Positions 1-64,000 of a stretch of 64,000 nt of DNA are shown in pieces. Made by a program: the position numbers and the translations under genes. The stretch covers positions 62,001-126,000 of the forward strand of contig JAFDVR010000009.1 of the NCBI GenBank assembly GCA_018268855.1, given 5' to 3'. Positions within the stretch are counted from its first letter, which is position 1; each line of letters begins with the position of its first letter. The notes beneath the pieces were generated by a model, which searched no databases, was not told the DNA's origin, and saw only the letters and a program-made list of their open reading frames with translations. The DNA comes from Acidobacteriota bacterium. GTDB taxonomy: Bacteria; Acidobacteriota; Terriglobia; Terriglobales; Acidobacteriaceae.

Positions 1-674
1 AATTTGCCATCAAAGGCTCACGTTTCATCACGCATATGAAGAAGCTGCGCGATATCGAAGTACCGCTCGCGAATTTTTTTGCGCAAGGCCTGTTGCGGTT
101 GGGGCCAAAGCTTGGGCCTGTTCTTTGGCAGTTCCCGCCACAGTTTCAATTCAATCCTGATCTGCTTGCGAGCTTCTTTCAGAAGCTTCCACGCACGCAT
201 AAACAAGCTGCCAAGCTGGCAGAGATGCACGACCATCGGCTCGATGGTCGCGACTGGCTAAAAGTGGTGAATGATGCGCCGATTCGCCATTGCATGGAAA
301 TCCGCCACGATAGTTTTATTACGCCGGAGTTCATCACTCTCCTGCGCACTCACAATATAGGGCTTGTCGTTGCGGATACTGTTGAATGGCCGTTGCTCAT
401 GGATGTGACTGCGGATTTTGTCTACTGCCGTTTGCATGGCAGCAAACAACTTTATGTGAGTGGTTATGGTCCCAAGGCGCTTGATACGTGGGCGCAACGT
501 GTCGCGGCGTGGGCTCACGGTAAGGAATCTCCAGATGGAAAGCGCGCTTCTACAGAAGATGCGCCGAAACTGTCCGCGCGCGACGTCTACGTCTACTTCG
601 ATAACGACAGCAAGGTACGCGCACCATTCGATGCACGCAATCTCATCAAGCGAGTCGATAAGCTATTGCTGTAG
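1..674 (+). CDS. DUF72 (YecE-like) family protein, 5' end outside window
   Basis: The reading frame is open from the window edge (first full codon at position 3), so the N-terminus is missing. An internal ATG at 36 is not the real start, because family-typical residues (FAIKGSRFITH) precede it. The visible part matches the DUF72/YecE family: a LGPVLWQFPP segment, then EIRHDSF, and a C-terminal VYFDND with a following AP-DA segment. Family members are TIM-barrel-like proteins of about 240-300 residues whose biochemical role is not established. It is followed by an SDR gene on the same strand after 67 bp. The assignment to the family is firm; no function is claimed. Confidence 0.9.
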   Translation, partial: FAIKGSRFITHMKKLRDIEVPLANFFAQGLLRLGPKLGPVLWQFPPQFQFNPDLLASFFQKLPRTHKQAAKLAEMHDHRLDGRDWLKVVNDAPIRHCMEIRHDSFITPEFITLLRTHNIGLVVADTVEWPLLMDVTADFVYCRLHGSKQLYVSGYGPKALDTWAQRVAAWAHGKESPDGKRASTEDAPKLSARDVYVYFDNDSKVRAPFDARNLIKRVDKLLL

Positions 675-741
675 CGACGCGATGTGACACCCGTCGCTTT
701 TGCCGTCCTCGCATCTCAAAAGAGAGCGAGGTGAAAGACGT

Positions 742-1623
742 ATGTCGCAGGCACAGGACCCACGCACCGCAGGCCCCAAACCGCCGTTTCCCGATCAGGA
801 GCAGGAACATCCCGGCACCGAACGCAAACTGGACCCGCCTGTCGATCACGGTGAACAGAGCTACGTCGGTCATGGGCGTTTGCAGGACCGCACGGCCATT
901 GTTACCGGTGGAGATAGCGGCATCGGTCGTGCCATCGCTATATGTTTCGCAAAAGAAGGTGCGGACATTGTTCTTTCCTACTTACCGGAAGAAGAGCGCG
1001 ATGCGAAAGAGGTGGAAGCACAGGTGGAGAAGGCCGGACGCAAAATCATTCTGCATCCTGGCGACATTGGCGATAAGAACTATGCTCAATCTCTCGTTTC
1101 TACGGCGATGGATAAGTTCGGCAAAATCGATATTGTTGTGAATAATGCTGCTTTTCAGATGAGCCGCAAATCCATGGATGAGATTCCTGAGGATGAATTC
1201 GAACATACCTACCGCACCAATATCTTCGGCCTTTACTACATCACAAAGGCAGCGATGCCAAAGATGAAGCCTGGCGGCGTGATTCTCAATACAACTTCCA
1301 TCCAGACGTTTCGCCCCAGTGGAGAATTGCTGGCCTATGCAGGCACCAAAGCTGCAATTGCTAACATGACCAAGGGCCTCGCCCAACTTGGCGCGAAGAA
1401 TGGAATTCGTGTCAATGCGGTTGCTCCAGGACCTGTGTGGACGCCGCTCATCCCTTCTACAATGCCTCCTGAGAAGGTAAAGAACTTTGGCTCACAGACC
1501 CTCTTCGAGCGACCTGCTCAACCGGTTGAATTGGCGCGTATCTTTGTATTTCTTGCATCGGATGAAGCCACATTTATCAGCGGCGAGATCTATGCCGCCA
1601 CTGGTGGACCTACACCGTTGTAA
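742..1623 (+). CDS. SDR family oxidoreductase (YghA/GsiB-like)
   Basis: A 293-residue classical short-chain dehydrogenase with an N-terminal extension of about 45 residues rich in Pro and Asp/Glu, as in the YghA/general-stress glucose-dehydrogenase-like subgroup. Seen directly: the cofactor loop TGGDSGIGRA (about 55-64), the NNAA motif, the catalytic Ser in the NTTS segment, the YAGTK active-site motif (YxxxK), and the PGPVWTPL segment. ATG 742 is chosen over the upstream in-frame codon at 700 because GAGGTG lies 8 bp before it. Substrate is unknown. It converges on the aldose epimerase, separated by a bidirectional terminator. Confidence 0.93.
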   Translation: MSQAQDPRTAGPKPPFPDQEQEHPGTERKLDPPVDHGEQSYVGHGRLQDRTAIVTGGDSGIGRAIAICFAKEGADIVLSYLPEEERDAKEVEAQVEKAGRKIILHPGDIGDKNYAQSLVSTAMDKFGKIDIVVNNAAFQMSRKSMDEIPEDEFEHTYRTNIFGLYYITKAAMPKMKPGGVILNTTSIQTFRPSGELLAYAGTKAAIANMTKGLAQLGAKNGIRVNAVAPGPVWTPLIPSTMPPEKVKNFGSQTLFERPAQPVELARIFVFLASDEATFISGEIYAATGGPTPL

Positions 1624-1685
1624 GAGAGTCGTAGTTTTTCGTTAGAGCGAAGCTGCCTCCACCTCAATAAGTGAGATTAAAAATC

Positions 1686-1716
1686 AGAGGCCGTCCGGGA
1701 AGGGCGGCCTCTTTCT
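1686..1716. terminator. Bidirectional intrinsic terminator
   Basis: An 11-bp hairpin (arms 1686-1696 and 1702-1712, one G-U pair, 5-nt loop). T-rich sequence follows on the plus strand and TTTTTAAT on the minus strand, so it can serve both convergent genes (SDR and aldose epimerase). Confidence 0.85.
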
Positions 1717-1730
1717 ACTAAGGAAACTAA

Positions 1731-2855
1731 CTAAGACTTTGTTCCAAAGGTAAATATCGTGGTCGACTTATATGGTTTACCCGGTCGCAGCACCGTTGTC
1801 GGGAATCCCGGATGGTTGGGTGAGTCTGGGTAGTGCTGCGTCTCCAGACAGAATCCGGTGCGGAACTGGTACTTCACGCCGTTGTAACCGGCCCATTTAC
1901 CTGCGAGAAAATTGCCGCTATAAAACTGCACACCGGGTTCGGTCGTGTCCACGCGCAGGGTGCGTCCACTGGTGGGATCCGTTACCTCAGCGGCCAGCTT
2001 CATCTGGCCTGTCGGTCCGTTAAGAATCCAGTTGTGGTCATAGCCTTTGCCCAATTTCAACTGCTCAAAGTCTGCGTTGATACGCTCCCCAATAGCATGC
2101 GGTGTGCGAAAGTCCATTGGCGTACCTGCAACGACATCCATATTGCCGGTCGGAATCAGTCCTGAATTCACCGGTGTGTAGTGGTCCGCATTCAGCTTTA
2201 ATACATGGTTCAGAATCGTCTGATTGCCGTTGCCTGAAAGATTGAAGTAGGTGTGATTGGTCAGATTTACCACGGTTGGTTTATCTGTTGAGGCTTCGTA
2301 CTGAATCTTCAGCGCAGCGCCATCCTTTGCAGCCGCAAGCGTGTAGGTTACGTGAGCGGTCAGCGTTCCGGGATATCCCATGTCACCGTCGGGACTCACC
2401 AGGGTCATCTCCACGCCATTGGGTACCTGCTTGGCCGTCCAGAGCTTATGGTCGAATCCTTCGGTACCGCCGTGCAGGGAATTGCCATTATTGTTCTGCG
2501 GGACCTGATAACTTTTGCCATCAATAGAAAATTTGCCGTTCGCGATGCGATTTCCATACCGGCCAACAATGGCGCCGAAGTAAGTTTCCCGATCGCCGAG
2601 GTAGCCATCCAGAGTAGGGTAGCCCAGCACTACTTCCTCTACTTTGCCGGCTTTATCGGGTGTGCGGACACTTACAACACGAGCGCCCCATGTGGCGATC
2701 TTCACTTCGGTTTTACCTGCAGTGAGCGTATACAGTTCCACAGTTTTTCCATCTGGCGACTTGCCCCAATCGGCTTTGGTCACCGTTGTGGCGCCAGCCA
2801 TTCCAACACTCGACATAACAACTCCCATCAGCATCATTGCAGACCGCATTCCCAT
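1731..2855 (-). CDS. galM: Secreted aldose 1-epimerase (mutarotase)
   Basis: 374 residues. An N-terminal hydrophobic signal peptide (about residues 1-22, ending near AGA) predicts export to the periplasm. Galactose-mutarotase landmarks are visible: the NNNGNSLHGG...GFDHKLW segment, the catalytic His in NLTNHTYFNLSG, and the catalytic Glu in the C-terminal CLETQHYPDSPN motif. It interconverts alpha and beta anomers of aldoses. The ATG at 2855 has GGAGGAAG about 5 bp upstream. It is divergent from a secreted GH3 glycosidase at 3015, with a shared 159-bp intergenic region; the pair plausibly acts on periplasmic oligosaccharides and the sugars released. Confidence 0.93.
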   Translation of the reverse strand: MGMRSAMMLMGVVMSSVGMAGATTVTKADWGKSPDGKTVELYTLTAGKTEVKIATWGARVVSVRTPDKAGKVEEVVLGYPTLDGYLGDRETYFGAIVGRYGNRIANGKFSIDGKSYQVPQNNNGNSLHGGTEGFDHKLWTAKQVPNGVEMTLVSPDGDMGYPGTLTAHVTYTLAAAKDGAALKIQYEASTDKPTVVNLTNHTYFNLSGNGNQTILNHVLKLNADHYTPVNSGLIPTGNMDVVAGTPMDFRTPHAIGERINADFEQLKLGKGYDHNWILNGPTGQMKLAAEVTDPTSGRTLRVDTTEPGVQFYSGNFLAGKWAGYNGVKYQFRTGFCLETQHYPDSPNHPGFPTTVLRPGKPYKSTTIFTFGTKS

Positions 2856-3014
2856 TCAGTCTTCCTCCGCCGCCATTGCGGCACACGTCGAAACTCTACA
2901 TGTTGGTCGCACCAGACACAAACGGCGGACCACAAGACAAACCTTTGCCGGCGCAGATAATATGTTTTCACCCCGAAGGAATTCAAAACCAAGACAAGGA
3001 AGATCGCCGACAGC

Positions 3015-5507
3015 ATGGAACTTCGCAAATCGCTTGCCTCCGTCGTTGCCTTACTTCTGCTTGTGCCCGCGTCGATATCCATGGCGCAGGCGCCGGTATC
3101 ACCATCGCCCGCCATTGATGCACGCGCCAACGCGATGATCGCGAAGATGTCTCTTGACGATAAGCTGCGGCTCATCGGCGGTGTAGACAACTTCTATACC
3201 AAGGCAATCCCATCCATCGACCTTAAGCGTCTCAAAATGACAGACGGACCCGTGGGCACGCGTACCTTTGGCCCTTCTACTGCGTATACGGCATCTGTCG
3301 CTCTCGCAGCATCGTGGGATCCGGAACTGGCAGGGCGTGTTGGCGCTTCACTTGGCAACGATGCCAGAGCGCGTGGTGTCCACTTCCTGCTCGCTCCCGG
3401 CGTCAATATCTATCGTTCGCCGTTGAATGGCCGCAATATGGAATATCTTGGCGAAGATCCTTATCTCGCAGGACGCATTGCGATTGGCTATATCAACGGT
3501 GTGCAGAGCAAAGGAGTCTCGGCAACAATCAAGCATTTCGCAGCCAACAACTCTGAGTACGACCGTCATCGCATCAACGCTATTGTGGACGAACGTACAC
3601 TGCGCGAACTGTACCTGCGCGCTTTTGAGATGGCCATCAAGCAAGCGCATCCCGGCGCTGTGATGGATAGCTACAACCTGATCAATGGCGAGCACGCCAC
3701 GCAGAACGGACATCTGAATAACGACATTCTTAAGGGCGAGTGGAAATTCCCGAACGTTCTAATGTCTGACTGGAACGCGACTTACGACGGTGTGGCCGCC
3801 GCGAACAACGGTCTCGATCTGGAGATGCCGTTTGCCAAGATGATGACGGCGGAAACGCTGAAGGCCGCTATCAAAGACGGGCGCGTAAAAGAGAGCACTA
3901 TTGATGACAAGGTCCGTCGCATTCTGCGCACGGCCATCCAATTCGGCTGGCTCGACCGCGATCAGTATGATACGTCGATTCCGCTTTATAGTCTTGAAGG
4001 TGACAGGGTTGCACTTGACGAAGCGCGTGAAGGTATCACGCTGTTGAAGAACCAGAACAATCTACTTCCTCTCGATGCGAAGAAGATCAAGACCCTCGCG
4101 ATCATTGGACCAAACGCGCCCGCTGCCGTGGTGGGTGGAGGCGGTTCGTCAAGCACGACGCCCTTCAAGGCAGACAGCATTGTGGCAGGCTTTGCCTCCT
4201 ATCTTGGCGAGCGTGTGAAGGTGATGTACGTCTATGGACTCGACTCTATGTTTGAGATCTATGGGCTTACTGAAATTGACCAGATGAAGGTGATGCGCAA
4301 GGTAGGCAACGGCCCTGAAAAGGACATTACTGCTCGCGGTGAGCGTCACATCAATTACTGGCCGCGCTTCCCTGCGCGTAGCGCCCCGGGAGCACAATCG
4401 AAAATACCAACCACGTACCACACCACTGGCACCTACACTTCTGTGGAGGAGGGCGACTATGTTGTGGCCGGCGTGACATACGGAGGGGATCTCTATACTG
4501 TTCAAATTGATGGCAAAGAGGTACTGAAGCACGAGAAAAGCTATAACGACCGGGCAGAGACGAATGATGCCATCATTCATCTCGATGCGCACCAGACAGT
4601 AAAAGTGGACGTCAGGTATGAGACCCATTCCGATAAGCGCCAGATGTCCATTGCCATCTATAACCGCTCAGAAGAAATTCCTGCCTCATCCCGAAAGGTG
4701 ATCCGCGAAGCCGACGCTGTCCTTGTTTCGGTTGGTTTCAATCCTCAGGAAGAGGGTGAGGGCTTTGACCGCACCTATACCATGCCATTGCGACAGAACG
4801 AGCTCATCAAACAGGTCTCATCCATCAACCCCAAGACCATTGTTGCCATCAACGCTGGCGGCAGTGTGGAGACAGAGCCGTGGGTCGCAGGTGTTCCCGC
4901 GCTGTTGCATACCTACTATCTCGGCCAGGAGGGTTCCCGTGCTCTGGCGGAGATCGTCTTTGGTGAACGTTCCCCTGAGGGCCATCTACCCTTCTCGTGG
5001 GAGCGTACATTGGCCCAGAATCCTGCCAGCGCTCACTATGAGGAGGAAAATGGCACGCGCGACTCGCACTACGCCGAAGGTCTCTTCCTGGGTTATCGCT
5101 ACTACACGTCCATGAAGCAGCAGCCGCTCTTTCCATTCGGATTCGGTATGTCTTATACCAATTTTGCCATTAGCAACCTCAAGACGAAGCGTAACTCTGG
5201 TGATGATGTGGAAGTGAGCTTCGATGTGAAGAATATAGGCTCACGTGAGGGCGCAACCGTAGCTCAGGTTTACGTTGGCGATCCTTCTGCTAAGGTAAAA
5301 CGCCCTGTGATGGAACTGAAGCAGTTCAGCAAAGTGCGCCTCAAAGCTGGCGAGAAGCAGCATGTCGTACTTCATCTAGATCGCCGTGCCTTTGAGTATT
5401 ACGATGTGGATGGCAAGCAATGGAAGCTCGATCCTGGCCAATTCACTATCAATGTTGGCCAATCCTCCGAAAAAATCGATGCTTCTCAGACTTTTGAGAT
5501 GATGTAA
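3015..5507 (+). CDS. Secreted GH3 beta-glycosidase with PA14 insertion
   Basis: 830 residues with a Sec-type signal peptide (about 1-24, ending SMAQA). Order: GH3 N-terminal TIM barrel (about 30-310; KHFA at 173-176; the predicted nucleophile Asp252 in the MSDWNATYDG segment), GH3 C-terminal sandwich interrupted by a PA14-type carbohydrate-binding insertion (about 400-550), the acid/base loop EEGEGFDR (about 579-586), and a C-terminal fibronectin-III-like domain (about 730-825). Length and order fit beta-glucosidase/beta-xylosidase enzymes. The exact specificity (glucoside, xyloside or arabinoside) cannot be read from sequence. An intrinsic terminator follows 19 bp after the stop. Confidence 0.93.
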   Translation: MELRKSLASVVALLLLVPASISMAQAPVSPSPAIDARANAMIAKMSLDDKLRLIGGVDNFYTKAIPSIDLKRLKMTDGPVGTRTFGPSTAYTASVALAASWDPELAGRVGASLGNDARARGVHFLLAPGVNIYRSPLNGRNMEYLGEDPYLAGRIAIGYINGVQSKGVSATIKHFAANNSEYDRHRINAIVDERTLRELYLRAFEMAIKQAHPGAVMDSYNLINGEHATQNGHLNNDILKGEWKFPNVLMSDWNATYDGVAAANNGLDLEMPFAKMMTAETLKAAIKDGRVKESTIDDKVRRILRTAIQFGWLDRDQYDTSIPLYSLEGDRVALDEAREGITLLKNQNNLLPLDAKKIKTLAIIGPNAPAAVVGGGGSSSTTPFKADSIVAGFASYLGERVKVMYVYGLDSMFEIYGLTEIDQMKVMRKVGNGPEKDITARGERHINYWPRFPARSAPGAQSKIPTTYHTTGTYTSVEEGDYVVAGVTYGGDLYTVQIDGKEVLKHEKSYNDRAETNDAIIHLDAHQTVKVDVRYETHSDKRQMSIAIYNRSEEIPASSRKVIREADAVLVSVGFNPQEEGEGFDRTYTMPLRQNELIKQVSSINPKTIVAINAGGSVETEPWVAGVPALLHTYYLGQEGSRALAEIVFGERSPEGHLPFSWERTLAQNPASAHYEEENGTRDSHYAEGLFLGYRYYTSMKQQPLFPFGFGMSYTNFAISNLKTKRNSGDDVEVSFDVKNIGSREGATVAQVYVGDPSAKVKRPVMELKQFSKVRLKAGEKQHVVLHLDRRAFEYYDVDGKQWKLDPGQFTINVGQSSEKIDASQTFEMM

Positions 5508-5525
5508 AACAACTCGAACATAAGC

Positions 5526-5555
5526 AAAGCGGGAGCTACAGGCTCCCGCTTTTTG
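5526..5555 (+). terminator. Intrinsic terminator after the GH3 gene
   Basis: An 11-bp GC-rich hairpin (arms 5526-5536 and 5542-5552) with a 5-base loop and a TTTTT run. The next ATG (5572) begins only 17 bp later, so the lipid kinase gene must start transcription within or beside this element or use a very short leader. Confidence 0.85.
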
Positions 5556-5571
5556 CTGCCACAATAAACGT

Positions 5572-6489
5572 ATGGCGCACGCGCTGTTGCTCTACAATCC
5601 GAAGTCTGGCAGCGGAGCAGCCGGGCAACTCGTGCCGCAACTGCTGGCGATTTTACGTCAGCACTATCCAGACATTGAAGCAGAAGCAACGCATGCTCCA
5701 GCCAGTGCAGGAACGCAAGTACAGAACGCAGCCGAGCGTGGGGTTCGGCATGTATTTGTCTGCGGCGGCGATGGCACGCTCCTGGAAGCATTGCAGGGGG
5801 CTGTGCATCGCGATGTCACACTCGGAGTTCTACCGCTTGGCACCGGCAATGTCGTCGCACGCGAACTTGGTCTCAAGCTGAATCCACTTCGCGCCGCGCA
5901 CCAGCTCCTTTCCTTCACTGCGCGCCGCATTCCTGTAGGGGTTGCAGAGCACCTCGCAGAAACAGGGAAGAGCTACTTTCTAGCAGCAGCCGGTGCAGGT
6001 CTGCATGCAGAACTGATGGCAGTACCCAAGACCGGCACAGGCAGATCGCGTGCGCATTATTTTCGCGAGGGTGCGCGCCTCGCGTCCCGACCTCAGGCGC
6101 AAAGTTTCCAGTTGCGCATCATCATGCCGGATGGAACAGTCCGCACAGAAGATGCTTCAGAAGTCCTCGTGATGCGTGTGCGTTCTTTCTGGGGAGCGCT
6201 CAAGCTGTGGCATCCAGGGCTGGGGCTCGCCTCCGATCAACTGCGCATTATCTTTACGAGGAGTCACCACCGCATGCGCCTCGCCTTTTATCTCGGTCGT
6301 TGTCTACTTGGCTTTCCTGCACACACAGATGAGCATGTCATCTCGCTGCTTGTGAAGGAACTCGAGTGCAGCGCTCTCACAGACATCCCGGCGCAGCTTG
6401 ATGGTGATCCCTTCGGCAATCTGCCGGTCCGGTTCAGCAGCGAACCGGACGCGCTCTCCCTGCTTATGCCGTCTTTATCGCGGCCTTAA
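5572..6489 (+). CDS. Diacylglycerol/lipid kinase family protein (YegS/DgkB-like)
   Basis: 305 residues. The DAGK catalytic domain is recognisable from NPKSGSG (9-15), the nucleotide-binding GGDGT (65-69) and [14 protein letters not shown] (about 83-96); the remainder fits the YegS-type C-terminal beta-sandwich. Such enzymes phosphorylate diacylglycerol or related lipids at the membrane using ATP; substrate is not determinable here. No good Shine-Dalgarno precedes the ATG, and the upstream terminator ends 17 bp before it, so the mRNA may be leaderless or nearly so. The last 26 bp overlap the convergent uxs gene. Confidence 0.88.
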
Positions 6490-7405
6490 AGTAGTCGAGT
6501 GATCTCGTCAATCCTTCGCGCAGATTCACCTTCGGTTCCCAACCCAGCAACTGCTTGGCGCGCGTGATGTCAGGTTGCCGCTGCTGTGGATCATCCTGCG
6601 GAACCGGCTGATACACAATCTCCGAGTTCGATCCCGTAATCTCACGAACCACTTCGGCGCACTCGTTGATCGTGAATTCCACAGGATTGCCGATGTTTAC
6701 CGGCATGGCTTCATCCGATTCACTCAACCGCAGAATGCCGTCGATTAGATCGTCCACATAGCAGAAGGAGCGTGTCTGAGTACCATCGCCGTAGATGGTC
6801 ATCGGTTGTCCACGCAGCGCCTGGGCCATCAGGTTGGAGATCACGCGGCCATCGCGCGGATGCAGGCGTGGTCCATAGGTGTTGAAGATTCGTACAAGAT
6901 GCGTTCGCACACTGCGATAGCGGTGGTATGCCATTGTGAGCGCTTCGCTGAAACGCTTCGCTTCGTCATATACCGAACGAGGTCCCACCGGGTTCACATG
7001 GCCCCAGTAATCTTCGCGTTGTGGGTGGACTAACGGATCGCCATAGCACTCTGACGTAGAGGCATGCAGGAACCCCGCATCATACTTCTGCGCATATTCC
7101 AGGGCATTGCGGGTGCCCTGCGAACCTACATCCAGCGTCTCGATACCCAGTACAAGGTAGCCGGGAGGCGATGCTGGCGAAGCAAAATTAAAGACGTAAT
7201 CAACAGGTCCAAAATCGAACGGCTTGCAGATATCGTGCTCCACCAGACGGAACCGCCGCTCATCGGCCAGGTGTGCAATGTTCTTCCGTGAGCCAGTGCT
7301 GAGATTATCGACAGCGATTACGTCCCACCCACGTCTCAACAGGGCATCTGACAAATGAGAACCAAGGAAACCGGCACCACCCGTGACTAATGCGACCTTA
7401 CCCAT
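6464..7405 (-). CDS. uxs: UDP-glucuronate decarboxylase (UDP-xylose synthase)
   Basis: 313 residues, an extended SDR. Visible: the GGAGFLG NAD loop (9-15), FASPASPP, the STSECYGDP segment, the [19 protein letters not shown] block with catalytic Tyr146/Lys150, and RIFNTYGPR. The STSE-YGDP and NPVGPRS-YDE-KR signature is characteristic of UXS rather than of UDP-glucose 4-epimerases. It would convert UDP-glucuronate to UDP-xylose with recycled NAD+. It sits 81 bp downstream of ugd on the same strand, giving the two-step route UDP-glucose to UDP-glucuronate to UDP-xylose, a likely supply line for the exopolysaccharide genes near 20 kb. Confidence 0.92.
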
Positions 7406-7486
7406 AGCGGGCCCAACTCCAATCCTGATTAGGAGAGATGTCGTTCGGACGATTGGATATCAAATTTCGCACGCCCGTAAACTGGA

Positions 7487-8881
7487 TTATTGGATGCGCT
7501 CTGGATATACGCCTGGACGTCCAATGCTCAGATAGTGGAATCCGTGCGCCGCCATCTTCTCGGGATCGAAAATGTTTCGTCCGTCTACAACGGTTGGATA
7601 CTGCATAACCTTGCCTAATTTGTCCAAATCGAGATGCGCAAAATCCTTCCAGTCGGTCAGTACCAGCAACGCATCTGCACCAGACGCGGCTTCATAGGCA
7701 TCCGCCGCATAGCGCATTTCATGCGAAGGGGGAAGCACCGCCTTTGCGCGAGTAGTAGCAGCAGGGTCATACGCTGTGACTACGCAACCTTCAGCTAAAA
7801 GCATCTTTACCAGTTCAATTGCGGGTGAATCGCGGATGTCGTCTGTGCCACCCTTGAAGGCAAGTCCGAGTACAGCCAGTTTCTTGCCGCGCAACGTCCA
7901 CATGGCAGACCGTACTTTGGCGAAGAAGCGTTGCAACTGGAGTTCGTTTACCTTCTGCACTTCTTTCAACAGACCAAAATCGAGTCCCAGGTGTTCTGCG
8001 ACAGAGCGAAACGCCGCGACATCCTTTGGGAAGCACGAGCCACCATATCCAATACCGGGACTCAGAAACCGCGGTCCGATACGGGCGTCGAGGCCGATGC
8101 CACGAGCCACCTGCTCCACATTCGCGTCTGTTGCTTCACATAAGTTTGCGACGGAGTTGATGAACGATATCTTCATCGCAAGATACGCGTTGGATGCGTG
8201 CTTGATGATCTCCGCACTTTTGGTCGAGGTCAGCAATAGTTGCGGCGGAGCAGCAGCACTGCAATGTCCTCCAATTGCGTCAATGCGGTTGTAGTATTCG
8301 CCGCTCGTCAGTGGCAGATATAAAGCTTCCAGCAGATCGGCAGCGCGCTTGCTGTCCGATCCCACCACGATACGGTCCGGATGGAGAAAGTCGGATACTG
8401 CCGTACCTTCGCGCAGAAACTCTGGGTTCGATACTACGTCGAACAGTTCTCGCTTTACACCATTGCGCTGTAGAGTGCGTGTAACCCATTCGTTGGTGTA
8501 CACGGGAACCGTGCTTTTCTCTACCAGTACGGTGTACTTCGTAATAGAGCGCGCAATCTCAGAGGTGACACTCTCCACGTAGGAAAGATCAGCATCGCCT
8601 GTTTCACTTTGCGGCGTACCCACCGCTATAAATACAACATCGCAAGCTTTCGTCGCATCAGCCAGATTCGTTGTAAATGTCACTGCCTTGTTCCGATACC
8701 GGTCCAGCAGTTCCGTCAAATATTCCTCATGGATCAGGGAGTCGCCTCCCTGCAACGCCTGTACCTTCGATTCGTCATTGTCGATGCAGATGACCTCGTG
8801 ACCAATTTCGGCGAAACATACAGCGGCAACCAGTCCTACATACCCCGAACCGATCACAGCTACCTTCATCGACTTAGACAT
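7487..8881 (-). CDS. ugd: UDP-glucose 6-dehydrogenase
   Basis: 464 residues from ATG 8881. A GTG two codons upstream (8887) is also in frame, but the AGGA ribosome site lies at the right distance (9 bp) only for the ATG. Rossmann loop GSGYVGL (about 11-17), the STVPV segment, NPEFLREGTA, and the catalytic cysteine in GYGGSCFPKD (Cys283) are all present, followed by the C-terminal NAD/UDP-binding domain with GLAFKGGTDDIRDSPA. It oxidises UDP-glucose to UDP-glucuronate with two NAD+. It is the first gene of a two-gene unit with uxs. Confidence 0.95.
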   Translation of the reverse strand: MSKSMKVAVIGSGYVGLVAAVCFAEIGHEVICIDNDESKVQALQGGDSLIHEEYLTELLDRYRNKAVTFTTNLADATKACDVVFIAVGTPQSETGDADLSYVESVTSEIARSITKYTVLVEKSTVPVYTNEWVTRTLQRNGVKRELFDVVSNPEFLREGTAVSDFLHPDRIVVGSDSKRAADLLEALYLPLTSGEYYNRIDAIGGHCSAAAPPQLLLTSTKSAEIIKHASNAYLAMKISFINSVANLCEATDANVEQVARGIGLDARIGPRFLSPGIGYGGSCFPKDVAAFRSVAEHLGLDFGLLKEVQKVNELQLQRFFAKVRSAMWTLRGKKLAVLGLAFKGGTDDIRDSPAIELVKMLLAEGCVVTAYDPAATTRAKAVLPPSHEMRYAADAYEAASGADALLVLTDWKDFAHLDLDKLGKVMQYPTVVDGRNIFDPEKMAAHGFHYLSIGRPGVYPERIQ

Positions 8882-8934
8882 GAACACTTTTCCTGAAGTG
8901 AATTAAACCCTACCTCCATCCTAAGCGATTCTGC

Positions 8935-10614
8935 TCACTTCATTTCTGTTCCGAAGACGTTCCCCAATCCTGGCCCATAGGGTGCCATGGCCACCGTTCC
9001 ATATGGATTGAAGATGGTATCGCGGTGCGCTGCGGCAAAATCCCACATCTCCGTCAGCAGATCGCGGCGCACTGTTTCCAGTTTTCCTGGCAAGGGCGGC
9101 CATGGAACAGAAGCATCCCGCGGCAGACCTTTACCACTCTTTACCTGTTCACGTTTCTGGGCTAGATCAGGAAATGTCAGATTGTGCATCTCGTGCGGAT
9201 CGTTCTTCAGGTCATACATCTCGTCGCAATCGAATCCGTTGTAGACGTACTTCCAATCCTTCGTCATTACGATGCGCTGCGTGTAATACAACTCAACGCC
9301 ATTCATCTGCGAACAGGTCGCGTGCCGCCAATCCGACGGTGCTTCGTCACGCAAAAACGGCATCAGGCTGCGCCCGGAGAGCTTTGCCCTTGGCTGCACG
9401 CCACATGCCTCCAGCACCGTCGACGCGAAATCTACCTGATCCACAAACGCAGACACTTCGCGACCAACGTTCTTTGTTCCCTTGGGCCATCGAATGATCG
9501 TAGGAATGTGATATGCCTCCTGAAAAGCGGGCACCCCTTTGAACCACAATCCATGCGAGGCCATGTAGTCACCATGATCGGAGACGTACAGCACAATCGT
9601 GTTCTCCGCCTGGCCTGTAGCTTCCAGTGCACTCAGTAGGCGGCCGAAGAGTTCATCCTGCATCGTGCACTGCGCGTAGTAGTGACGGATAGCCTCGCGT
9701 GTCTCATCGTCAGAAAGCTGCGACCAGTACTGGAACCGCTGCCGCTGATAGATTCTCGGTTTATCGTCCAGCATGTCGCCGAAGCTAGGCGGTAGCTCAA
9801 TCTTCTTCGGGTCATACATGTCTACAAACCGTTTGGGCGCGTTGTACGGATCATGCGCTCCGCTGTTCGACACCATCAGGCACCATGGCTTGTCACCGGC
9901 TGCAAAACGTTTGATGCCTTCTACCCCGGCGTTCACGATCTTCACATCGTTGAGAGTTTCGAACTTTTCGTCCGGAAGCGTCTTGTAAAGCTGTGAATTC
10001 GTCCACATGGGGCGCAGAATCTCGCCGTCTTCCCGATGGCTGGGCTCGCTCTTCTCCTCCCGCGATCGCTTCCACTGCGCAGCCTTGCGTGCCTCATTGC
10101 TGCGCAGGCTGTCCTGCTCAAGATGGCTCAGGTTCTCAAATCCGCAGTCCTCTGGCTTAATGTCGCGGCCTACATGCAGCTTACCCGCATATCCTGTCGC
10201 GTAACCGGCATCGCGCAGCCAGTTGCCCCAGAATGGAGTGCCTGGATATGGATCTGGATGAATGGCCGTATCGGTCGTCACGTTATTGAAGATGCCATGC
10301 TCCGAGGGATACAGCCCGCTCAGAAAGCTCGCGCGGGAAGGGCAGCAATGAGGAGCGGGACAATGCGCTGCGGTAAACGTCGTTGCCTCTTTGCGGAACT
10401 TGTCGAGATTAGGCTTAATCACAGGATGATGCGGCAGCACCGTTGCTCCGTTTTGCTGGTCCGGCATAAAGATCAGCACGTTCGGCGCACCCGCAGGGAC
10501 CTTTGGAGAAGACGCGCTGGCACTCTGTGGTCTCGATTCCGCTTCGCTGTGAACACCACTCGCCGCTGCCGCCCCGGCAGCAGCAATCGTCGATAAAAAA
10601 GTCCTGCGATCCAT
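8935..10614 (-). CDS. Tat-exported arylsulfatase-family sulfatase
   Basis: 559 residues. The start at 10614 is preferred over an in-frame ATG at 10635, since GGGAG lies 7 bp before it and the resulting N-terminus begins MDRRTFLS, a twin-arginine signal. The type I sulfatase signature C-P-S-R occurs at Cys91-Arg94; this Cys is the predicted formylglycine site and needs a maturase not seen in this window. The metal-binding MPDQQ segment near residue 50 replaces the commoner DDQ motif but fits the sulfatase/choline-sulfatase branch, and the SDHGDYM motif appears later. The substrate is probably a sulfated carbohydrate, but this is inference. Neighbours (ugd, mscS) do not narrow it. Confidence 0.9.
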   Translation of the reverse strand: MDRRTFLSTIAAAGAAAASGVHSEAESRPQSASASSPKVPAGAPNVLIFMPDQQNGATVLPHHPVIKPNLDKFRKEATTFTAAHCPAPHCCPSRASFLSGLYPSEHGIFNNVTTDTAIHPDPYPGTPFWGNWLRDAGYATGYAGKLHVGRDIKPEDCGFENLSHLEQDSLRSNEARKAAQWKRSREEKSEPSHREDGEILRPMWTNSQLYKTLPDEKFETLNDVKIVNAGVEGIKRFAAGDKPWCLMVSNSGAHDPYNAPKRFVDMYDPKKIELPPSFGDMLDDKPRIYQRQRFQYWSQLSDDETREAIRHYYAQCTMQDELFGRLLSALEATGQAENTIVLYVSDHGDYMASHGLWFKGVPAFQEAYHIPTIIRWPKGTKNVGREVSAFVDQVDFASTVLEACGVQPRAKLSGRSLMPFLRDEAPSDWRHATCSQMNGVELYYTQRIVMTKDWKYVYNGFDCDEMYDLKNDPHEMHNLTFPDLAQKREQVKSGKGLPRDASVPWPPLPGKLETVRRDLLTEMWDFAAAHRDTIFNPYGTVAMAPYGPGLGNVFGTEMK

Positions 10615-10714
10615 TTCATCTCCCTGTAAACGCATTCAGATAAGCAAAAACCACCTTACGCCATCTGGCAACCCCACGCATACTCCTGTTCGGCCAGATG
10701 CATCTTAGCCAGAC

Positions 10715-11731
10715 ATGTATGCCGGATTGGCACAGTTCTCAGGCACCGAACACAGTCTGCAGATTGGCGGCGTAAAGCTGCTCGGCTTTGATGCGCAGCA
10801 CGCGCACAAGCTGCTGATCACACTGGTCTTTTTCGCCATCCTTTATCTCATTGGTTTGATTCTGAGAGTTGCCGCTCGCGCTCTTGGAGGAGAACGGCAG
10901 AAGACTGCCTTCTGGACCCATCAGGGCATTAGCCTGCTTCTGTTCATCTTTGGCGTCATTGGATTTCTTTCCATCTGGTTCGATAACCCCACTCGCCTCG
11001 CCACGGGCCTTGGTCTGCTTAGTGCCGGTCTGGCATTCGCGATGCAAAAGGTTGTTACCAGCTTCGCCGGTTACTTCGTTATCCTTCGCGGAAAAACATT
11101 CAATGTCGGCGACCGCATTAGCATGGGCGGTGTGCGCGGTGACGTTATCGCCCTCAACTTCATCCAGACCGTCATTATGGAGATGGGCGAGCCGCCCGCG
11201 GTACAAAGTGAAGATCCCGGCATGTGGGTCCAAAGCCGCCAATACTCCGGTCGCATCGTTACTATCTCTAATGCGCAGATTTTCGAACAGCCCGTCTACA
11301 ACTTCACGCGCGACTTCCCTTACATATGGGAGGAGATGCACATTCCCATCTCATACAAAGACGACCGCTCCCGGGCCGAACAAATCATTCTAGATTCGGT
11401 CACAAAACATACCTCTGACATTGCAAACCTGGCGCAACCGGAACTCGACCGGCTCAAAGAACAGTTCTTCATCGAAGCCGCAGATACTCGCCCGCGCGTC
11501 TACCTGCGCATCACTGACAACTGGGTAGAATTCTCCGTCCGCTTCCTTTGCCGTACGCATGACATTCGTGGACTAAAAGATCGCATCAGCCGCGACATCC
11601 TTGCTGGCCTCGACGCCGCGAATATCGGCATTGCCTCCGGAACGTATGAGATCGTCGGTTTCCCACCCGTCCGATTGGAAACCGCACCTGCTTCTCCTAT
11701 TCCACAGAATAGATCGATCCAGTCCGCATAG
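10715..11731 (+). CDS. MscS-family mechanosensitive ion channel
   Basis: 338 residues. Three hydrophobic helices (about 32-55, 72-90, 98-130); the last carries the Gly/Ala-rich pore pattern (GLGLLSAGLAFAMQK) typical of MscS TM3, followed by the beta domain with the GDRISMGGVRGDV segment and IVTISNAQIF, and an alpha/beta C-terminal domain. It probably opens on hypo-osmotic shock. There is no clear Shine-Dalgarno before the ATG. The gene converges on the EEP hydrolase with a 2-bp gap. Confidence 0.88.
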   Translation: MYAGLAQFSGTEHSLQIGGVKLLGFDAQHAHKLLITLVFFAILYLIGLILRVAARALGGERQKTAFWTHQGISLLLFIFGVIGFLSIWFDNPTRLATGLGLLSAGLAFAMQKVVTSFAGYFVILRGKTFNVGDRISMGGVRGDVIALNFIQTVIMEMGEPPAVQSEDPGMWVQSRQYSGRIVTISNAQIFEQPVYNFTRDFPYIWEEMHIPISYKDDRSRAEQIILDSVTKHTSDIANLAQPELDRLKEQFFIEAADTRPRVYLRITDNWVEFSVRFLCRTHDIRGLKDRISRDILAGLDAANIGIASGTYEIVGFPPVRLETAPASPIPQNRSIQSA

Positions 11732-11733
11732 CT

Positions 11734-12489
11734 CTATGGCGGATTGATTTTGTTCGCTGAGATACGGAAAGTAGCTACCAGCGGAAGATGGTCCGATGCA
11801 ACCAACGCCATGCGATTGCGCCACAGCATCGTCTCTTCCAACTCCAGTGGCGTTTCATAGTAGATGTGATCGAGCGTCATTAGCGGAAGAAGCCCCGGAA
11901 ACGTCCTTCGAAATTGAAATGCATGGACCGGCTCCACGTTGCGAAATGTCTCACGTAGCAGCTTCGTCGTTAGGCCACGCGTCCACTCATTGAAATCGCC
12001 AAGTACGAGCCGGGGACTCCTGCCTGTCTGCGCCAGTACCCGTTCACTCAACAGATGCTGCGCCTGATACCGCCTTTCTATATATCCAGTGCCGAGATGC
12101 ACGTTGAAGACATGCAGCACTTGCCCGTTTTGCATCTCAACGTCCGTCTGCAAAACGCCGCGTTCTTCGCGACGTTTGTGCGTGATGTCATGGTTCTTGC
12201 ATTGCACAATCGGCAGACGGCTCAGTGTCATGTTTCCATAGGCCCCGCCATGCAAGGAGCGGTTCTCTCCAAAACTCCATGCATATTCGCCCAAACTTTC
12301 AGCGATCCTCTCCGCCTGATTGAAAGCCTGCGATCCGCCGGGCGCATGGACCACCTCCTGCAGGCAAACCACATCCGCATCCAGTTGCCGGATAATCTCT
12401 GCAATACGCTCCGGCATGGTTTTCCGATCCAAGCCACGGCACTTATGAATGTTGTAGGTGGCCACGCGCAATGGGCGATTCGCGTTCAT
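11734..12489 (-). CDS. Endonuclease/exonuclease/phosphatase (EEP) family protein
   Basis: 251 residues from the ATG at 12489, which overlaps the TGA of the upstream phospholipid synthase gene (ATGA, 4 bp), indicating translational coupling. An earlier in-frame ATG (12510) is less likely. EEP-fold motifs in order: TYNIH, LQEV, FNVHLG, LGDFNEW, LDHIYY and SDHLPL, covering metal ligands and the catalytic Asp/His pairs. Family members include nucleases and phosphodiesterases acting on phospholipid head groups. Coupling to a PLD-type synthase suggests a membrane-lipid link, as inference only. Confidence 0.88.
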   Translation of the reverse strand: MNANRPLRVATYNIHKCRGLDRKTMPERIAEIIRQLDADVVCLQEVVHAPGGSQAFNQAERIAESLGEYAWSFGENRSLHGGAYGNMTLSRLPIVQCKNHDITHKRREERGVLQTDVEMQNGQVLHVFNVHLGTGYIERRYQAQHLLSERVLAQTGRSPRLVLGDFNEWTRGLTTKLLRETFRNVEPVHAFQFRRTFPGLLPLMTLDHIYYETPLELEETMLWRNRMALVASDHLPLVATFRISANKINPP

Positions 12490-13790
12490 TGCTGCCGCTC
12501 GAAGATCCATCCAAGCATCTCAGTCAAACGTTGATGGATTGGCCTGCGTTGCCAGTCACGAAGAGTGATGCGCCCACTCTGCCGGAGATCATCTCCGAAA
12601 TCAGCGGTCAGTCTTTGGGCCAATGCATCCCCCCGCACGGCAAGATTCACTTCATCGTTGATGCCAAAGGAACGATTGTCGAAGTTCGTCGACCCCACCA
12701 CCGACCACAATCCATCGATACACAATACTTTCGCGTGGATCATCGCGGGTTCATACTCGTAAATTGCTGCCCCCGCTTTTAGCAGTGGACCATATCCGCC
12801 GCGGCTGGTGCTGCGTGTCAAAAAATGGTCGCTCTTGTGGCCAGGCACGAGAATACGCACATCCACACCGCGCTCTACGGCACGGCATAACTCCTGCATC
12901 AGTCCTTTGTCTGGCAAAAAGTATGGGGTTGTGATGCAGATGTTTCGTTTTGCGGAAGCGAGTAACAGTTGGAACAGCACACGTGCCCGCGTCGATCCAC
13001 CTACTGTCGGCGTGCTGTTGATTACCAGGGCGGCTGTTTTCTCAAGCAGCGGAATTTCCGGAAAATAAGTGTCCCCAGCCAAAATTTCTCCACAGGTCAC
13101 CAACCAGTTTTCTGCAAAGGTGGCCTGCAGATTGGTAACTGCCTCCCCTTCCACGCGAACCATCGTATCTCGCCAGGCTGGGTTCCCATGCACCCCGCTG
13201 TACCAATGATCGGCCACACCTGCGCCGCCAATAAATCCAACCGTGCCATCCACTACCAGAAGCTCGCGGTGGGTTCGATTGTCCATCGTTGTCAACCGGT
13301 GCCATGCAGGACTGTTGTACCAGTTCACCTTGCCGCCGGCGTCCGTCAATGGACGAAAAAACGACCGGGTTGCGCCTGCGCTTCCAAAGGCATCCAGCAC
13401 CACATTCACGTGTACCCCAGCGCGGGCGCGCTCCGTCATCGCTTCCAGATAAAGCTTGCCAATCTTGCCTTTCTGAAAGATGTAGGCTTCCAGATTCACG
13501 CTACGTTTTGCTTCATGAATCGCCTGCAACTCCGCCGGATAAAAGCAATCCCCGTTCGTCAGTACCTCATACCGCCCGGTCAGGTTTGCTTTCGCGTCGG
13601 TGAGGGATTCCATAAGATTCAAAAATGCAGCCGAATCATTTGCTGGCAGGCCGTTCTCTGCCTCAATGACATAGTTCGGCATTGGCCCAAATAATCCAGC
13701 CAGCAAAAACGTTGTCAGCGCAACCAGTGCAATCGCTCCAAGCACCACCCAGCCCGTAGGCAGCGTCACTGTAGCCAGCAAAATATACAA
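12486..13790 (-). CDS. PLD-family cardiolipin synthase-like protein
   Basis: 434 residues: one N-terminal transmembrane helix (about 12-34), then two phospholipase D domains. The second HKD motif is canonical (His352-Ala-Lys354...Asp359, then GSTNFDNRSF). The first has His174 and Asp181, but the lysine position is Glu176 (HRELLVVDG), while GFIGG follows as usual. Family members condense phosphatidyl groups to form cardiolipin or related lipids at the membrane. The Lys-to-Glu change could alter or remove catalysis in that half. It is followed by the coupled EEP gene. Confidence 0.87.
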   Translation of the reverse strand: MYILLATVTLPTGWVVLGAIALVALTTFLLAGLFGPMPNYVIEAENGLPANDSAAFLNLMESLTDAKANLTGRYEVLTNGDCFYPAELQAIHEAKRSVNLEAYIFQKGKIGKLYLEAMTERARAGVHVNVVLDAFGSAGATRSFFRPLTDAGGKVNWYNSPAWHRLTTMDNRTHRELLVVDGTVGFIGGAGVADHWYSGVHGNPAWRDTMVRVEGEAVTNLQATFAENWLVTCGEILAGDTYFPEIPLLEKTAALVINSTPTVGGSTRARVLFQLLLASAKRNICITTPYFLPDKGLMQELCRAVERGVDVRILVPGHKSDHFLTRSTSRGGYGPLLKAGAAIYEYEPAMIHAKVLCIDGLWSVVGSTNFDNRSFGINDEVNLAVRGDALAQRLTADFGDDLRQSGRITLRDWQRRPIHQRLTEMLGWIFERQQ

Positions 13791-13895
13791 ACAGTTGACC
13801 TCTACGTCGATCGTTGCGCAGTTTCAGCGCTGCCATCTGTCAGATGCCATTCAAATAGGGCAGGTACATTCTTACGCTGACAAAGATCTGTATGT

Positions 13896-13921
13896 AAAAA
13901 GCCCGCCGTATGAGCGGGCAA
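13896..13921 (-). terminator. Intrinsic terminator on the minus strand
   Basis: The inverted repeat GCCCGC/GCGGGC (13901-13906 and 13914-13919) is followed on the minus strand by TTTTT. It lies upstream of the PLD gene start, so it must end a separate minus-strand transcript from the 14.0-14.7 kb region and insulate the PLD/EEP operon from it. Confidence 0.75.
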
Positions 13922-14186
13922 ATTAAGTCTTCTGTGGATTGTTTGAGCCGTCTTGCTGTAGAGGAGTTTCGATCCGTTTGATACTTCAGCCGCATGCCGC
14001 ACGCAGCAGCTTTTATCCGGAGTATTGCATTTTTTGACGGACGCGAAGGATGCGACAAAAGGTAATCACTAAATTGTTACTGTGGGGGCCGAGATTTTTA
14101 ATTTGTAGAGTGACATCGAGATGATTCCGATGCATTCTGTAATCACTGAATATCTGAGCTACAGCCTCTTCTCTCCGGTCACTAAG

Positions 14187-14229
14187 CTGGTCCCGCAAGA
14201 CTCCCACAGAAGGAGCAACGCGGGACCAG
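14187..14229. repeat. Two-tier inverted repeat (structured RNA or terminator-like element)
   Basis: Perfect 10-bp arms CTGGTCCCGC (14187-14196) and GCGGGACCAG (14220-14229) enclose a 23-nt loop with its own CTCC/GGAG stem (14201-14204, 14212-14215). There is no T-run on either side. On the minus strand it lies 38 bp after the zinc-ribbon ORF. Confidence 0.6.
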
Positions 14230-14266
14230 ATGTATTTTGTAAACTTTTATCTAAACGTTTGGCCTG

Positions 14267-14512
14267 TCAGCTTCGGGCAGGACTGATATTTGTCCCCGTC
14301 TCCAGGTTCCATCTTGGTTCCATAGGCGCAGTGGACGGTTCAATCCCCCGTGTGAAGAGGAATACGTTGATTCCACACACCTCGCATCGCCAGGGAAACA
14401 CATGAAAAGCAGCCATGAGGAGGTGGAAAACTCCATGGCGCTCCCGCGGATACAACCGTTCGCGTCCGTAGCTGCAGTTGCACATAATGACACGACCATA
14501 GCGAGGATTCAT
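14267..14512 (-). CDS. Small hypothetical protein with zinc-ribbon-like cysteines
   Basis: About 81 residues if the ATG at 14512 is used; the frame remains open upstream to 14698. Two cysteine pairs are spaced as in a small zinc ribbon: MCNC near residue 12 and the segment FPWRCEVCGI near residue 43, separated by a basic stretch (RERLYPRERHG) and a hydrophobic turn. The pattern Cys-x-Cys, basic, then P-[YW]-R-C-x2-C resembles short zinc-ribbon proteins I associate with acidobacterial genomes. The first pair lacks the usual two-residue spacing, and the ribosome site is weak (GAAGG close to the ATG), so it may be degenerate. Followed by a hairpin and a terminator on the same strand. No function is assigned. 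Confidence 0.4.
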   Translation of the reverse strand: MNPRYGRVIMCNCSYGRERLYPRERHGVFHLLMAAFHVFPWRCEVCGINVFLFTRGIEPSTAPMEPRWNLETGTNISPARS

Positions 14513-14718
14513 CGCCTTCATCAATGCACCAAAGGTCGTAGATGCGCCACAAATGTGGAAGTTCTGGGTCCGCAGTCCAACCAAGCAGATCGAAACGAGT
14601 CCAGACTTTGCGAAACGCTGCATGGTTTGCAAATGTTCTGAGACGAGATCCGATTCCCAACTACGATTTCGCCGCCATCTTGTGACTGAATAATGCATCG
14701 GATGACAATATAGTGTCC

Positions 14719-15204
14719 ATGCATAACCCTGAACATCCCGTTAGGAAAGCTGGAACGGCGCTGATTGGATGGTGGCGCGCGACGACGCTGGATGCGTTGT
14801 TTGTTGGGTTGATGTGGCTGATCGGGCTTTGGATAATTGGTGTTCCATGGGGGCCGTTCTGGGCCTTGGTTGCGGCGTTTTGCCAGTTTGTGCCGGGAAT
14901 TGGGACATCGATTGCCGCGTGCGGACCGGCGATTGCGGCGGCATTTGCTTCAAGCAATACGGGATTCGACAAATTGTGGTGGACGCTTGGACTGTTCGCC
15001 GTGATTGCGATTGTGGATGGTGCGTTGGTGCAGCCTCTGCTGTTGAAACGCACTACACGCGTACCATGGTGGGCTGCGGTGCTTGGGCCCATTGTGGGTG
15101 GGATACTGTTGCCGTTTTGGGGTGTGTTGCTGGCTCCCCCAATTCTGGCGGTGATGTTTGCGTTTCGAAAGCCTAAGGGTGAGATGGTTTCACGCCGGGG
15201 CTGA
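14719..15204 (+). CDS. AI-2E-family permease, C-terminal half only
   Basis: 161 residues from ATG 14719 (a GTG at 14713 is the alternative). Three or four hydrophobic helices with the pattern FVPGIGT, a helix containing VDGALVQPLLL, and a final GGILLPFWGVLLAPPILAV segment match the C-terminal half of AI-2E/PerM family transporters (normally about 350 residues with 7-8 helices). The N-terminal half is not found in any frame upstream. The last codons (VSRRG-stop) lie in a GC-rich sequence that looks like a dispersed intergenic repeat. It could be a genuine short protein or a remnant. Confidence 0.6.
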   Translation: MHNPEHPVRKAGTALIGWWRATTLDALFVGLMWLIGLWIIGVPWGPFWALVAAFCQFVPGIGTSIAACGPAIAAAFASSNTGFDKLWWTLGLFAVIAIVDGALVQPLLLKRTTRVPWWAAVLGPIVGGILLPFWGVLLAPPILAVMFAFRKPKGEMVSRRG

Positions 15205-15214
15205 AGCCCGCTTC
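15189..15214. repeat. Possible dispersed intergenic repeat unit
   Basis: TTCACGCCGGGGCTGAAGCC at the end of the permease frame contains an inverted GGGCT/AGCCC and resembles a phrase I recall recurring between genes of Acidobacteriaceae. Only one copy is visible here, so this rests on recollection. Confidence 0.3.
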
Positions 15215-15300
15215 TAATCCGGTTGCGCTTGCGTATGGTACGTTTCTCTCTCAGAGAACAAAGCTACTACCTGCGATTCTCGCTTCACCGAAGAAATACA

Positions 15301-15327
15301 GAGATCCTTCACTGCGTTCAGGATGGC
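15301..15327. repeat. Possible dispersed intergenic repeat unit
   Basis: GAGATCCTTCACTGCGTTCA followed by GGATGGC resembles a widely scattered intergenic sequence in this group of bacteria. A single copy is seen in this window, so the call is tentative. Confidence 0.3.
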
Positions 15328-15354
15328 GGCTTTTCTTGGATTTAGGGGGCCGCT

Positions 15355-17133
15355 CTAATTGCCGAGACGGTATTTTGTTTCGGCGAGGCGGAAGAGTGGG
15401 CGCCAGAGAAGGCGGTTGATGGTAACGACCATCAGTGCCATCACGATGGTGGCAAGCAGGAGAATGTGAAACTGACCGCGATCCGTTGCGGCACTAATCT
15501 GGGAACCGAGGCCGAAGGTTACGTGCGTTTCGTTTTTGAGACGGAAATATTCGGCAATGATGCTGGCGTTCCATGCTCCGCCGGATGCGGTGACCATGCC
15601 GGTGACGAGGTAAGGGAAGATACCAGGCAGAATAATGGTTTGCCATCGTTGCATGCGGGTAAAGCGGAAGACTTCTCCCACGCGGGTCAAATCGGTGGGT
15701 AGCGCCATCGCTCCGGCAATCACATTGAAGAGGATGTACCACTGCGTGCCGAGCAGCATGAGCAGGATGGCGGAGAGCTCCAGGCCGCCGCGCAGGCGGA
15801 TGAGCACAAGCAGAAGGATGGGAAAGAGCGCAGTTGCCGGTACTGAGGCAGCGATCTGTACGATGGGCTGCGCGATGCGCGCCAGGCGTGGCTGTGTTCC
15901 GATGGCGACGCCTACCGGAATCGTCCAGAGCGCGGCGAGGAGGAGTGCGGCGTTGACACGCAGGAAGGTGGCTCCTGCTCCGCGCAGCACCCGGAAGAAG
16001 TCGCCGAGCGTGACGAGTTGCAAAAGATCGAGCGCACGCACTGCGAAGAAGAGTACGGCTGCGAGAACAAATGCATAGACCGCTCCGCGCAGAATGTATG
16101 AAGGGCCGCGGCGCCTGGATTTGTCATACTCCTGATGGGAAGAGCGGCGCTTTGCAAGGCGCGCGTAGATATGCTCCTGCAAAGGGGCGATGGTGCGCGT
16201 ACGCAGAGCGCGGATAGCGCGCGATTGTTGCAGCGCATGGAGCAGAGGTGAACGTGGCGCAGGCGCAGCGGAGTCCGTTTCAAAGCGAAAACGGTCGCCC
16301 CATGCGATGACCGGGCGCCAGAAGAGCTGGTCGGTGATGACGATGATGGCGATCATGGTGAGCAGCCCCCATAGAATCGCAGTGATGTCACCAGCACTGG
16401 CTGCAGTTTGCAGATAGCTGCCAAGGCCCGGGAGCCGGAAGTCGCGCGCGCCGAGCACGAACATCTCACAGGCCATCAGGAAGAACCATCCGCCGGCGAC
16501 GGAAACCATGGAGTTCCAGATAAGGCCCGTGGCGGCGAAGGGAAGCTCAAGCTGCCAGAGCTTCTGCCAGCGGTTGAATCCATAAACGGTGGAGACTTCC
16601 TGCAACTCACGTGGAAGCCCTTTGATGGACGAGTAGAAGGAGTAGGCGATGTTCCAAGCCTGTCCGGTGAAGATCAGCAGGATAGAGCCGAGTTCGAGGC
16701 CGATCTGGTGCGTGGGGAAGAGCGACACCATTGCCAGCATGACGCTCGGTAGAAACGACAGCACCGGGATGGATTGCAGGATATCGAGCGCGGCGAGCAT
16801 CAGTGTTTCGAGACGGCGGCTGTATGCAGCCACGTAACCATATACGATGGCAAAGATGAGACTCAGCACATATGCGATGGCGATGCGCGCGATCGACAAC
16901 AAAGCATAGCGGGGCAGAGCGCGTGGCGAGAGCGATATCTCCACCGACGGTTGCATGTGACCGAGCCAGAGGCTGGCAATTTTAAGCACACCGTAAAAGC
17001 ATGCGAGACCCATGCCGGCGACGATCATGTCGAGTACAAAGGGCCATGTACGGCGCAGCACCTGTGTACGCGTGAGAGTATGCGTGCGGGGATATGCCCG
17101 AGTGCGACGAAAAGAGCCCGGGAGCTGGTTCAT
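15355..17133 (-). CDS. ABC transporter, two fused permease domains (NitT/TauT-like)
   Basis: 592 residues from ATG 17133, whose first bases overlap the TGA of the ATPase gene (ATGA), so the two are translationally coupled. Two BPD_transp_1 permease units are fused in one chain (about 40-300 and 365-590), each with about five or six helices and an EAA-like loop (for example KGLPRELQEVSTVYG and ALPTDLTRVGEVFRF). A charged linker (about 310-365) joins them. Related systems import anions or sulfonates, but no substrate-binding protein lies nearby, so the substrate is unknown. Confidence 0.88.
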   Translation of the reverse strand: MNQLPGSFRRTRAYPRTHTLTRTQVLRRTWPFVLDMIVAGMGLACFYGVLKIASLWLGHMQPSVEISLSPRALPRYALLSIARIAIAYVLSLIFAIVYGYVAAYSRRLETLMLAALDILQSIPVLSFLPSVMLAMVSLFPTHQIGLELGSILLIFTGQAWNIAYSFYSSIKGLPRELQEVSTVYGFNRWQKLWQLELPFAATGLIWNSMVSVAGGWFFLMACEMFVLGARDFRLPGLGSYLQTAASAGDITAILWGLLTMIAIIVITDQLFWRPVIAWGDRFRFETDSAAPAPRSPLLHALQQSRAIRALRTRTIAPLQEHIYARLAKRRSSHQEYDKSRRRGPSYILRGAVYAFVLAAVLFFAVRALDLLQLVTLGDFFRVLRGAGATFLRVNAALLLAALWTIPVGVAIGTQPRLARIAQPIVQIAASVPATALFPILLLVLIRLRGGLELSAILLMLLGTQWYILFNVIAGAMALPTDLTRVGEVFRFTRMQRWQTIILPGIFPYLVTGMVTASGGAWNASIIAEYFRLKNETHVTFGLGSQISAATDRGQFHILLLATIVMALMVVTINRLLWRPLFRLAETKYRLGN

Positions 17134-18467
17134 TCCGCTTCCTTCTCTTCGGCTGCCTCCGTTGCGAGGAGGGTGAAGCGGCGGCGCTGCGCGTCGAAGT
17201 CGAAGAGTTCGGCGTAGCGTCCCCAATTAATTGCAGTGTCGAGCTGACGCAGGGTTTCCTCTTCGCTGAACTGCTCATCGAGCATGTCATGGAAGAACTC
17301 TTCGGGCACGGTGCGGTCGCTCTTGGCTTCAATAGCGCGCACGATCTGGCGGAGGAGCAGAACTTTTTCGAGCGCAACTTCGCGGAAGATCTCTTTCTGG
17401 CGAAGGATTTCGGCATTAGCGAATTCTTCGCCGATGGGCGTAATCATCGCATCGCCTTCCTTCACCGTGAGGAAGCCGAGCAGCGACGCGGCGTCCACGA
17501 TGGGGAGCAGGTCGTCTACGTCGAGCGCGAGGTCGTCGGCGAGACGATAGATGTCGGCGGTGCCGTCGGCGTCGATGAGGAACTCGAGCAGGCCGGCAAG
17601 AGAGCCGGGACGCGCGTGCGGCAGCATCTGATAGCTCATCAGCCGCTGGTCTCGGATGCGTTTGCCGGTGGCGGTGCGCGGAAGTTCGGGAGGTTGGGCT
17701 TCCGGCTGCGTGAGCACTTTGTAGATGTAGTCGACGAGTTGCAGAAAGGCGGCGGTTTTGCGGTCGCGCGGATGCTGCAGGTTGACGCGGAAATCGGTGC
17801 GGACGTGACCGGGGTTGCGGCCAAGCACGATGATGCGGTCGGCAAGCTGCACGGCTTCTTCAATGTTGTGCGTGACGAGGAAGATCGATTGCGTGGGCAT
17901 CGTCTTCTTGTGCCAGAGTTCGAGCAGTTCGGAGCGGAGATTTTCTGCGGTGAGGACGTCGAGCGCGGAGAAAGGCTCGTCCATGAAGAGCACTTCGGGC
18001 TGCACGACAAGGGCGCGCGCGAAGCCGACACGCTGGCGCATGCCGCCGGAGAGTTCGCGCGGGTAAGCGGCCTGAAAGCCATCAAGACCGACAACGTCGA
18101 GCATGCGTTCGGCACGTCTACGGCGCTCGTGCGGGTCGATGCCGCGAGCTTTGAGGGGGGCTTCTACGTTTTCTAAAACGGTAAGCCAAGGGAAGAGCGC
18201 GAAGCTTTGAAAGACGATGGAGACATTGATTTCGCTTTGCGCAATGGGTTTTTCGTGCCAGAGGACCTCGCCAGCGGAGGGGACGGAGAGGCCCGTGAGC
18301 ATGCGCAGGAGCGTGGATTTTCCAGAACCGGAGGGCCCGAGCAGGGCGACGATCTCGCCGGGGTAGATGGCGAGATCGGTCGGCGAGATGACCTGTATGC
18401 GGTTCTCGCTGGGTTGCGCGAAGTAGTATTTTTCAACGCGCTCGGCTCGGATGATGGCTGGCTGCAT
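17130..18467 (-). CDS. ABC transporter ATP-binding protein with AAA-associated C-terminal domain
   Basis: 445 residues. Walker A GPSGSGKST (44-52), signature LSGGMRQR (139-146) and Walker B LFMDEP (160-165) mark a NitT/TauT-type ATPase (about 1-260). A C-terminal extension (about 300-435) fits the AAA-associated/ABC C-terminal domain, a winged-helix-like regulatory region found on ATPases that pair with fused permeases. It powers the 592-residue permease encoded by the overlapping downstream gene. The C-terminal domain is presumably a sensory or regulatory module; its ligand is unknown. Confidence 0.9.
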   Translation of the reverse strand: MQPAIIRAERVEKYYFAQPSENRIQVISPTDLAIYPGEIVALLGPSGSGKSTLLRMLTGLSVPSAGEVLWHEKPIAQSEINVSIVFQSFALFPWLTVLENVEAPLKARGIDPHERRRRAERMLDVVGLDGFQAAYPRELSGGMRQRVGFARALVVQPEVLFMDEPFSALDVLTAENLRSELLELWHKKTMPTQSIFLVTHNIEEAVQLADRIIVLGRNPGHVRTDFRVNLQHPRDRKTAAFLQLVDYIYKVLTQPEAQPPELPRTATGKRIRDQRLMSYQMLPHARPGSLAGLLEFLIDADGTADIYRLADDLALDVDDLLPIVDAASLLGFLTVKEGDAMITPIGEEFANAEILRQKEIFREVALEKVLLLRQIVRAIEAKSDRTVPEEFFHDMLDEQFSEEETLRQLDTAINWGRYAELFDFDAQRRRFTLLATEAAEEKEAE

Positions 18468-18685
18468 CTGTCACCATGCGGAAATTCGTTTTGGAACGCA
18501 GTTTGCAGGTGTCATTTCTAAATCGGACCTGCCGGGAAAGCTACGGACAGCGTATCATTGCTTAAGCGTGCAAACAGCGATAGAGCAGAGGCATCCATGA
18601 CGTCGGCCAAGGGTTTGTACAATGTGTGCCAGGTTGCGAGCGCACAATCTCTGCCTTGTTGTATATGATTGGGGACGGGACACTT

Positions 18686-19057
18686 ATGTCAGGGAATAAT
18701 ACGAAACCGCGCGTACTGGTAGCCGATGACGAGCAAGTCATCGCCAACACACTTGCCATCATTCTGAACCAGTCGGGTTTTGAGGCCCGCGCCGTATATT
18801 CGGGCGAGAGCGCGATTGAAGCGGTGGAGAGCTTTCAGCCGGACATGCTGATCTCCGATGTCATTATGACGGGCATTACCGGTATTGAAGCGGCCATCGA
18901 AATCCGCAACAAGATGCCGAAGTGCAAGATTCTGTTGTTCTCAGGACAAGCCGCTACGGCTGACCTGCTGGAAAAGGCACGGGCGCAGGGCCACGAGTTC
19001 GAAATTCTGGCAAAGCCGGTGCATCCAACCGATCTGTTGGCGAAGCTTAGAGGATAG
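18686..19057 (+). CDS. Single-domain response regulator (receiver only)
   Basis: 124 residues, essentially one CheY-like receiver: acidic pair in VADDE (13-16), phospho-acceptor Asp58 in LISDVIM, Ser86 in LFSGQ and the conserved Lys110 in LAKPVHP. There is no output domain. The ATG at 18686 is chosen because a purine-rich GGGAC lies just upstream and family homology starts there; earlier in-frame starts exist (18626). No histidine kinase is nearby. It lies beside, but opposite to, the polysaccharide operon, so a regulatory link is only a possibility. Confidence 0.9.
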   Translation: MSGNNTKPRVLVADDEQVIANTLAIILNQSGFEARAVYSGESAIEAVESFQPDMLISDVIMTGITGIEAAIEIRNKMPKCKILLFSGQAATADLLEKARAQGHEFEILAKPVHPTDLLAKLRG

Positions 19058-19082
19058 TTAGAGTTCTAAGTCTTAGTTGGGC

Positions 19083-19112
19083 AAGCCGCGCAAAAGCGCG
19101 GCTTTGCTTTTT
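19083..19112 (+). terminator. Intrinsic terminator after the response regulator
   Basis: Hairpin with 9-bp arms AAGCCGCGC (19083-19091) and GCGCGGCTT (19096-19104), a four-A loop and a T-run. It sits between the convergent response regulator and GT2 genes. Confidence 0.85.
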
Positions 19113-19114
19113 TG

Positions 19115-19933
19115 CTACGGCCTTCCGCGTTCGATCTCGCGGCGCTTCAGCTCGATGAAGTATTCGTAAATGGATTGCAGGGTGGCATACGTCAGGCCGG
19201 CATGGCCGTCCAGGATGGCGCCCCGCCAGAAGACCATGTAGCACCATTTGAAGAGCGGCCGCATGGGCAAGCGATAGAAAATGGCTTTTTGCGCAGCGCG
19301 GCGGCTTTGCCGGTCTTTGTGGAAGAGCGCGGTTTTGAAAGAAGCATCCTGTACGGCTGCGCCAGTGGCGAGCAGCTTTGCTTCTCCCGTGGAGTAGCTG
19401 TTGTGTTTCCCAATCCAGTGCGTAATACCTTTGGAAAAAGGGAAATGGTCAAAGGAGGCGGTGAGTTCTACGACGCGGCCATCCACTTCCACTAACTCAT
19501 TTATTTCGCGAACGTAACGCGCGTGTCCGCGACGCATAAGGCGAATGTAAAAAAGCGTAATCTGCGCGTGTTTCAACCATGTTCCCCACAGAAAGTCGCG
19601 GCGGCGGATTCGGAAGGCGCCGATATCGGCGGCGGCAATTTGTGTGACGCGGCTTATTTCGGAGGCAAGTTCCGGCGTGACGCGCTCATCGGCATCCAGC
19701 ACGAGTACCCATTCATGCTGAAAGGGCAGTGCCAATGAGGCATTACGCTGTGCGGCGTAGGTGTCGAAGGTGCGCTCGCTGACATGCGCTCCAAGTGATT
19801 GAGCGATCTCTTGTGTGCCATCTGTGGAATGTGAATCGAAGACGTGAATGTCATCGGAGATAGATGCGACGCTGCGGATGGCATTTGTTATATCGTCCGC
19901 TTCGTTCTTCGTGAGGATGACGACGGAGATCAC
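19115..19933 (-). CDS. Glycosyltransferase family 2 (WaaE/KdtX-like)
   Basis: 272 residues. A GT-A fold with the N-terminal SVVILTKNEADDI, the DSHSTDGTQEIA segment and the metal-binding LVLDADERV motif; the middle RRRDFLWGTWLKH and the ending helices fit the WaaE-like subgroup that adds a hexose to lipopolysaccharide core or polysaccharide. The start overlaps the stop of the acetyltransferase gene by 4 bp. It is the last gene of the minus-strand exopolysaccharide operon. Donor and acceptor sugars are unknown. Confidence 0.88.
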   Translation of the reverse strand: MISVVILTKNEADDITNAIRSVASISDDIHVFDSHSTDGTQEIAQSLGAHVSERTFDTYAAQRNASLALPFQHEWVLVLDADERVTPELASEISRVTQIAAADIGAFRIRRRDFLWGTWLKHAQITLFYIRLMRRGHARYVREINELVEVDGRVVELTASFDHFPFSKGITHWIGKHNSYSTGEAKLLATGAAVQDASFKTALFHKDRQSRRAAQKAIFYRLPMRPLFKWCYMVFWRGAILDGHAGLTYATLQSIYEYFIELKRREIERGRP

Positions 19934-20556
19934 GAGGTCGCCTCAGTAACCGAAATGTCGGGATCGCCCATCGTGCGCCGGCGTTCTTTGATGCGTACCG
20001 CCGGATTGCCCGCATAGATCGTCCACGGCTCCAGGCTGCGCGTTGTAACTGAAGCTAGACCAAGCACTGCGCCTTCTCCCACATGAACACCGGGGCCGAC
20101 GGAGGCCCGTGCGCATATCCAGGCATAAGGCCCAAAGGTCATTTCATAAGCAAGCAGAGGGAAGGCCGGATCATTGTAGTCATGCGTTGCCCCACAGATG
20201 TAAGCGCTTTGCGACAGAATGACATGGGAGCCGAAGCGTATAGGAGCTACGTTATAAATCTCAACACCGTCTGCTACTGCGACCTGATCGGCACAGTAGA
20301 GATTCCACGGCGCCCATATCCGGGAGCGGGGATAGAAGTGGCAGTCCGGACCCATGGTAGCGCCAAAAAGGCGCAACAGCAGCGTGCGCCACGCGTGGAA
20401 AGGTCTGGGAGAAGTGCGATAGAGCACAAGCCAGACAATGTTCCATACAAGGCGCTTCAGCCGGTTGCTAAGCGAAAATGCAGGACGCAAATATGGATCT
20501 GGGATCTCATCCGCCTGCATCGATTCCGCTGAGTTGTACGCGAGCTGTTTTGCCAT
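19930..20556 (-). CDS. WcaF-like polysaccharide O-acetyltransferase
   Basis: 208 residues of the left-handed parallel beta-helix (hexapeptide) acyltransferase type: N-terminal helical part with RTSPRPFHAWRTLLLRLFGA, then hexapeptide turns and the CGATHDYNDPAFPL segment that in WcaF-like enzymes carries the catalytic His, ending with the GNPAVRIKER motif. It probably transfers an acetyl group from acetyl-CoA to a glycan intermediate in the cytoplasm. It overlaps the GT2 gene by 4 bp and follows a GT4 gene by 30 bp, so it belongs to the operon. Confidence 0.9.
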   Translation of the reverse strand: MAKQLAYNSAESMQADEIPDPYLRPAFSLSNRLKRLVWNIVWLVLYRTSPRPFHAWRTLLLRLFGATMGPDCHFYPRSRIWAPWNLYCADQVAVADGVEIYNVAPIRFGSHVILSQSAYICGATHDYNDPAFPLLAYEMTFGPYAWICARASVGPGVHVGEGAVLGLASVTTRSLEPWTIYAGNPAVRIKERRRTMGDPDISVTEATS

Positions 20557-20586
20557 GGCTCAAGTGTAAAGGCGCGACAATGATTC

Positions 20587-21735
20587 CTAACCCTTCGCAA
20601 GCTCCAAGAGCGATAAGAGGGTGCGGGCAGTGGTCTCCATATCGTATCGTGCCTGAAAGAGCGCTTTTGCTCGTTCACGCATAATGGACCGCTGATCGGG
20701 CGTGGTCGCGATCCAACGTTCGATCAGCCTGACCGTACCTTCGAGCGTATCTGGCTCCATATAGCCGGCGTCGTCGGCTGCGATCTCCGGCGCGATATTC
20801 ACCTGATTGGAAAGAAGCACGGGCCTCCCGCACGAGAGCGACTCGGCAACAGCGATGCCGAAGTTCTCCTGATGAGATGGAAGAATGAAAGCTTCTGAAG
20901 CGAAGAACGCTCCCCACTTCGCCTTTCCAGTGAGCATGCCAGGCCAATGAATACGATCTTCTACTCCGCTCTGCCGGGCTGCGGCGGTCAGCTTCTCTTT
21001 CCAGCCTGTCTGATCGGGCCCTGCCATTACTAAATGCAAGCCGGTATCAAGTGGCGCAGCTTTGATGAAAGCATCGATCAAAAGATCGCAGCCTTTTTTA
21101 GGATGAATGCGGCCCAGGTAAAGAAGAAAACGCCGGTTTCCGATAGATTGAACGGCCTGGTGAAAGCTCTCTATACAATCGCCTTCATCATTGGCCGGTC
21201 CAACAGTGCCGCAGGGAACTATATACGGCTTCCATGTATGGAGCGCGAAGCTTTGTTCGGCGAGATGTCTTTCCTGTTGAGTCGTGAAGAGCACCCGGAA
21301 AGCATCTCGCAGTATCCAGTATTGCGCCAGATACCAGTAAAAAGCCTTTTTGACATGCTTTAAAGGAAAAGCGCGTTTGAAGTACGGATCGAGCATTCCA
21401 TGTGTAAATACCATGTAGGGAATGCGTCCACGCAGAGTTCTCCAGGCAGCATAACCGCTGTAGTGCCAGAGGCCGTCCACCACTACGCCGTCGAAACGAT
21501 GACGATTGGCTTCAAGCCATGGCGCAAGTGCGCTCGTGTAGCCGAATTTAGAAGAAGTTGGGCCAAGTGCAGTTACTGGGAATGGAAGTTCCTTAAGGAA
21601 TGGAGCATTTGGATCGTCCAGCGTGACAGCTTCACCGGTATAGCCGATCGGTCCATATCGGAATAAGCCGCGTATATATTCCGAAGGTCCGCCGGCGCGG
21701 GGGTCGAGCGTTCCAATGATATGGAGAATCTTCAT
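20587..21735 (-). CDS. Glycosyltransferase family 4
   Basis: 382 residues from ATG 21735, which begins MKILHIIGTLDPRAGGPSEY, a typical GT4 start; an in-frame ATG at 21771 would overlap the upstream gene. GT-B fold marks: the LGRIHPKKGCDLLIDAF donor-domain entry and the E-x7-E element in SHQENFGIAVAESLSCGRPV. It is a retaining nucleotide-sugar transferase of unknown specificity. It starts 4 bp after the stop of another GT4 gene. Confidence 0.9.
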   Translation of the reverse strand: MKILHIIGTLDPRAGGPSEYIRGLFRYGPIGYTGEAVTLDDPNAPFLKELPFPVTALGPTSSKFGYTSALAPWLEANRHRFDGVVVDGLWHYSGYAAWRTLRGRIPYMVFTHGMLDPYFKRAFPLKHVKKAFYWYLAQYWILRDAFRVLFTTQQERHLAEQSFALHTWKPYIVPCGTVGPANDEGDCIESFHQAVQSIGNRRFLLYLGRIHPKKGCDLLIDAFIKAAPLDTGLHLVMAGPDQTGWKEKLTAAARQSGVEDRIHWPGMLTGKAKWGAFFASEAFILPSHQENFGIAVAESLSCGRPVLLSNQVNIAPEIAADDAGYMEPDTLEGTVRLIERWIATTPDQRSIMRERAKALFQARYDMETTARTLLSLLELAKG

Positions 21736-21739
21736 ACGT

Positions 21740-22960
21740 TCAGAGAACAGATTCGTTCTGGCATGGAACACTGCGTCCAGTCACGCTCATAAGTGCAGTC
21801 CGCAGCGCCACTACGTTTCTGTCGAAATCCCATGTCTCAATTTTTTGATAAGAGTTGCGGCCCATCTCTGCGGCTTTCTCCGGGCTTTGAAGTACATATT
21901 GCAATGCCCGCTGAAGTGCTTCAATGTCACCGAAGGGGTAGATGAAGCCATTGATGCCATTTTTAACAAGATCGGGAGCAGCACCAACTTCATCCGTAAC
22001 AATCACAGGCAGAGAGGCGCTCATAGCTTCATTGACGATCAATCCCCAAGGCTCATGGCGTGCAGGTAACACAAAGACGCTGGCGAGATTGAAGAAACGT
22101 GGCAGTTCGCTCTGATTGCGAAAGCCTGCGAAGCGCACCGTATCGCAACCTTTCTCAGCCACACGCTGTTCAAGCGCTATGCGCTCTTCTCCATTACCCA
22201 CAATGACTAAATAAGGCCGTGGCTCCGGCATACGGAAATACGCTTCCAGAAGATGATTGCAGTGTTTCCTGGTCTGTAGCTTGGAGGCGAAAAGAATGAC
22301 TGGCCGATCATCGGCGAGTTGCAGATCGGCACGTAATTGTTTCTGTGTAGATGCGGCAGCGGCGGTGCGTTCAGCGAAATAGGCGTTATCAACCGCGTAA
22401 GGCATAAGAAATTGCGGGACGTCGTCCATGTAAGCGCTCCAATACTCTGCGTTGAGAGTACCGGCAGTAAGGACCCCGTCAATCAGCTTGCGCAGAACGG
22501 CAAGGAACATTGATTTTGCTAACAGGGTCTTCCTCGACCGAGGACGATCACCAAGCCAGCCGTCATTACGCACTAACACGGGGATGCCGAGTGCATTTGC
22601 TGCCAGAATCGCGTGTATAGCATTCCATGTGGCGTAACCATGCACCCATACTGCGTCAAACTTACCTTTGCGTAAGCGGCGAAAGATACCATAGCTGACC
22701 GGCTGCATCGATGACAGCGAACTTTTGCTGTGCATGCGCGGCAGAAAGTCATGTTTATATCCGCTCAGGAGATCCACATCCCACTTCAATTCGGTGCCGA
22801 ATCCCTCATCATGGTATGTACGGACGGAAAAGTCGGAAGAGAAGAAAACAGTGAGGTCGATATCGGGTTCAGCCGCAATGCGTCTCAATAGCGGGGCCTG
22901 ATACTGAATAGGGTGACTGACGATATAAGCGAGCCTGATCGGTTCCTCAGTGCGATTCAT
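21740..22960 (-). CDS. Glycosyltransferase family 4
   Basis: 406 residues. N-terminal AYIVSHPIQYQAPLLRRIA is typical of a GT4 subgroup; the donor-binding domain has the E-x7-E element in PARHEPWGLIVNEAMSASLP and the VGNGEER segment. It is probably cytoplasmic and membrane-associated, extending the repeat unit. It is not closely similar in sequence to the neighbouring GT4, so the two probably add different sugars. It lies 11 bp after the wza-like gene. Confidence 0.9.
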   Translation of the reverse strand: MNRTEEPIRLAYIVSHPIQYQAPLLRRIAAEPDIDLTVFFSSDFSVRTYHDEGFGTELKWDVDLLSGYKHDFLPRMHSKSSLSSMQPVSYGIFRRLRKGKFDAVWVHGYATWNAIHAILAANALGIPVLVRNDGWLGDRPRSRKTLLAKSMFLAVLRKLIDGVLTAGTLNAEYWSAYMDDVPQFLMPYAVDNAYFAERTAAAASTQKQLRADLQLADDRPVILFASKLQTRKHCNHLLEAYFRMPEPRPYLVIVGNGEERIALEQRVAEKGCDTVRFAGFRNQSELPRFFNLASVFVLPARHEPWGLIVNEAMSASLPVIVTDEVGAAPDLVKNGINGFIYPFGDIEALQRALQYVLQSPEKAAEMGRNSYQKIETWDFDRNVVALRTALMSVTGRSVPCQNESVL

Positions 22961-22971
22961 CTTTGCTTAGG

Positions 22972-23952
22972 TCACCTTACGATGGTGAAGGCAAGCAGGC
23001 TGGCGATAGCGAGTGCAGTGCCGATACCTCCGGCGCGAATGGCAGCCTTCACAGCATTGCTCGGAACCAGGACAATATCGTCGGCAAACAAGATAGGATC
23101 GGGGGCCTTCCCTTCTTCTACGCGTCGATAATCTACATTGATCATTGTGCGTTTTGTGCCGATCGTACGAATGATTTTGACGTCTTTCGTTTTAGCCTCA
23201 AACGTGGTGCCTCCACTGCTGGATATTGCCTGCAACAATGTCAACGGAGAGGCCTTGGAGAGAGGCAGCGGAGTCTGATTTTTTACCGCACCGACCAGAT
23301 ACACCACACCTGTCCGTCCTACAATGATGGTATCGCCCGGAAAAATGGGAATATTAGACAGGTTGCTCTTTGTAGGGTCGTTTCCGAGATCGACAACAAT
23401 TGGCTTGTTGAGACCTGGCCGCTGAATAGTCACAATGTGCGTGGCAGTGCCTGGAAAACCTCCTCCGGTTGCAATCACATCCAGCAATCTTCTGGGTGTG
23501 AGCAGAGGCACTGTACCGTGTAGTTCGCCTGCAAGTGTGGCCACATGGGAGGGCCCTTCCATAATGACAATCGTCACTTGTGGATTGCGATACATACCTG
23601 CTGTTTCAAGCCGGGAGGCGATCAGATGTTCCGCTTCGTGCGTCGAGAGCCCCTCCACCTGCACTGGACCGATGAGCGGAATGCGAATGTATCCATCCAG
23701 AGAGACTCGATCCTGCGGATTGTAATCCGTGGCCCCAAAGATATGGATAGAGATCAGGTCTCCAGGAGCAAGACGAATCTCGCGGTTGGGAGGGAAGAGA
23801 ATGGACTGGTCTGTTGTGAGATCGGCAGGATGATTGACGCCAGTGTCCACAATGTCTACGGGCCCGGAGAACTGGGCGTGCGCCCCCACAAAAGTGAGGG
23901 AAAGCAGAGAACTCAAAACGGCTGCGCGAAGAATTGCATGCATTGTCTTCAT
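22972..23952 (-). CDS. Wza-like polysaccharide export protein
   Basis: 326 residues with a Sec signal peptide (about 1-27, ending AHA-QF). It has the Poly_export domain (about 55-135; LAPGDLISIHIFGATDYN and GYIRIPLIGPVQVEG), then SLBB-type repeats (about 145-290), and a C-terminal hydrophobic helix (about 303-324) that may form the outer-membrane exit. No lipobox cysteine follows the signal, unlike classical Wza. It forms the outer channel for polysaccharide export and is coupled to the wzc-like gene by a 4-bp overlap. Confidence 0.9.
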   Translation of the reverse strand: MKTMHAILRAAVLSSLLSLTFVGAHAQFSGPVDIVDTGVNHPADLTTDQSILFPPNREIRLAPGDLISIHIFGATDYNPQDRVSLDGYIRIPLIGPVQVEGLSTHEAEHLIASRLETAGMYRNPQVTIVIMEGPSHVATLAGELHGTVPLLTPRRLLDVIATGGGFPGTATHIVTIQRPGLNKPIVVDLGNDPTKSNLSNIPIFPGDTIIVGRTGVVYLVGAVKNQTPLPLSKASPLTLLQAISSSGGTTFEAKTKDVKIIRTIGTKRTMINVDYRRVEEGKAPDPILFADDIVLVPSNAVKAAIRAGGIGTALAIASLLAFTIVR

Positions 23953-26180
23953 GCGTTCTTTCCTCCGTTCTGTATGTTGTCAACTTCCCATGTTTCGTGA
24001 TCGACATTGGAGTAAGCGTAGCCGGAATATCCGTAGTAGCCGTAGTATTCAGGCGAGCTTATGTCGACTGCGTTAAGTACGGTGCCTGCCATTGGGGCAC
24101 CGGACCGAACCAGCAGGTCGCGGCCGCGGCGCACAACATGACGATTAGCCTTGCCGTGGCGAATTACCAGCACGACCGCATCGGCAAGACGCGCCAGAAT
24201 GACGCCATCTGTTACGGACAGAATGGGCGGCGAATCCAGAACGATGTGGGTGTACAGCCCCACGCACGTTTCCAAGAGATGTTGCATGCTTTCGGAGGAG
24301 AGCATCTCCGTTGGAAACGGAGGCACGGGTCCACTTGGAAGGATGTCAAGATTCGGTACCTCTGGAATGGTCTGTACTGTATCTTCCAGCGTGCTGATGC
24401 CGGAGAGTACCGTCGATAAGCCAGTTTTGCCACTCAAGCCAAAACGATGATGCACGTTGGGACGCCGAAGATCCGCATCAATCAAAAGAACGCGCGTTTC
24501 CCTCTGTGCAAGGATGCAGGCGAGATTGGTTGCGACCGTAGTTTTTCCGTCCGATGGCGTGGAACTCGTAACCTGAATAATTTTCGGCGGGTGTCCTGAG
24601 GTAGAGAGCAGGAGTGAAGTCCGCAGAGCACGAAACGCTTCAGAGAACTGCGACTTTGAAGTGGCCAGAACACCCAAATTGCTGGCTGCCACACTTTGTC
24701 CAGGTGCGACTTCCGAAGATGACTTGCGTATGCGAGGAATGATGGCCAGAGAAGGAAGCTGGGTTACAGATTCCACTTCAGCTACGCTACGCAGTCCTGT
24801 ATCCAGGCTTTCCAGAAGAAACGAAATAATGATGCCCGCAATCACGCTCATTATGATGGTGAGCATGATGATGCTTGAGCGAGGCTTAATCGTCGGCCGC
24901 GTGGGTTGAATGGCTTGGTCGACGATATCAATTTCAAGAGACTCTAGACCGGCCTGTACGCCGGCGGCGCGGAGACGGGAGAGCAGACCTTCATAAAGGG
25001 CGCGGTTGGATTCATACTCGCGCTGCCGCAGCGTGTATTCCACAAGATCATCACGTAGCCGATAAGCCTCGTTCTTAGCATTCTCGACGGCTTTTTGCGT
25101 CTCTGCCTCGTTGGTCTCAGTAGCGACCAGGGCCTGATGCGCCTGATTCACGAGACGGTTCTGTTCCGCAGTTATGCTGCGCTGTAGCTCCGCAATCTGA
25201 TTTTTAAGCGCCTGGATGGTGGGGTGGTTGGGTCCCAGAGTTACGCTTTCTTGTGCAAGTTTTGTGCGGAGCGCTACAAGATCGCCTCGCATACGAGTTA
25301 CATCGCCAGAGACGACACCGGGTATAGAGTCAACACTTGCCAGAGCTGTCGGAGAAGAGTTGGCTAACGTACGGTACCGCGACTCCGCGATGATGCGGTT
25401 GATGCGAGCCTCCGTGGCCGCCTTTGTCAGAGCATCCAAAGCGCTCGTACTTGCTGTCTCCGTATGGCTGGCGTCAAAGCCGAGTCCGAGCACGCCAAGC
25501 TGCTTCTGCAGATCGATCAACTGCTCCTGCGAGGTTTCTACTTGTTGCTTAAGATCATCAAGCTGACCGGAAAGCCACTGTGAAACGCGCTGAGTGGAGG
25601 CAAAGCGTGTTTCATAACTGCGCTGAATATATCCATTGATGATGTGATTCACAATATCCGCAGCAATTTGCGGATGAGGACTCACAAACGAAATGGAAAT
25701 GATGTCGGTCTTGGGAACCAGGCCGATCCTCAAATTACTTTGCAGCATGTGGACGGTGTCCTGTCGTACCTCTGGATCATCCATACTGCGGGGATGCGCC
25801 GGAACCGGCGCATTAAGAAAATCTGGATTGTTCGCTAAATTCATCTGACGCGCTACGGACGCAAGCAGGGAATCACTGCCAAGGATAGTGACCTCGGTCT
25901 GCAAGCGTGTATCGCTGTCGATGATCGATGACGCCGCATCCACTCGATATTGGTTTGCTGAGCCTGAGCGGACCTCGATTCGTCCTGTAGCGGTGTAGAT
26001 GATGGGCTGTGTGATCGCCCGCCAAAAGCCAAAGAGAATCCCGAATATAAAGAACCCCAGCAGCACCCAACGCCGTTTCCGCAAGATCTGCAACGCCTCT
26101 GAAAGCGTAGTGTCCGGCGTGGTGGATGTAAGCGGTAAATTGGACGCCTCTGGCGGAGGCTGCTGGGTATGGGGGTCCAT
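23949..26180 (-). CDS. Wzc-like chain-length regulator / tyrosine autokinase
   Basis: 743 residues. An N-terminal Wzz domain begins with a helix at about 37-55, a long periplasmic coiled region with GNVR-type segments follows, and the second helix lies around 440-460. A C-terminal BY-kinase domain carries Walker A STPSDGKTT (about 540-547), Walker A' LLIDADLRRP (565-574) and Walker B VLDSPP. The tail has a cluster of seven tyrosines (712, 713, 715, 716, 718, 721, 723) in a Tyr/Gly run, the expected autophosphorylation site. It controls chain length and couples to the Wza-like channel. Confidence 0.93.
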   Translation of the reverse strand: MDPHTQQPPPEASNLPLTSTTPDTTLSEALQILRKRRWVLLGFFIFGILFGFWRAITQPIIYTATGRIEVRSGSANQYRVDAASSIIDSDTRLQTEVTILGSDSLLASVARQMNLANNPDFLNAPVPAHPRSMDDPEVRQDTVHMLQSNLRIGLVPKTDIISISFVSPHPQIAADIVNHIINGYIQRSYETRFASTQRVSQWLSGQLDDLKQQVETSQEQLIDLQKQLGVLGLGFDASHTETASTSALDALTKAATEARINRIIAESRYRTLANSSPTALASVDSIPGVVSGDVTRMRGDLVALRTKLAQESVTLGPNHPTIQALKNQIAELQRSITAEQNRLVNQAHQALVATETNEAETQKAVENAKNEAYRLRDDLVEYTLRQREYESNRALYEGLLSRLRAAGVQAGLESLEIDIVDQAIQPTRPTIKPRSSIIMLTIIMSVIAGIIISFLLESLDTGLRSVAEVESVTQLPSLAIIPRIRKSSSEVAPGQSVAASNLGVLATSKSQFSEAFRALRTSLLLSTSGHPPKIIQVTSSTPSDGKTTVATNLACILAQRETRVLLIDADLRRPNVHHRFGLSGKTGLSTVLSGISTLEDTVQTIPEVPNLDILPSGPVPPFPTEMLSSESMQHLLETCVGLYTHIVLDSPPILSVTDGVILARLADAVVLVIRHGKANRHVVRRGRDLLVRSGAPMAGTVLNAVDISSPEYYGYYGYSGYAYSNVDHETWEVDNIQNGGKNA

Positions 26181-26264
26181 GTGTTCTAGCCAGTCTAATA
26201 CGCCGGCATCCTTTCAAGTTCCAGGGAGTATCGTACTTCCAGCTATGCTGGACAAGTCGGTGGC

Positions 26265-28118
26265 TTAACGCGCAAGGAGCCGTGGATACCACTTAATTTG
26301 AAAATTTCCAGTGAAAAGGTTCTGTTGTCCAGTCTGCCAGATAGGGGCCTTCCACGCTTCATAAGAGAAGGCGGCATCCAGTTCAGTCCGGGCTGTAAGC
26401 CGCTTCATGAGCGAGAGGGTGTACGTGTTCTGCGTTGTTCCCTGATCGACAAAGTCTTTGGCATTTTTCTTACGCCGATACTGGAATTCCACTGTTTCTT
26501 TAGGAGACAGATGATATGTCAGCCATGCCTGGCCGCCTTTGCCCTCACGACCAATCCAATCGCCAAAGATGAAGCCCTTATTCGTATAGCCCTGCCGCTG
26601 GACCGTTTCGTAGTAGTTGCCTGTTCCATGGGTGGAACGACTGGTGGAGTAATCCGTAAGCACGGCTTCTACACGCGCTTCCCACTTCGGTGCGAAGGGT
26701 AGCTGTGGTATTTCCAGGCCGGTACGGAATCCCGCACGCCGAGGTGCTGATGGCGGTGTCACATCGTCATGTGTGGTGGAATCGAGCAACAGGGTTACGC
26801 TGCGGCGCAGAAATGGCAGCCGATATGCAAATGAGAAAGCACTGAAGCGCGCGCCTGGATCGTCGCGTGAGAATTTCAGGTCGGAGCTTGTATCGTCGAA
26901 ATGGAAGAAGCTGTGCAGAAACGTATGCAGCGTGATCGGCGCATGTGCTTTGCCGCCCCAGATTGCCGAGCGCTGGAAACTGAACTCCAGATTTTTTGTC
27001 GGTTTGAACGCAAACATACTGCTGTGGACCCAGGGGCTGTTTGGATAAGTGTGCCCCTGCAATGGACCCAGAAAAATATCGTAACGTACGGGACCAATCA
27101 GCCACGAAAGAAGTGGAATGTGCAACGGTTCTACGCGATTAATGCGAAATGCATAGATATTGTCTGCATTATTCGACCATGCCATACCACCACCGCGCGC
27201 CGGTCCAAACCAGTTGTCCATCTTGCCAAACGAAATTTCATGATTCAACAGATGGACGGAAACTGTGGCATTGATAAGGCGGAAAGCGTCTTCACGCGGT
27301 GTATTTCCCTCAGGAATCGTGTCCTGCCGAGCATTGAAACCTGTATAGGGAATGTAATCTACAGCGGAGAGTGTGGCCGCCAGCGCAGGACTGTATCCTT
27401 TTCTGGCTGCGCTGCCCTGATATTCGCCGCGCACCTTGAGTGAAAATCGGCCCCACTCGGCGATATACGTGCCGCCATCATAGGTGTTGAAGCCTTCCCC
27501 ATATGGCCGGCCATAGTCGTTGATGTAGCTTTGGCCAAGATGCCAGCTATCGCGCAACACCGGTCCGCCGCCATTTGCCATCACGCGGACATATGCGTTC
27601 TCTACGCCTGCGACGAGTCCGCGGCGTATCTGTCCACCCGGCCTTTCTGCCTCCAACTCATTGAGTAACGCAGCGAGCGTTTCTACAGCAGTGTCATTCT
27701 GGTCGGCCATAATGTCCGACTTGCTCTCCTGTAAGGCATGCAGCGCGGCACGGCGCGTCCACGGGCGCATGCTTAAGAAGGCGGTATCCAGATAGCCCAT
27801 GGAATACAGTCGCAGCATGGCTGGATACATCCAGCTATCGACGGATATGTAGGTCGAACCCAGCTTCGAGTCGTCTTCGTCTTCGTAATATCCGTAAGCG
27901 GCACGGGTCGGATATGTCGTGCCTGTAACCGGTGCAGGCCGCGCAGGAACGGGAGTTTGCTCTGGAACGGGCCGATAAGGCGGCATGGCCGGTTGCGGAG
28001 TAGTGTTTTGCGTGGCAGGAGGTTCTGCGGGAGTGTTTTGCGCGTATGTCGCGGAAAATGCGATGAATAGAGCGGCGGACGCCGTAACGATGCGCTTCAA
28101 CAAAGGACGTAACCTCAT
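26265..28118 (-). CDS. Wzi-like capsule assembly outer-membrane protein
   Basis: 617 residues with a signal peptide (about 1-26, ending TYAQ), a Pro-rich spacer (about 30-70), and a beta-barrel body with the Wzi-family pattern (VDSWMYPAMLRLYSMGYLD near 95, SFGKMDNWFGPARGGGMAWS near 300, alternating aromatic strands to the C-terminus). Family members anchor capsule or exopolysaccharide to the cell surface. It is the first gene of the operon, 84 bp before the wzc-like gene. The promoter should lie in the 97 bp upstream of 28118. Confidence 0.88.
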   Translation of the reverse strand: MRLRPLLKRIVTASAALFIAFSATYAQNTPAEPPATQNTTPQPAMPPYRPVPEQTPVPARPAPVTGTTYPTRAAYGYYEDEDDSKLGSTYISVDSWMYPAMLRLYSMGYLDTAFLSMRPWTRRAALHALQESKSDIMADQNDTAVETLAALLNELEAERPGGQIRRGLVAGVENAYVRVMANGGGPVLRDSWHLGQSYINDYGRPYGEGFNTYDGGTYIAEWGRFSLKVRGEYQGSAARKGYSPALAATLSAVDYIPYTGFNARQDTIPEGNTPREDAFRLINATVSVHLLNHEISFGKMDNWFGPARGGGMAWSNNADNIYAFRINRVEPLHIPLLSWLIGPVRYDIFLGPLQGHTYPNSPWVHSSMFAFKPTKNLEFSFQRSAIWGGKAHAPITLHTFLHSFFHFDDTSSDLKFSRDDPGARFSAFSFAYRLPFLRRSVTLLLDSTTHDDVTPPSAPRRAGFRTGLEIPQLPFAPKWEARVEAVLTDYSTSRSTHGTGNYYETVQRQGYTNKGFIFGDWIGREGKGGQAWLTYHLSPKETVEFQYRRKKNAKDFVDQGTTQNTYTLSLMKRLTARTELDAAFSYEAWKAPIWQTGQQNLFTGNFQIKWYPRLLAR

Positions 28119-28215
28119 GAGCTCGAGAGGGACTATTCTCCAGCGTATAGCTAGTTTATCTGCTCAAATAAGCAGAGAACATTGAATAAACGACTGATAA
28201 GGCAGAAAACAGCCA

Positions 28216-29034
28216 CTAAGACAGTGTTTTAAACGCTCTATCCATCTGACGCTCAAATCCGCGCTGTAGTCGTATGATGTCCTCTTCGCGGAAGATGTTC
28301 TTGCGCCGGAGACGTTCTTCGAGCGCGAGGAGCGGATCGCGGGTCCCCGCTATGACACGGGCTTCCACCAACACGCTGCCGAGTCCACTGCGGACGCGGG
28401 TGAAAGATTCCTGCGCGCAACGGAGGAGAGCAACGGCGTCGCGGGCATCGACGGGAAAATGTGGGACTCCGTGGGTCTTTTCGCGTGTGCCGTTCAGGCG
28501 GAAGTCTCCGCTGGTTTCGCAGATAAGGATGAGCGGCAAATTACCATGTCCGGCAACGCGCAGCGCTGCATCGATCTCCGATTGGTCGTAAACCTCGCCG
28601 ATGGTCGCTACGATCACTGGCTGCGTTCCGCGTTGACCTGCCTCTTCGTTCAGGATCGCGCGCGCTGCCCCGGCAGCAAAGATTGCCATCTCGGAGGAGA
28701 TGCCGCTGAATGTAACGATGCCTTTGTGCGTGGAGAAGAGCGCGCGCGATGCAGCGGAATCTTTTGCAAACAGGGTTCCCACAATGGTGGCGACGGACTG
28801 TCCCTGCATCAATGCTGCGGTGGGCTGGTCTTGCCGAACGATCGCGAGGTCGCGCGCTTTAAAGCCATCCAGAAACGAAGCGAACATCGCTTCCAAAGCG
28901 CGGCCCGTAAAGACATTGGTTTTCCTGCGCAACATGGCAAGCCGGTCGTCGAAGAGACGTCCGCACAACATGGTTTCGTAGACACGCCGGAGTGTGGCGT
29001 CGCTGATGAGTGGCTTGAACTTTGTTGCGGACAA
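28216..29034 (-). CDS. Dehydrogenase E1-alpha-like protein lacking the thiamine-diphosphate motif
   Basis: 272 residues, against 320-370 for active E1-alpha subunits. The N-terminus (VYETMLCGRLFDDRLAMLRR), the RALEA segment and the C-terminus (DPLLALEERLRRKNIFREEDI, then a basic helix) follow the E1-alpha pattern of 2-oxoacid dehydrogenases. Where the motif GDG...NN should bind TPP-Mg, this protein reads IGEVYDQSEIDAA...ICETS, so the metal-ligand Asp and Asn are replaced, and the loops after it are shortened. It is probably not catalytic by itself. It lies 142 bp downstream of aceE but after that gene's terminator. A structural or regulatory role is inference. Confidence 0.75.
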   Translation of the reverse strand: MSATKFKPLISDATLRRVYETMLCGRLFDDRLAMLRRKTNVFTGRALEAMFASFLDGFKARDLAIVRQDQPTAALMQGQSVATIVGTLFAKDSAASRALFSTHKGIVTFSGISSEMAIFAAGAARAILNEEAGQRGTQPVIVATIGEVYDQSEIDAALRVAGHGNLPLILICETSGDFRLNGTREKTHGVPHFPVDARDAVALLRCAQESFTRVRSGLGSVLVEARVIAGTRDPLLALEERLRRKNIFREEDIIRLQRGFERQMDRAFKTLS

Positions 29035-29094
29035 TCAGGTCTCCGTGAAAGGCGGCAGGTTGTGCCGCGACTTTTGCAGAGTAACGCAAAAGAA

Positions 29095-29127
29095 GTTGTT
29101 AGTTATTCGTTGTTAGTTGTTAGTAAG
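29095..29127. repeat. Short TTGTTAGTT tandem repeat
   Basis: Three near-copies of TTGTTAGTT lie in a row between the E1-alpha-like gene and the aceE terminator. No function is seen. Confidence 0.5.
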
Positions 29128-29156
29128 AAAAAAGAGCGCCTCTCGAGGCGCTCTTT
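29128..29156 (-). terminator. Intrinsic terminator of aceE
   Basis: Perfect 11-bp hairpin (arms 29131-29141 and 29146-29156) with a CTCG loop; the minus strand continues with a T-run (TTTCTT). It separates aceE from the E1-alpha-like gene. Confidence 0.85.
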
Positions 29157-29175
29157 GGTGGTGTTCGGCTGTGGT

Positions 29176-31860
29176 TTAGCGCGTAGATGGGTCGGGTGTT
29201 TCCGTTGCAATGCCGAGTTCAGCGAATGCTTTCTCGATTACCTTCGGTTTGACCTTACCCTCGCGTGCAAGCTTCGACAGCGTTGCGGCTACGACTGCGT
29301 TTGCGTCCACTTCGAAGTGGCGGCGCAGATGTTCGCGGTTATCGGAGCGGCCAAAGCCATCGGTGCCGAGGGTGACGAGACGCGCGCCGAGCCACGGCGA
29401 GAGCGAGTCGGGCATCACCTTCATGTAGTCGCTTGCTGCGATGACCGGGCCTTCTGCATTGCCGAGAGCTTCCAGCACGTAAGGCTTCTTCTCCGGCTGC
29501 GTGGGATGCAGGCGGTTCCAGCGCTCGATAGCGAGTGCATCGCGGCGCAATGAGACGTAGGAGGTTACGCTCCAGACGTCAGACTCAATGCCGTACTTCT
29601 CGGAGAGAATCTGCTGTGCCTTGACCACCTCATTGAGAATGGTGCCAGACCCAAATAACTGGACAGTCGCCTTGCCCTTCAAGGCAGACTTATAACGATA
29701 AATGCCGCGCAGGATGCCGTTGGTGTCGAGATCGGCAGGCGCTTCCGGCATCGCATAGTCTTCGTTGTACATGGTGATGTAGTAGAAGACCTGCTCGTTC
29801 TCCTGATACATGCGGCGGAGACCGTCCTGCAGGATGACGGCCATCTCGTAGGAGAAGGCCGGATCATAGCAAAGGCACGTGGGCACCGTGGACGCGATCA
29901 CATGCGAGTGCCCGTCCTGATGCTGCAATCCTTCACCGAGCATCGTGGTACGTCCGGCAGTGCCGCCCATCAGGAAGCCTTTCCCGCGCGCGTCTGCAAA
30001 CGCCCACGCCATGTCTCCAATGCGCTGGAAACCGAACATGGAGTAGTACATGTAGAAGGGGACCATCGGCACGCGATAGTTGGAGTACGCCGTGCCAGCA
30101 GCGGTGAAGCTGGCCATGGAGCCTGCTTCCGTAATGCCTTCTTCGAGAATCTGTCCGTCCTTCTCTTCGCGGTAGGAGAGCAGCATGTCCGCATCGTGGG
30201 GGACGTACTTCTGACCTTCCGAGGCATAGATGCCGACCTGCTTGATGACGGACTCGAGGCCGAAGGTGCGGCCCTCGTCGGGAACGATGGGCACGATGAG
30301 CTTACCGATCTCCTTGTCCTTGAGCAGGGCGCGCAGCATGGCGACGAAGACCATGGTGGTGGAGACTTCGCGGCCCTTGGAACCGGCGAACCACTCCTTG
30401 AAGAAGTCGAGCGAGGGTGCTTTGAATTCGAAGGGTTTGACTTCGCGATGAGGCATGTAGCCGCCGAGTTCGGCACGGCGGGCGTGCATGTATTTGAGCT
30501 CGGGGGATTCGGCTGCGGGCTTCCATGGCTTGCCATTTTTGGCCTGCTCTTCCGGCACAGGAATATCGAAACGCTTCACGAAAGCGACGACGGCATCATC
30601 CGTCAGCTTCTTTTCGTTGTGCGCGGCGTTGCGGCCTTCGGTAGTGTTGAAGCCGTAACCCTTTACTGTCTTAGCAAGGATGACGGTGGGGCCACCTTTA
30701 TGCTCCATCGCGCGCTTGTACGCGTTATAGATCTTCTGTGCGTCATGTCCGCCGCGATGCAGACGGGCAAGCTGCTCGTCCGTCTTGTCCTTCACCAGTT
30801 CGAGCAACTCAGGATACTTGCCGAAGAAATGTTCGCGGACATACGCGCCGCCCTTCGCCTTGAATGCCTGATAATCGCCATCTACGCACTCTTCCATGCG
30901 CTTGAGCAGGAGACCGGTATGGTCACGCTGAAAGAGATCGTCCCAGTCGCTGCCCCAGATCACCTTGATCACATTCCATCCCGCACCGCGGAAGACACCT
31001 TCAAGCTCATCGATGATGCGCTTGTTACCGCGCACAGGGCCGTCGAGGCGCTGCAGGTTGCAGTTCACGACGAAGACAAGGTTGTCGAGCTTTTCGCGTG
31101 TGGCCAGGCCAATGGCGCCAAGGGTGTCGACTTCGTCTGTTTCACCGTCGCCGACGAAGGCCCAGACTTTACGGTCGGTCTTTTCGATAAGACTGCGGTT
31201 CTCCAGATACCGCATGAAGCGCGCCTGATACACGGCGTTCAGCGGACCAATGCCCATCGATACGGTGGGGAAGCGCCAGAAGTCGGGCATCAGCCAGGGA
31301 TGCGGATAGGAGGAGAGGCCGGGCTTGTCGCGCAGCTCGTGGCGGAAGTTGGCAAGATGGTCGTCATTCAAGCGCCCTTCAAGATACGCACGGGCATACA
31401 CGCCGGGTGAAGCGTGGCCCTGAAAGTAAACGAAGTCGCCAGGCTGCTCGCCAGATGCAGTATTGATCCGCGCGCGGAAGAAGTGATTGAACCCAACTTC
31501 CAGCAACGTAGCGAGCGAGGAGTATGTAGAGATGTGACCGCCGATGCCGGCGTCCTTCTTGTTCTGCCCATGCACCATGGCCATCGCGTTCCAGCGGATG
31601 AGCGCCTCCACACGGCGCTCCATATCGCGGTCGCCGGGGTAGGGTACCTCGTCGTGCTTCGGAATGGTGTTCTTGTACGGAGTGGTAACAGCGGTGTGGG
31701 CAGAGATGCCGGCCTCGCGAGCACGGGCGCGGAGGGCGTCCATGAGTTGCTCGCCCTGACCGGCACCTTCGGCGACGATCATCTGGTCAAAGGCTTCAAT
31801 CCACTCGGCAATCTCGGCCTGCAGATCGTTCACTACGGGGGCTTTTACGTCGGTAGCCAT
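29176..31860 (-). CDS. aceE: Pyruvate dehydrogenase E1 component (homodimeric type)
   Basis: 894 residues from ATG 31860 (an in-frame ATG at 31890 would add ten residues). TPP-binding motif GDGETDE (237-243) through VVNCNLQ (264-270), then RLDGPVRGN, and the transketolase-like pyrimidine domain with DEGRTFGLES. Full family length (about 890). It decarboxylates pyruvate and reductively acetylates the E2 lipoyl domain. No aceF or lpd lies beside it. Transcription probably starts from a TATAAT box at 31934-31939, and the leader carries a 9-bp hairpin. Confidence 0.95.
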   Translation of the reverse strand: MATDVKAPVVNDLQAEIAEWIEAFDQMIVAEGAGQGEQLMDALRARAREAGISAHTAVTTPYKNTIPKHDEVPYPGDRDMERRVEALIRWNAMAMVHGQNKKDAGIGGHISTYSSLATLLEVGFNHFFRARINTASGEQPGDFVYFQGHASPGVYARAYLEGRLNDDHLANFRHELRDKPGLSSYPHPWLMPDFWRFPTVSMGIGPLNAVYQARFMRYLENRSLIEKTDRKVWAFVGDGETDEVDTLGAIGLATREKLDNLVFVVNCNLQRLDGPVRGNKRIIDELEGVFRGAGWNVIKVIWGSDWDDLFQRDHTGLLLKRMEECVDGDYQAFKAKGGAYVREHFFGKYPELLELVKDKTDEQLARLHRGGHDAQKIYNAYKRAMEHKGGPTVILAKTVKGYGFNTTEGRNAAHNEKKLTDDAVVAFVKRFDIPVPEEQAKNGKPWKPAAESPELKYMHARRAELGGYMPHREVKPFEFKAPSLDFFKEWFAGSKGREVSTTMVFVAMLRALLKDKEIGKLIVPIVPDEGRTFGLESVIKQVGIYASEGQKYVPHDADMLLSYREEKDGQILEEGITEAGSMASFTAAGTAYSNYRVPMVPFYMYYSMFGFQRIGDMAWAFADARGKGFLMGGTAGRTTMLGEGLQHQDGHSHVIASTVPTCLCYDPAFSYEMAVILQDGLRRMYQENEQVFYYITMYNEDYAMPEAPADLDTNGILRGIYRYKSALKGKATVQLFGSGTILNEVVKAQQILSEKYGIESDVWSVTSYVSLRRDALAIERWNRLHPTQPEKKPYVLEALGNAEGPVIAASDYMKVMPDSLSPWLGARLVTLGTDGFGRSDNREHLRRHFEVDANAVVAATLSKLAREGKVKPKVIEKAFAELGIATETPDPSTR

Positions 31861-31893
31861 GCGCTCAGGGTCCCTCAGCGAGTGCGGCAAAGT

Positions 31894-31915
31894 GCCGTCT
31901 TCTTAGGAAGACGGC
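31894..31915 (-). promoter_or_regulatory. Leader hairpin upstream of aceE
   Basis: Perfect 9-bp inverted repeat GCCGTCTTC/GAAGACGGC with a 4-nt loop, between the predicted -10 box and the aceE start. It may be an operator or an mRNA-structure element; there is no T-run, so it is not a standard terminator. Confidence 0.5.
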
Positions 31916-31933
31916 GCACGCACTCCGGCTCTC

Positions 31934-31939
31934 ATTATA
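31934..31939 (-). promoter_or_regulatory. Candidate -10 box for aceE
   Basis: A perfect TATAAT on the minus strand about 75 bp before the aceE ATG. No good -35 hexamer is seen at 16-18 bp, so the promoter may need an activator or another sigma-factor contact. Confidence 0.45.
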
Positions 31940-32068
31940 AGTGCGACTGAGGGTAGGTATAAGCGGAACGGCGGTTATCGACTAGGTGGGATAAGTGGGA
32001 ATAATTTGACGATGGATTGCTGCGGCATTCGACGTGATTTAGATAGTGCTTGCGTCCGTGCACGACAT

Positions 32069-32081
32069 CTTATTAGATAAG
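32069..32081 (+). promoter_or_regulatory. Possible ParD operator
   Basis: The palindrome CTTATTAGATAAG ends 19 bp before the antitoxin ATG, with a further AGATAAG copy immediately downstream. Placement fits autoregulation by a ribbon-helix-helix antitoxin. Confidence 0.4.
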
Positions 32082-32100
32082 AACAGATAAGAGGTGACCC

Positions 32101-32379
32101 ATGGCGACTGTGACCATTTCCATGCCCGAATCGCTCAAAACCTTCATCGATCACGAGGTGGAGACGAAGGGCTACGGCAACGTGAGCGAGTACATTCGCG
32201 GCCTGTTGCGGGATGCACAGGAAAAGGCGGCCGATAAGCGATTGGAAACTCTTTTGAGAGAAGGACTGGAGAGTGGACCGGCCATTCGCGTGGATGATTC
32301 TTTCTGGGCACGATTGAGGGCAGAGGCCACGGATCCTGTAGCGAGAGCTAAGCGAGCCAAAGCGCGAGCAAAGAAGTGA
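32101..32379 (+). CDS. ParD-family (ribbon-helix-helix) antitoxin
   Basis: 92 residues. The N-terminus (ATVTISMPESLKTFIDHEV, then YGNVSEYIRGLLRDA) is a classic ParD/CC2985-type DNA-binding ribbon-helix-helix. The C-terminal half, with many Lys/Arg/Ala residues, would wrap the toxin. AGAGGTGA provides a good ribosome site. The stop overlaps the toxin start (ATGA-type, 4 bp), as usual for type II toxin-antitoxin pairs. It likely represses its own operon. Confidence 0.9.
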   Translation: MATVTISMPESLKTFIDHEVETKGYGNVSEYIRGLLRDAQEKAADKRLETLLREGLESGPAIRVDDSFWARLRAEATDPVARAKRAKARAKK

Positions 32380-32700
32380 ATCTGGATATTCAGCCGCTCG
32401 CTGAGCAAGACATTCTGTCCACCTATGATTACTTCCTGGAACATGCTTCGCACGAAATTGCGATTCGTTTTATGGATTCTGTTGCGTCCGCAATGCAAGA
32501 TGCCATGCGCCGTCCGGCAATTGGCACGCCGACCCCATTCACCGCACCCGACGTGCGCGCAATCCGCTCGTGGCCTGTCCCGGGCTTTCCATCCATCCGG
32601 ATTTATTACATTTCACGATGAGTCTGCATTGTGTCTTGTCAGAGTTCTACACGGTAAGCGCGATATCGCTTCGATGTTTCACGAAGACTACGTGGAATAG
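32376..32700 (+). pseudogene. ParE-family toxin, frame-broken
   Basis: The frame starting at 32376 gives 81 residues (LDIQPLAEQDILSTYDYFLE..., ending RIYYISR) and stops at TGA 32619-32621. The missing ParE C-terminal strand (ESALCLVRVLHGKRDIASMF) continues in the next frame from about 32617 to TAG at 32698-32700. A one-base insertion or two-base deletion near 32600-32618 therefore splits a toxin of about 107 residues. Truncated ParE lacking this strand is expected to be inactive. Alternatives are a sequencing error or an unusual frameshift. The antitoxin gene upstream is intact. Confidence 0.8.
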
Positions 32701-33914
32701 TCCGCGTTGATATGTACGTACTCCACCGTGAGGTCGCACGTTAAAAAACGGCACTTTCCTTGTCCTTGTCCCATGTTCATGGCGATGGTGTATTCGCGCT
32801 GCTGCATGATGGCGTGGGTGGCCGCTTCGTCGAAAGCCGGGGAGCGCATGCCATTTTCAAAGACAGGCAGATTGCCGATGGTGACGGTGACGTGGGTGGG
32901 GTCGAACTCTACGCCGGAGTAGCCGGCGGCGGCGAGCAGGCGACCCCAGTTGGGATCGGCGCTGGACCAGGCTGTTTTGCAGAGCGGTGAGTGGGCGATG
33001 GAGCGGGCGATCGTCTTGGCTTCTGCGTCGTTGCGTGCGCCGGTGATGTCGAGCGTGACAACGTGGGTGACGCCTTCGCCGTCGTCAATGATGGCGTGAG
33101 CAAGTTCGTTGCAGATGTTTTGCAGTTCTCCGGTGAAGGCGTTGCGAAGGTCTGCGGATGCGGTGCTCCACGCGACATTGCTGGCGCCTGATGCGAGCAG
33201 GAGCAGGGTGTCGTTGGTGGAGGTATCGCCATCGACGGAGATGGAGTTGAAGCTTGCGTCAACTGCTGGTTCAAGAACCATGCGTAGATCGGCGGCGCTG
33301 ATGTCGAGGTCGGTGAAGAGATAGACAAGCATCGTGGCATGCGGCGGGCCAAGTTGCGGGCCGATCATGCCTGCGCCTTTAGCTGCGCCGAAGAGGTGGA
33401 CGGTCTTGCCGTCGTGCTCGATTGCGCCCTGGGCCACCTTCAACTTGGTGTCGGTGGTCATGATGGCGTTGGCGAAGTCTTCTGCGTAGGATGGACGATT
33501 TTCGAGCGCATCTGCCGCGGATGGGAGCGCGGCGATGAGCTTTTCTACCGGAAGCGGAACGCCAATGATTCCCGTCGAGGAAGGGAAGACTTCGTTCGCG
33601 TTGCAGCCGAAGATCTTTGCTGCTTCGGTGCAGGTGGCGCGTGCGGCGTCGATGCCTGTTTGGCCGGTGGCGCAGTTGGCGTTGCCTGCGTTTACGACGA
33701 TGGCTTTGACGAGGCCTGTGGAGGCGGCGATGTTTTCGCGTCCCACGATGATGGGCGCCGCGACGACCTGATTCCTGGTGAACATGACGGCGGCGGGGCA
33801 GGGCTTGTCGGCTACTGCGATGGCGACGTCGGGGCGTCCGCTGGCCTTGATGCCAGCTTTAACGGCGGCCCAGCGAAAGCCGAGCGGGAGATCTTTGCGT
33901 ACAGAAGATGCCAT
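32688..33914 (-). CDS. argJ: Bifunctional ornithine acetyltransferase / N-acetylglutamate synthase
   Basis: 408 residues from ATG 33914; the frame is open for another 152 codons upstream, but that part is antisense-like sequence over the neighbouring gene and carries no homology. ArgJ features: GFRWAAVKAGIK, FTRNQV, VVNAGNANCATG, the AAKGAGMIGP segment with the predicted autocleavage site between Ala193 and Thr194 (ATML), and GDTSTNDTLLLLASG. It recycles the acetyl group between N-acetylornithine and glutamate in arginine synthesis. The spacer before ATML is slightly longer than usual. It lies 7 bp after the oxidoreductase gene. Confidence 0.93.
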   Translation of the reverse strand: MASSVRKDLPLGFRWAAVKAGIKASGRPDVAIAVADKPCPAAVMFTRNQVVAAPIIVGRENIAASTGLVKAIVVNAGNANCATGQTGIDAARATCTEAAKIFGCNANEVFPSSTGIIGVPLPVEKLIAALPSAADALENRPSYAEDFANAIMTTDTKLKVAQGAIEHDGKTVHLFGAAKGAGMIGPQLGPPHATMLVYLFTDLDISAADLRMVLEPAVDASFNSISVDGDTSTNDTLLLLASGASNVAWSTASADLRNAFTGELQNICNELAHAIIDDGEGVTHVVTLDITGARNDAEAKTIARSIAHSPLCKTAWSSADPNWGRLLAAAGYSGVEFDPTHVTVTIGNLPVFENGMRSPAFDEAATHAIMQQREYTIAMNMGQGQGKCRFLTCDLTVEYVHINADYST

Positions 33915-33921
33915 GTTGCGT

Positions 33922-35004
33922 TTAGTTCCAGTCCTTGTCTTCGATGGGGAGGGTGCGCTTTTGGTGTGCGCTTTTGCGCGCGAGTTCGAGGATGCGCATG
34001 GTGCGCGTGGCGTCCTGCGGTGTGACGATGAGGCTGGCCTTGCCGAGGATTGTGTCGCGCACGTTGAGGTAGAAGTTGCGATAGTCGCCGCGCACCGTGG
34101 GTACGGCGCGCTTTTCGATCTTTGCTGGGTGGGTGAGATCGACGGCGATGGAGAGTGTGCCCCATTGCGATTCGTCTTCAGTGAGCCAGGAGTCGTCACC
34201 AACGGGCGGCACTTTCGCGCCGTTGATGATGGCGGGTTCCTGCGGGTCGAGCCCGTATTTGCGGAACGATCCGCCTGTGCCGTGGATGAGGAAGCGCGGT
34301 GCGGGGTCGGCGCAGATAATGCTGGCGCGCAGAAGTGCTTGCGTACCGCCGAAGTCGAGCTGGATATCAAAGGCGTCTTCGATGGCCGAACCTTCGCGTT
34401 CGGTGCGGGCGTGCGCGGTGACGAACTTCGGGCGTCCGAAGAGTGCGAGCGCCTGATCGGCGAGGTGCGGGCCGAGGTCTAGGACGAGGCTTTGCAGATC
34501 GCCTGCGTCTTCTTTCCATGAGTTCGCGCGCGGAATGGGGCGGAAGCGGTCGAAGTGCGACTCGAACCAGACGATGCGGCCGAGTTGGCCGCTTTCGATG
34601 ATGGACTTTGCGGTGAGGAAATCGCCATCGAATCGGCGGTTGTGGAAGGGCGCGTAGAGGACGCCGTGCTTCTGCGCGAGGTCTGCGAGTTCGGCAGCTT
34701 CTGTGGAGTTGGCGGTGACGGGCTTGTCGACTACGACGTGTTTGCCGGCCTGGATAGCGGCTTTGGCGAATTCATAATGCGTGGCGTTGGGTGTGCCGAC
34801 GACGACAAGTTTCACATCGCTGACGAGCAAGTCATCGAGAGAGCGGTAGATGGTGGCTTGCGGGTAGGCTTGTGCGGCCTCATCGCCTTTACGCTGTACG
34901 ATGGCTGCGAGTTCCAGACCGGGAACGGCTTGTACGAATGGGCAGTGGAAGACCTTGCCCGCAAGGCCAAAGCCGACAACGCCTGTACGAATAGTGCGGT
35001 CCAT
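33922..35004 (-). CDS. Gfo/Idh/MocA-family oxidoreductase
   Basis: 360 residues. The N-terminal Rossmann loop GVVGFGLAGKVFH (about 8-20), VVVGTPNATHYEFA and the EKP-like motif as VVVDKPV, then the C-terminal alpha/beta sheet with FHNRRFDGDFLT and the DLGPHLADQAL segment holding a catalytic His. The closest pattern is the YdgJ-type subgroup of sugar or inositol dehydrogenases. Substrate is not identifiable. It is followed directly by argJ and is divergent from the TolC gene. Confidence 0.9.
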   Translation of the reverse strand: MDRTIRTGVVGFGLAGKVFHCPFVQAVPGLELAAIVQRKGDEAAQAYPQATIYRSLDDLLVSDVKLVVVGTPNATHYEFAKAAIQAGKHVVVDKPVTANSTEAAELADLAQKHGVLYAPFHNRRFDGDFLTAKSIIESGQLGRIVWFESHFDRFRPIPRANSWKEDAGDLQSLVLDLGPHLADQALALFGRPKFVTAHARTEREGSAIEDAFDIQLDFGGTQALLRASIICADPAPRFLIHGTGGSFRKYGLDPQEPAIINGAKVPPVGDDSWLTEDESQWGTLSIAVDLTHPAKIEKRAVPTVRGDYRNFYLNVRDTILGKASLIVTPQDATRTMRILELARKSAHQKRTLPIEDKDWN

Positions 35005-35122
35005 CTAAAAGATTGTACGGAGGTTTGGTGTGGAGTGGGGCTGGCGCAAATTTTTGAATCATTTGGGCTACTAAGCGGCATCAGATTTGAAGTAATCGGT
35101 TGCCTATTAAGATTTGAGAGAT

Positions 35123-36643
35123 ATGCAGAAGAGAGCAGAGTGTAGATTCCGGCTTGCGGTGTGGACGGCGCTGGCCCTCGGCGCGGTCTCCGCAGCCGGA
35201 CAGATGGGCGGTCCTGCGGGTGGTTCGGCTTCATCGAGCGCGCGCGAGGCGACAGGCCCGGCTACGGTACGCGCGGCTGAGCAGACGCTTCAAACGGTAA
35301 ATACGCAGACCGGTGTGGGTTCGGCGACGAGTGTGAGCCAGCAGGCCTTCAAAGGCTCGCTGATCGAAGGCAAGAGCACCGGTCAGTTGATGGACCTCTC
35401 TCTGGACGATGCGATCCGGCGGGGACTGCGGACAAACCTTGGTTTGATTCTGCAGACGAGTGCCGAGAAGGAAGCTGCGGGCACGCGGTTGCAGGCATTG
35501 CAGGCGCTTCTGCCAACAGTGACGGGAAACGCTTCTTATTCTGTGCAGCAGGTGAACCTTGCGGCGTATGGTCTGAAGTTTCCGGGTGTGAACCCGATTG
35601 TTGGACCGTTTCAGGTGTTTGATTTCCGTGCGTATCTTTCGCAGTCGTTGATCAATGTCACATCGATTCAGCGGTATTTGGCTTCGCGGCATAACTTCGA
35701 AGCGGAGAAACTGACTGCTGAAGATGCTCGCAATATGGTGGTGCTCACGGTGGGCAATGCGTACCTGCTCTGCGTGGCGGATACTACGCGCATCGATGCA
35801 GTGAACGCGCAGCTTGCTACGGCACAGGTCTCTCTTAAGAACGCTAACGCTGCGCACGAGGCGGGTACGAGTCCGAAGCTGGATGTGCTGCGTGCGCAGG
35901 TGGATTATCAGAACCAGCAGCAGCAGTTGATTGCGGCGCAGAATGCTCTCGCGAAGGACAAGCTGGCGTTGGCGCGTGTGATCGGTCTGCCGCTCGATCA
36001 GGAATTCCGGCTCGTGGACTTGACGCCGTATGCCGCGCTGGACCATGTAGATGCGGAGCAGGCGTTCCAACAGGCACTGACGCAGCGCAAAGATCTGCAG
36101 GCGGCCAATGAGCGGTTGAAGGCGGCAAGTTCGCAGAAGACCGCGGCGTGGGCGGAGCAGTTGCCCGAAGCGCACTTCACGGGAGACTTTGGCACGCTGG
36201 GCAATACGCTCGGCAGTAATCATGGTACATACACCGCTAAGGCTGAGGTGACTGCACCTATCCTGCAGATTGCCAAGACACGCGGCGATATTCTGGTGGC
36301 CGATGCACAGAAGGAGCAGGCGAAGGCACGGCTCTCAGATCAGGTGCAGCAGGTGAACGCCGATGTGCGTGACGCGATTCTTGATATTGAAGCGGCGGCC
36401 AAGCTGGTGGAAGCGGCGAAGTCCAATGTCGATTTGGCGAATGAAGCTTTGAGCGAAGCACAGGAGCGTTTCCGCGCGGGTGTGAGCGACAACCTTGCGG
36501 TTTCGCAGGCGCAGTCACAGGCTTCCAATGCAGAAGATCGTTACATCAGCGCACTTTATCAACACAACATTGCCAAGCTCAGCCTGGCGCGCGCACTGGG
36601 CGTTGCAGAGAGCGGCTACAAGAATTATCTCGGAGGAAAGTAA
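35123..36643 (+). CDS. TolC-family outer-membrane efflux protein
   Basis: 506 residues from ATG 35123 (a TTG at 35114 is an alternative). Signal peptide about 1-28, then two OEP domains (about 85-270 and 290-490) rich in long Ala/Gln/Leu helices, with repeats such as EAAGTRLQALQALLPTVTGNASY. It would form the outer-membrane tunnel for the membrane-fusion protein encoded next, whose ATG overlaps this stop by one base (TAATG). Confidence 0.9.
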   Translation: MQKRAECRFRLAVWTALALGAVSAAGQMGGPAGGSASSSAREATGPATVRAAEQTLQTVNTQTGVGSATSVSQQAFKGSLIEGKSTGQLMDLSLDDAIRRGLRTNLGLILQTSAEKEAAGTRLQALQALLPTVTGNASYSVQQVNLAAYGLKFPGVNPIVGPFQVFDFRAYLSQSLINVTSIQRYLASRHNFEAEKLTAEDARNMVVLTVGNAYLLCVADTTRIDAVNAQLATAQVSLKNANAAHEAGTSPKLDVLRAQVDYQNQQQQLIAAQNALAKDKLALARVIGLPLDQEFRLVDLTPYAALDHVDAEQAFQQALTQRKDLQAANERLKAASSQKTAAWAEQLPEAHFTGDFGTLGNTLGSNHGTYTAKAEVTAPILQIAKTRGDILVADAQKEQAKARLSDQVQQVNADVRDAILDIEAAAKLVEAAKSNVDLANEALSEAQERFRAGVSDNLAVSQAQSQASNAEDRYISALYQHNIAKLSLARALGVAESGYKNYLGGK

Positions 36644-37881
36644 TGGCCGTTGCAGAGGCGGATCAGAAAACCCAGAACGCAGACGTGCCGCAGGCACCGC
36701 CGGAAGCTCCTGAAAAGGCCGCACGGAGAAAGTTCATCATCGGTGGCGTGGTGCTGCTGTTGATTCTTATTGGTGTCTTCTTCTACTGGCGCTCCACCTT
36801 CACAGAAGATACAGACGACGCGCAGGTGGATGGCGACCTGTACCAGGTATCGGCGCGCGTGAGCGGGCAGGTGACCAAGGTATATGTCACGGATAACTCC
36901 GAAGTGAAGGCTGGCCAGCTTATCGCGGAGATCGACCCGCGTGACTACCAGGTGGCATTGGAGCAGGCTGAGGCGCAGCTTGCCAATGCAAAGGCTTCAT
37001 ATCAGCAGGCGACGTCAAATGTGCCGATTACCTCGGTGGAAGTGCGTACGCAGACCGCAACTACCGGCTCTGACGTTACTGGCGCGGAAGCTGCTGCTGC
37101 GGCTGCGGCAAAGAATGTTGCTGCAGCGGAAGCTCGTGTTGCGCAGCAACAGGCAAATGCGACCAAGGCCAAGCTTGACGTGGAACGTTACACTCCGCTC
37201 GTCCAGCGCGATGTGATCTCTAAACAGCAATACGATCAAGCAGTGGCTGCTTCGGCCGGCGCGAATGCAGCTTTGGTGGAAGCTCAGCAGACTGTCATTG
37301 CGCAACGGGAGCAGGTGCGTCAGGCACAACAGCGCATCGCCCAGGCGCGAGCGCAGGCGGCTCAGGCACGTCAGAACGGACCGCAACAGGTGGCTGTGCA
37401 GAAGGCAAAGGCAGAAGCTGCCAATGCGGAGATCCAGCAGGCGCAGGCCCGTGTGGACCAAGCAAAGTTGAACCTCAGCTATACAAAGATCGTCGCGCCG
37501 GTGGGCGGCATTGTGAACAAAAAGAATGTCTCTGAAGGCCAAAATGTTGGGCCGGGCCAGAACCTGCTTACCATCGTTCCGCTGGATAATCTCTGGATCA
37601 CGGCAAACTTCAAAGAGACGCAGCTTCAACATATGCATCCGGGGCAGAAGGTAGAGATCAAGGTGGATGCGCTGGGCGGACGTAAGTATGAGGGGACCGT
37701 GCGCCAGATTGGTGGCGCTACCGGGTCGCGTCTCTCGCTCTTTCCGCCGGAGAACGCAACGGGCAATTATGTGAAGGTGGTGCAGCGTATTCCGGTGAGG
37801 ATTGAGCTTGATCCGCACCAGAACGACGATCATCGCCTGCGGCCTGGGTTCTCAGTAACACCTGAGGTGGCGATCAAATAG
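36643..37881 (+). CDS. HlyD/EmrA-family membrane fusion protein
   Basis: 412 residues. One N-terminal membrane helix (about 30-49), the DAQVDGDLYQVSARVSGQV lipoyl-like segment, a long Ala/Gln-rich coiled hairpin (about 105-290), then the beta-barrel with VAPVGGIVNKKNVSEGQ and LDNLWITANFKETQL. This is the EmrA pattern, normally paired with the EmrB MFS pump. Here the partner pump gene is absent: the next gene after a terminator is dps. Confidence 0.92.
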   Translation: MAVAEADQKTQNADVPQAPPEAPEKAARRKFIIGGVVLLLILIGVFFYWRSTFTEDTDDAQVDGDLYQVSARVSGQVTKVYVTDNSEVKAGQLIAEIDPRDYQVALEQAEAQLANAKASYQQATSNVPITSVEVRTQTATTGSDVTGAEAAAAAAAKNVAAAEARVAQQQANATKAKLDVERYTPLVQRDVISKQQYDQAVAASAGANAALVEAQQTVIAQREQVRQAQQRIAQARAQAAQARQNGPQQVAVQKAKAEAANAEIQQAQARVDQAKLNLSYTKIVAPVGGIVNKKNVSEGQNVGPGQNLLTIVPLDNLWITANFKETQLQHMHPGQKVEIKVDALGGRKYEGTVRQIGGATGSRLSLFPPENATGNYVKVVQRIPVRIELDPHQNDDHRLRPGFSVTPEVAIK

Positions 37882-37926
37882 AAACCCAATTCAGCGGCTT
37901 AGTGCATCAGCGGTAAAGGAATAAGA

Positions 37927-37969
37927 GCAACCGCTCGGATATTTTGAATATCCGGGCGGTTGTTTTTTT
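37927..37969 (+). terminator. Intrinsic terminator of the TolC/EmrA unit
   Basis: A long hairpin of about 16 bp (CAACCGCTCGGATAT pairing with ATATCCGGGCGGTTG) followed by seven T residues. Confidence 0.9.
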
Positions 37970-38009
37970 GCATCGTAAAGGATCAAAGGCATATTTGAGG
38001 TGAAGAACG

Positions 38010-38603
38010 ATGGCTGTTGCGATGAAGAAGACTGGAAACGTGGACATGATTACGCCGCATTGGCACCAGAAAAGCGCCGAAATCCAGAAATTTGGCGAAG
38101 TGGTGAAGGATTCTCCCATCGGACTAGAGGAGAAGGTACGCGCTGCATCATGCAAGATGTTGAACCAGGTGCTGGCGGATTCCATGGCGCTGCGCGATAT
38201 GTACAAAAAGCACCACTGGCAGACCGCCGGACCGACGTTCAATCAATTACATCTGCTATTCGATAAGCACTACGACGAGCAGGTGCTGCTGGTTGACGCG
38301 ATTGCCGAGCGTATCCAGATTCTGGGTGGCGTTACGGTAGCCATGGGCAGCGACGTGGCTGAGATGACCAAGGTGCCGCATCCGCCAAAAGGCAAGGAAG
38401 AGGTCCCGGCGCAGCTTTCAAGGCTGATTGAGGCGCACAAAATTGTGATTGCCGATGCGCATGAGATTGGTAAAAAGGCGGATGATTCTGGCGACGATGG
38501 CACGAACGACCTGGCTATTTCGCAGGTATTGCGTACGAATGAACTACAGTCGTGGTTCCTGATGCAGCATCTGGTGGAGATGCCGCTGGTGGAAGTCAGA
38601 TAG
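38010..38603 (+). CDS. dps: Dps-family DNA-protection ferritin
   Basis: 197 residues. The four-helix ferritin-like core shows the Dps ferroxidase pattern KKHHWQTAGPTF-x4-LLFDKHYDEQ (about 70-92) with conserved His, Asp and Glu ligands, and the later helix with AHEIGKKADD...DLAISQVLRTNELQSWF. It sequesters iron, uses peroxide as oxidant and coats DNA under stress. A strong GAGGTGA site precedes the ATG. It is flanked by terminators on both sides, so it is a monocistronic gene. Confidence 0.92.
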   Translation: MAVAMKKTGNVDMITPHWHQKSAEIQKFGEVVKDSPIGLEEKVRAASCKMLNQVLADSMALRDMYKKHHWQTAGPTFNQLHLLFDKHYDEQVLLVDAIAERIQILGGVTVAMGSDVAEMTKVPHPPKGKEEVPAQLSRLIEAHKIVIADAHEIGKKADDSGDDGTNDLAISQVLRTNELQSWFLMQHLVEMPLVEVR

Positions 38604-38621
38604 TCGTTCTGGAGACAAGAG

Positions 38622-38648
38622 AAGCCCGCTGAAGATGGCGGGCTTTTC
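38622..38648 (+). terminator. Intrinsic terminator of dps
   Basis: An 8-bp hairpin AAGCCCGC/GCGGGCTT (38622-38629, 38638-38645) with a short T-run. Confidence 0.75.
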
Positions 38649-38699
38649 ATTGCCGGAATAGTTTTGCGTCGCGAACCTCTATGGTGGCATCTTTACGAT

Positions 38700-39677
38700 A
38701 TGCCTATCGCGCTCGAATTTTTCGTCCATTACGCGTACGGCATTCTGTTTTTGTGGGTGTTGGTGGAGCAGCTTGGTGTGCCTGTGCCATCGGTGCCCAT
38801 GCTCATTACAGCGGGAACGCTCACTGCGACGCACCGTATCCATGCTGTACCTGTGATGGGCGCGATCCTGCTGGCGTGCGCGATTGCAGATTCAATGTGG
38901 TACTTTGCGGGCGTCCGTTATGGCGGGCGTGTTGTTCGGCTGATTTGCAGACTATCGTTGGAAGCTTCGACGTGTGTGCGGAAGACAGAAGGTTATTTCA
39001 GCCGCAATGGTGGATGGACGCTGTTGTTCGCGAAGTTTGTGCCGGGGCTGTCGGCGCTGGCTCCTCCGATTGCCGGCCAGGCGGGCATGTCGTATCCGCG
39101 ATTTCTTTTGCTCGATCTGTTCGGCTCATTGATATGGGCTTCTGCCTTTGTCTTTGGCGGGCGCTTCTTTGGCGATATAGCGCAAAAGTCACAATGGTTC
39201 TTCCATGCGCTGGTCCACTATGGCTTTGTTCTGTTTGCATTATTGGTGGTTGGTATCATCCTGTATCGCATGTGGAGACAGCGCGCGTTTCTGCGCAGTG
39301 TGATGGAGATGCGCATCAGCAATACAGAGTTGATGCAGATGATTACGGATGCGGAGAAGAACCATACGCTGGCTCCGTTTATTGTGGACCTGCGGCATCC
39401 GCTGGATTATCTGCCGGATCCGCGCGTGCTGCCGGGTGCGGTGCGCATTGGCCCTAAGGAGATCAGCAAGCAGGCCGATGTGCTGCCGCGCGATCGCGAC
39501 ATTGTGTTGTATTGCACTTGCCCGTCGGAGGAGACGTCGGCTGCGACGGCGAAGCAGTTGCACAAGCTGGGGATCTATCGGGTGCGGCCGTTGAAGGGTG
39601 GGTTCGAGGCCTGGCGCGATGCTGGGTTGCCGCTGGTGGAGTATGACGACAGTGTGCCGCAGAGTTCTGTTGCATAA
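38700..39677 (+). CDS. DedA-family membrane protein fused to a rhodanese domain
   Basis: 325 residues from ATG 38700; a TTG further upstream (38664) is unlikely, as it would begin before the hydrophobic core. Residues 1-200 hold the SNARE-associated/DedA domain with several helices and the FAKFVPGLSALAPPIAG motif containing the conserved Arg-free lipid-scramblase signature region. Residues about 205-315 form a cytoplasmic rhodanese domain (FIVDLRHPLDYL, LPGAVRI, then the active-site loop YCTCPSEETS with Cys272/Cys274). DedA proteins take part in lipid translocation and membrane homeostasis; the rhodanese may sense or move sulfur. Confidence 0.9.
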   Translation: MPIALEFFVHYAYGILFLWVLVEQLGVPVPSVPMLITAGTLTATHRIHAVPVMGAILLACAIADSMWYFAGVRYGGRVVRLICRLSLEASTCVRKTEGYFSRNGGWTLLFAKFVPGLSALAPPIAGQAGMSYPRFLLLDLFGSLIWASAFVFGGRFFGDIAQKSQWFFHALVHYGFVLFALLVVGIILYRMWRQRAFLRSVMEMRISNTELMQMITDAEKNHTLAPFIVDLRHPLDYLPDPRVLPGAVRIGPKEISKQADVLPRDRDIVLYCTCPSEETSAATAKQLHKLGIYRVRPLKGGFEAWRDAGLPLVEYDDSVPQSSVA

Positions 39678-39680
39678 GTT

Positions 39681-39708
39681 AAGGGCATGGCCGAGGCCAT
39701 GCCTTTAC
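39681..39708. terminator. Convergent terminator between DedA-rhodanese and lysS
   Basis: A 12-bp near-perfect hairpin (39681-39692 with 39695-39706, one wobble pair) and a short T-run, placed between the two convergent genes. Confidence 0.6.
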
Positions 39709-39730
39709 TTCATCGAGAACAGGATTCTTA

Positions 39731-41308
39731 TTAGCTTTCTTCTTCTGTTTTTTCGAGGATTGGTTTTGCCTGTGGGCGCAGGAGCGGAAAGAGGATCACG
39801 TCGCGGATGGAGCGTGAGTTGGTGAGCAGCATGGTGAGGCGGTCGATGCCGATGCCTTCGCCGCCTGTGGGAGGAAGGCCGTAGGCGAGTGCGCGGACGT
39901 AGTCGGCGTCCATCTGATGGGCTTCGTCGTCGCCGCGCTCGCGTTCGCCGAGTTGGGCTTCAAAGCGGCGGCGCTGGTCGTCGGGGTCGTTTAGCTCACT
40001 GAAGGCGTTTCCTACTTCGAAGCCGCCGATGTAGAACTCGAAGCGCTCTACCCAGTCCGGTTCATCGGGCTTCACCTTACTGAGTGGTGAGACAGCAAGA
40101 GGGAAGTCGTAGATGATGGTCGGCTGAATGAGATGAACTTCAGCGAGTGTTTCGAAGATGGTTGCGATGGTTTTGCCAGCGGGTTCTCCTGCGACATACG
40201 GCAGGTTTTCTTCCGCAGTGCGCAGACGCTTCACTAGCTCGAAGACGGTATCTGCATCCGCGAAGTCGCTCATTGCGGGAGCGTAGCCAGCAGCTGCGGG
40301 CCACCACTTGATGATGGCTTCGCGCATACTGAGTCGCGTCCACTTGGAGAGATCGATCTCGTGGCCCATGAACTCGGTGAGGGTTGTGCCATTCACCTCG
40401 TTGGCGATGAAGGGGATGATCTCTTCCGTGATCTGCATGAGGTCCCAGTAGTTCGCGTATGCCTGGTAGAACTCCAGCATGGTGAACTCGGGGTTGTGGC
40501 GCGTGGAGATGCCTTCGTTGCGAAAGTTGCGATTGATTTCGTAGACGCGGTCCATGCCGCCGACGACGAGCCGTTTCAAGTAAAGCTCCGGCGCGATGCG
40601 CAGGAAGAGCGGCATGTCGAGCGTGTTGTGGTGCGTCACGAAGGGCCGCGCCGCCGCGCCGCCGGCGACCGGCTGCATCATGGGCGTTTCTACTTCGATG
40701 TATCCGCGTGCGTCGAAAAATTTGCGCAGTGCGCGTAGGACCGCGGCGCGCTTTACGAAAACCTCGCGCACGTCGGTGTTCATAAATAAGTCGACGTAAC
40801 GCTGGCGATAGCGCAGTTCTGTGTCTTCCAGGCCGTGGAACTTGTCGGGCAAAGCGAGCATGGCTTTGCTGAGGAAGACAATCTCCTTTGCGTGGATGCT
40901 GAGTTCGCCGGTGCGTGTGCGGAAGACGTAGCCCTTTACGCCGATATGGTCGCCGAGGTCGAGCAGCTTGTAGAGTTCGAACGCACGGTCTCCTACTTCG
41001 TCCTTGCGGACGTAGATCTGGAGACGGACGCCGTTCTGTTGGAGATGGGCGAAGCCTGCCTTGCCCTGTCCGCGAATGCTCATCAGGCGGCCCGCGACGG
41101 ATACTTCGGGCTTTTCGGCTTGCAACTCTTCTGCGGATTTCGGCTCGTACGTTGCGCGCACCTGGTCGAGCGTGGCCGATACGGAGAAGCTGTTGGGGTA
41201 GGTGGCTTCGAGCGTGCTCAGGCCCGCTTGCGCGCCAAGCGCGGCAATCTGCTGCAGCTTCTCCTGGCGCAGCGCCCACATTTTTTCTTCAAATTCTGAC
41301 TCGAACAA
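39731..41308 (-). CDS. lysS: Lysyl-tRNA synthetase, class II
   Basis: 525 residues. An N-terminal OB-fold anticodon-binding domain (about 65-175), then the class II core with motif 2 ([20 protein letters not shown]) and motif 3 ([10 protein letters not shown]), plus the LysS-typical EVETPMMQP segment. The start is TTG at 41308 with GAGGT 6 bp before it; a downstream in-frame ATG (41281) would shorten the N-terminus by nine residues. It charges tRNA-Lys. It is divergent from the Na+/H+ antiporter gene. Confidence 0.95.
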
Positions 41309-41453
41309 CGCGCGACCTCATGTTTTCGCAAACAAACTCTTGTATTTCAAAGTATATCTGCGCGACAGCACATCCTCTCTGGCGCTAGTGGAACATGGAT
41401 GTCTGCAATTGCTATCTTTTTACCCAAAGCAAAAACCAGATAGAGGCGGATTA

Positions 41454-43082
41454 TTGGAACAACTAACCATCATCCTGATACTTCTTTTTGCCGTGGCGCT
41501 TTCGCGAGTGACTTCGTTGGTGAGCCGTATTCCTCTGCCTCTCTTGCAGATACTTTTCGGAATCATACTCGGTCAGTTTCACCTGCACCGGGGTCTCGAT
41601 CCTTCTGTTTTTCTGCTTTTGTTTATTGCACCGTTGCTGTTTGTTGAGGCGTACCGTTTTCCGCGAGCCGAGTTTCTAAGTTTGCGAAAACCTATTCTCC
41701 AGATGGCAGTAGGGCTCGTTCTGTTTACGGTGATCAGCGCTGGGTATTTTATTCACTGGATTATCCCAGGCATTCCGCTGGCTGCGAGCTTTGCGCTTGC
41801 AGCCGTGCTTTCTCCTACGGATGCCGTTGCTGTTGCCGGTTCCACGAAAGGCATTAAGATGCCCGCCCGGCTCATGCATCTGTTGGAAGGGGAAGCGCTT
41901 CTCAACGACGCGTCCGGTCTCGTCTGCTTTCGTTTTGCCATTGCAGCAGCTGTCACCGGGACCTTCTCGCCTGGCGCGGCTACGCTCACGTTTATCGAGG
42001 TTTCCGTTGGTGGATTGATCGCAGGAGCGGTTATCGCATATCTGGTCCTGCGTGGGGATAAATGGGTGGAGAAACTCATCGGTCCGCATTCTTCCGCGCG
42101 CATTCTTATCTTTCTTTTGCTTCCATTTGCCGCTTATCTTTTTGCAGAGCACTTCCACCTTTCCGGCATTCTGTCGGCTGTGGCGGCGGGTTTTATGAGC
42201 AACTGGATGTTGCAAGATGTGCGCGAAGCCGAAGCGCGCATCAAATCTGAAGCCATCCTCGATATGGTGGAGTTCACCTTCAACGGGCTCATCTTTATTT
42301 TGTTAGGGCTCGAACTGCCGTTGATTTGGAAAGAGATTCCGAACATCGTCGCAAAGGAGGGTTTTCATTCTTCCTGGCAACTCGCGGGATTCGCACTCAG
42401 CATCACGCTGTTTCTCGGCGTGCTTCGTTTTGTGTGGACATGGTCATCGCTTAAGTGGTCGTTCTATCGACAGCGCCGGAATGACGGTTTGCGCAAACGA
42501 ACGCCAAAACGTTTGCTTGCGGCTACTATGCTTTCTGGCGTGCGTGGGGCTGTAACGCTCGCAGCGGCTCTGTCGATCCCACTTACTCTGAGTGATGGCA
42601 CGGCATTTCCTGGTCGCAATCTTGCCATTCTTCTTGCTGCGGGCGTGATTGTCTTTTCTCTGCTCGCAGCCTCTTTTGGATTGCCGCTGGTGATGCATGG
42701 CCTGGAAGAGCCGCCAGAGGCGTCTATTGAAACGCAGAGGAGAAGAGCCCGCATAGCTGCTGCGGAAGCCGCTCTACGAATGCTGGAACAGGCTGAAAAA
42801 GAAGCCAGTCAATATGGCGATGCTGCTGACGGAATTGGAGCGATTACCGCCAAACTTACTGACTACTACCGCCGTCGTATAGAAGCTTTGAGTGGTACGG
42901 ATGAGAACCACTACAAGGCACTCACGCTTCGCAATGCAGAGCGTCAGATCCGTCTTGAAGCTCTTCGTGCTGAAAGGGCTGAGATCAAGCGGCTTATTCA
43001 GGACCGCGTACTCGATCAAAAAGCAATGCGGCCAATCATGAACAAGCTGGACACCATGGAAGCCACATTGCAGAACACCTGA
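41454..43082 (+). CDS. CPA1-family Na+/H+ antiporter
   Basis: 542 residues from TTG 41454, which has AGAGG 7 bp upstream; the open frame runs further back, but over the antisense of lysS. About 12 membrane helices (1-420), with the ion-binding region AAVLSPTDAVAVAG in helix 5 and the EGEALLNDASGLV element. The C-terminal cytoplasmic tail (about 425-542) is charged and probably coiled (EAALRMLEQAEKEASQYG). It exports Na+ (or K+) in exchange for protons and may regulate cytoplasmic pH. It lies upstream of the ATP synthase genes. Confidence 0.9.
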   Translation: MEQLTIILILLFAVALSRVTSLVSRIPLPLLQILFGIILGQFHLHRGLDPSVFLLLFIAPLLFVEAYRFPRAEFLSLRKPILQMAVGLVLFTVISAGYFIHWIIPGIPLAASFALAAVLSPTDAVAVAGSTKGIKMPARLMHLLEGEALLNDASGLVCFRFAIAAAVTGTFSPGAATLTFIEVSVGGLIAGAVIAYLVLRGDKWVEKLIGPHSSARILIFLLLPFAAYLFAEHFHLSGILSAVAAGFMSNWMLQDVREAEARIKSEAILDMVEFTFNGLIFILLGLELPLIWKEIPNIVAKEGFHSSWQLAGFALSITLFLGVLRFVWTWSSLKWSFYRQRRNDGLRKRTPKRLLAATMLSGVRGAVTLAAALSIPLTLSDGTAFPGRNLAILLAAGVIVFSLLAASFGLPLVMHGLEEPPEASIETQRRRARIAAAEAALRMLEQAEKEASQYGDAADGIGAITAKLTDYYRRRIEALSGTDENHYKALTLRNAERQIRLEALRAERAEIKRLIQDRVLDQKAMRPIMNKLDTMEATLQNT

Positions 43083-43140
43083 ACCGGCAGTGCCATATCC
43101 CCACATACCGTTTCGCCGCAAATATGGAATACTGCTTTCG

Positions 43141-43392
43141 ATGATGGAAGAGAACAAAATCCTGGGCAAGCCAAAGGGCGCATTGGGCGATCTGGTAAAG
43201 GCTGAGACGATGATTCAGCTTGCTATTGCTCTGCCTGCCGCGTGCGTTGTTGGCTGGCTGGGCGGCGCGTGGGCCGACAAGCATTTTGGCACGCACTGGA
43301 TCAGCATTGCCGGCATTGTGCTGGGCGCCGTTGCGGGTTTTGTAAAGATCATCGCCACGGCAACGAAGTACATCAAGAACAACGATGAGTAG
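43141..43392 (+). CDS. AtpZ/AtpI-type F0F1-ATPase accessory protein
   Basis: 83 residues with two membrane helices (about 28-46 and 54-72), glycine-rich (GWLGGAWAD), matching the AtpZ/AtpI family often found at the head of atp operons. An ATG at 43141 or 43144 can be used; no strong ribosome site is visible. Members have been proposed to help c-ring assembly or cation transport. Its last 8 bp overlap the next gene. Confidence 0.8.
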   Translation: MMEENKILGKPKGALGDLVKAETMIQLAIALPAACVVGWLGGAWADKHFGTHWISIAGIVLGAVAGFVKIIATATKYIKNNDE

Positions 43393-43849
43393 TTTTTCCG
43401 ACGCGGATTTTCAAAAAGCCATGCATGCTTCAGTGCGGCTGGGTGCCATCTTTACCGTGGTTGGCGCGATGATTGTATTGGGCATCAGAGGCTGGCAGTC
43501 CGCGTTGATGTTTGTTGTGGGTGCGCTGATCAGCACGACTGGCTTGTGGGAGTGGCGGCGGTTGATGACGGCCGTTGCGTGGCAGATGGATAATTCTGCC
43601 GAGTCACAGAATGCGGAGAGTTCGGCTGCAAAATCAGCGGGGGAAGAAGCGGAGGAGGCAGGCAAGAAGCCGCGCATGGGATTTGTGCTGGCTGTGTTCT
43701 TCCTGCGTCTCGGGGTCACCGTAGCGGTTCTGTATGTTACTCTTAAGTATCTGCAGGGCTCAGTGTTTGCGCTCGCAGCGGGACTGATGGTGGGCATCCT
43801 CGCCCTTCTGATTCAGGCACTCCGGCTGCTTCGTTCGTGGACTGTCTAG
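43385..43849 (+). CDS. Small membrane protein, AtpI-like
   Basis: 154 residues: helices at about 18-33, 38-56, 100-118 and 123-148, with an acidic cytoplasmic loop (about 70-95, Glu/Ala-rich). Position between the AtpZ-like gene and atpB and the overall topology suggest an AtpI-type F0 accessory protein, but I see no decisive motif. It overlaps the upstream gene by 8 bp and is 24 bp before atpB. Confidence 0.65.
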   Translation: MSSFSDADFQKAMHASVRLGAIFTVVGAMIVLGIRGWQSALMFVVGALISTTGLWEWRRLMTAVAWQMDNSAESQNAESSAAKSAGEEAEEAGKKPRMGFVLAVFFLRLGVTVAVLYVTLKYLQGSVFALAAGLMVGILALLIQALRLLRSWTV

Positions 43850-43873
43850 CCCAACCCAGAGACGAATTGAACT

Positions 43874-44605
43874 ATGCCAGAACAGCTTTATCTCACTCGA
43901 TTTCTGAATGCCCACTTTGCCGGGCCTGTTGACGCTCTGCTGCGCGCCTTTCATCAGGCGCCGGTTTATCCAGAAGCACCCATCTCCAATGCTGTAGCAA
44001 TGGAATTGCTCACGGTGGTGGTTCTGCTGGCGTACTTCCTTGTGGTGCGAATGACGCTCAGCGTGGAGAAGCCGGGTGCATTTCAGCAGGTGGCTGAGAT
44101 GACGCACGAGTTCGTCTCCGAGCAGGCCGATAGCATCATCAGCCACGGCTTTCAGCGGTTTGTGCCGTATCTTACGGTGCTGTTTCTCTTCATTCTGCTT
44201 GCAAACCTGCTCGGCCTCGTCCCGGGGCTGGAGTCGCCTACGGCGAACCCCGTAGTGCCGCTCGGTCTGGCGATCGTCACGTTTGTTTACTATCACCTGC
44301 ACGGCATTCGTTCGAACAAGGCTGCCTATGTCAAGCAGTTCCTCGGACCTGTGTGGTGGCTTGCGCCACTCATGTTCCTCATCGAAGTGGTTTCGCACTG
44401 CGCGCGCGTTCTCTCGCTCACCGTTCGTCTCTACGCCAACATGTTCGCGGGCGATCTGGTTACGCTGGCCTTCTTCTCGCTCATTCCGGTTGGCATTCCA
44501 CTGATCTTTATGGGACTCCACCTCATGGTGGCTGCGATTCAGGCGTATGTGTTCATGCTGCTGGCTACGATCTATCTGGCACTCGCGGTATCGCACGAAC
44601 ACTAA
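43874..44605 (+). CDS. atpB: ATP synthase subunit a
   Basis: 243 residues, a multi-helix membrane protein. The essential arginine of the proton path is Arg185 in LTVRLYANMFAGD; the LLANLLGLVPGL segment in helix 2 and the last helix (AYVFMLLATIYLALA) are also typical. It works with the c-ring of atpE. Subunits b, delta, alpha, gamma, beta and epsilon are not in this window. Confidence 0.95.
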   Translation: MPEQLYLTRFLNAHFAGPVDALLRAFHQAPVYPEAPISNAVAMELLTVVVLLAYFLVVRMTLSVEKPGAFQQVAEMTHEFVSEQADSIISHGFQRFVPYLTVLFLFILLANLLGLVPGLESPTANPVVPLGLAIVTFVYYHLHGIRSNKAAYVKQFLGPVWWLAPLMFLIEVVSHCARVLSLTVRLYANMFAGDLVTLAFFSLIPVGIPLIFMGLHLMVAAIQAYVFMLLATIYLALAVSHEH

Positions 44606-44699
44606 TACCTGCGAGATTGAATAATAAGTTTGACGCGCGCAGCAACAGTCTCCACGGCGCGCGGAGCACCACCGGTACGAGCGTGAGGGGGTCAGCACG

Positions 44700-44747
44700 G
44701 TGAACCTCAACCACCCACTGGTATCGCAATCTTGGAGGCAGGAGTAA
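44700..44747 (+). CDS. Possible 15-codon leader ORF before atpE
   Basis: A GTG-started frame (reading about MNLNHPLVSQSWRQE) has a strong GAGGGGG site 9 bp before it. Its TAA lies 4 bp before the atpE ATG, and its last codons cover the atpE ribosome site. It could couple or tune atpE translation. No homology is seen, so this could be chance. Confidence 0.3.
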   Translation: MNLNHPLVSQSWRQE

Positions 44748-44751
44748 TTCA

Positions 44752-45060
44752 ATGATCCGTACTGCTAAGTACTTCTTTATGGCGATGGCCGCTCTTCTGC
44801 TGGCTGCGCCCGTTTATGCGCAGGATGCTGCCGCTGCTTCGTCGAAGGGCGCTCTCTACCTGGCTGCCGGTCTCGGCATGGCCCTCGCTGCCGGTCTCTG
44901 CGGCATCGGTCAGGGCAAGGCAACCGCTTCGGCTGCTGAAGCGCTCGCCCGCAACCCCGGCGCTCGTCCCGGCATCTTCACCTTCCTCATCCTCGGCCTC
45001 GCCTTCATCGAATCGCTGGCCCTGTTCACCTTCGTGATCATCTTCATTAAGGTGCAGTAA
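44752..45060 (+). CDS. atpE: ATP synthase subunit c with N-terminal signal-like extension
   Basis: 102 residues. Residues 1-24 form a signal-peptide-like segment (ending VYAQD) not found in classical 79-80-residue c subunits. The mature part has two helices, a polar loop ARNPGARP (66-73) and the ion-binding Glu87 in LAFIESLALF; Gln54 lies opposite in helix 1. The motif is compatible with proton use; the full Na+ ligand set (Thr and Tyr after Glu-Ser) is not present. A strong AGGAG precedes the ATG, as expected for a high-copy subunit. Confidence 0.93.
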   Translation: MIRTAKYFFMAMAALLLAAPVYAQDAAAASSKGALYLAAGLGMALAAGLCGIGQGKATASAAEALARNPGARPGIFTFLILGLAFIESLALFTFVIIFIKVQ

Positions 45061-45080
45061 CAGAAAGTTTCCTAGTAAGA

Positions 45081-45110
45081 AAAGCCCTCGCTTTGTGCGA
45101 GGGCTTTCCT
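45081..45110. terminator. Bidirectional terminator, atpE / beta-helix gene
   Basis: An 11-bp hairpin (45081-45091 with 45097-45107), T-rich on both strands, serving convergent genes. Confidence 0.85.
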
Positions 45111-45201
45111 GAGAGGGCTGCGGTTTTAGTGTGTACGGTCATTTGGCCCAATCATAATCTTCATCATGATTGGGGCAGTGTTCTTGTCTTCCCTAGCAAT
45201 C

Positions 45202-46554
45202 TTACAGGCCAAGGATCCCGCAGGGGCCGGACAACTGCGACGTACCATCGTCCACCGCAGGGTAGAAGTTCCATCCAAAGACGTTCCCGGACTCAGGCGA
45301 CTGAACGTACGTGCTCGCTTCCATATCGGTGCCGGCGAAGTATCCTTGTTTTACCTGTGTGGCGGTAAGGGGATACATAACCTGGTGTGTGTATTGGGTC
45401 TGGTTATTGGCGAAGGAATTGTTTCGAGGATCGCATGGACCTATACCGCCGATTTTGAAGTTCCTGGTCACAGAGCCATTGATGTGAAGGGCCTTCCACC
45501 GGTTCTGGTACATGGCATTCCCATACATCGTGCACGTATCCATAACGTTGGTGGATCCTGAACTTAGGTATAGTGCAGAGTAGTTTCCGGTGAACACACA
45601 ATTGGTAATGTTGATGTTTCGGATCTGACCGGTCTTACCGGGGTTCAGTTCCACGCCATTGCCTTGGTTCGTATCGAAGAGGCAGCGATCGATAAAGACA
45701 TTGCTGACCGTGCCTTCGATATCAAGACCATCCGCAGGAGCCGTTCCATGCGTCCAACTGAACTCGGAGTCCCACAGGTAGACGCCATTTCCTTCCGTGA
45801 GGCTGACGCCCTGGCGGCGATTGCCGATGCAGCGTGTCTTCCAGAGAACGATGTCCGTGGGAACAACCAACGGTGATCCTCCCTGAGCGATGGTGATACC
45901 GTCTCCCTCAAAATTTGAAACCAATATGTTGCGGATGGTGATTGCCGTGGAACCAGAAAGTGAAATGCCGAACCCCCACTCATCCGTGCCTTTGCCGGAA
46001 TTCGTATGGTTGAAGCGCTCTCCAAGGATCGCGCCGCCGGCAATTTCAACGTCGTGAACGTTCTGGAGCAGGAACATGTATGCGCGTGGAACATTGTTTG
46101 CCATGGCTTGGAGCTGCACGCCGGGCTCAAGTTGCAGCAGCACGTTCGAACGGAGATTGAGAGCGTAGTATGCCTTCTTCCCTGTGGGCTGCTGGTTTGC
46201 CATCAGGTTCATCATGTATACCGACTCGTTTATTCCGCCCGTCCGGTGGTATTTGATCAGGACAGTTCCACCGTCTTCCGGCAATGCATCAATGGCTGCC
46301 TGGATCACTGCAGAGCAGTCGGAGACGCCATCGGTCGGTGGATCGACAGGGATGACTGTAGTGCCACGCTGCCGGACAGGCAATTTTCTGTTCGGAATAT
46401 GTGCAGGTGGGCTCGGAAGTTCGATGTGGAAGTCCACTCCCATCGGGTTAGGCGACGATTGTGCCGCAGCCGGTACCGCAGCTGCTAAAGGCAGCGTAAA
46501 AGCTGCAGATCCGACTTGTAGAAACTTTCTGCGTGAGACGTCCAATTTGCTCAT
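45202..46554 (-). CDS. Tat-exported right-handed parallel beta-helix protein
   Basis: 450 residues starting MSKLDVSRRKFLQVG, a twin-arginine signal (cleaved about residue 31). GGAGGA lies 7 bp before the ATG. The body is a pectate-lyase-3-like beta-helix with PbH1 repeats: DCSAVIQAAI near 79, GGTVLI near 94, VLLQLEPGVQLQA near 134, GDGITI, GNRRQGVSLTEGNG, GTAPADGLDIEG, then GNGVEL. The DGLDIE element corresponds to the DGIDIEP motif of its paralogues. It is the most diverged of the array. Family enzymes include lyases, hydrolases and epimerases of polysaccharides; the activity here is unknown. It is preceded by paired operator sites at 46699 and 46850. Confidence 0.88.
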   Translation of the reverse strand: MSKLDVSRRKFLQVGSAAFTLPLAAAVPAAAQSSPNPMGVDFHIELPSPPAHIPNRKLPVRQRGTTVIPVDPPTDGVSDCSAVIQAAIDALPEDGGTVLIKYHRTGGINESVYMMNLMANQQPTGKKAYYALNLRSNVLLQLEPGVQLQAMANNVPRAYMFLLQNVHDVEIAGGAILGERFNHTNSGKGTDEWGFGISLSGSTAITIRNILVSNFEGDGITIAQGGSPLVVPTDIVLWKTRCIGNRRQGVSLTEGNGVYLWDSEFSWTHGTAPADGLDIEGTVSNVFIDRCLFDTNQGNGVELNPGKTGQIRNINITNCVFTGNYSALYLSSGSTNVMDTCTMYGNAMYQNRWKALHINGSVTRNFKIGGIGPCDPRNNSFANNQTQYTHQVMYPLTATQVKQGYFAGTDMEASTYVQSPESGNVFGWNFYPAVDDGTSQLSGPCGILGL

Positions 46555-46698
46555 ATTTCCATCCTCCGAAATTCGTGATTTACGTGTGTAATTCGTTCTT
46601 CCATGCAGCAGGACGGCCTGACATGTGTTGAACTGCCCGGTTGTAAAGTTGCCCCTAAAAGGGATAAGAACTTCTCATTTCAAAATGCATAATCAGTG

Positions 46699-46712
46699 TG
46701 GCATCGTTGCCA
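46699..46712. promoter_or_regulatory. Operator-like palindrome, site 1 of the 45.2-kb beta-helix gene
   Basis: Exact copy of the consensus TGGCATCGTTGCCA, 145 bp upstream of the start codon and just downstream of a minus-strand promoter: TTGACA at 46742-46747, an 18-bp spacer and TATCGA at 46718-46723. The central CG and flanking inverted repeat resemble LacI-family operators. Confidence 0.65.
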
Positions 46713-46717
46713 TAAAT

Positions 46718-46747
46718 TCGATACGCTGATCAGGTTGTGAATGTCAA
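46718..46747 (-). promoter_or_regulatory. Promoter of the 45.2-kb beta-helix gene
   Basis: -35 TTGACA (perfect) and -10 TATCGA with 18-bp spacing on the minus strand. The operator palindrome begins about 5 bp after the -10, so it would cover the transcription start. Confidence 0.6.
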
Positions 46748-47648
46748 GAGAAATTGACAAAGTCGTTGTCTCTTTCCAAATCGCTATTTACTATTGGAAA
46801 ATGCGTCTTTCCATAGAGGAGGACGTATGGAATCAAGTTCGTTATCCATTGATATCGTTGCCATTTTGCGGCAAATGATGTGTTACCAGTTTGAGCGCTG
46901 CTGCTAGCGTATACGTCATTGGGTGAAGAATAGTATCCGTTGTAGTTCGCTGTCAGAGTAGTGTTTGGATATTGGATCGTATGGCCAAGCACATTGTTAT
47001 TCGCGAACGAGTTCGTCCAGTTCCGTCCGCCGCCTGTGCGCCGATGAGAAATCCGCTGATGCCGCCGGATCCGACATACAGCGAAAGACCGGCCTTTCCA
47101 TTTTGGTAAATAGCATTCCCTGCAATGGATCCACCTGAGATCGAACTGCTATTACTGGTTTGGAAAGCGACTCCGTTCCATCGGTTGTAGGAAACCAGGT
47201 TGTTCGTAAGGCTTAAGGAAGATACCGTGCCGCCGCTATGCACGTTGACCTGAAGGCCGCAACCTTCGTTGCCTCTGATCATGCAGTTCTCTATGATGAT
47301 ATTGCTCATGCCGTGGCTATCTGGTTCGATATCAATTCCGTCTTCTGGCGCCGTTCCAGAGGTGTAGCTGAACTCCGAATCATAGACAGAAATATAATCG
47401 CCACCGACGAGCGACAAAGCCTGTCTGCGATTGCCGGTGCTCACTACATCGCAAAGAACAATGTCATTCGAAGTTGCGCTGCCCGTATTGCCGATGCATA
47501 TGCCATCGCCCGTGCAGTCCGCAACTACCGTGCCTCTGATGGTGACTTTTTGCACTCCAAGCAGTTGAATTCCCATGCACCACTCGTCTATGCCGCTTGC
47601 GTAGCTGGAGTAAACGTGATTTTCAAAGGTAGAGTATCGTTGCGACAT
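46744..47648 (-). pseudogene. Broken beta-helix gene (N-terminus lost, one frameshift)
   Basis: The first fragment (from 47648) aligns with the paralogues from their GERYTH position onward: DEWCMGIQLLG, CTGDGICIGN, NRRQALSL, GTAPEDGIDIEP. It lacks about 190 N-terminal residues, including the Tat signal. Near 47025-47040 the frame changes by one base around a GGCGGCGG run: NWTNSFANNN and YPNTTL continue in another frame, up to about 46744. Homology fades before the stop, and the region then overlaps the promoter-proximal sequence of the next gene. It is a decayed member of the tandem array. Confidence 0.8.
46850..46863. promoter_or_regulatory. Operator-like palindrome, site 2 of the 45.2-kb beta-helix gene
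   Basis: TGATATCGTTGCCA, 12 of 14 matches to the consensus, 296 bp upstream of the start and 151 bp from site 1. It lies in the tail of the pseudogene. Confidence 0.55.
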
Positions 47649-47720
47649 TTGGTAACTAAACTTTCTCAGTACCGTTCCCGTATAAGAAGGACGATTTTGA
47701 ACCTACAATTCAGCAGCACA

Positions 47721-47763
47721 ACACGTAGAAGGGCCTTCGCTTAGCGAAGGCCCTTCTACGTGT
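47721..47763 (-). terminator. Perfect 20-bp hairpin after the 47.8-kb beta-helix gene
   Basis: Arms 47721-47740 and 47744-47763 are perfectly complementary with a 3-nt loop (TTA). It starts 22 bp after the stop codon. There is no T-run, so it may end transcription only weakly or protect the mRNA 3' end. Confidence 0.6.
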
Positions 47764-47784
47764 ATAAAGAGGACGACTGTAGGA

Positions 47785-49254
47785 TTAATGCCCTCCGCCA
47801 TGTGGGCTATGATCCTCGTGTCCATGATTGTCGTTTCCGTGATCGTCATGATCAGGCCAATGGAAGGGAGACTCATGACATCCATGGGACTCAGAGGAGA
47901 GCGGATCTGCAGGGGTGAAGTAGCTATTCCATCCGATAGTATTTACCGTTTGTGCGGTGGACGACAGGTTCATATCCGTTCCTGAAACGTACCCTTGCGT
48001 GTTCGCCTCCTTTGTATTTGGATACTCGATGTCGGTGTAGAGATTGTCGTTATCAGCGAATGAATTGCTGTATTCACTGTAAGAATGTTTTCCTCCGACG
48101 ATATAGTTAGCGGTACTTCCGCTGAGCGAAAGTCCATAATAACCATTCTGGTAGAAAGCGTTGCCGTAAACCGTCCCTGTATCGATGATACCGGCGATGT
48201 TATTAACCTTGCCGCTCTGTGCGACGAAGCCGCCATAGTAGTTATAGGAAATAAGACAGTTCGTGATATTTACATTCGTCACATTGGTTCCACGAGCGTT
48301 GATCTGAATACCGTCACCTGCATTGCCCTTGATGATGCAATTGTCGATTGTGAGATTATTCACGTGGGCTGATCCCTGCGGCTCGATATCAATGCCGTCC
48401 ATGGGGGCCGTTCCAGAGGTATAGCTGAACTCGGAGTCGTAGACCGAGATATTATCGCCTTGCGTGATGCTCAAGGCCTGCCTGCGATTTCCTGTCGAGA
48501 CAACATCGCAGAGAACGAGATCGGAGGTGCCTACGCCTCCTATGTTTCCAACGCAAATACCATCGCCAGTGCAGTCGGATATTTGCGTTCCCCGGATGGT
48601 CATGGCACTCACACCGAGAAGTTGCATACCGTGCCACCACTCATCCGTCTTTGTCTTACGGGTGGAATAGATATGGGTGTAACGTTCACCCACAAACCAG
48701 CCGTTACATATCTCAACATCGTGGACTTGTTTGCCATACACGATGTACGAGCGCTCCCAGAGCTTAGAAGAATCGTTCGGCAAAGCCTGTAACTTCACAC
48801 CAGGTTTGAACTGGAGGCGAACATTCGATTGCAGCAGGATTCCCCAGTAGGCGCTGCCGTCTGTATTGGCCTGCGTATCTACTCTGTACACGCACATGTT
48901 TCCGCCTGTATTGCGCCAGGGAATAATGACTGTCCCGCCGCCGTTGGCGACTACATTGCTAATGGCATCGTTGATGAGTTGCGAACAATCTGTCCCGTCG
49001 ATAGGCATACCAGGGATTTTGTACGTGTAAGTTCCGATCGCCCGCGTAGGCAAGGGTCGGTTAGGGATTCTCTGACGGAAGCTCTGCGGGCGGCAGTTGG
49101 GTTCGTGGTGGTCGAAAGGGCCTCCTCGACCTGGAAAACCCTGCCAACCGTTTTCTGCTTTGGCTATTACAGGCGATGTGGCTATCGCCGCCATTGGTAA
49201 GGTTAGCGCGGCACCACTCACGAATTTGCGTCGAGATACTTCTATTTTGCTCAA
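47785..49254 (-). CDS. Tat-exported beta-helix protein with His-rich C-terminal tail
   Basis: 489 residues. The start is TTG at 49254: GGAGAA lies 6 bp before it, and the resulting MSKIEVSRRKF matches the paralogues; a TTG at 49266 is less well placed. Tat signal about 1-32. PbH1 beta-helix: DCSQLINDAI near 89, GGTVIIPW near 106, NVRLQFKPGVKLQA near 143, GERYTH at 189-194, CTGDGICVGN, GNRRQALSI, GTAPMDGIDIEPQG. The last 37 residues (about 453-489) carry 10 His and several Asp, absent from the other members, a likely metal-binding tail. It has paired operators at 49407 and 49554. Confidence 0.9.
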   Translation of the reverse strand: MSKIEVSRRKFVSGAALTLPMAAIATSPVIAKAENGWQGFPGRGGPFDHHEPNCRPQSFRQRIPNRPLPTRAIGTYTYKIPGMPIDGTDCSQLINDAISNVVANGGGTVIIPWRNTGGNMCVYRVDTQANTDGSAYWGILLQSNVRLQFKPGVKLQALPNDSSKLWERSYIVYGKQVHDVEICNGWFVGERYTHIYSTRKTKTDEWWHGMQLLGVSAMTIRGTQISDCTGDGICVGNIGGVGTSDLVLCDVVSTGNRRQALSITQGDNISVYDSEFSYTSGTAPMDGIDIEPQGSAHVNNLTIDNCIIKGNAGDGIQINARGTNVTNVNITNCLISYNYYGGFVAQSGKVNNIAGIIDTGTVYGNAFYQNGYYGLSLSGSTANYIVGGKHSYSEYSNSFADNDNLYTDIEYPNTKEANTQGYVSGTDMNLSSTAQTVNTIGWNSYFTPADPLSSESHGCHESPFHWPDHDDHGNDNHGHEDHSPHGGGH

Positions 49255-49406
49255 GGTGTTCTCCAAAGGAATGTTGTAGTAAAGATTGAGTTCTGTTCCT
49301 GTGTCGCAGAACAGGGTTGATTCACGATCAGGCCTGCTTGCGGCAGGATGAAATTGTTACGGCACCTCTTGAAAACGACGGACTTTAGATTGGGCCCGTG
49401 CGCTTG

Positions 49407-49420
49407 TGGCATCGTTGCCA
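49407..49420. promoter_or_regulatory. Operator-like palindrome, site 1 of the 47.8-kb beta-helix gene
   Basis: Exact TGGCATCGTTGCCA, 153 bp upstream of the start codon, 4 bp after a TATCTA -10 box. Confidence 0.65.
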
Positions 49421-49424
49421 TATA

Positions 49425-49454
49425 TAGATATGCTGCTTCATCTGGAGCTGTCAA
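49425..49454 (-). promoter_or_regulatory. Promoter of the 47.8-kb beta-helix gene
   Basis: -35 TTGACA (perfect, 49449-49454), 18-bp spacer, -10 TATCTA (49425-49430) on the minus strand; the same layout as at 46718-46747. Confidence 0.6.
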
Positions 49455-49553
49455 GCGAACATCTAGAGGTAAGCCAGTCCCCCAAAAAGGTTGTTATTTG
49501 GTATTCGGCGGTATTACTTACGGAAGGGCCACTGAATCGCGTCCTTAGGCTTT

Positions 49554-49567
49554 CGACATCGTTGCCA
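49554..49567. promoter_or_regulatory. Operator-like palindrome, site 2 of the 47.8-kb beta-helix gene
   Basis: CGACATCGTTGCCA, 12 of 14 matches, 300 bp upstream of the start and 147 bp from site 1. Confidence 0.55.
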
Positions 49568-49612
49568 ATTTAATTGCATTATGGCAGCGATCGTCGACTC
49601 GGATTTGCTCTG

Positions 49613-49649
49613 AAAACAGCCTGCATGAAGAATGCTTCGATGCAGGCTG
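49613..49649 (-). terminator. Intrinsic terminator of the 49.7-kb beta-helix gene
   Basis: Perfect 10-bp arms CAGCCTGCAT/ATGCAGGCTG (49618-49627, 49640-49649) with an inner GAAG/CTTC stem, followed by TTTT on the minus strand. Confidence 0.8.
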
Positions 49650-49662
49650 CTGGGATTCCAGA

Positions 49663-51042
49663 TTAGCTCGAAAAAAAATAGTTATTTTGCCAGATGTTCG
49701 CGCTCTGTGCACCAGAATCAGCGTTCATATCATCCACTCCTGCCCAGTAGCCAGAGTGCCTCGCTAGAGTTGTGTTCGGATACACAATGGTATTAGAACT
49801 CGTTCCATTGTTGGCGAAGCTATTGGTGTAAATGCCGTCCACATGTGGCGCGCCAATTGTGTAGCCAGTCACGCCTTGAACTATGGACAAACCGAAGTTC
49901 CCGTTCTGATAGAAAGCGCATCCAAAAACAGATCCACCACTGATCGTTCCCTTATACCGGTGGGCGTAAAATCCATCGAAGAAGTTATAACTGAACATAC
50001 AGTTCGTGATGTCGACATTGCTGATCGAGACATTGTCGTCATGTGTATTGCATTCGATGCCGTTGCCTTCATTGCCTTTAATAATGCAGTTGTCGATCGT
50101 AACATTTTGAACGGTTGACGAGCCTTCAGGTTCAATATCGATGCCGTTCATGGGTAGGGTTCCGTAGGTATAGCTAAATTCGGAATCATAAACATAAATT
50201 CCGTCACCCTGCGTGAGGCTCAAGCCTTGCCGGCGGTTATCGGTGCACAGCACGTCGCAAAGATAGACATTTGTCGAACCGGTGCCATTGATATTGCCAA
50301 CACAGATGCCATCTCCAGTAAAGCTTGAGAAATGAGCTCCGCGAACCGTGATGTTATTGACACCGAGAATTTGAAGACCGTGACACCACTCATCTGTGTG
50401 GTTCTTGTCTGTTGGAGAGCCGGATAAGATGTGTGTTTGCCGTTCTCCAACGTATGATCCATTTACGATTTCAATACCCTGAACTTCGTGCACGTAGAGC
50501 ATGTATGCCCGGCGGGTAGGATGTATAGGATTACCCCTGTTGATCGTCATCGATTCCAATGTGACCCCGGGTTCACATTCAAGCCTTATGTAATTGTTCT
50601 TTATCTCGATGGCACAGTATTTTGGATCACTCGGATCAGAGTTATCAAATAACACGCGCATGGGATCAATCTTGTAAATGCACCGATTTGTGCTTGAACC
50701 ATCGTTGCTGTAGGTTCCTCCGGTATGTTGCCGGGGAATGAGCACAGTTCCTCCACCGTGGTTTGTCACGGCTCTGGTGATGGCATCCTGGATCGCTTGT
50801 GAGCAATCTAGCTTCTCGGTTAAATCAAGACCGGTAACTGGTTCAACCCAAGTTGGGATGTTGACGCGGTTCGGTAGCGTTCTGTTCGGAATACTCTGTT
50901 GAATGCTCGGGTATGAGGCAGCGTTTGCCTTCATTGGCGACGTGATTTCCATCGCGGCCGGGATTGCTGCTGCGGCAACAGGTAACGTCAAGGCAGTGCG
51001 GCTAAGAAATTGCCTTCTGGATACATCATTCTTTTTAATCAT
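49663..51042 (-). CDS. Tat-exported right-handed parallel beta-helix protein
   Basis: 459 residues from ATG 51042, with AGGAGG 9 bp upstream; earlier in-frame ATGs lack a ribosome site and would bury the Tat signal MIKKNDVSRRQFLS. Beta-helix landmarks: DCSQAIQDAI, GGGTVLIPRQHTGG, EPGVTLESM, GERQTHILSG, DEWCHGLQILG, FTGDGICVGN, NRRQGLSLTQGDG, GTLPMNGIDIEPEG, GNEGNGIECN. Unlike three neighbours it lacks the paired operators; its ribosome site lies within an 8-bp inverted repeat. Substrate unknown. Confidence 0.88.
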   Translation of the reverse strand: MIKKNDVSRRQFLSRTALTLPVAAAAIPAAMEITSPMKANAASYPSIQQSIPNRTLPNRVNIPTWVEPVTGLDLTEKLDCSQAIQDAITRAVTNHGGGTVLIPRQHTGGTYSNDGSSTNRCIYKIDPMRVLFDNSDPSDPKYCAIEIKNNYIRLECEPGVTLESMTINRGNPIHPTRRAYMLYVHEVQGIEIVNGSYVGERQTHILSGSPTDKNHTDEWCHGLQILGVNNITVRGAHFSSFTGDGICVGNINGTGSTNVYLCDVLCTDNRRQGLSLTQGDGIYVYDSEFSYTYGTLPMNGIDIEPEGSSTVQNVTIDNCIIKGNEGNGIECNTHDDNVSISNVDITNCMFSYNFFDGFYAHRYKGTISGGSVFGCAFYQNGNFGLSIVQGVTGYTIGAPHVDGIYTNSFANNGTSSNTIVYPNTTLARHSGYWAGVDDMNADSGAQSANIWQNNYFFSS

Positions 51043-51050
51043 GTTTGAAG

Positions 51051-51108
51051 CCTCCTGAGGTTGTCGTGCGTTCGGGGTTGACGCCGGTGTTTTACACGTT
51101 TCAGGAGG
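51051..51108 (-). promoter_or_regulatory. Inverted repeat that could mask the ribosome site
   Basis: In the mRNA, CCUCCUGA (from 51101-51108) can pair perfectly with UCAGGAGG (from 51051-51058), the Shine-Dalgarno of the 459-residue beta-helix gene, with a 42-nt loop. Confidence 0.45.
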
Positions 51109-51167
51109 TCGAGAGCATACCTGAGAAAAGCTCATCGTGTGGTAACAAGGCAACGGACTTGCGATAA

Positions 51168-51185
51168 CTGCGCACTATTGCGCAG
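51168..51185. repeat. Small palindrome upstream of the 49.7-kb beta-helix gene
   Basis: Perfect 7-bp arms CTGCGCA/TGCGCAG with a 4-nt loop, 126 bp before the start codon; possibly an operator in this gene's promoter region. Confidence 0.4.
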
Positions 51186-51218
51186 ATGTTAAAGACAAAC
51201 TCAGCAGAAGAAAGCGCT

Positions 51219-51257
51219 CAAAAAAGACCTACGCGGAATCCAGAAATTCCGCGTAGG
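51219..51257 (-). terminator. Intrinsic terminator of the 51.3-kb beta-helix gene
   Basis: Perfect 12-bp arms (51228-51239 and 51246-51257), 6-nt loop, then TCTTTTTT on the minus strand. Confidence 0.9.
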
Positions 51258-51270
51258 CGAGGAGAGCGTT

Positions 51271-52590
51271 TTAGTGGGTGAAGTAGCTGTTGTAGTTGAT
51301 GACAGTGCCAGACGAAGGCAGTTGCGTGTTGGTGCCCACGCTGATCTGATTGCTGCCTGCTGGAACACCCTTGGTGTTCGTCTGATTGGTATGCGGATAC
51401 GTGATGTCACCGGTCGTGGTCTTATTGTTGGAGAAGTTGTTGCTCAAGCTGCCATTGGCGCTTGGATCGCCAACGGTATAGTTCGTCGTGAGGTCGCTCA
51501 GGACAAGACCATAGTTACCATTTTGGTAAAAGGCATTTCCGTGGACGCTGCCAGTGTCGACCGTTCCGCCGCTGCCCATGTGTGTCCAGAACCCGTTATA
51601 GAAATTGTTCTGAACCATGGAATTCGAGATGGTCAGGTTAGTAAGGCTTGTCCCCTGAAGGTTGCACTCAATCCCGTTACCCTGATTGCCCCGGATGACA
51701 CAGTTATCGATCACGACGTTGTTTACGCTTGCCGATCCCTGCGGCTCAATATCGATGCCGTCCATCGGAAGGGTTCCGTAGGTATTGCTGAATTCGGAAT
51801 CGTAGCAATAGATGCCATCGCCTTGGGTGATGCTGAGTGCCTGTCTCCGATTCGTTGTAAGAATGGAATTGAAGATGATAATGTCGCTGGACCCGGTGCT
51901 ACCCATATTTCCGACGCAAACTCCATCTCCGGTGCAGTCTGAAACTGTCGTTCCCATAATCGTCATACCGTCGACTCCGAGAACCTGCATTCCATGGCAC
52001 CACTCATCTGTTCCAGTGCCGAGACCGGAGTAGATGTGGGTTTGGCGTTCCCCAACAAACCACGCATTCACTATTTCGACATCATTGATTTCGTGAGCAT
52101 AGACCATGTATGCCCGTTTTGTGAGGTTCGAGGGATTTGAATTGATAGTAAGTGCCTGCAGTACAACTCCTGGCCTGAACTCAAGCCGTACGTTGGATTT
52201 CATCAGCAGTCCCCACGAGGCAGTGCCGTCGGTATAGGCCTGGCAATTCAGCCTATAGATGCAGCGGTTCTTTCCTGTTCCACCGGTGCTGGTCCGGGGG
52301 ATGATGACTGTTCCACCTTTGTTCGTTCCGGTCGTCGGCAAGCTGTTGATGGCAGCCTGGATGATTGCGGAGCAGTCGGAGGTTTCATCCGTGGGGAGAC
52401 CGGAAACGGTTACCGTGGTGGTACCGATGGCCCGTGTCGGCAATGTTCTGCTGGGAATGTCCTGCCGAACGCTGGCGGCTTCGGCGGTCATTGAGGTTAC
52501 TTCCATCGCTGCGGGTATTGCGGCGGCTACGGGTAGCGCTAATGCGGAGCGGCTAAGAAACTTCCTGCGTGATAAATCTGTCTTGCTCAT
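51271..52590 (-). CDS. Tat-exported right-handed parallel beta-helix protein
   Basis: 439 residues from ATG 52590, preceded by GGAGAA at 6 bp; the longer frame (to 52698) has no ribosome site and no homology. Tat signal MSKTDLSRRKFLSRSA (about 1-36). Body: DCSAIIQAAI, GGTVIIPRTSTGG, NVRLEFRPGVVLQA, GERQTHIYSG, DEWCHGMQVLG, CTGDGVCVGN, NRRQALSITQGDG, GTLPMDGIDIEPQG, GNQGNGIECN. It is the first gene of the tandem array in transcription order and has two operator-like sites (52730, 52882). Confidence 0.9.
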   Translation of the reverse strand: MSKTDLSRRKFLSRSALALPVAAAIPAAMEVTSMTAEAASVRQDIPSRTLPTRAIGTTTVTVSGLPTDETSDCSAIIQAAINSLPTTGTNKGGTVIIPRTSTGGTGKNRCIYRLNCQAYTDGTASWGLLMKSNVRLEFRPGVVLQALTINSNPSNLTKRAYMVYAHEINDVEIVNAWFVGERQTHIYSGLGTGTDEWCHGMQVLGVDGMTIMGTTVSDCTGDGVCVGNMGSTGSSDIIIFNSILTTNRRQALSITQGDGIYCYDSEFSNTYGTLPMDGIDIEPQGSASVNNVVIDNCVIRGNQGNGIECNLQGTSLTNLTISNSMVQNNFYNGFWTHMGSGGTVDTGSVHGNAFYQNGNYGLVLSDLTTNYTVGDPSANGSLSNNFSNNKTTTGDITYPHTNQTNTKGVPAGSNQISVGTNTQLPSSGTVINYNSYFTH

Positions 52591-52729
52591 GTGTGTTCTC
52601 CAGAATCGGTATGCGTTGAGGGAAGCGTTCTGGCTTGCTGTCCAGAACGCAGGTGAGCCTGCATGCGAAACATCAGTCTGGAACTGCAAAACGTACATTG
52701 CCTGAATAGGAGCAATCTCCGAAGACTTA

Positions 52730-52743
52730 TGGCATCGTTGCCG
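52730..52743. promoter_or_regulatory. Operator-like palindrome, site 1 of the 51.3-kb beta-helix gene
   Basis: TGGCATCGTTGCCG, 13 of 14 matches, 140 bp upstream of the start codon. Confidence 0.65.
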
Positions 52744-52881
52744 ACAGTGCTCGAAGTAATGCTTGACGGCAATCCTCCACCCCGTTCCAATCTGGAACAG
52801 AATCGAGTAGAGGGAGCCGTATTCTCAGCAAATCCTACAAATATAGCTTTGGGGTCTATTGGTAACTTTTTAGGAGCCCCG

Positions 52882-52895
52882 CGGTATCGTTGCCA
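52882..52895. promoter_or_regulatory. Operator-like palindrome, site 2 of the 51.3-kb beta-helix gene
   Basis: CGGTATCGTTGCCA, 12 of 14 matches, 292 bp upstream of the start and 152 bp from site 1. A TTGACA -35 (52921-52926, minus strand) lies 25 bp upstream, so here the promoter is at the distal site. Confidence 0.6.
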
Positions 52896-53047
52896 CATTT
52901 CATGCCTCGCCCCTCAACTTTGTCAAGAGAGAAGATTCGTCTCAAATGAATTTTTGAGTGGAAAAATCCCAAATTGCACGAATCCTCGAGCATCTATGCT
53001 CCAGGCCTGTTTAGGCTGTAATCGCCTCAACCGATAACGGTGCACGC

Positions 53048-53074
53048 AAAAGTCCCCGCTTTTGCGGGGATTTT
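53048..53074 (-). terminator. Terminator of the nuo operon
   Basis: TCCCCGC/GCGGGGA hairpin with a TTTT loop and a T-run on the minus strand, 19 bp after the nuoN stop. Confidence 0.8.
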
Positions 53075-53092
53075 GCCGCTATGGATGTGGAG

Positions 53093-54610
53093 CTATCTAA
53101 CGATTTTGGTTTTCGCTCTGAGAACAGCAGGCGCGGCGGTTTCCTGCTGTGTGGGTTGCACTGATGCATGCTGCGCCAATCGCAGGGCAGATCCAGGTAG
53201 TATGCCCAGTACGAGAACTGCTGCGGCGACCAGCCCGAGAGAAAGTCCTGCGGGCCAGGCGACGCGAACCGGGTGAACCTCTTGGGCGCTGGTTTCGCGA
53301 ACAGAGTACATGGCTGCGATGAAGCGCAGGTAGTAGAAGCAGGCCACGCCGGAATTGATCAACCCGATGACCGTCAGCCACACGTAGCCGGCATGCATCG
53401 CGCCGGAAAACACATAGAATTTCGCGAAGAATCCTGCAGTAAAGGGAATTCCAATCATGGAAAGCAGGAAGAATGCCATCAGTGCGGCAAGTGCGGGATG
53501 CCGCTGCGCCATACCTGCGAAGTCGTCGCGATTGCGGGCATGTTCGCGGAAGCCAAGAATTTGCGTAAGGACTGCGAAGGCACCGACGTTCATGGCGGAG
53601 TAAGCGGCGGTATAGAAGGCAGCGGCAGAGATGCCATCCTGCGGAAGCGCAGTGAACGCAGCCAGCAGATAGCCGGCGTGGGCGATGGAGGAGTAGGCCA
53701 GCATCCGCTTGACGTCACGCTGGAGCAGGGCGCCGAGGTTGCCGATCGTCATTGACAGCGCGGCGATGATCCACAGCAGAGCGGACCATTTAGCGTGTTC
53801 TACCGGATATCCGCCGAAGAGGATGCGGAGCAGTACGGCGAAGGCTGCAGCTTTGGGCGCAGTGGACATCAGTCCGACGACGGGAGAGGGCGCACCCTGG
53901 TAGACATCCGGTGTCCAGACATGGAAGGGAGCGGCGGAGACCTTGAAGCCGATGCCGATTACGATCATGGCAATGGCGACGATGGCGAGCAGCGGAGTCT
54001 GCGAGGCGGCCAGACCGGAAGCGATGCTGGCGATGGAGGTTGTTCCGGTAGCTCCAAAGGTGAGCGCGATGCCGTAGAGGAAGAACGCGGTTGCGAAGGA
54101 GCCGAGCAGGAAGTATTTGATGGCGGCTTCTGCGGATGCGGCTTGTCCCTTGCGGAATCCAGCCATGATGTAGGTGGCGATGGAGGAGATTTCCAAACCG
54201 ATGAAGACCATCAGCAGTTCGGTGGAACTGGTCATCAGCATCATCCCGGTCGCTCCGAAGAGCACCAGGGCGAAATACTCGCCTGCATGCGATGCGTAGC
54301 CCTCGAAGTAGTCGAGCGAGGAGAGCAGCGTGACGATGACCACACATGCGATGACCAGGTGGAAGAAGATGGAGAAGCGGTCGGCCTGGACTGTTCCTGA
54401 GAAGGCGTGCAGTGTACCTATGCTGCGCACGATGGAGAGTTGGTAGACGGTAGCGGCTACCGACCCGAGTGTGCCGAGCAGCGCCAGCCAGCCGAGCGGC
54501 TTGCGCGATGAGCCGGGCTTGATGAGCGGCTCTGCAAGCATCACGATAATACCTGTGAGGCAGAGAACGTATTCGGGAAGAAGAGTGAGGACGTTGGCCG
54601 AGAGTTGCAT
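53093..54610 (-). CDS. nuoN: NADH-quinone oxidoreductase subunit N
   Basis: 505 residues, about 14 membrane helices, with the antiporter-like core: [15 protein letters not shown] (conserved Glu), [19 protein letters not shown] and a conserved Lys region (STAPKAAAF). It is one of three proton-pumping antiporter-like subunits of complex I. It starts inside the nuoM stop (TAATG). Last gene of the operon. Confidence 0.95.
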
Positions 54611-56178
54611 TAGCGCTGTCCTCCGTTCACTGGAACATAGGTTTCTGCTTCAACGTGCACAATAGGATTCTTTAGAGGTGGTACATCTGCCGCGGAGGAG
54701 TAAGCCGTTGCCAGCGGATGCAGCGAACGCATCCAGTAAGTGGAACCAATGCCCATGGCAAGAAAGAGAATCATCAGCGGCCAGAGAGTGACGTGCTCGC
54801 GGAGATTCAGATCGATTGGCTGGACTTCTCGCGAACGAGTGCCGAGAGCGCCGTAGAAGACGCGCTGGATCATACTGAGCAGATATGCTGCGGAGAGGAT
54901 CACGCCGGTGGTTGCGATCACGCACCACAGAACGGCGTGCGCGCTGAAGGCCGTCCGCATGGAGCCTGCGAGGATGAGGAACTCACCGACAAAGCTGTTG
55001 AGCATCGGCAGACCGACGTTTGACAGCGCTGTGATGACGAACATGGTGACGATCCACGGCAGCACTTTGGCCAGGCCGCCGAGCGCGCGCATGTCGTACG
55101 TGCCGTAGCGCTCGTAGAGCAGACCCATCAGCAGGAAGAGCGCGCCGCCGGAGATGCCGTGATTGAGGATCTGGTACATGCCTCCGTCGACACCCATTGC
55201 GGTGAAGGTGAAGATGCCGAGCGTGATGAAGCTGAGATGGCCGAGCGTGGAGTACGCGGCGAGCTTCTTCAAATCGTTCTGCAGATACGCGAGCAGGGCG
55301 CCGTAGACGATGCCGATGGCGCCGAGCGCGATCATCAGCGGAGCGATGCGGTGCGACTGCTCAGGAAAGATGCCGAAGGAGAAGCGCAAAATCGAGTAGA
55401 GACCGAGTTTGCCGGCGAGGACCATCACTGCGGCAGTGGGCGCTTCCTGAATACCCTCGGAGAGCCATCCGTGCAGCGGGAAGACGGGAACTTTTACAGC
55501 AAAGGCGATGAGGAAGGCGAGGGAAGCAAGCCACAGTGCCTGTGCACTGCCGGGAATCTGGTGCGTGGCAGCAAGGTAGGTCAGCGTCGGTACGTCGAAC
55601 GTATGGGTGCCGTTGTAGATCCACAGCATGCCCACGAGCAGGAGCGCCGACGGGATGAAGGCGTAGAGGAAATACTTGAGGGCGGCGCGGCGGCGATTGT
55701 CTGTGCGGCCAAAGGTTGCGATGAGGATCGTCATCGGCACCAGCGCCATCTCCCAGAACGCGTAGTAGAGGAAGAGATCCAGCGAGACGAAGACGCCGAG
55801 CATGCTGACCTGCTGTAGCAGGAAGAGCGTGTAGAAGAGCTTGCGGCGCGAGGCGATCGCGTTCCACGATGCGAGCACGCCGAGAGGCGCGAGCAGGCCG
55901 GAGAGGACGAGCAGCCACATGGAGAGGCCGTCCACACCAACGTGGTAGTGGATGTTGGGTGAAGCGATCCATACGCGGTCGAGCTCGAAGTTGTAGGTGC
56001 CCGCAGGAATGGAGTGCCAGTGTGCGGGCAGGTGCAGCGTGAAGAGGAAGGTCAGCAGCGTGACGATGAGCGCCGCTGCCGGCTGCAGCTTTCCGCGATC
56101 GGGCAGAAGGGCCAGCACGACCGCACCAACGAGCGGCGTGAAGACGATCAGCGAGAGAATGGATTGGTCCAGATGCAT
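54610..56178 (-). CDS. nuoM: NADH-quinone oxidoreductase subunit M
   Basis: 522 residues, about 14 helices. Key segments: [16 protein letters not shown] (conserved Glu in the ion channel), [31 protein letters not shown] (conserved Lys) and [14 protein letters not shown]. Middle antiporter-like proton channel of complex I. 20 bp after nuoL. Confidence 0.95.
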
Positions 56179-56198
56179 GGTTTCGTGTCGATCTCTCT

Positions 56199-58232
56199 CT
56201 AGTGAATGTGCAGCGCTGAGGCCGTCATGGCGATAAGGATGATGGCTGCGCCAACCGCGAGCCAGCCTGCGTAGGAACGGATGTTGCCGGACTGCATCTT
56301 GCGTGTGACGCTTGCGAAAAGACGTGTGATCGCGGCAGAGACAAAGCCAGAGCCGTTGACCAGGACGTTCTCTACAAAGCCCCAGAGCAGAATGCGCGAG
56401 CCGATCACCGTCGGTTGAACAATGGTGGCGTCGTAGGCTTCGTCGACCCAGTACTTGTTCGCGACAAGTTTGTAGAGTGCCGAGTTGCCAAAGCGCGCGC
56501 CGAGTGTGCCGGGCTTCTTGAGATAGAAGATGCGCGCAACAAACCAGCCAATCAGAGCGACGAGCACAGAGACAGCAGCGAGCACCAACTCCATCGAGTG
56601 CGACACTTGGTCGGCGTTCACTGCGTTCTCTGCATGCGTGGTTGCGGCGAAGACGGGATCGAGGAAGTGCTCAAAATGATTGCTGCCGCCGAGCGCCTGC
56701 GGAATGCCGATCCATCCACCAATGATGGAGAGCAGGGCAAGAATGCAGAGCGGTGCGAGCATGATCCACGGCGACTCGTGCACGCCGTGATGGCCCTGAT
56801 GCGAGGTGTCCTGACCTTCATCGTGTCCGGCAGGATGCTCGTCTGCGTGGACAACAGCGTGGGCTTGCCCAAGATGCGCTTCGTCAAAACGCTCCTCGCC
56901 AGCGAAGGTTTTGTACCAGAGGCGGAACATGTAGAAGCTGGTGAGCCCAGCAGTGAGCAGACCGACAGCCCATAGCAGTTTGCCGAGCATGGGGTTCGCT
57001 TCGAAGGCGAAGGTGCGATAAAGAATCTCGTCCTTGGAGAAGAAGCCTGCAAGTGGCGGAATGCCTGCGATGGCGATGACGCCTGCGGTCATCGTCCAAT
57101 AGGTGACCGGGATGCGCTTCTTGAGGCCGCCCATCAAGCGCATATCCTGCTCGCCGCTTAGCGCGTGGATCACCGAACCGGCAGCGAGGAAGAGCAGCGC
57201 CTTGAAGAAGGCGTGCGTCATGAGATGGAAGACCGCGGCAGAGTACGCCGCAACACCGCAACCCAGGAACATGTATCCGAGCTGCGAGACGGTGGAGTAG
57301 GCGAGCACGCGCTTGATGTCGTGCTGCACCATACCGATGGTTGCAGCGAAGATAGCCGTGGCTGCGCCGATGATGGCTACAACGCTCAGCGCAAGTGGCG
57401 AGCGATCGAAGATGACATGCGTGCGGCAGACCATGTAGACGCCCGCAGTCACCATGGTTGCAGCATGGATGAGAGCGGAGACAGGCGTGGGGCCTTCCAT
57501 CGCGTCCGGCAGCCAGACATAGAGCGGAAGTTGCGCCGACTTACCTGCTGCGCCGACGAGCAGCAGCAGAGCAATGGCAGTGAGGAATCCACCCTGCCAC
57601 GCCGGATGCGCGTTCACTGCAGCGAATACATCGCCGAAGGAGAGCGAACCGAAGTGCGCGATGATGAGGAACATCGCAAGCAGGAACCCGAAGTCACCAA
57701 TGCGGTTGACGACGAAGGCTTTCTTGCCGGCGTTCGCTGCGGAGTCCTTCGTGAAGTAGAAGCCGATCAGCAGGTATGAGGCGAGGCCGACGCCCTCCCA
57801 TCCGACAAAGAGCAGAAGGAAGTTCGCCGCGAGCACCAGGACCAGCATGAAGAACATGAACAGGTTCAGGTAGGCAAAGAAGCGCCAGTAGCCTTCCTCA
57901 TGCGCCATGTATCCGGCGGAGTAGATGTGAATCAGGAAGCCGACCCCGGTAACGACCGCGAGCATGATCAGTGTGAGGTGATCGACGGCAAAGGCGAAGT
58001 TGACGTGGAAGCCGGGAACTGTGATCCACGAGCGCGAGGTCACGCTCATGGTGAGCGCGCCGGTGCTCAGCATCGTGCTCCACAGCCACGCCACCAACAG
58101 CGCAGGAATCGCAGTGAAGAGCAGCGCGATACCTGCAACCGCAGGGCGCGCAAGCTTGCGTCCGAGCGTTCCATTGATGAGGAAGCCCGCGAAGGGAAGG
58201 ACCGGAATGAGCCAGAGATAGTTAGGATTCAT
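56199..58232 (-). CDS. nuoL: NADH-quinone oxidoreductase subunit L
   Basis: 677 residues with about 16 helices, including the long C-terminal lateral helix region. LFVGWEGVGLASYLLIGFY (conserved Glu), KSAQLPLYVWLPDAMEGPTPVSALIHAATMVTAG (conserved Lys and His) are present. A His/Asp/Glu-rich loop (about 470-495: VVHADEHPAGHDEGQDTSHQ) lies between helices. Distal proton-pumping subunit of complex I. 15 bp after nuoK. Confidence 0.95.
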   Translation of the reverse strand: MNPNYLWLIPVLPFAGFLINGTLGRKLARPAVAGIALLFTAIPALLVAWLWSTMLSTGALTMSVTSRSWITVPGFHVNFAFAVDHLTLIMLAVVTGVGFLIHIYSAGYMAHEEGYWRFFAYLNLFMFFMLVLVLAANFLLLFVGWEGVGLASYLLIGFYFTKDSAANAGKKAFVVNRIGDFGFLLAMFLIIAHFGSLSFGDVFAAVNAHPAWQGGFLTAIALLLLVGAAGKSAQLPLYVWLPDAMEGPTPVSALIHAATMVTAGVYMVCRTHVIFDRSPLALSVVAIIGAATAIFAATIGMVQHDIKRVLAYSTVSQLGYMFLGCGVAAYSAAVFHLMTHAFFKALLFLAAGSVIHALSGEQDMRLMGGLKKRIPVTYWTMTAGVIAIAGIPPLAGFFSKDEILYRTFAFEANPMLGKLLWAVGLLTAGLTSFYMFRLWYKTFAGEERFDEAHLGQAHAVVHADEHPAGHDEGQDTSHQGHHGVHESPWIMLAPLCILALLSIIGGWIGIPQALGGSNHFEHFLDPVFAATTHAENAVNADQVSHSMELVLAAVSVLVALIGWFVARIFYLKKPGTLGARFGNSALYKLVANKYWVDEAYDATIVQPTVIGSRILLWGFVENVLVNGSGFVSAAITRLFASVTRKMQSGNIRSYAGWLAVGAAIILIAMTASALHIH

Positions 58233-58247
58233 CGTTCGTTTCTGGTC

Positions 58248-58550
58248 CTAGTTCTTCATCAGGTTGATGTTGTCCACATTCAGCGTCTGCCGCGTGCGGA
58301 AGATGGCGATGATAATGGCGAGTCCAACGGCTGCTTCTGCTGCCGCGACGACCATCACAAAGAAGACGAAGATCTGTCCGTGGATGAGCTTCCACTGGTG
58401 CGCGAAAGCCACGAAGGTAAGGTTCACGGCGTTGAGCATCAATTCGATCGACATAAAGATGGTGATGATATTCCGCTTGATGAGGAACGAACCGATGCCG
58501 ATGGAGAAGAGAACGGCCGCGAGGATGAGGTAATACGCGATAGGCACCAT
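58248..58550 (-). CDS. nuoK: NADH-quinone oxidoreductase subunit K
   Basis: 100 residues, three helices. The conserved glutamates of the E-channel are in [11 protein letters not shown] (about residue 36) and [10 protein letters not shown] (about residue 72). The ATG directly follows the nuoJ stop (TAAATG). Confidence 0.95.
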
Positions 58551-59057
58551 TTACTGCTCCCTCCGTGCGAGAACGACCGCGCCGAGGATGGCGACGAGGA
58601 TAAGGATGCTGGTCACTTCAAAGGGCAGCAGCAGATCGGTGAAGAGCACGCGGCTGATCTCGGAGATGTTGCTGGTGGCCGTGTCGAGTGAGCCGCCGAG
58701 CCTTGCATAGCCGAGCGCTGCCTTCTCATGCAGAAAGATGTAGGTCAGCAGCGCAATGATGCCGGCTACGCCGGGGATGCCGACGAAGTACGCGGCTTTG
58801 CTTCCGGTAGTGCGCTCCTCTTCGCCTGCGTTGAGCAGCATGATGACGAAGGTGAAGAGCACCATGATGGCGCCGGAGTAGACGATCACCTGTGCGGCAG
58901 CGAGGAACTCCGCGCCAAGCGTCCAGTAGATGACGGCGAGCGCCATCATAACGACGACGAGCGAGAGCGCCGAATTAATAGGGTGACGCTGGAAGAGCAG
59001 GTTCAACGCTCCTGCCACACACAGCACACCGAAGATGATGAAAAGCGCGAGTGCCAT
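58551..59057 (-). CDS. nuoJ: NADH-quinone oxidoreductase subunit J
   Basis: 168 residues, five helices. LLFQRHPINSALSLV and AAAQVIVYSGAIMVLFTFVIML (the pi-bulge helix 3 region) are typical. It begins only 6 bp after the nuoH stop, so nuoI, which normally lies here, is absent. Confidence 0.95.
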   Translation of the reverse strand: MALALFIIFGVLCVAGALNLLFQRHPINSALSLVVVMMALAVIYWTLGAEFLAAAQVIVYSGAIMVLFTFVIMLLNAGEEERTTGSKAAYFVGIPGVAGIIALLTYIFLHEKAALGYARLGGSLDTATSNISEISRVLFTDLLLPFEVTSILILVAILGAVVLARREQ

Positions 59058-59063
59058 CCGTCC

Positions 59064-60122
59064 CTATCCGTGATACGCCAGCGCCAGGCTGGTGGCGATG
59101 ATGTTGAGCATGGCAAGCGGCAGAAGAAACTTCCAGCCGAACGCCATCAGTTGGTCATAGCGGAAGCGCGGTAGCGTGCTGCGCACCCAGATGTAGAGAA
59201 AGAGGAAACAGAAAACTTTGAAGACAAACCAGAAGACCGGCATCACCATGCTGAGCCAGGCCGGGCCTGTTGCGTCGAACATATGTCCGAAGGGCGAGGT
59301 CGCGCCGCCGAAGAAGAGCAGCGTAGCCACGCAGGAGACGGTGATCATGTTCGCGTACTCGGCCATGAAGAACATCGCGAATTTCATCGACGAGTATTCC
59401 GTGTGGTATCCCGCGACAAGTTCCGATTCTGCTTCGGGCAGATCGAACGGCGCGCGGTTGGTTTCTGCATACGCGGCCATCAGGTAGATGAAGAAGCCGA
59501 CGATCTGCAAACCGCCGATGATGTTCCACGAGAGCAGGCCGTGCGCGGATTGCGAATCGACGATGTCACGCAGACGCAAGGAACCCGCACGCAGAACAAC
59601 TCCGACCAGCGAGAGGCCGAGTGCGAGTTCGTACGAGATGACCTGGGCCGAAGCGCGCAGTGAGCCGAGCAGCGAGTATTTATTGTTTGAGCTCCAGCCG
59701 GAGAGCGCGATGCCGTACACGCCGATAGACGTGATGCCGAGGATGACCAGCAGGCCGATGTTGATGTCGGCGATCTGGAAGATGTCCACGCCGTGAACGG
59801 TATGCACTGCGCCGAAGGGAACCACGGCGATGGAGACGAGCGCGCAGGCGAGCGCGATCATCGGAGAGATGACAAAGAGCGGACGCTCTACGGCCAGCGG
59901 CATCAGGTCTTCCTTGAGGAAGAGCTTGATACCGTCAGCAAGCGGCTGCAGCAGACCGAACGGACCCACGCGCGAAGGCCCCCAGCGGTTCTGGATGCGA
60001 CCGATGACTTTGCGCTCCAGCAGAACGGTGTACGCCACTGCGGTGAGCGTGATCACGAGCACGACCACGATCTTGAGCAGCGTGATGACCAGGAAGAGAT
60101 GGAAATCGGAAAGCTGTGGCAT
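59064..60122 (-). CDS. nuoH: NADH-quinone oxidoreductase subunit H
   Basis: 352 residues, eight helices. GRIQNRWGPSRVGPFGLLQPLADGIK (quinone-site amphipathic region), ETNRAPFDLPEAESELVAGYHTEYSSMKFA and the final PRFRYDQLM segment are diagnostic. It joins the quinone site to the membrane arm. 1 bp after the nuoG stop. Confidence 0.95.
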   Translation of the reverse strand: MPQLSDFHLFLVITLLKIVVVLVITLTAVAYTVLLERKVIGRIQNRWGPSRVGPFGLLQPLADGIKLFLKEDLMPLAVERPLFVISPMIALACALVSIAVVPFGAVHTVHGVDIFQIADINIGLLVILGITSIGVYGIALSGWSSNNKYSLLGSLRASAQVISYELALGLSLVGVVLRAGSLRLRDIVDSQSAHGLLSWNIIGGLQIVGFFIYLMAAYAETNRAPFDLPEAESELVAGYHTEYSSMKFAMFFMAEYANMITVSCVATLLFFGGATSPFGHMFDATGPAWLSMVMPVFWFVFKVFCFLFLYIWVRSTLPRFRYDQLMAFGWKFLLPLAMLNIIATSLALAYHG

Positions 60123-60123
60123 G

Positions 60124-62511
60124 TTAGTCGGCTGCAGCCTCCGTCGGGGTGTTCATCTTGCTGTAACGCTCCACAAGTTGGGTCAGCTTCGGTGAGTAGC
60201 GTCCGAGCGTGCCCGAGGTGAAGAGGGTGTCATTCGCCGGGAGCACCAGGTCACGGCGCGTTGCGTTGGAGATTTGTACGAGCTGCGCTGCCGGTTGCAG
60301 GTGCTGATCGTTCGCAGAGAGAAGCTGCAAACGCATCGCCTGCTGATAACCGGGGACGAGGCGCTGAATCTCATCGAAGATTGCGAACGGATCGAACGGC
60401 GAGAGCCGCGGCTCCAGATTATTGGCAGTGAGCCAGATGGCGTGACGGTCTGCTTCACCAGCTTGTGCACCGCGTGTCTGGCCGAGATCGGCGCGCAGCC
60501 CACCGCGTCCGAAGGGAACCAGCTTCTTTACATCGGCACCCATCTTGTCGGCCACGCGAACGATCAGTTCAAAATCGGCGCGAACTCCAGCCTTGTCGCC
60601 CGCCTTGGAGACGAGTTGCAGATCGCCGTAGCTGTTGGTCACGGAGCCGGATTTCTCGTAGAGCGAAGCGGCGGGCAGGATCACGTCCGCGAGCTTCGCC
60701 GTCTCGGTCATAAAGAGTTCATGCACGACCGTGAAGGTGTTCTTCAGCACGGCGGGCTCGACCGAGTAGCGCGCAATAGGATTCGCTCCGACGACGTACA
60801 GCGCACCTAAATTGCCCTGCGCCGCGGCGTCGAACATCGCGAGCAGGTCGAGCCCGGCCTGCGGCTGGAAGTTGCTGCCGTACTCTTCGGTGAGCGAACC
60901 TGCATTTGTAACCGGCACAAAGCCGGGAAGCATGTCGGGCAACAAACCCATATCGGCTGCACCGCGCGAATTCACGTAATCGGAGAGCAGAGCAAACTTG
61001 GCATGCGGCAGCGAAGCGACCAGCGTACGGAGATCGTCGCCACGCAGTTCATTGCCGATCAGAACGATGAGTTTCTCTTCACCCTTCAGCGCATCGCGGA
61101 AGCTGCTGAGCGCGTTTGCATCGGAAGCTGCACCATTCGCCGCGCCGTCATCACCTTTCAGATACGAAGCGAAGGCTCCGTAGCCGAAGGGGGCAAGTTG
61201 CAGGAAGCTCTTTGCCTGGCGGCGCAACTTGATCGCGTCGTGATTCGCAATGTAGACGCGCGAGCGATTGAGGCGAACATTGGTGCGAACGTTCCAAGCG
61301 GTCAGCGGATTCTGGTTTGTAGGATCGCCGCCAATGATGAGCAGTGCAGGTGCAGCGGCCACACAGCGCTGCGATGCTGCCTTGGCTCCCGAAGCGGCAA
61401 GCGCCTGTGCGAAGGCAGTGTAGTCGGCCGTGCGATGGTGATCGATGTTCGATGTGCCGAGTACGCTGCGCGCAAACTTCTGCAGCAGATAGGCTTCTTC
61501 GTTCGTGATGCGGTTCGACCCGATCACGCCGATGCTGTTGCCACCCTTACTGTCGCGAACCTCACGCAGCTTTGCACCAACATGCGAGAGCGCCTGCTCC
61601 CAGCTCACAGCCTTGAAGGAGCCGTCAGCCTGGCGGATGAGCGGATCGGTGATGCGCTCTGCGACATTGCCGAAGTCGAAACCGTAGCGGCCCTTCACAC
61701 AGAGGAAGTCATTATTCATGCCGCTCTTGTCGCGGTTGTCGCCACGAATGACCTCCGCACCGTCGGTGGTGGAGCGAACGCCGAGCGTCGTCTTGCAGCC
61801 ATCACCGCAATGCGTACAGATGGTGGCCACATGGTTCATCTCCCACGGGCGCGTCTTATAGCGATAGCTGTCAGAAGTGAGCGCGCCAACCGGGCAGGCG
61901 TCGATGCACATGCCGCACTCTTCGCAATCAAGCTGCTGCATGCCGTTGTCGCTCTGCGTCATCGGAATGTTCGGCGCGATAACAGCAGAGGAGCCGCGGT
62001 TCTGAATGCCGAGCGCGAAGACGTCCATGCCTTCACCGCACATGCGCACACAGCGGTAGCAGAGGATGCAGCGCGGACGATCGAAGTACACCGTCGGCGA
62101 CCACTGCTGCTCTTCGCGGTGGTTCTTCGGTTCGGTGTAGAAGCTCTCCGCCGCGCCGTACTTGAAGGTCATGTCCTGCAATTCGCACTCGCCACCGGCA
62201 TCGCACACCGGGCAGTCGAGCGGATGATTGCCGAGCAGAAGCTGAATGGTCGCTTTGCGTGCCTGCGCGATCTCGGGTGTCTCGGTGGAGACGACCATGC
62301 CTTCCGCGATAGGTGTAGTACACGCGGTCGCGAGCTTCGGCATCTTCTCAATGCGGACAACGCACATGCGGCACGCGCCCTGCAGCGAGAGGCCGGGGTA
62401 GTAACAGAAGGCAGGGATCTGGATGCCCGCGGCTTTGCAGGCATCGATCAGCAACGTGCCCGCGGGCGCGGTGATCTTCTGTCCGTCGACTGTGAGTGTT
62501 ACGTCTGGCAT
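60124..62511 (-). CDS. nuoG: NADH-quinone oxidoreductase subunit G
   Basis: 795 residues. N-terminal 2Fe-2S ligands in CYYPGLSLQGACRMC and the later ACTTP; the His-Cys3 site HPLDCPVCDAGGEC; two 4Fe-4S sets in CILCYRCVRMC and CEECGMCIDACP; and a further Cys set CTHCGDGC...FLC fitting cluster N7. The rest is the molybdopterin-oxidoreductase-like domain without cofactor. It passes electrons from NuoF toward NuoI and NuoB. Confidence 0.95.
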   Translation of the reverse strand: MPDVTLTVDGQKITAPAGTLLIDACKAAGIQIPAFCYYPGLSLQGACRMCVVRIEKMPKLATACTTPIAEGMVVSTETPEIAQARKATIQLLLGNHPLDCPVCDAGGECELQDMTFKYGAAESFYTEPKNHREEQQWSPTVYFDRPRCILCYRCVRMCGEGMDVFALGIQNRGSSAVIAPNIPMTQSDNGMQQLDCEECGMCIDACPVGALTSDSYRYKTRPWEMNHVATICTHCGDGCKTTLGVRSTTDGAEVIRGDNRDKSGMNNDFLCVKGRYGFDFGNVAERITDPLIRQADGSFKAVSWEQALSHVGAKLREVRDSKGGNSIGVIGSNRITNEEAYLLQKFARSVLGTSNIDHHRTADYTAFAQALAASGAKAASQRCVAAAPALLIIGGDPTNQNPLTAWNVRTNVRLNRSRVYIANHDAIKLRRQAKSFLQLAPFGYGAFASYLKGDDGAANGAASDANALSSFRDALKGEEKLIVLIGNELRGDDLRTLVASLPHAKFALLSDYVNSRGAADMGLLPDMLPGFVPVTNAGSLTEEYGSNFQPQAGLDLLAMFDAAAQGNLGALYVVGANPIARYSVEPAVLKNTFTVVHELFMTETAKLADVILPAASLYEKSGSVTNSYGDLQLVSKAGDKAGVRADFELIVRVADKMGADVKKLVPFGRGGLRADLGQTRGAQAGEADRHAIWLTANNLEPRLSPFDPFAIFDEIQRLVPGYQQAMRLQLLSANDQHLQPAAQLVQISNATRRDLVLPANDTLFTSGTLGRYSPKLTQLVERYSKMNTPTEAAAD

Positions 62512-63834
62512 CTAGTGTCCTGCCCCAATCAACTCGTCGGTGGTGATGAAGTGTTTCTCCGTGCGATGACCTTCGAGGTAAGCCTCGAACTCGTGACGGA
62601 ATTTCTTGATAAAGCCGAGCGTCGGCATCGCCGCAGCATCGCCAAGCGGGCAGAAGGTGCGGCCCATCATGTTCTCGGCGAGATATTGAATGTTGGCGAT
62701 GTCTTTCTTGTTGCCGCCGCCGTCGTAGAAGCGCGTCAGCGTCTTCTTCAGCCAGTCTGTACCTTCGCGGCAGGGGATACACCATCCGCACGACTCATGC
62801 TGGTAGAACTTGATCGTGCGCAAGGCGAACTCAACGATGGAGACTGTCTCGTCCAGCACAACAATGCCGCCTGAGCCAAGCATCGTTCCCGCCTTGGCCA
62901 TCTGATCGAAGTCGAGGCCCACGTCGATCTCATCGGGCAGAAGCACCGGGCAGGACGATCCGCCAGGAACGACGGCCTTCAATGCGCGTCCACCCTTGAT
63001 GCCACCGGCAACTTCGTAGATGGCCTTCTTCAGGTTGTAACCCATCGGTAACTCGTAGATGCCGGGCTTCTCCACCATGCCGCTGATGCCGAAGAGGCGC
63101 GTACCGCCGTTGCGCTCGCTGCCAACTTTGGCATAGGCCTCGCCGCCGTAGTTGATGATGGCGGGAACGGAAGCGATGGTCTCCGCGTTGTTGATGACAG
63201 TGGGGCCACCATATAGACCAACAATGGCAGGGAAGGGAGGCTTGATACGCGGAACGCCGCGCTTGCCTTCGAGCGACTCCATCAGCGCGGACTCTTCGCC
63301 CACTTCGTACGCACCCGCACCGGTCTGCGTGATGATCTCAAAGTCCACACCCTCTTTGCCGAAGATGTTCTTGCCAAGAAAGCCCTTGGCGTACGCATCG
63401 GCAACTGCCTTCTCCACTATCTTCAGCAGATAGCGATACTCGCCGCGCAGATAGATAAAACCCATCTTCGCGCCCGTCGCAAGACCGGCGATCGTCGTTC
63501 CTTCAATCACGGAATGCGGATCGTGCAGAAAGATAACGTGGTCTTTGCATGTGCCGGGTTCAGACTCATCGCCATTCACAAGGATGTACTTCGGCTTGGC
63601 CGACTCTTTCGGAATGAAGCTCCACTTCATGCCGGTGGGAAAGCCTGCACCGCCACGTCCGCGTAGGCCGCTGGCCTTCATCTCAGCGATGATCCACTCA
63701 GGGCCTTGCTCAATGCACTTCTGTACGGCCTTGTAGCCGTCGAGTTCAATGTACTTGTCGATATCGGCAGCGCCCTGGCCAAAGCGCTTGGAGATGATTT
63801 TGACTTCGTCGGGATGCGAAACAAGGACTGGCAT
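62512..63834 (-). CDS. nuoF: NADH-quinone oxidoreductase subunit F
   Basis: 440 residues. NADH/FMN-binding GLRGRGGAGFPTGMKWSF and NGDESEPGTCKD; the 4Fe-4S (N3) ligands in ESCGWCIPCREG and the distant FCPLGDAA. It oxidises NADH at FMN. The start overlaps the nuoE stop (TAATG). Confidence 0.96.
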   Translation of the reverse strand: MPVLVSHPDEVKIISKRFGQGAADIDKYIELDGYKAVQKCIEQGPEWIIAEMKASGLRGRGGAGFPTGMKWSFIPKESAKPKYILVNGDESEPGTCKDHVIFLHDPHSVIEGTTIAGLATGAKMGFIYLRGEYRYLLKIVEKAVADAYAKGFLGKNIFGKEGVDFEIITQTGAGAYEVGEESALMESLEGKRGVPRIKPPFPAIVGLYGGPTVINNAETIASVPAIINYGGEAYAKVGSERNGGTRLFGISGMVEKPGIYELPMGYNLKKAIYEVAGGIKGGRALKAVVPGGSSCPVLLPDEIDVGLDFDQMAKAGTMLGSGGIVVLDETVSIVEFALRTIKFYQHESCGWCIPCREGTDWLKKTLTRFYDGGGNKKDIANIQYLAENMMGRTFCPLGDAAAMPTLGFIKKFRHEFEAYLEGHRTEKHFITTDELIGAGH

Positions 63835-64000
63835 TACTTCACATCCTTTCCGCGACCGGCTGCGTAGTCTTCAAGAATCTGGTCCACCTTCACCGTCGTC
63901 AGGTTTTCGTGGAAGTCATAGTTCACCTGCATGGCGGGCGCCCAGCAACATGCGCCGATGCACTCCACTTCTTCCAGCGAGAACAGACCATCCGGCGTCA
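63834..64000 (-). CDS. nuoE: NADH-quinone oxidoreductase subunit E, C-terminal part
   Basis: Only the last 55 codons are inside the window. The fragment reads [20 protein letters not shown], with the two C-terminal ligands (Cys-x3-Cys) of the N1a 2Fe-2S cluster, then a short acidic tail. The stop TAA overlaps the nuoF ATG. The remainder continues beyond position 64000. Confidence 0.92.

Follow-up and report, generated by a model that had tools for sequence, protein, structure and literature searches.

What are the six copies of a 14-bp palindrome that lie in pairs upstream of three beta-helix genes for, and which protein binds them? The genes and the palindromes are in the window, i.e., the whole 64-kb stretch of DNA that we analyzed. 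We propose that the six sites are operators of a LacI-family protein that is encoded elsewhere in the same genome (C17:3589-4578), that they are part of a regulon for uronic-acid polymers (pectin-like and probably partly sulfated), and that the protein acts by repression, as set out below. We consider this proposal very probable.

The beta-helix genes

The window encodes the following beta-helix proteins and one remnant:

45202-46554, minus strand: gene 1, predicted TAT-exported right-handed beta-helix protein (PF13229; profile match and sequence)
46852-47648, minus strand: gene 2, truncated and frameshifted beta-helix remnant without an operator of its own (sequence and matrix scan)
47785-49254, minus strand: gene 3, beta-helix protein with a His-rich C-terminal tail (TTG start assigned by homology)
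49663-51042, minus strand: gene 4, beta-helix protein without an operator pair of its own (sequence and matrix scan)
51271-52590, minus strand: gene 5, beta-helix protein (model nearest to alginate C5-epimerases/lyases and polygalacturonases)

Judging from their sequences, the beta-helix proteins carry TAT-type N-termini. Gene 2 has lost its N-terminal part, its C-terminal part is in a different frame, and its final codons are overlapped by the distal operator at 46850. The product of gene 3 has a His/Asp-rich tail (HDDHGNDNHGHEDHSPHGGGH, window 47785-47900) that is absent from its paralogues and that possibly binds metal. Strong inverted repeats that resemble terminators are found at 47728-47765 (GTAGAAGGGCCTTCGC...GCGAAGGCCCTTCTAC) and at 51225-51262 (CCTACGCGGAAT...ATTCCGCGTAGG).

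NCBIfam has no name for the beta-helix protein (nor for UxaE, which is discussed below). An AlphaFold2 model of the beta-helix protein (pLDDT 80) matches the structures of AlgE4/AlgE6 and of the epimerase/lyase 8ja4 (Z of 36-37 over ~306 residues) as well as polygalacturonases (Z of 31-33; 33 for 1bhe). The modeled right-handed beta-helix resembles that of the alginate C5-epimerases/lyases over the catalytic module, although a shared fold does not show function. The model fits with the beta-helix proteins being putative enzymes that act on uronic-acid polymers. Distant relatives of these proteins are present in Lysobacter and Luteimonas (L040-L051), at times with several per genome, and no operator word was found with these relatives at up to 2 mismatches.

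Six sites in three pairs

The 14-bp sites in the window number six, and they form three pairs upstream of genes 1, 3, and 5:

46699-46712, minus strand: proximal operator of gene 1, TGGCAACGATGCCA on the gene strand; no mismatches to the consensus; matrix score 22.8
46850-46863, minus strand: distal operator of gene 1, TGGCAACGATATCA; 2 mismatches; score 13.4; at the 3' end of the beta-helix remnant
49407-49420, minus strand: proximal operator of gene 3, TGGCAACGATGCCA; no mismatches; from the matrix scan
49554-49567, minus strand: distal operator of gene 3, TGGCAACGATGTCG; 2 mismatches; score 15.5; directly behind a weak promoter-like TCGACG-18-TTAAAT
52730-52743, minus strand: proximal operator of gene 5, CGGCAACGATGCCA; 1 mismatch; no clear promoter alongside
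52882-52895, minus strand: distal operator of gene 5, TGGCAACGATACCG; 2 mismatches; score 15.5

A sequence search confirmed the coordinates that an earlier note on this DNA had given for these sites, as well as the claimed spacing of 147-152 bp (151 bp for 46699/46850, 147 bp for 49407/49554, and 152 bp for 52730/52882). The distances to the start codons, which had been given as 140-153 and 292-300 bp, are also correct: they are 145 and 296 bp for gene 1 (start at 46554), 153 and 300 bp for gene 3 (start at 49254), and 140 and 292 bp for gene 5 (start at 52590). The operator is an even palindrome with a central CG (TGGCAACG/CGWTGCCA), as is expected for the LacI family. The distal copies have one degenerate half (TATCA, TGTCG, TACCG, or TACCA), whereas the other half is a constant TGGCA.

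The motif is more frequent in the window than expected by chance. At up to 3 mismatches, there are 26 matches as compared to 8.65 expected (0 of 100 shuffles). We also trained a matrix on sites outside of the window only (from sulfatase promoters, the LacI locus, and relatives). When the 64 kb was scanned with this held-out matrix, the six sites were all within the top seven, although this check is partly circular because it was their similarity to the word in the window that first led us to the outside sites. The other one among the top seven is an exact copy of the operator word (3353-3366) that is missing from the earlier note; it is inside the coding region of a GH3 beta-glucosidase and is probably due to chance. 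With the weakest of the six as the bar, the background is ~0.035 sites per kb, and the chance that a promoter has a second site of this strength no more than 320 bp from its first is ~0.011, or ~1e-6 for all three promoters. (A pattern search of the whole genome at 3 mismatches was too loose, with 263 matches versus 200 in the control. Two strong sites, C17:300353 and C20:146308, were set aside as probable chance matches; both are inside coding regions.)

The spacers of promoters 1 and 3 can be aligned (z = 5.3), while the remaining spacers, including one from another genus, cannot. The earlier statement that the flanking DNA is otherwise dissimilar is right for most comparisons and wrong for this one. 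Similarly, the argument that simple duplication is insufficient to explain the sites holds between genera and only partly within the cluster.

Operators and promoters

The following promoter elements were recognized from the sequence near the operators:

46742-46747, minus strand: -35 TTGACA of the gene 1 promoter
46718-46723, minus strand: -10-like TATCGA of the gene 1 promoter, with an 18-bp spacer
49449-49454, minus strand: -35 TTGACA of the gene 3 promoter
49425-49430, minus strand: -10-like TATCTA of the gene 3 promoter
52921-52926, minus strand: -35 TTGACA of the gene 5 promoter, at the distal operator
52897-52902, minus strand: -10-like TGAAAT of the gene 5 promoter

Each pair has one perfect TTGACA on the upstream side, at a distance of 29 bp from 46699, 28 bp from 49407, and 25 bp from 52882, in agreement with the 25-29 bp that had been reported for three sites. 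At gene 1, the order is TTGACA-18-TATCGA, 5 bp, and the operator; gene 3 has TTGACA-18-TATCTA, and the distal site of gene 5 has TTGACA-18-TGAAAT. A relative, G189 (described below), has the same TTGACA-18-TATCGA as gene 1, followed by 3 bp and the operator. Across all loci, 17 of 35 sites have a promoter-like element directly upstream, as compared to 2.5% of shifted positions. No recognizable promoter was found at the distal sites of gene 1 and G189 or at the proximal site of gene 5. Overall, the operators overlap or border the promoters of carbohydrate genes, as expected for the LacI family. Where the operator is directly behind a TTGACA-18 promoter, a repressor bound there would prevent escape or the formation of the open complex. 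The earlier note had likened the sites to LacI-family operators at or near the transcription start, and at the level of sequence, this reading is strongly supported by the overlap with promoters and by the link to a LacI clade.

A candidate repressor

As had been noted, the window contains no LacI-type gene: all 12 LacI-domain matches of the genome are elsewhere. Our candidate is the LacI-family gene at C17:3589-4578 (330 amino acids, P0001), which sits behind uxaE (tagaturonate epimerase, PF16257). A perfect TGGCAACGTTGCCA adjoins the gene and is common to uxaE-lacI and a divergent GH10 gene. P0001 matches PF00356, PF00532, and PF13377 above the cut-off, i.e., it has the helix-turn-helix domain of LacI and a periplasmic-binding-like effector domain, and it has near end-to-end structure matches to CcpA, RbsR, and PurR.

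For a non-circular test of the link, we considered up to 4.5 kb around 14 orthologues of the LacI gene, which were picked by protein similarity only. Among all 16,384 perfect 14-bp palindromes, TGGCAACGTTGCCA ranked at the top, with exact copies in 4 loci and copies with at most 1 mismatch in 9 (versus 1 and 4 for the runners-up). The site also tracks the LacI clade across genomes. The clade is present in 12 of 398 genomes of the family (E up to 1e-75), and at least 4 near-perfect sites were found in 10 of these 12 genomes but in just 29 of the 386 genomes without it (P = 1.5e-9). Likewise, the paired pattern was found in 5 of the 12 but in 3 of the 386 (P = 5e-7). The site counts for the 386 genomes were read from a table by eye, and these P values are not fully independent because the test includes related genomes. 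One of the 29 genomes (G116) has a weaker LacI orthologue that is just outside of our threshold. A phylum sample of 386 genomes gave 3 matches, all in the same family (that of Terriglobus).

Counting against the link, the LacI gene is apart from the beta-helix genes in this genome. Also, some orthologue loci (G285, G289, and the second copy in G242) have no strong site near the LacI gene, so the specificity of LacI may differ in the more distant members. On balance, the sequence comparisons point to the C17 LacI as the likely regulator of the six sites, and they strongly support the LacI reading.

A proposed regulon for uronic-acid polymers

Elsewhere in this genome, three sulfatase genes (C8:370567, C13:254762, and C7:3273) each have a strong intergenic site upstream, and within the uxaE-lacI/GH10 locus, a weaker site is located where a heparinase II/III-like gene starts. 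The LacI loci of relatives include GH28, pectinesterase, UxaE-like, and TonB-type receptor genes with upstream sites. In G189 (the MAG JAICYR01, from another genus), the LacI orthologue is 87% identical, and a single locus contains this gene, three sulfatases, a TonB-type receptor gene that has a perfect site, and an operon of four beta-helix genes. The operator pair is kept upstream of this operon, ~300 and ~170 bp before its first gene and with a spacing of 132 bp, which is the conservation in relatives' loci that the earlier note had looked to as a check. A beta-helix gene without such a LacI is present in Terriglobus albidus (G148) and in G331, and neither has a site. Paired hits in G021 and G348 are probably due to chance, as they are poor matches and are away from LacI genes. 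In an Acidobacteriota MAG, three consecutive sulfatase genes precede the beta-helix operon (L086, 7761-12471); the substrate may be a sulfated uronan.

A search of the literature brought up nothing relevant on the 14-mer or on LacI regulons of Acidobacteria, and no described LacI regulon was found for the family of Terriglobus. The regulon is new, while its kind (a LacI-family operator system) is already known. It provides a testable regulator-operator pair in this family of soil bacteria. It also ties an uncharacterized alginate-epimerase-like family and several sulfatases to the use of uronic-acid polymers, which points to their substrate.

Proposed mechanism and possible role of the second operator

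We infer the following mechanism. If no inducer is present, a dimer of the repressor would occupy the operator just behind the -10 element of the TTGACA-type promoter and would block the transcription of the secreted beta-helix enzymes. The dimer would be released by a uronate-derived sugar, probably an intermediate of the galacturonate or tagaturonate pathway. The second operator, which is usually weaker and is ~150 bp away, would tighten repression. It might do so by repressor-repressor contact over a loop (as for GalR, and with a helper or weak dimer-dimer contacts being needed), or it might serve a second promoter or form a block.

The known spacings of pairs are 132, 139, 139, 142, 147, 151, 152, 153, and 215 bp. 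Among relatives of this genome, G242 has pairs at 142 and 153 bp, G273 and G305 have pairs at 139 bp, G180 has a pair at 215 bp, and some sites are 311-454 bp apart. The clustering of the spacings is partly due to selection because the pairs in G273 and G305 came from a search that was limited to ~127-157 bp. We tested for a constant helical phase over the known spacings and did not find one: modulo 10.5, the values include 0, 4.0, 5.0, and 6.0, so the helix faces are not kept.

Looping is one of two live readings of the second operator. The claim that a spacing of about 14 turns suits DNA looping was not established by our analysis, and a ~150-bp LacI repression loop has, in our judgment, somewhat less than an even chance of being right. 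A loop would account for a second site at each of the window's three promoters and in G189, for a within-pair spacing that is held at 132-152 bp despite mostly diverged intervening DNA, and for the combination of one strong and one weaker site in each pair, as with main and auxiliary operators. There is also a precedent, as GalR, a relative of LacI, makes a 113-bp loop with HU (PMC4693257). However, the candidate repressor lacks the C-terminal tetramerization helix of E. coli LacI (in the alignment, position 307 of P0001 corresponds to position 311 of 360 in LacI, and P0001 ends at 330, like CcpA and PurR), and the sulfatase genes seem to manage with single sites. Because of the missing helix, the varying phase, and the duplicated appearance of the pairs in two relatives, looping is possible but unproven.

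Alternatively, no loop would form and each operator could serve its own promoter, the pairs being promoter-operator modules in tandem. The 139-bp pairs of G273 and G305 look from their sequences like duplicated modules, as both operators of a pair come after TTGACG-type promoter-like elements that are nearly identical. (These pairs, at L115 4072-4224 and L116 9085-9237, precede a TonB-type receptor gene, and each of their members sits behind a near-identical GGTTGACGATCGAATC... element.) In the window, the promoter of gene 5 is at the distal site, and the distal site of gene 3 has a weak promoter-like element. But the sites without a recognizable promoter (the distal sites of gene 1 and G189 and the proximal site of gene 5) do not fit, and we think that this explanation is appreciably more likely to be wrong than right.

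A more specific idea is that a LacI clade seen in just this one family of Acidobacteriota controls pectin, uronan, and sulfatase genes via operator pairs ~130-155 bp apart, with a LacI that loops without a tetramerization helix and tolerates changes of phase. We consider this rather unlikely.

Other explanations for the sites

Could a different regulator, i.e., another LacI paralogue or a protein of another family, bind the sites? With 12 LacI-domain matches in the genome and a central CG that is common among LacI-family motifs (PMC4052901), there is some room for this. However, only the C17 locus among the 12 has a strong site nearby, and the abundance of sites tracks the C17 LacI clade over 398 genomes, which makes a different regulator improbable.

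It is very improbable that the palindrome acts as a hairpin in the leader RNA (stem UGGCA/UGCCA) rather than as DNA: the proximal sites could fold into a stem of 5 bp and a loop of 4 nt, perhaps close to where the transcript begins, but we rejected this reading because one half of the distal copies no longer pairs and has no compensating change, and the same word is found before unrelated genes near one LacI clade. Chance, or inheritance without function through duplication of the cluster, is just as hard to credit: the genes are tandem paralogues, and promoters 1 and 3 have kept similar spacers, but the pair is kept in another genus where the spacer cannot be aligned, three second sites would arise by chance with a probability of ~1e-6, and sites are also present at non-homologous sulfatase genes.

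Comparison with known systems

We return to the proposed operators of the C17 LacI. From sequence features that can be checked, the system appears to be a LacI-family operator system and appears not to be a Lac-type tetrameric looping system. In a comparative genomics survey of LacI regulons, which does not name Acidobacteria in its text, even palindromes with a central CG are typical, ~20% of operons have tandem sites, the intersite distances peak at 13, 22, and 32 bp, and the usual distance from site to start is 30-140 bp (PMC4052901). Our system shares the form of the palindrome, the control of carbohydrate genes, a regulator beside a perfect site, and some tandem sites with these regulons. 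In contrast, the sites here are ~150 bp apart rather than 13, 22, or 32 bp, and their distances to the start (140 and 290 bp) are at and beyond the usual range.

Like E. coli lac with O1/O2/O3 and the tetrameric LacI, our system has a main operator at the transcription start and a distant auxiliary operator, but the candidate repressor lacks the tetramerization helix, the DNA word is different, and the spacing is out of phase. E. coli gal (OE/OI, with GalR and HU) is similar in having a repressor of the type that is shorter than LacI and two operators ~110-150 bp apart around the promoter; unlike in gal, the spacing here is not constant in phase (PMC4693257). Given the long and phase-variable spacing and a LacI without the tetramerization helix, this system would lend itself to simple tests of what a second operator contributes when there is no Lac-type tetramer.

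In other bacteria, pectin and hexuronate genes are regulated by proteins of the KdgR, UxuR, and ExuR types. Our system is like these in controlling pectin and uronate genes (GH28, pectinesterase, and UxaE), a likeness of the controlled genes alone. In G300, a gene for a GntR/FadR-like regulator (identified by eye from the N-terminal sequence) lies beside both copies of the LacI gene, with an operator upstream (L104 5594-6253 and L105 10271-10939).
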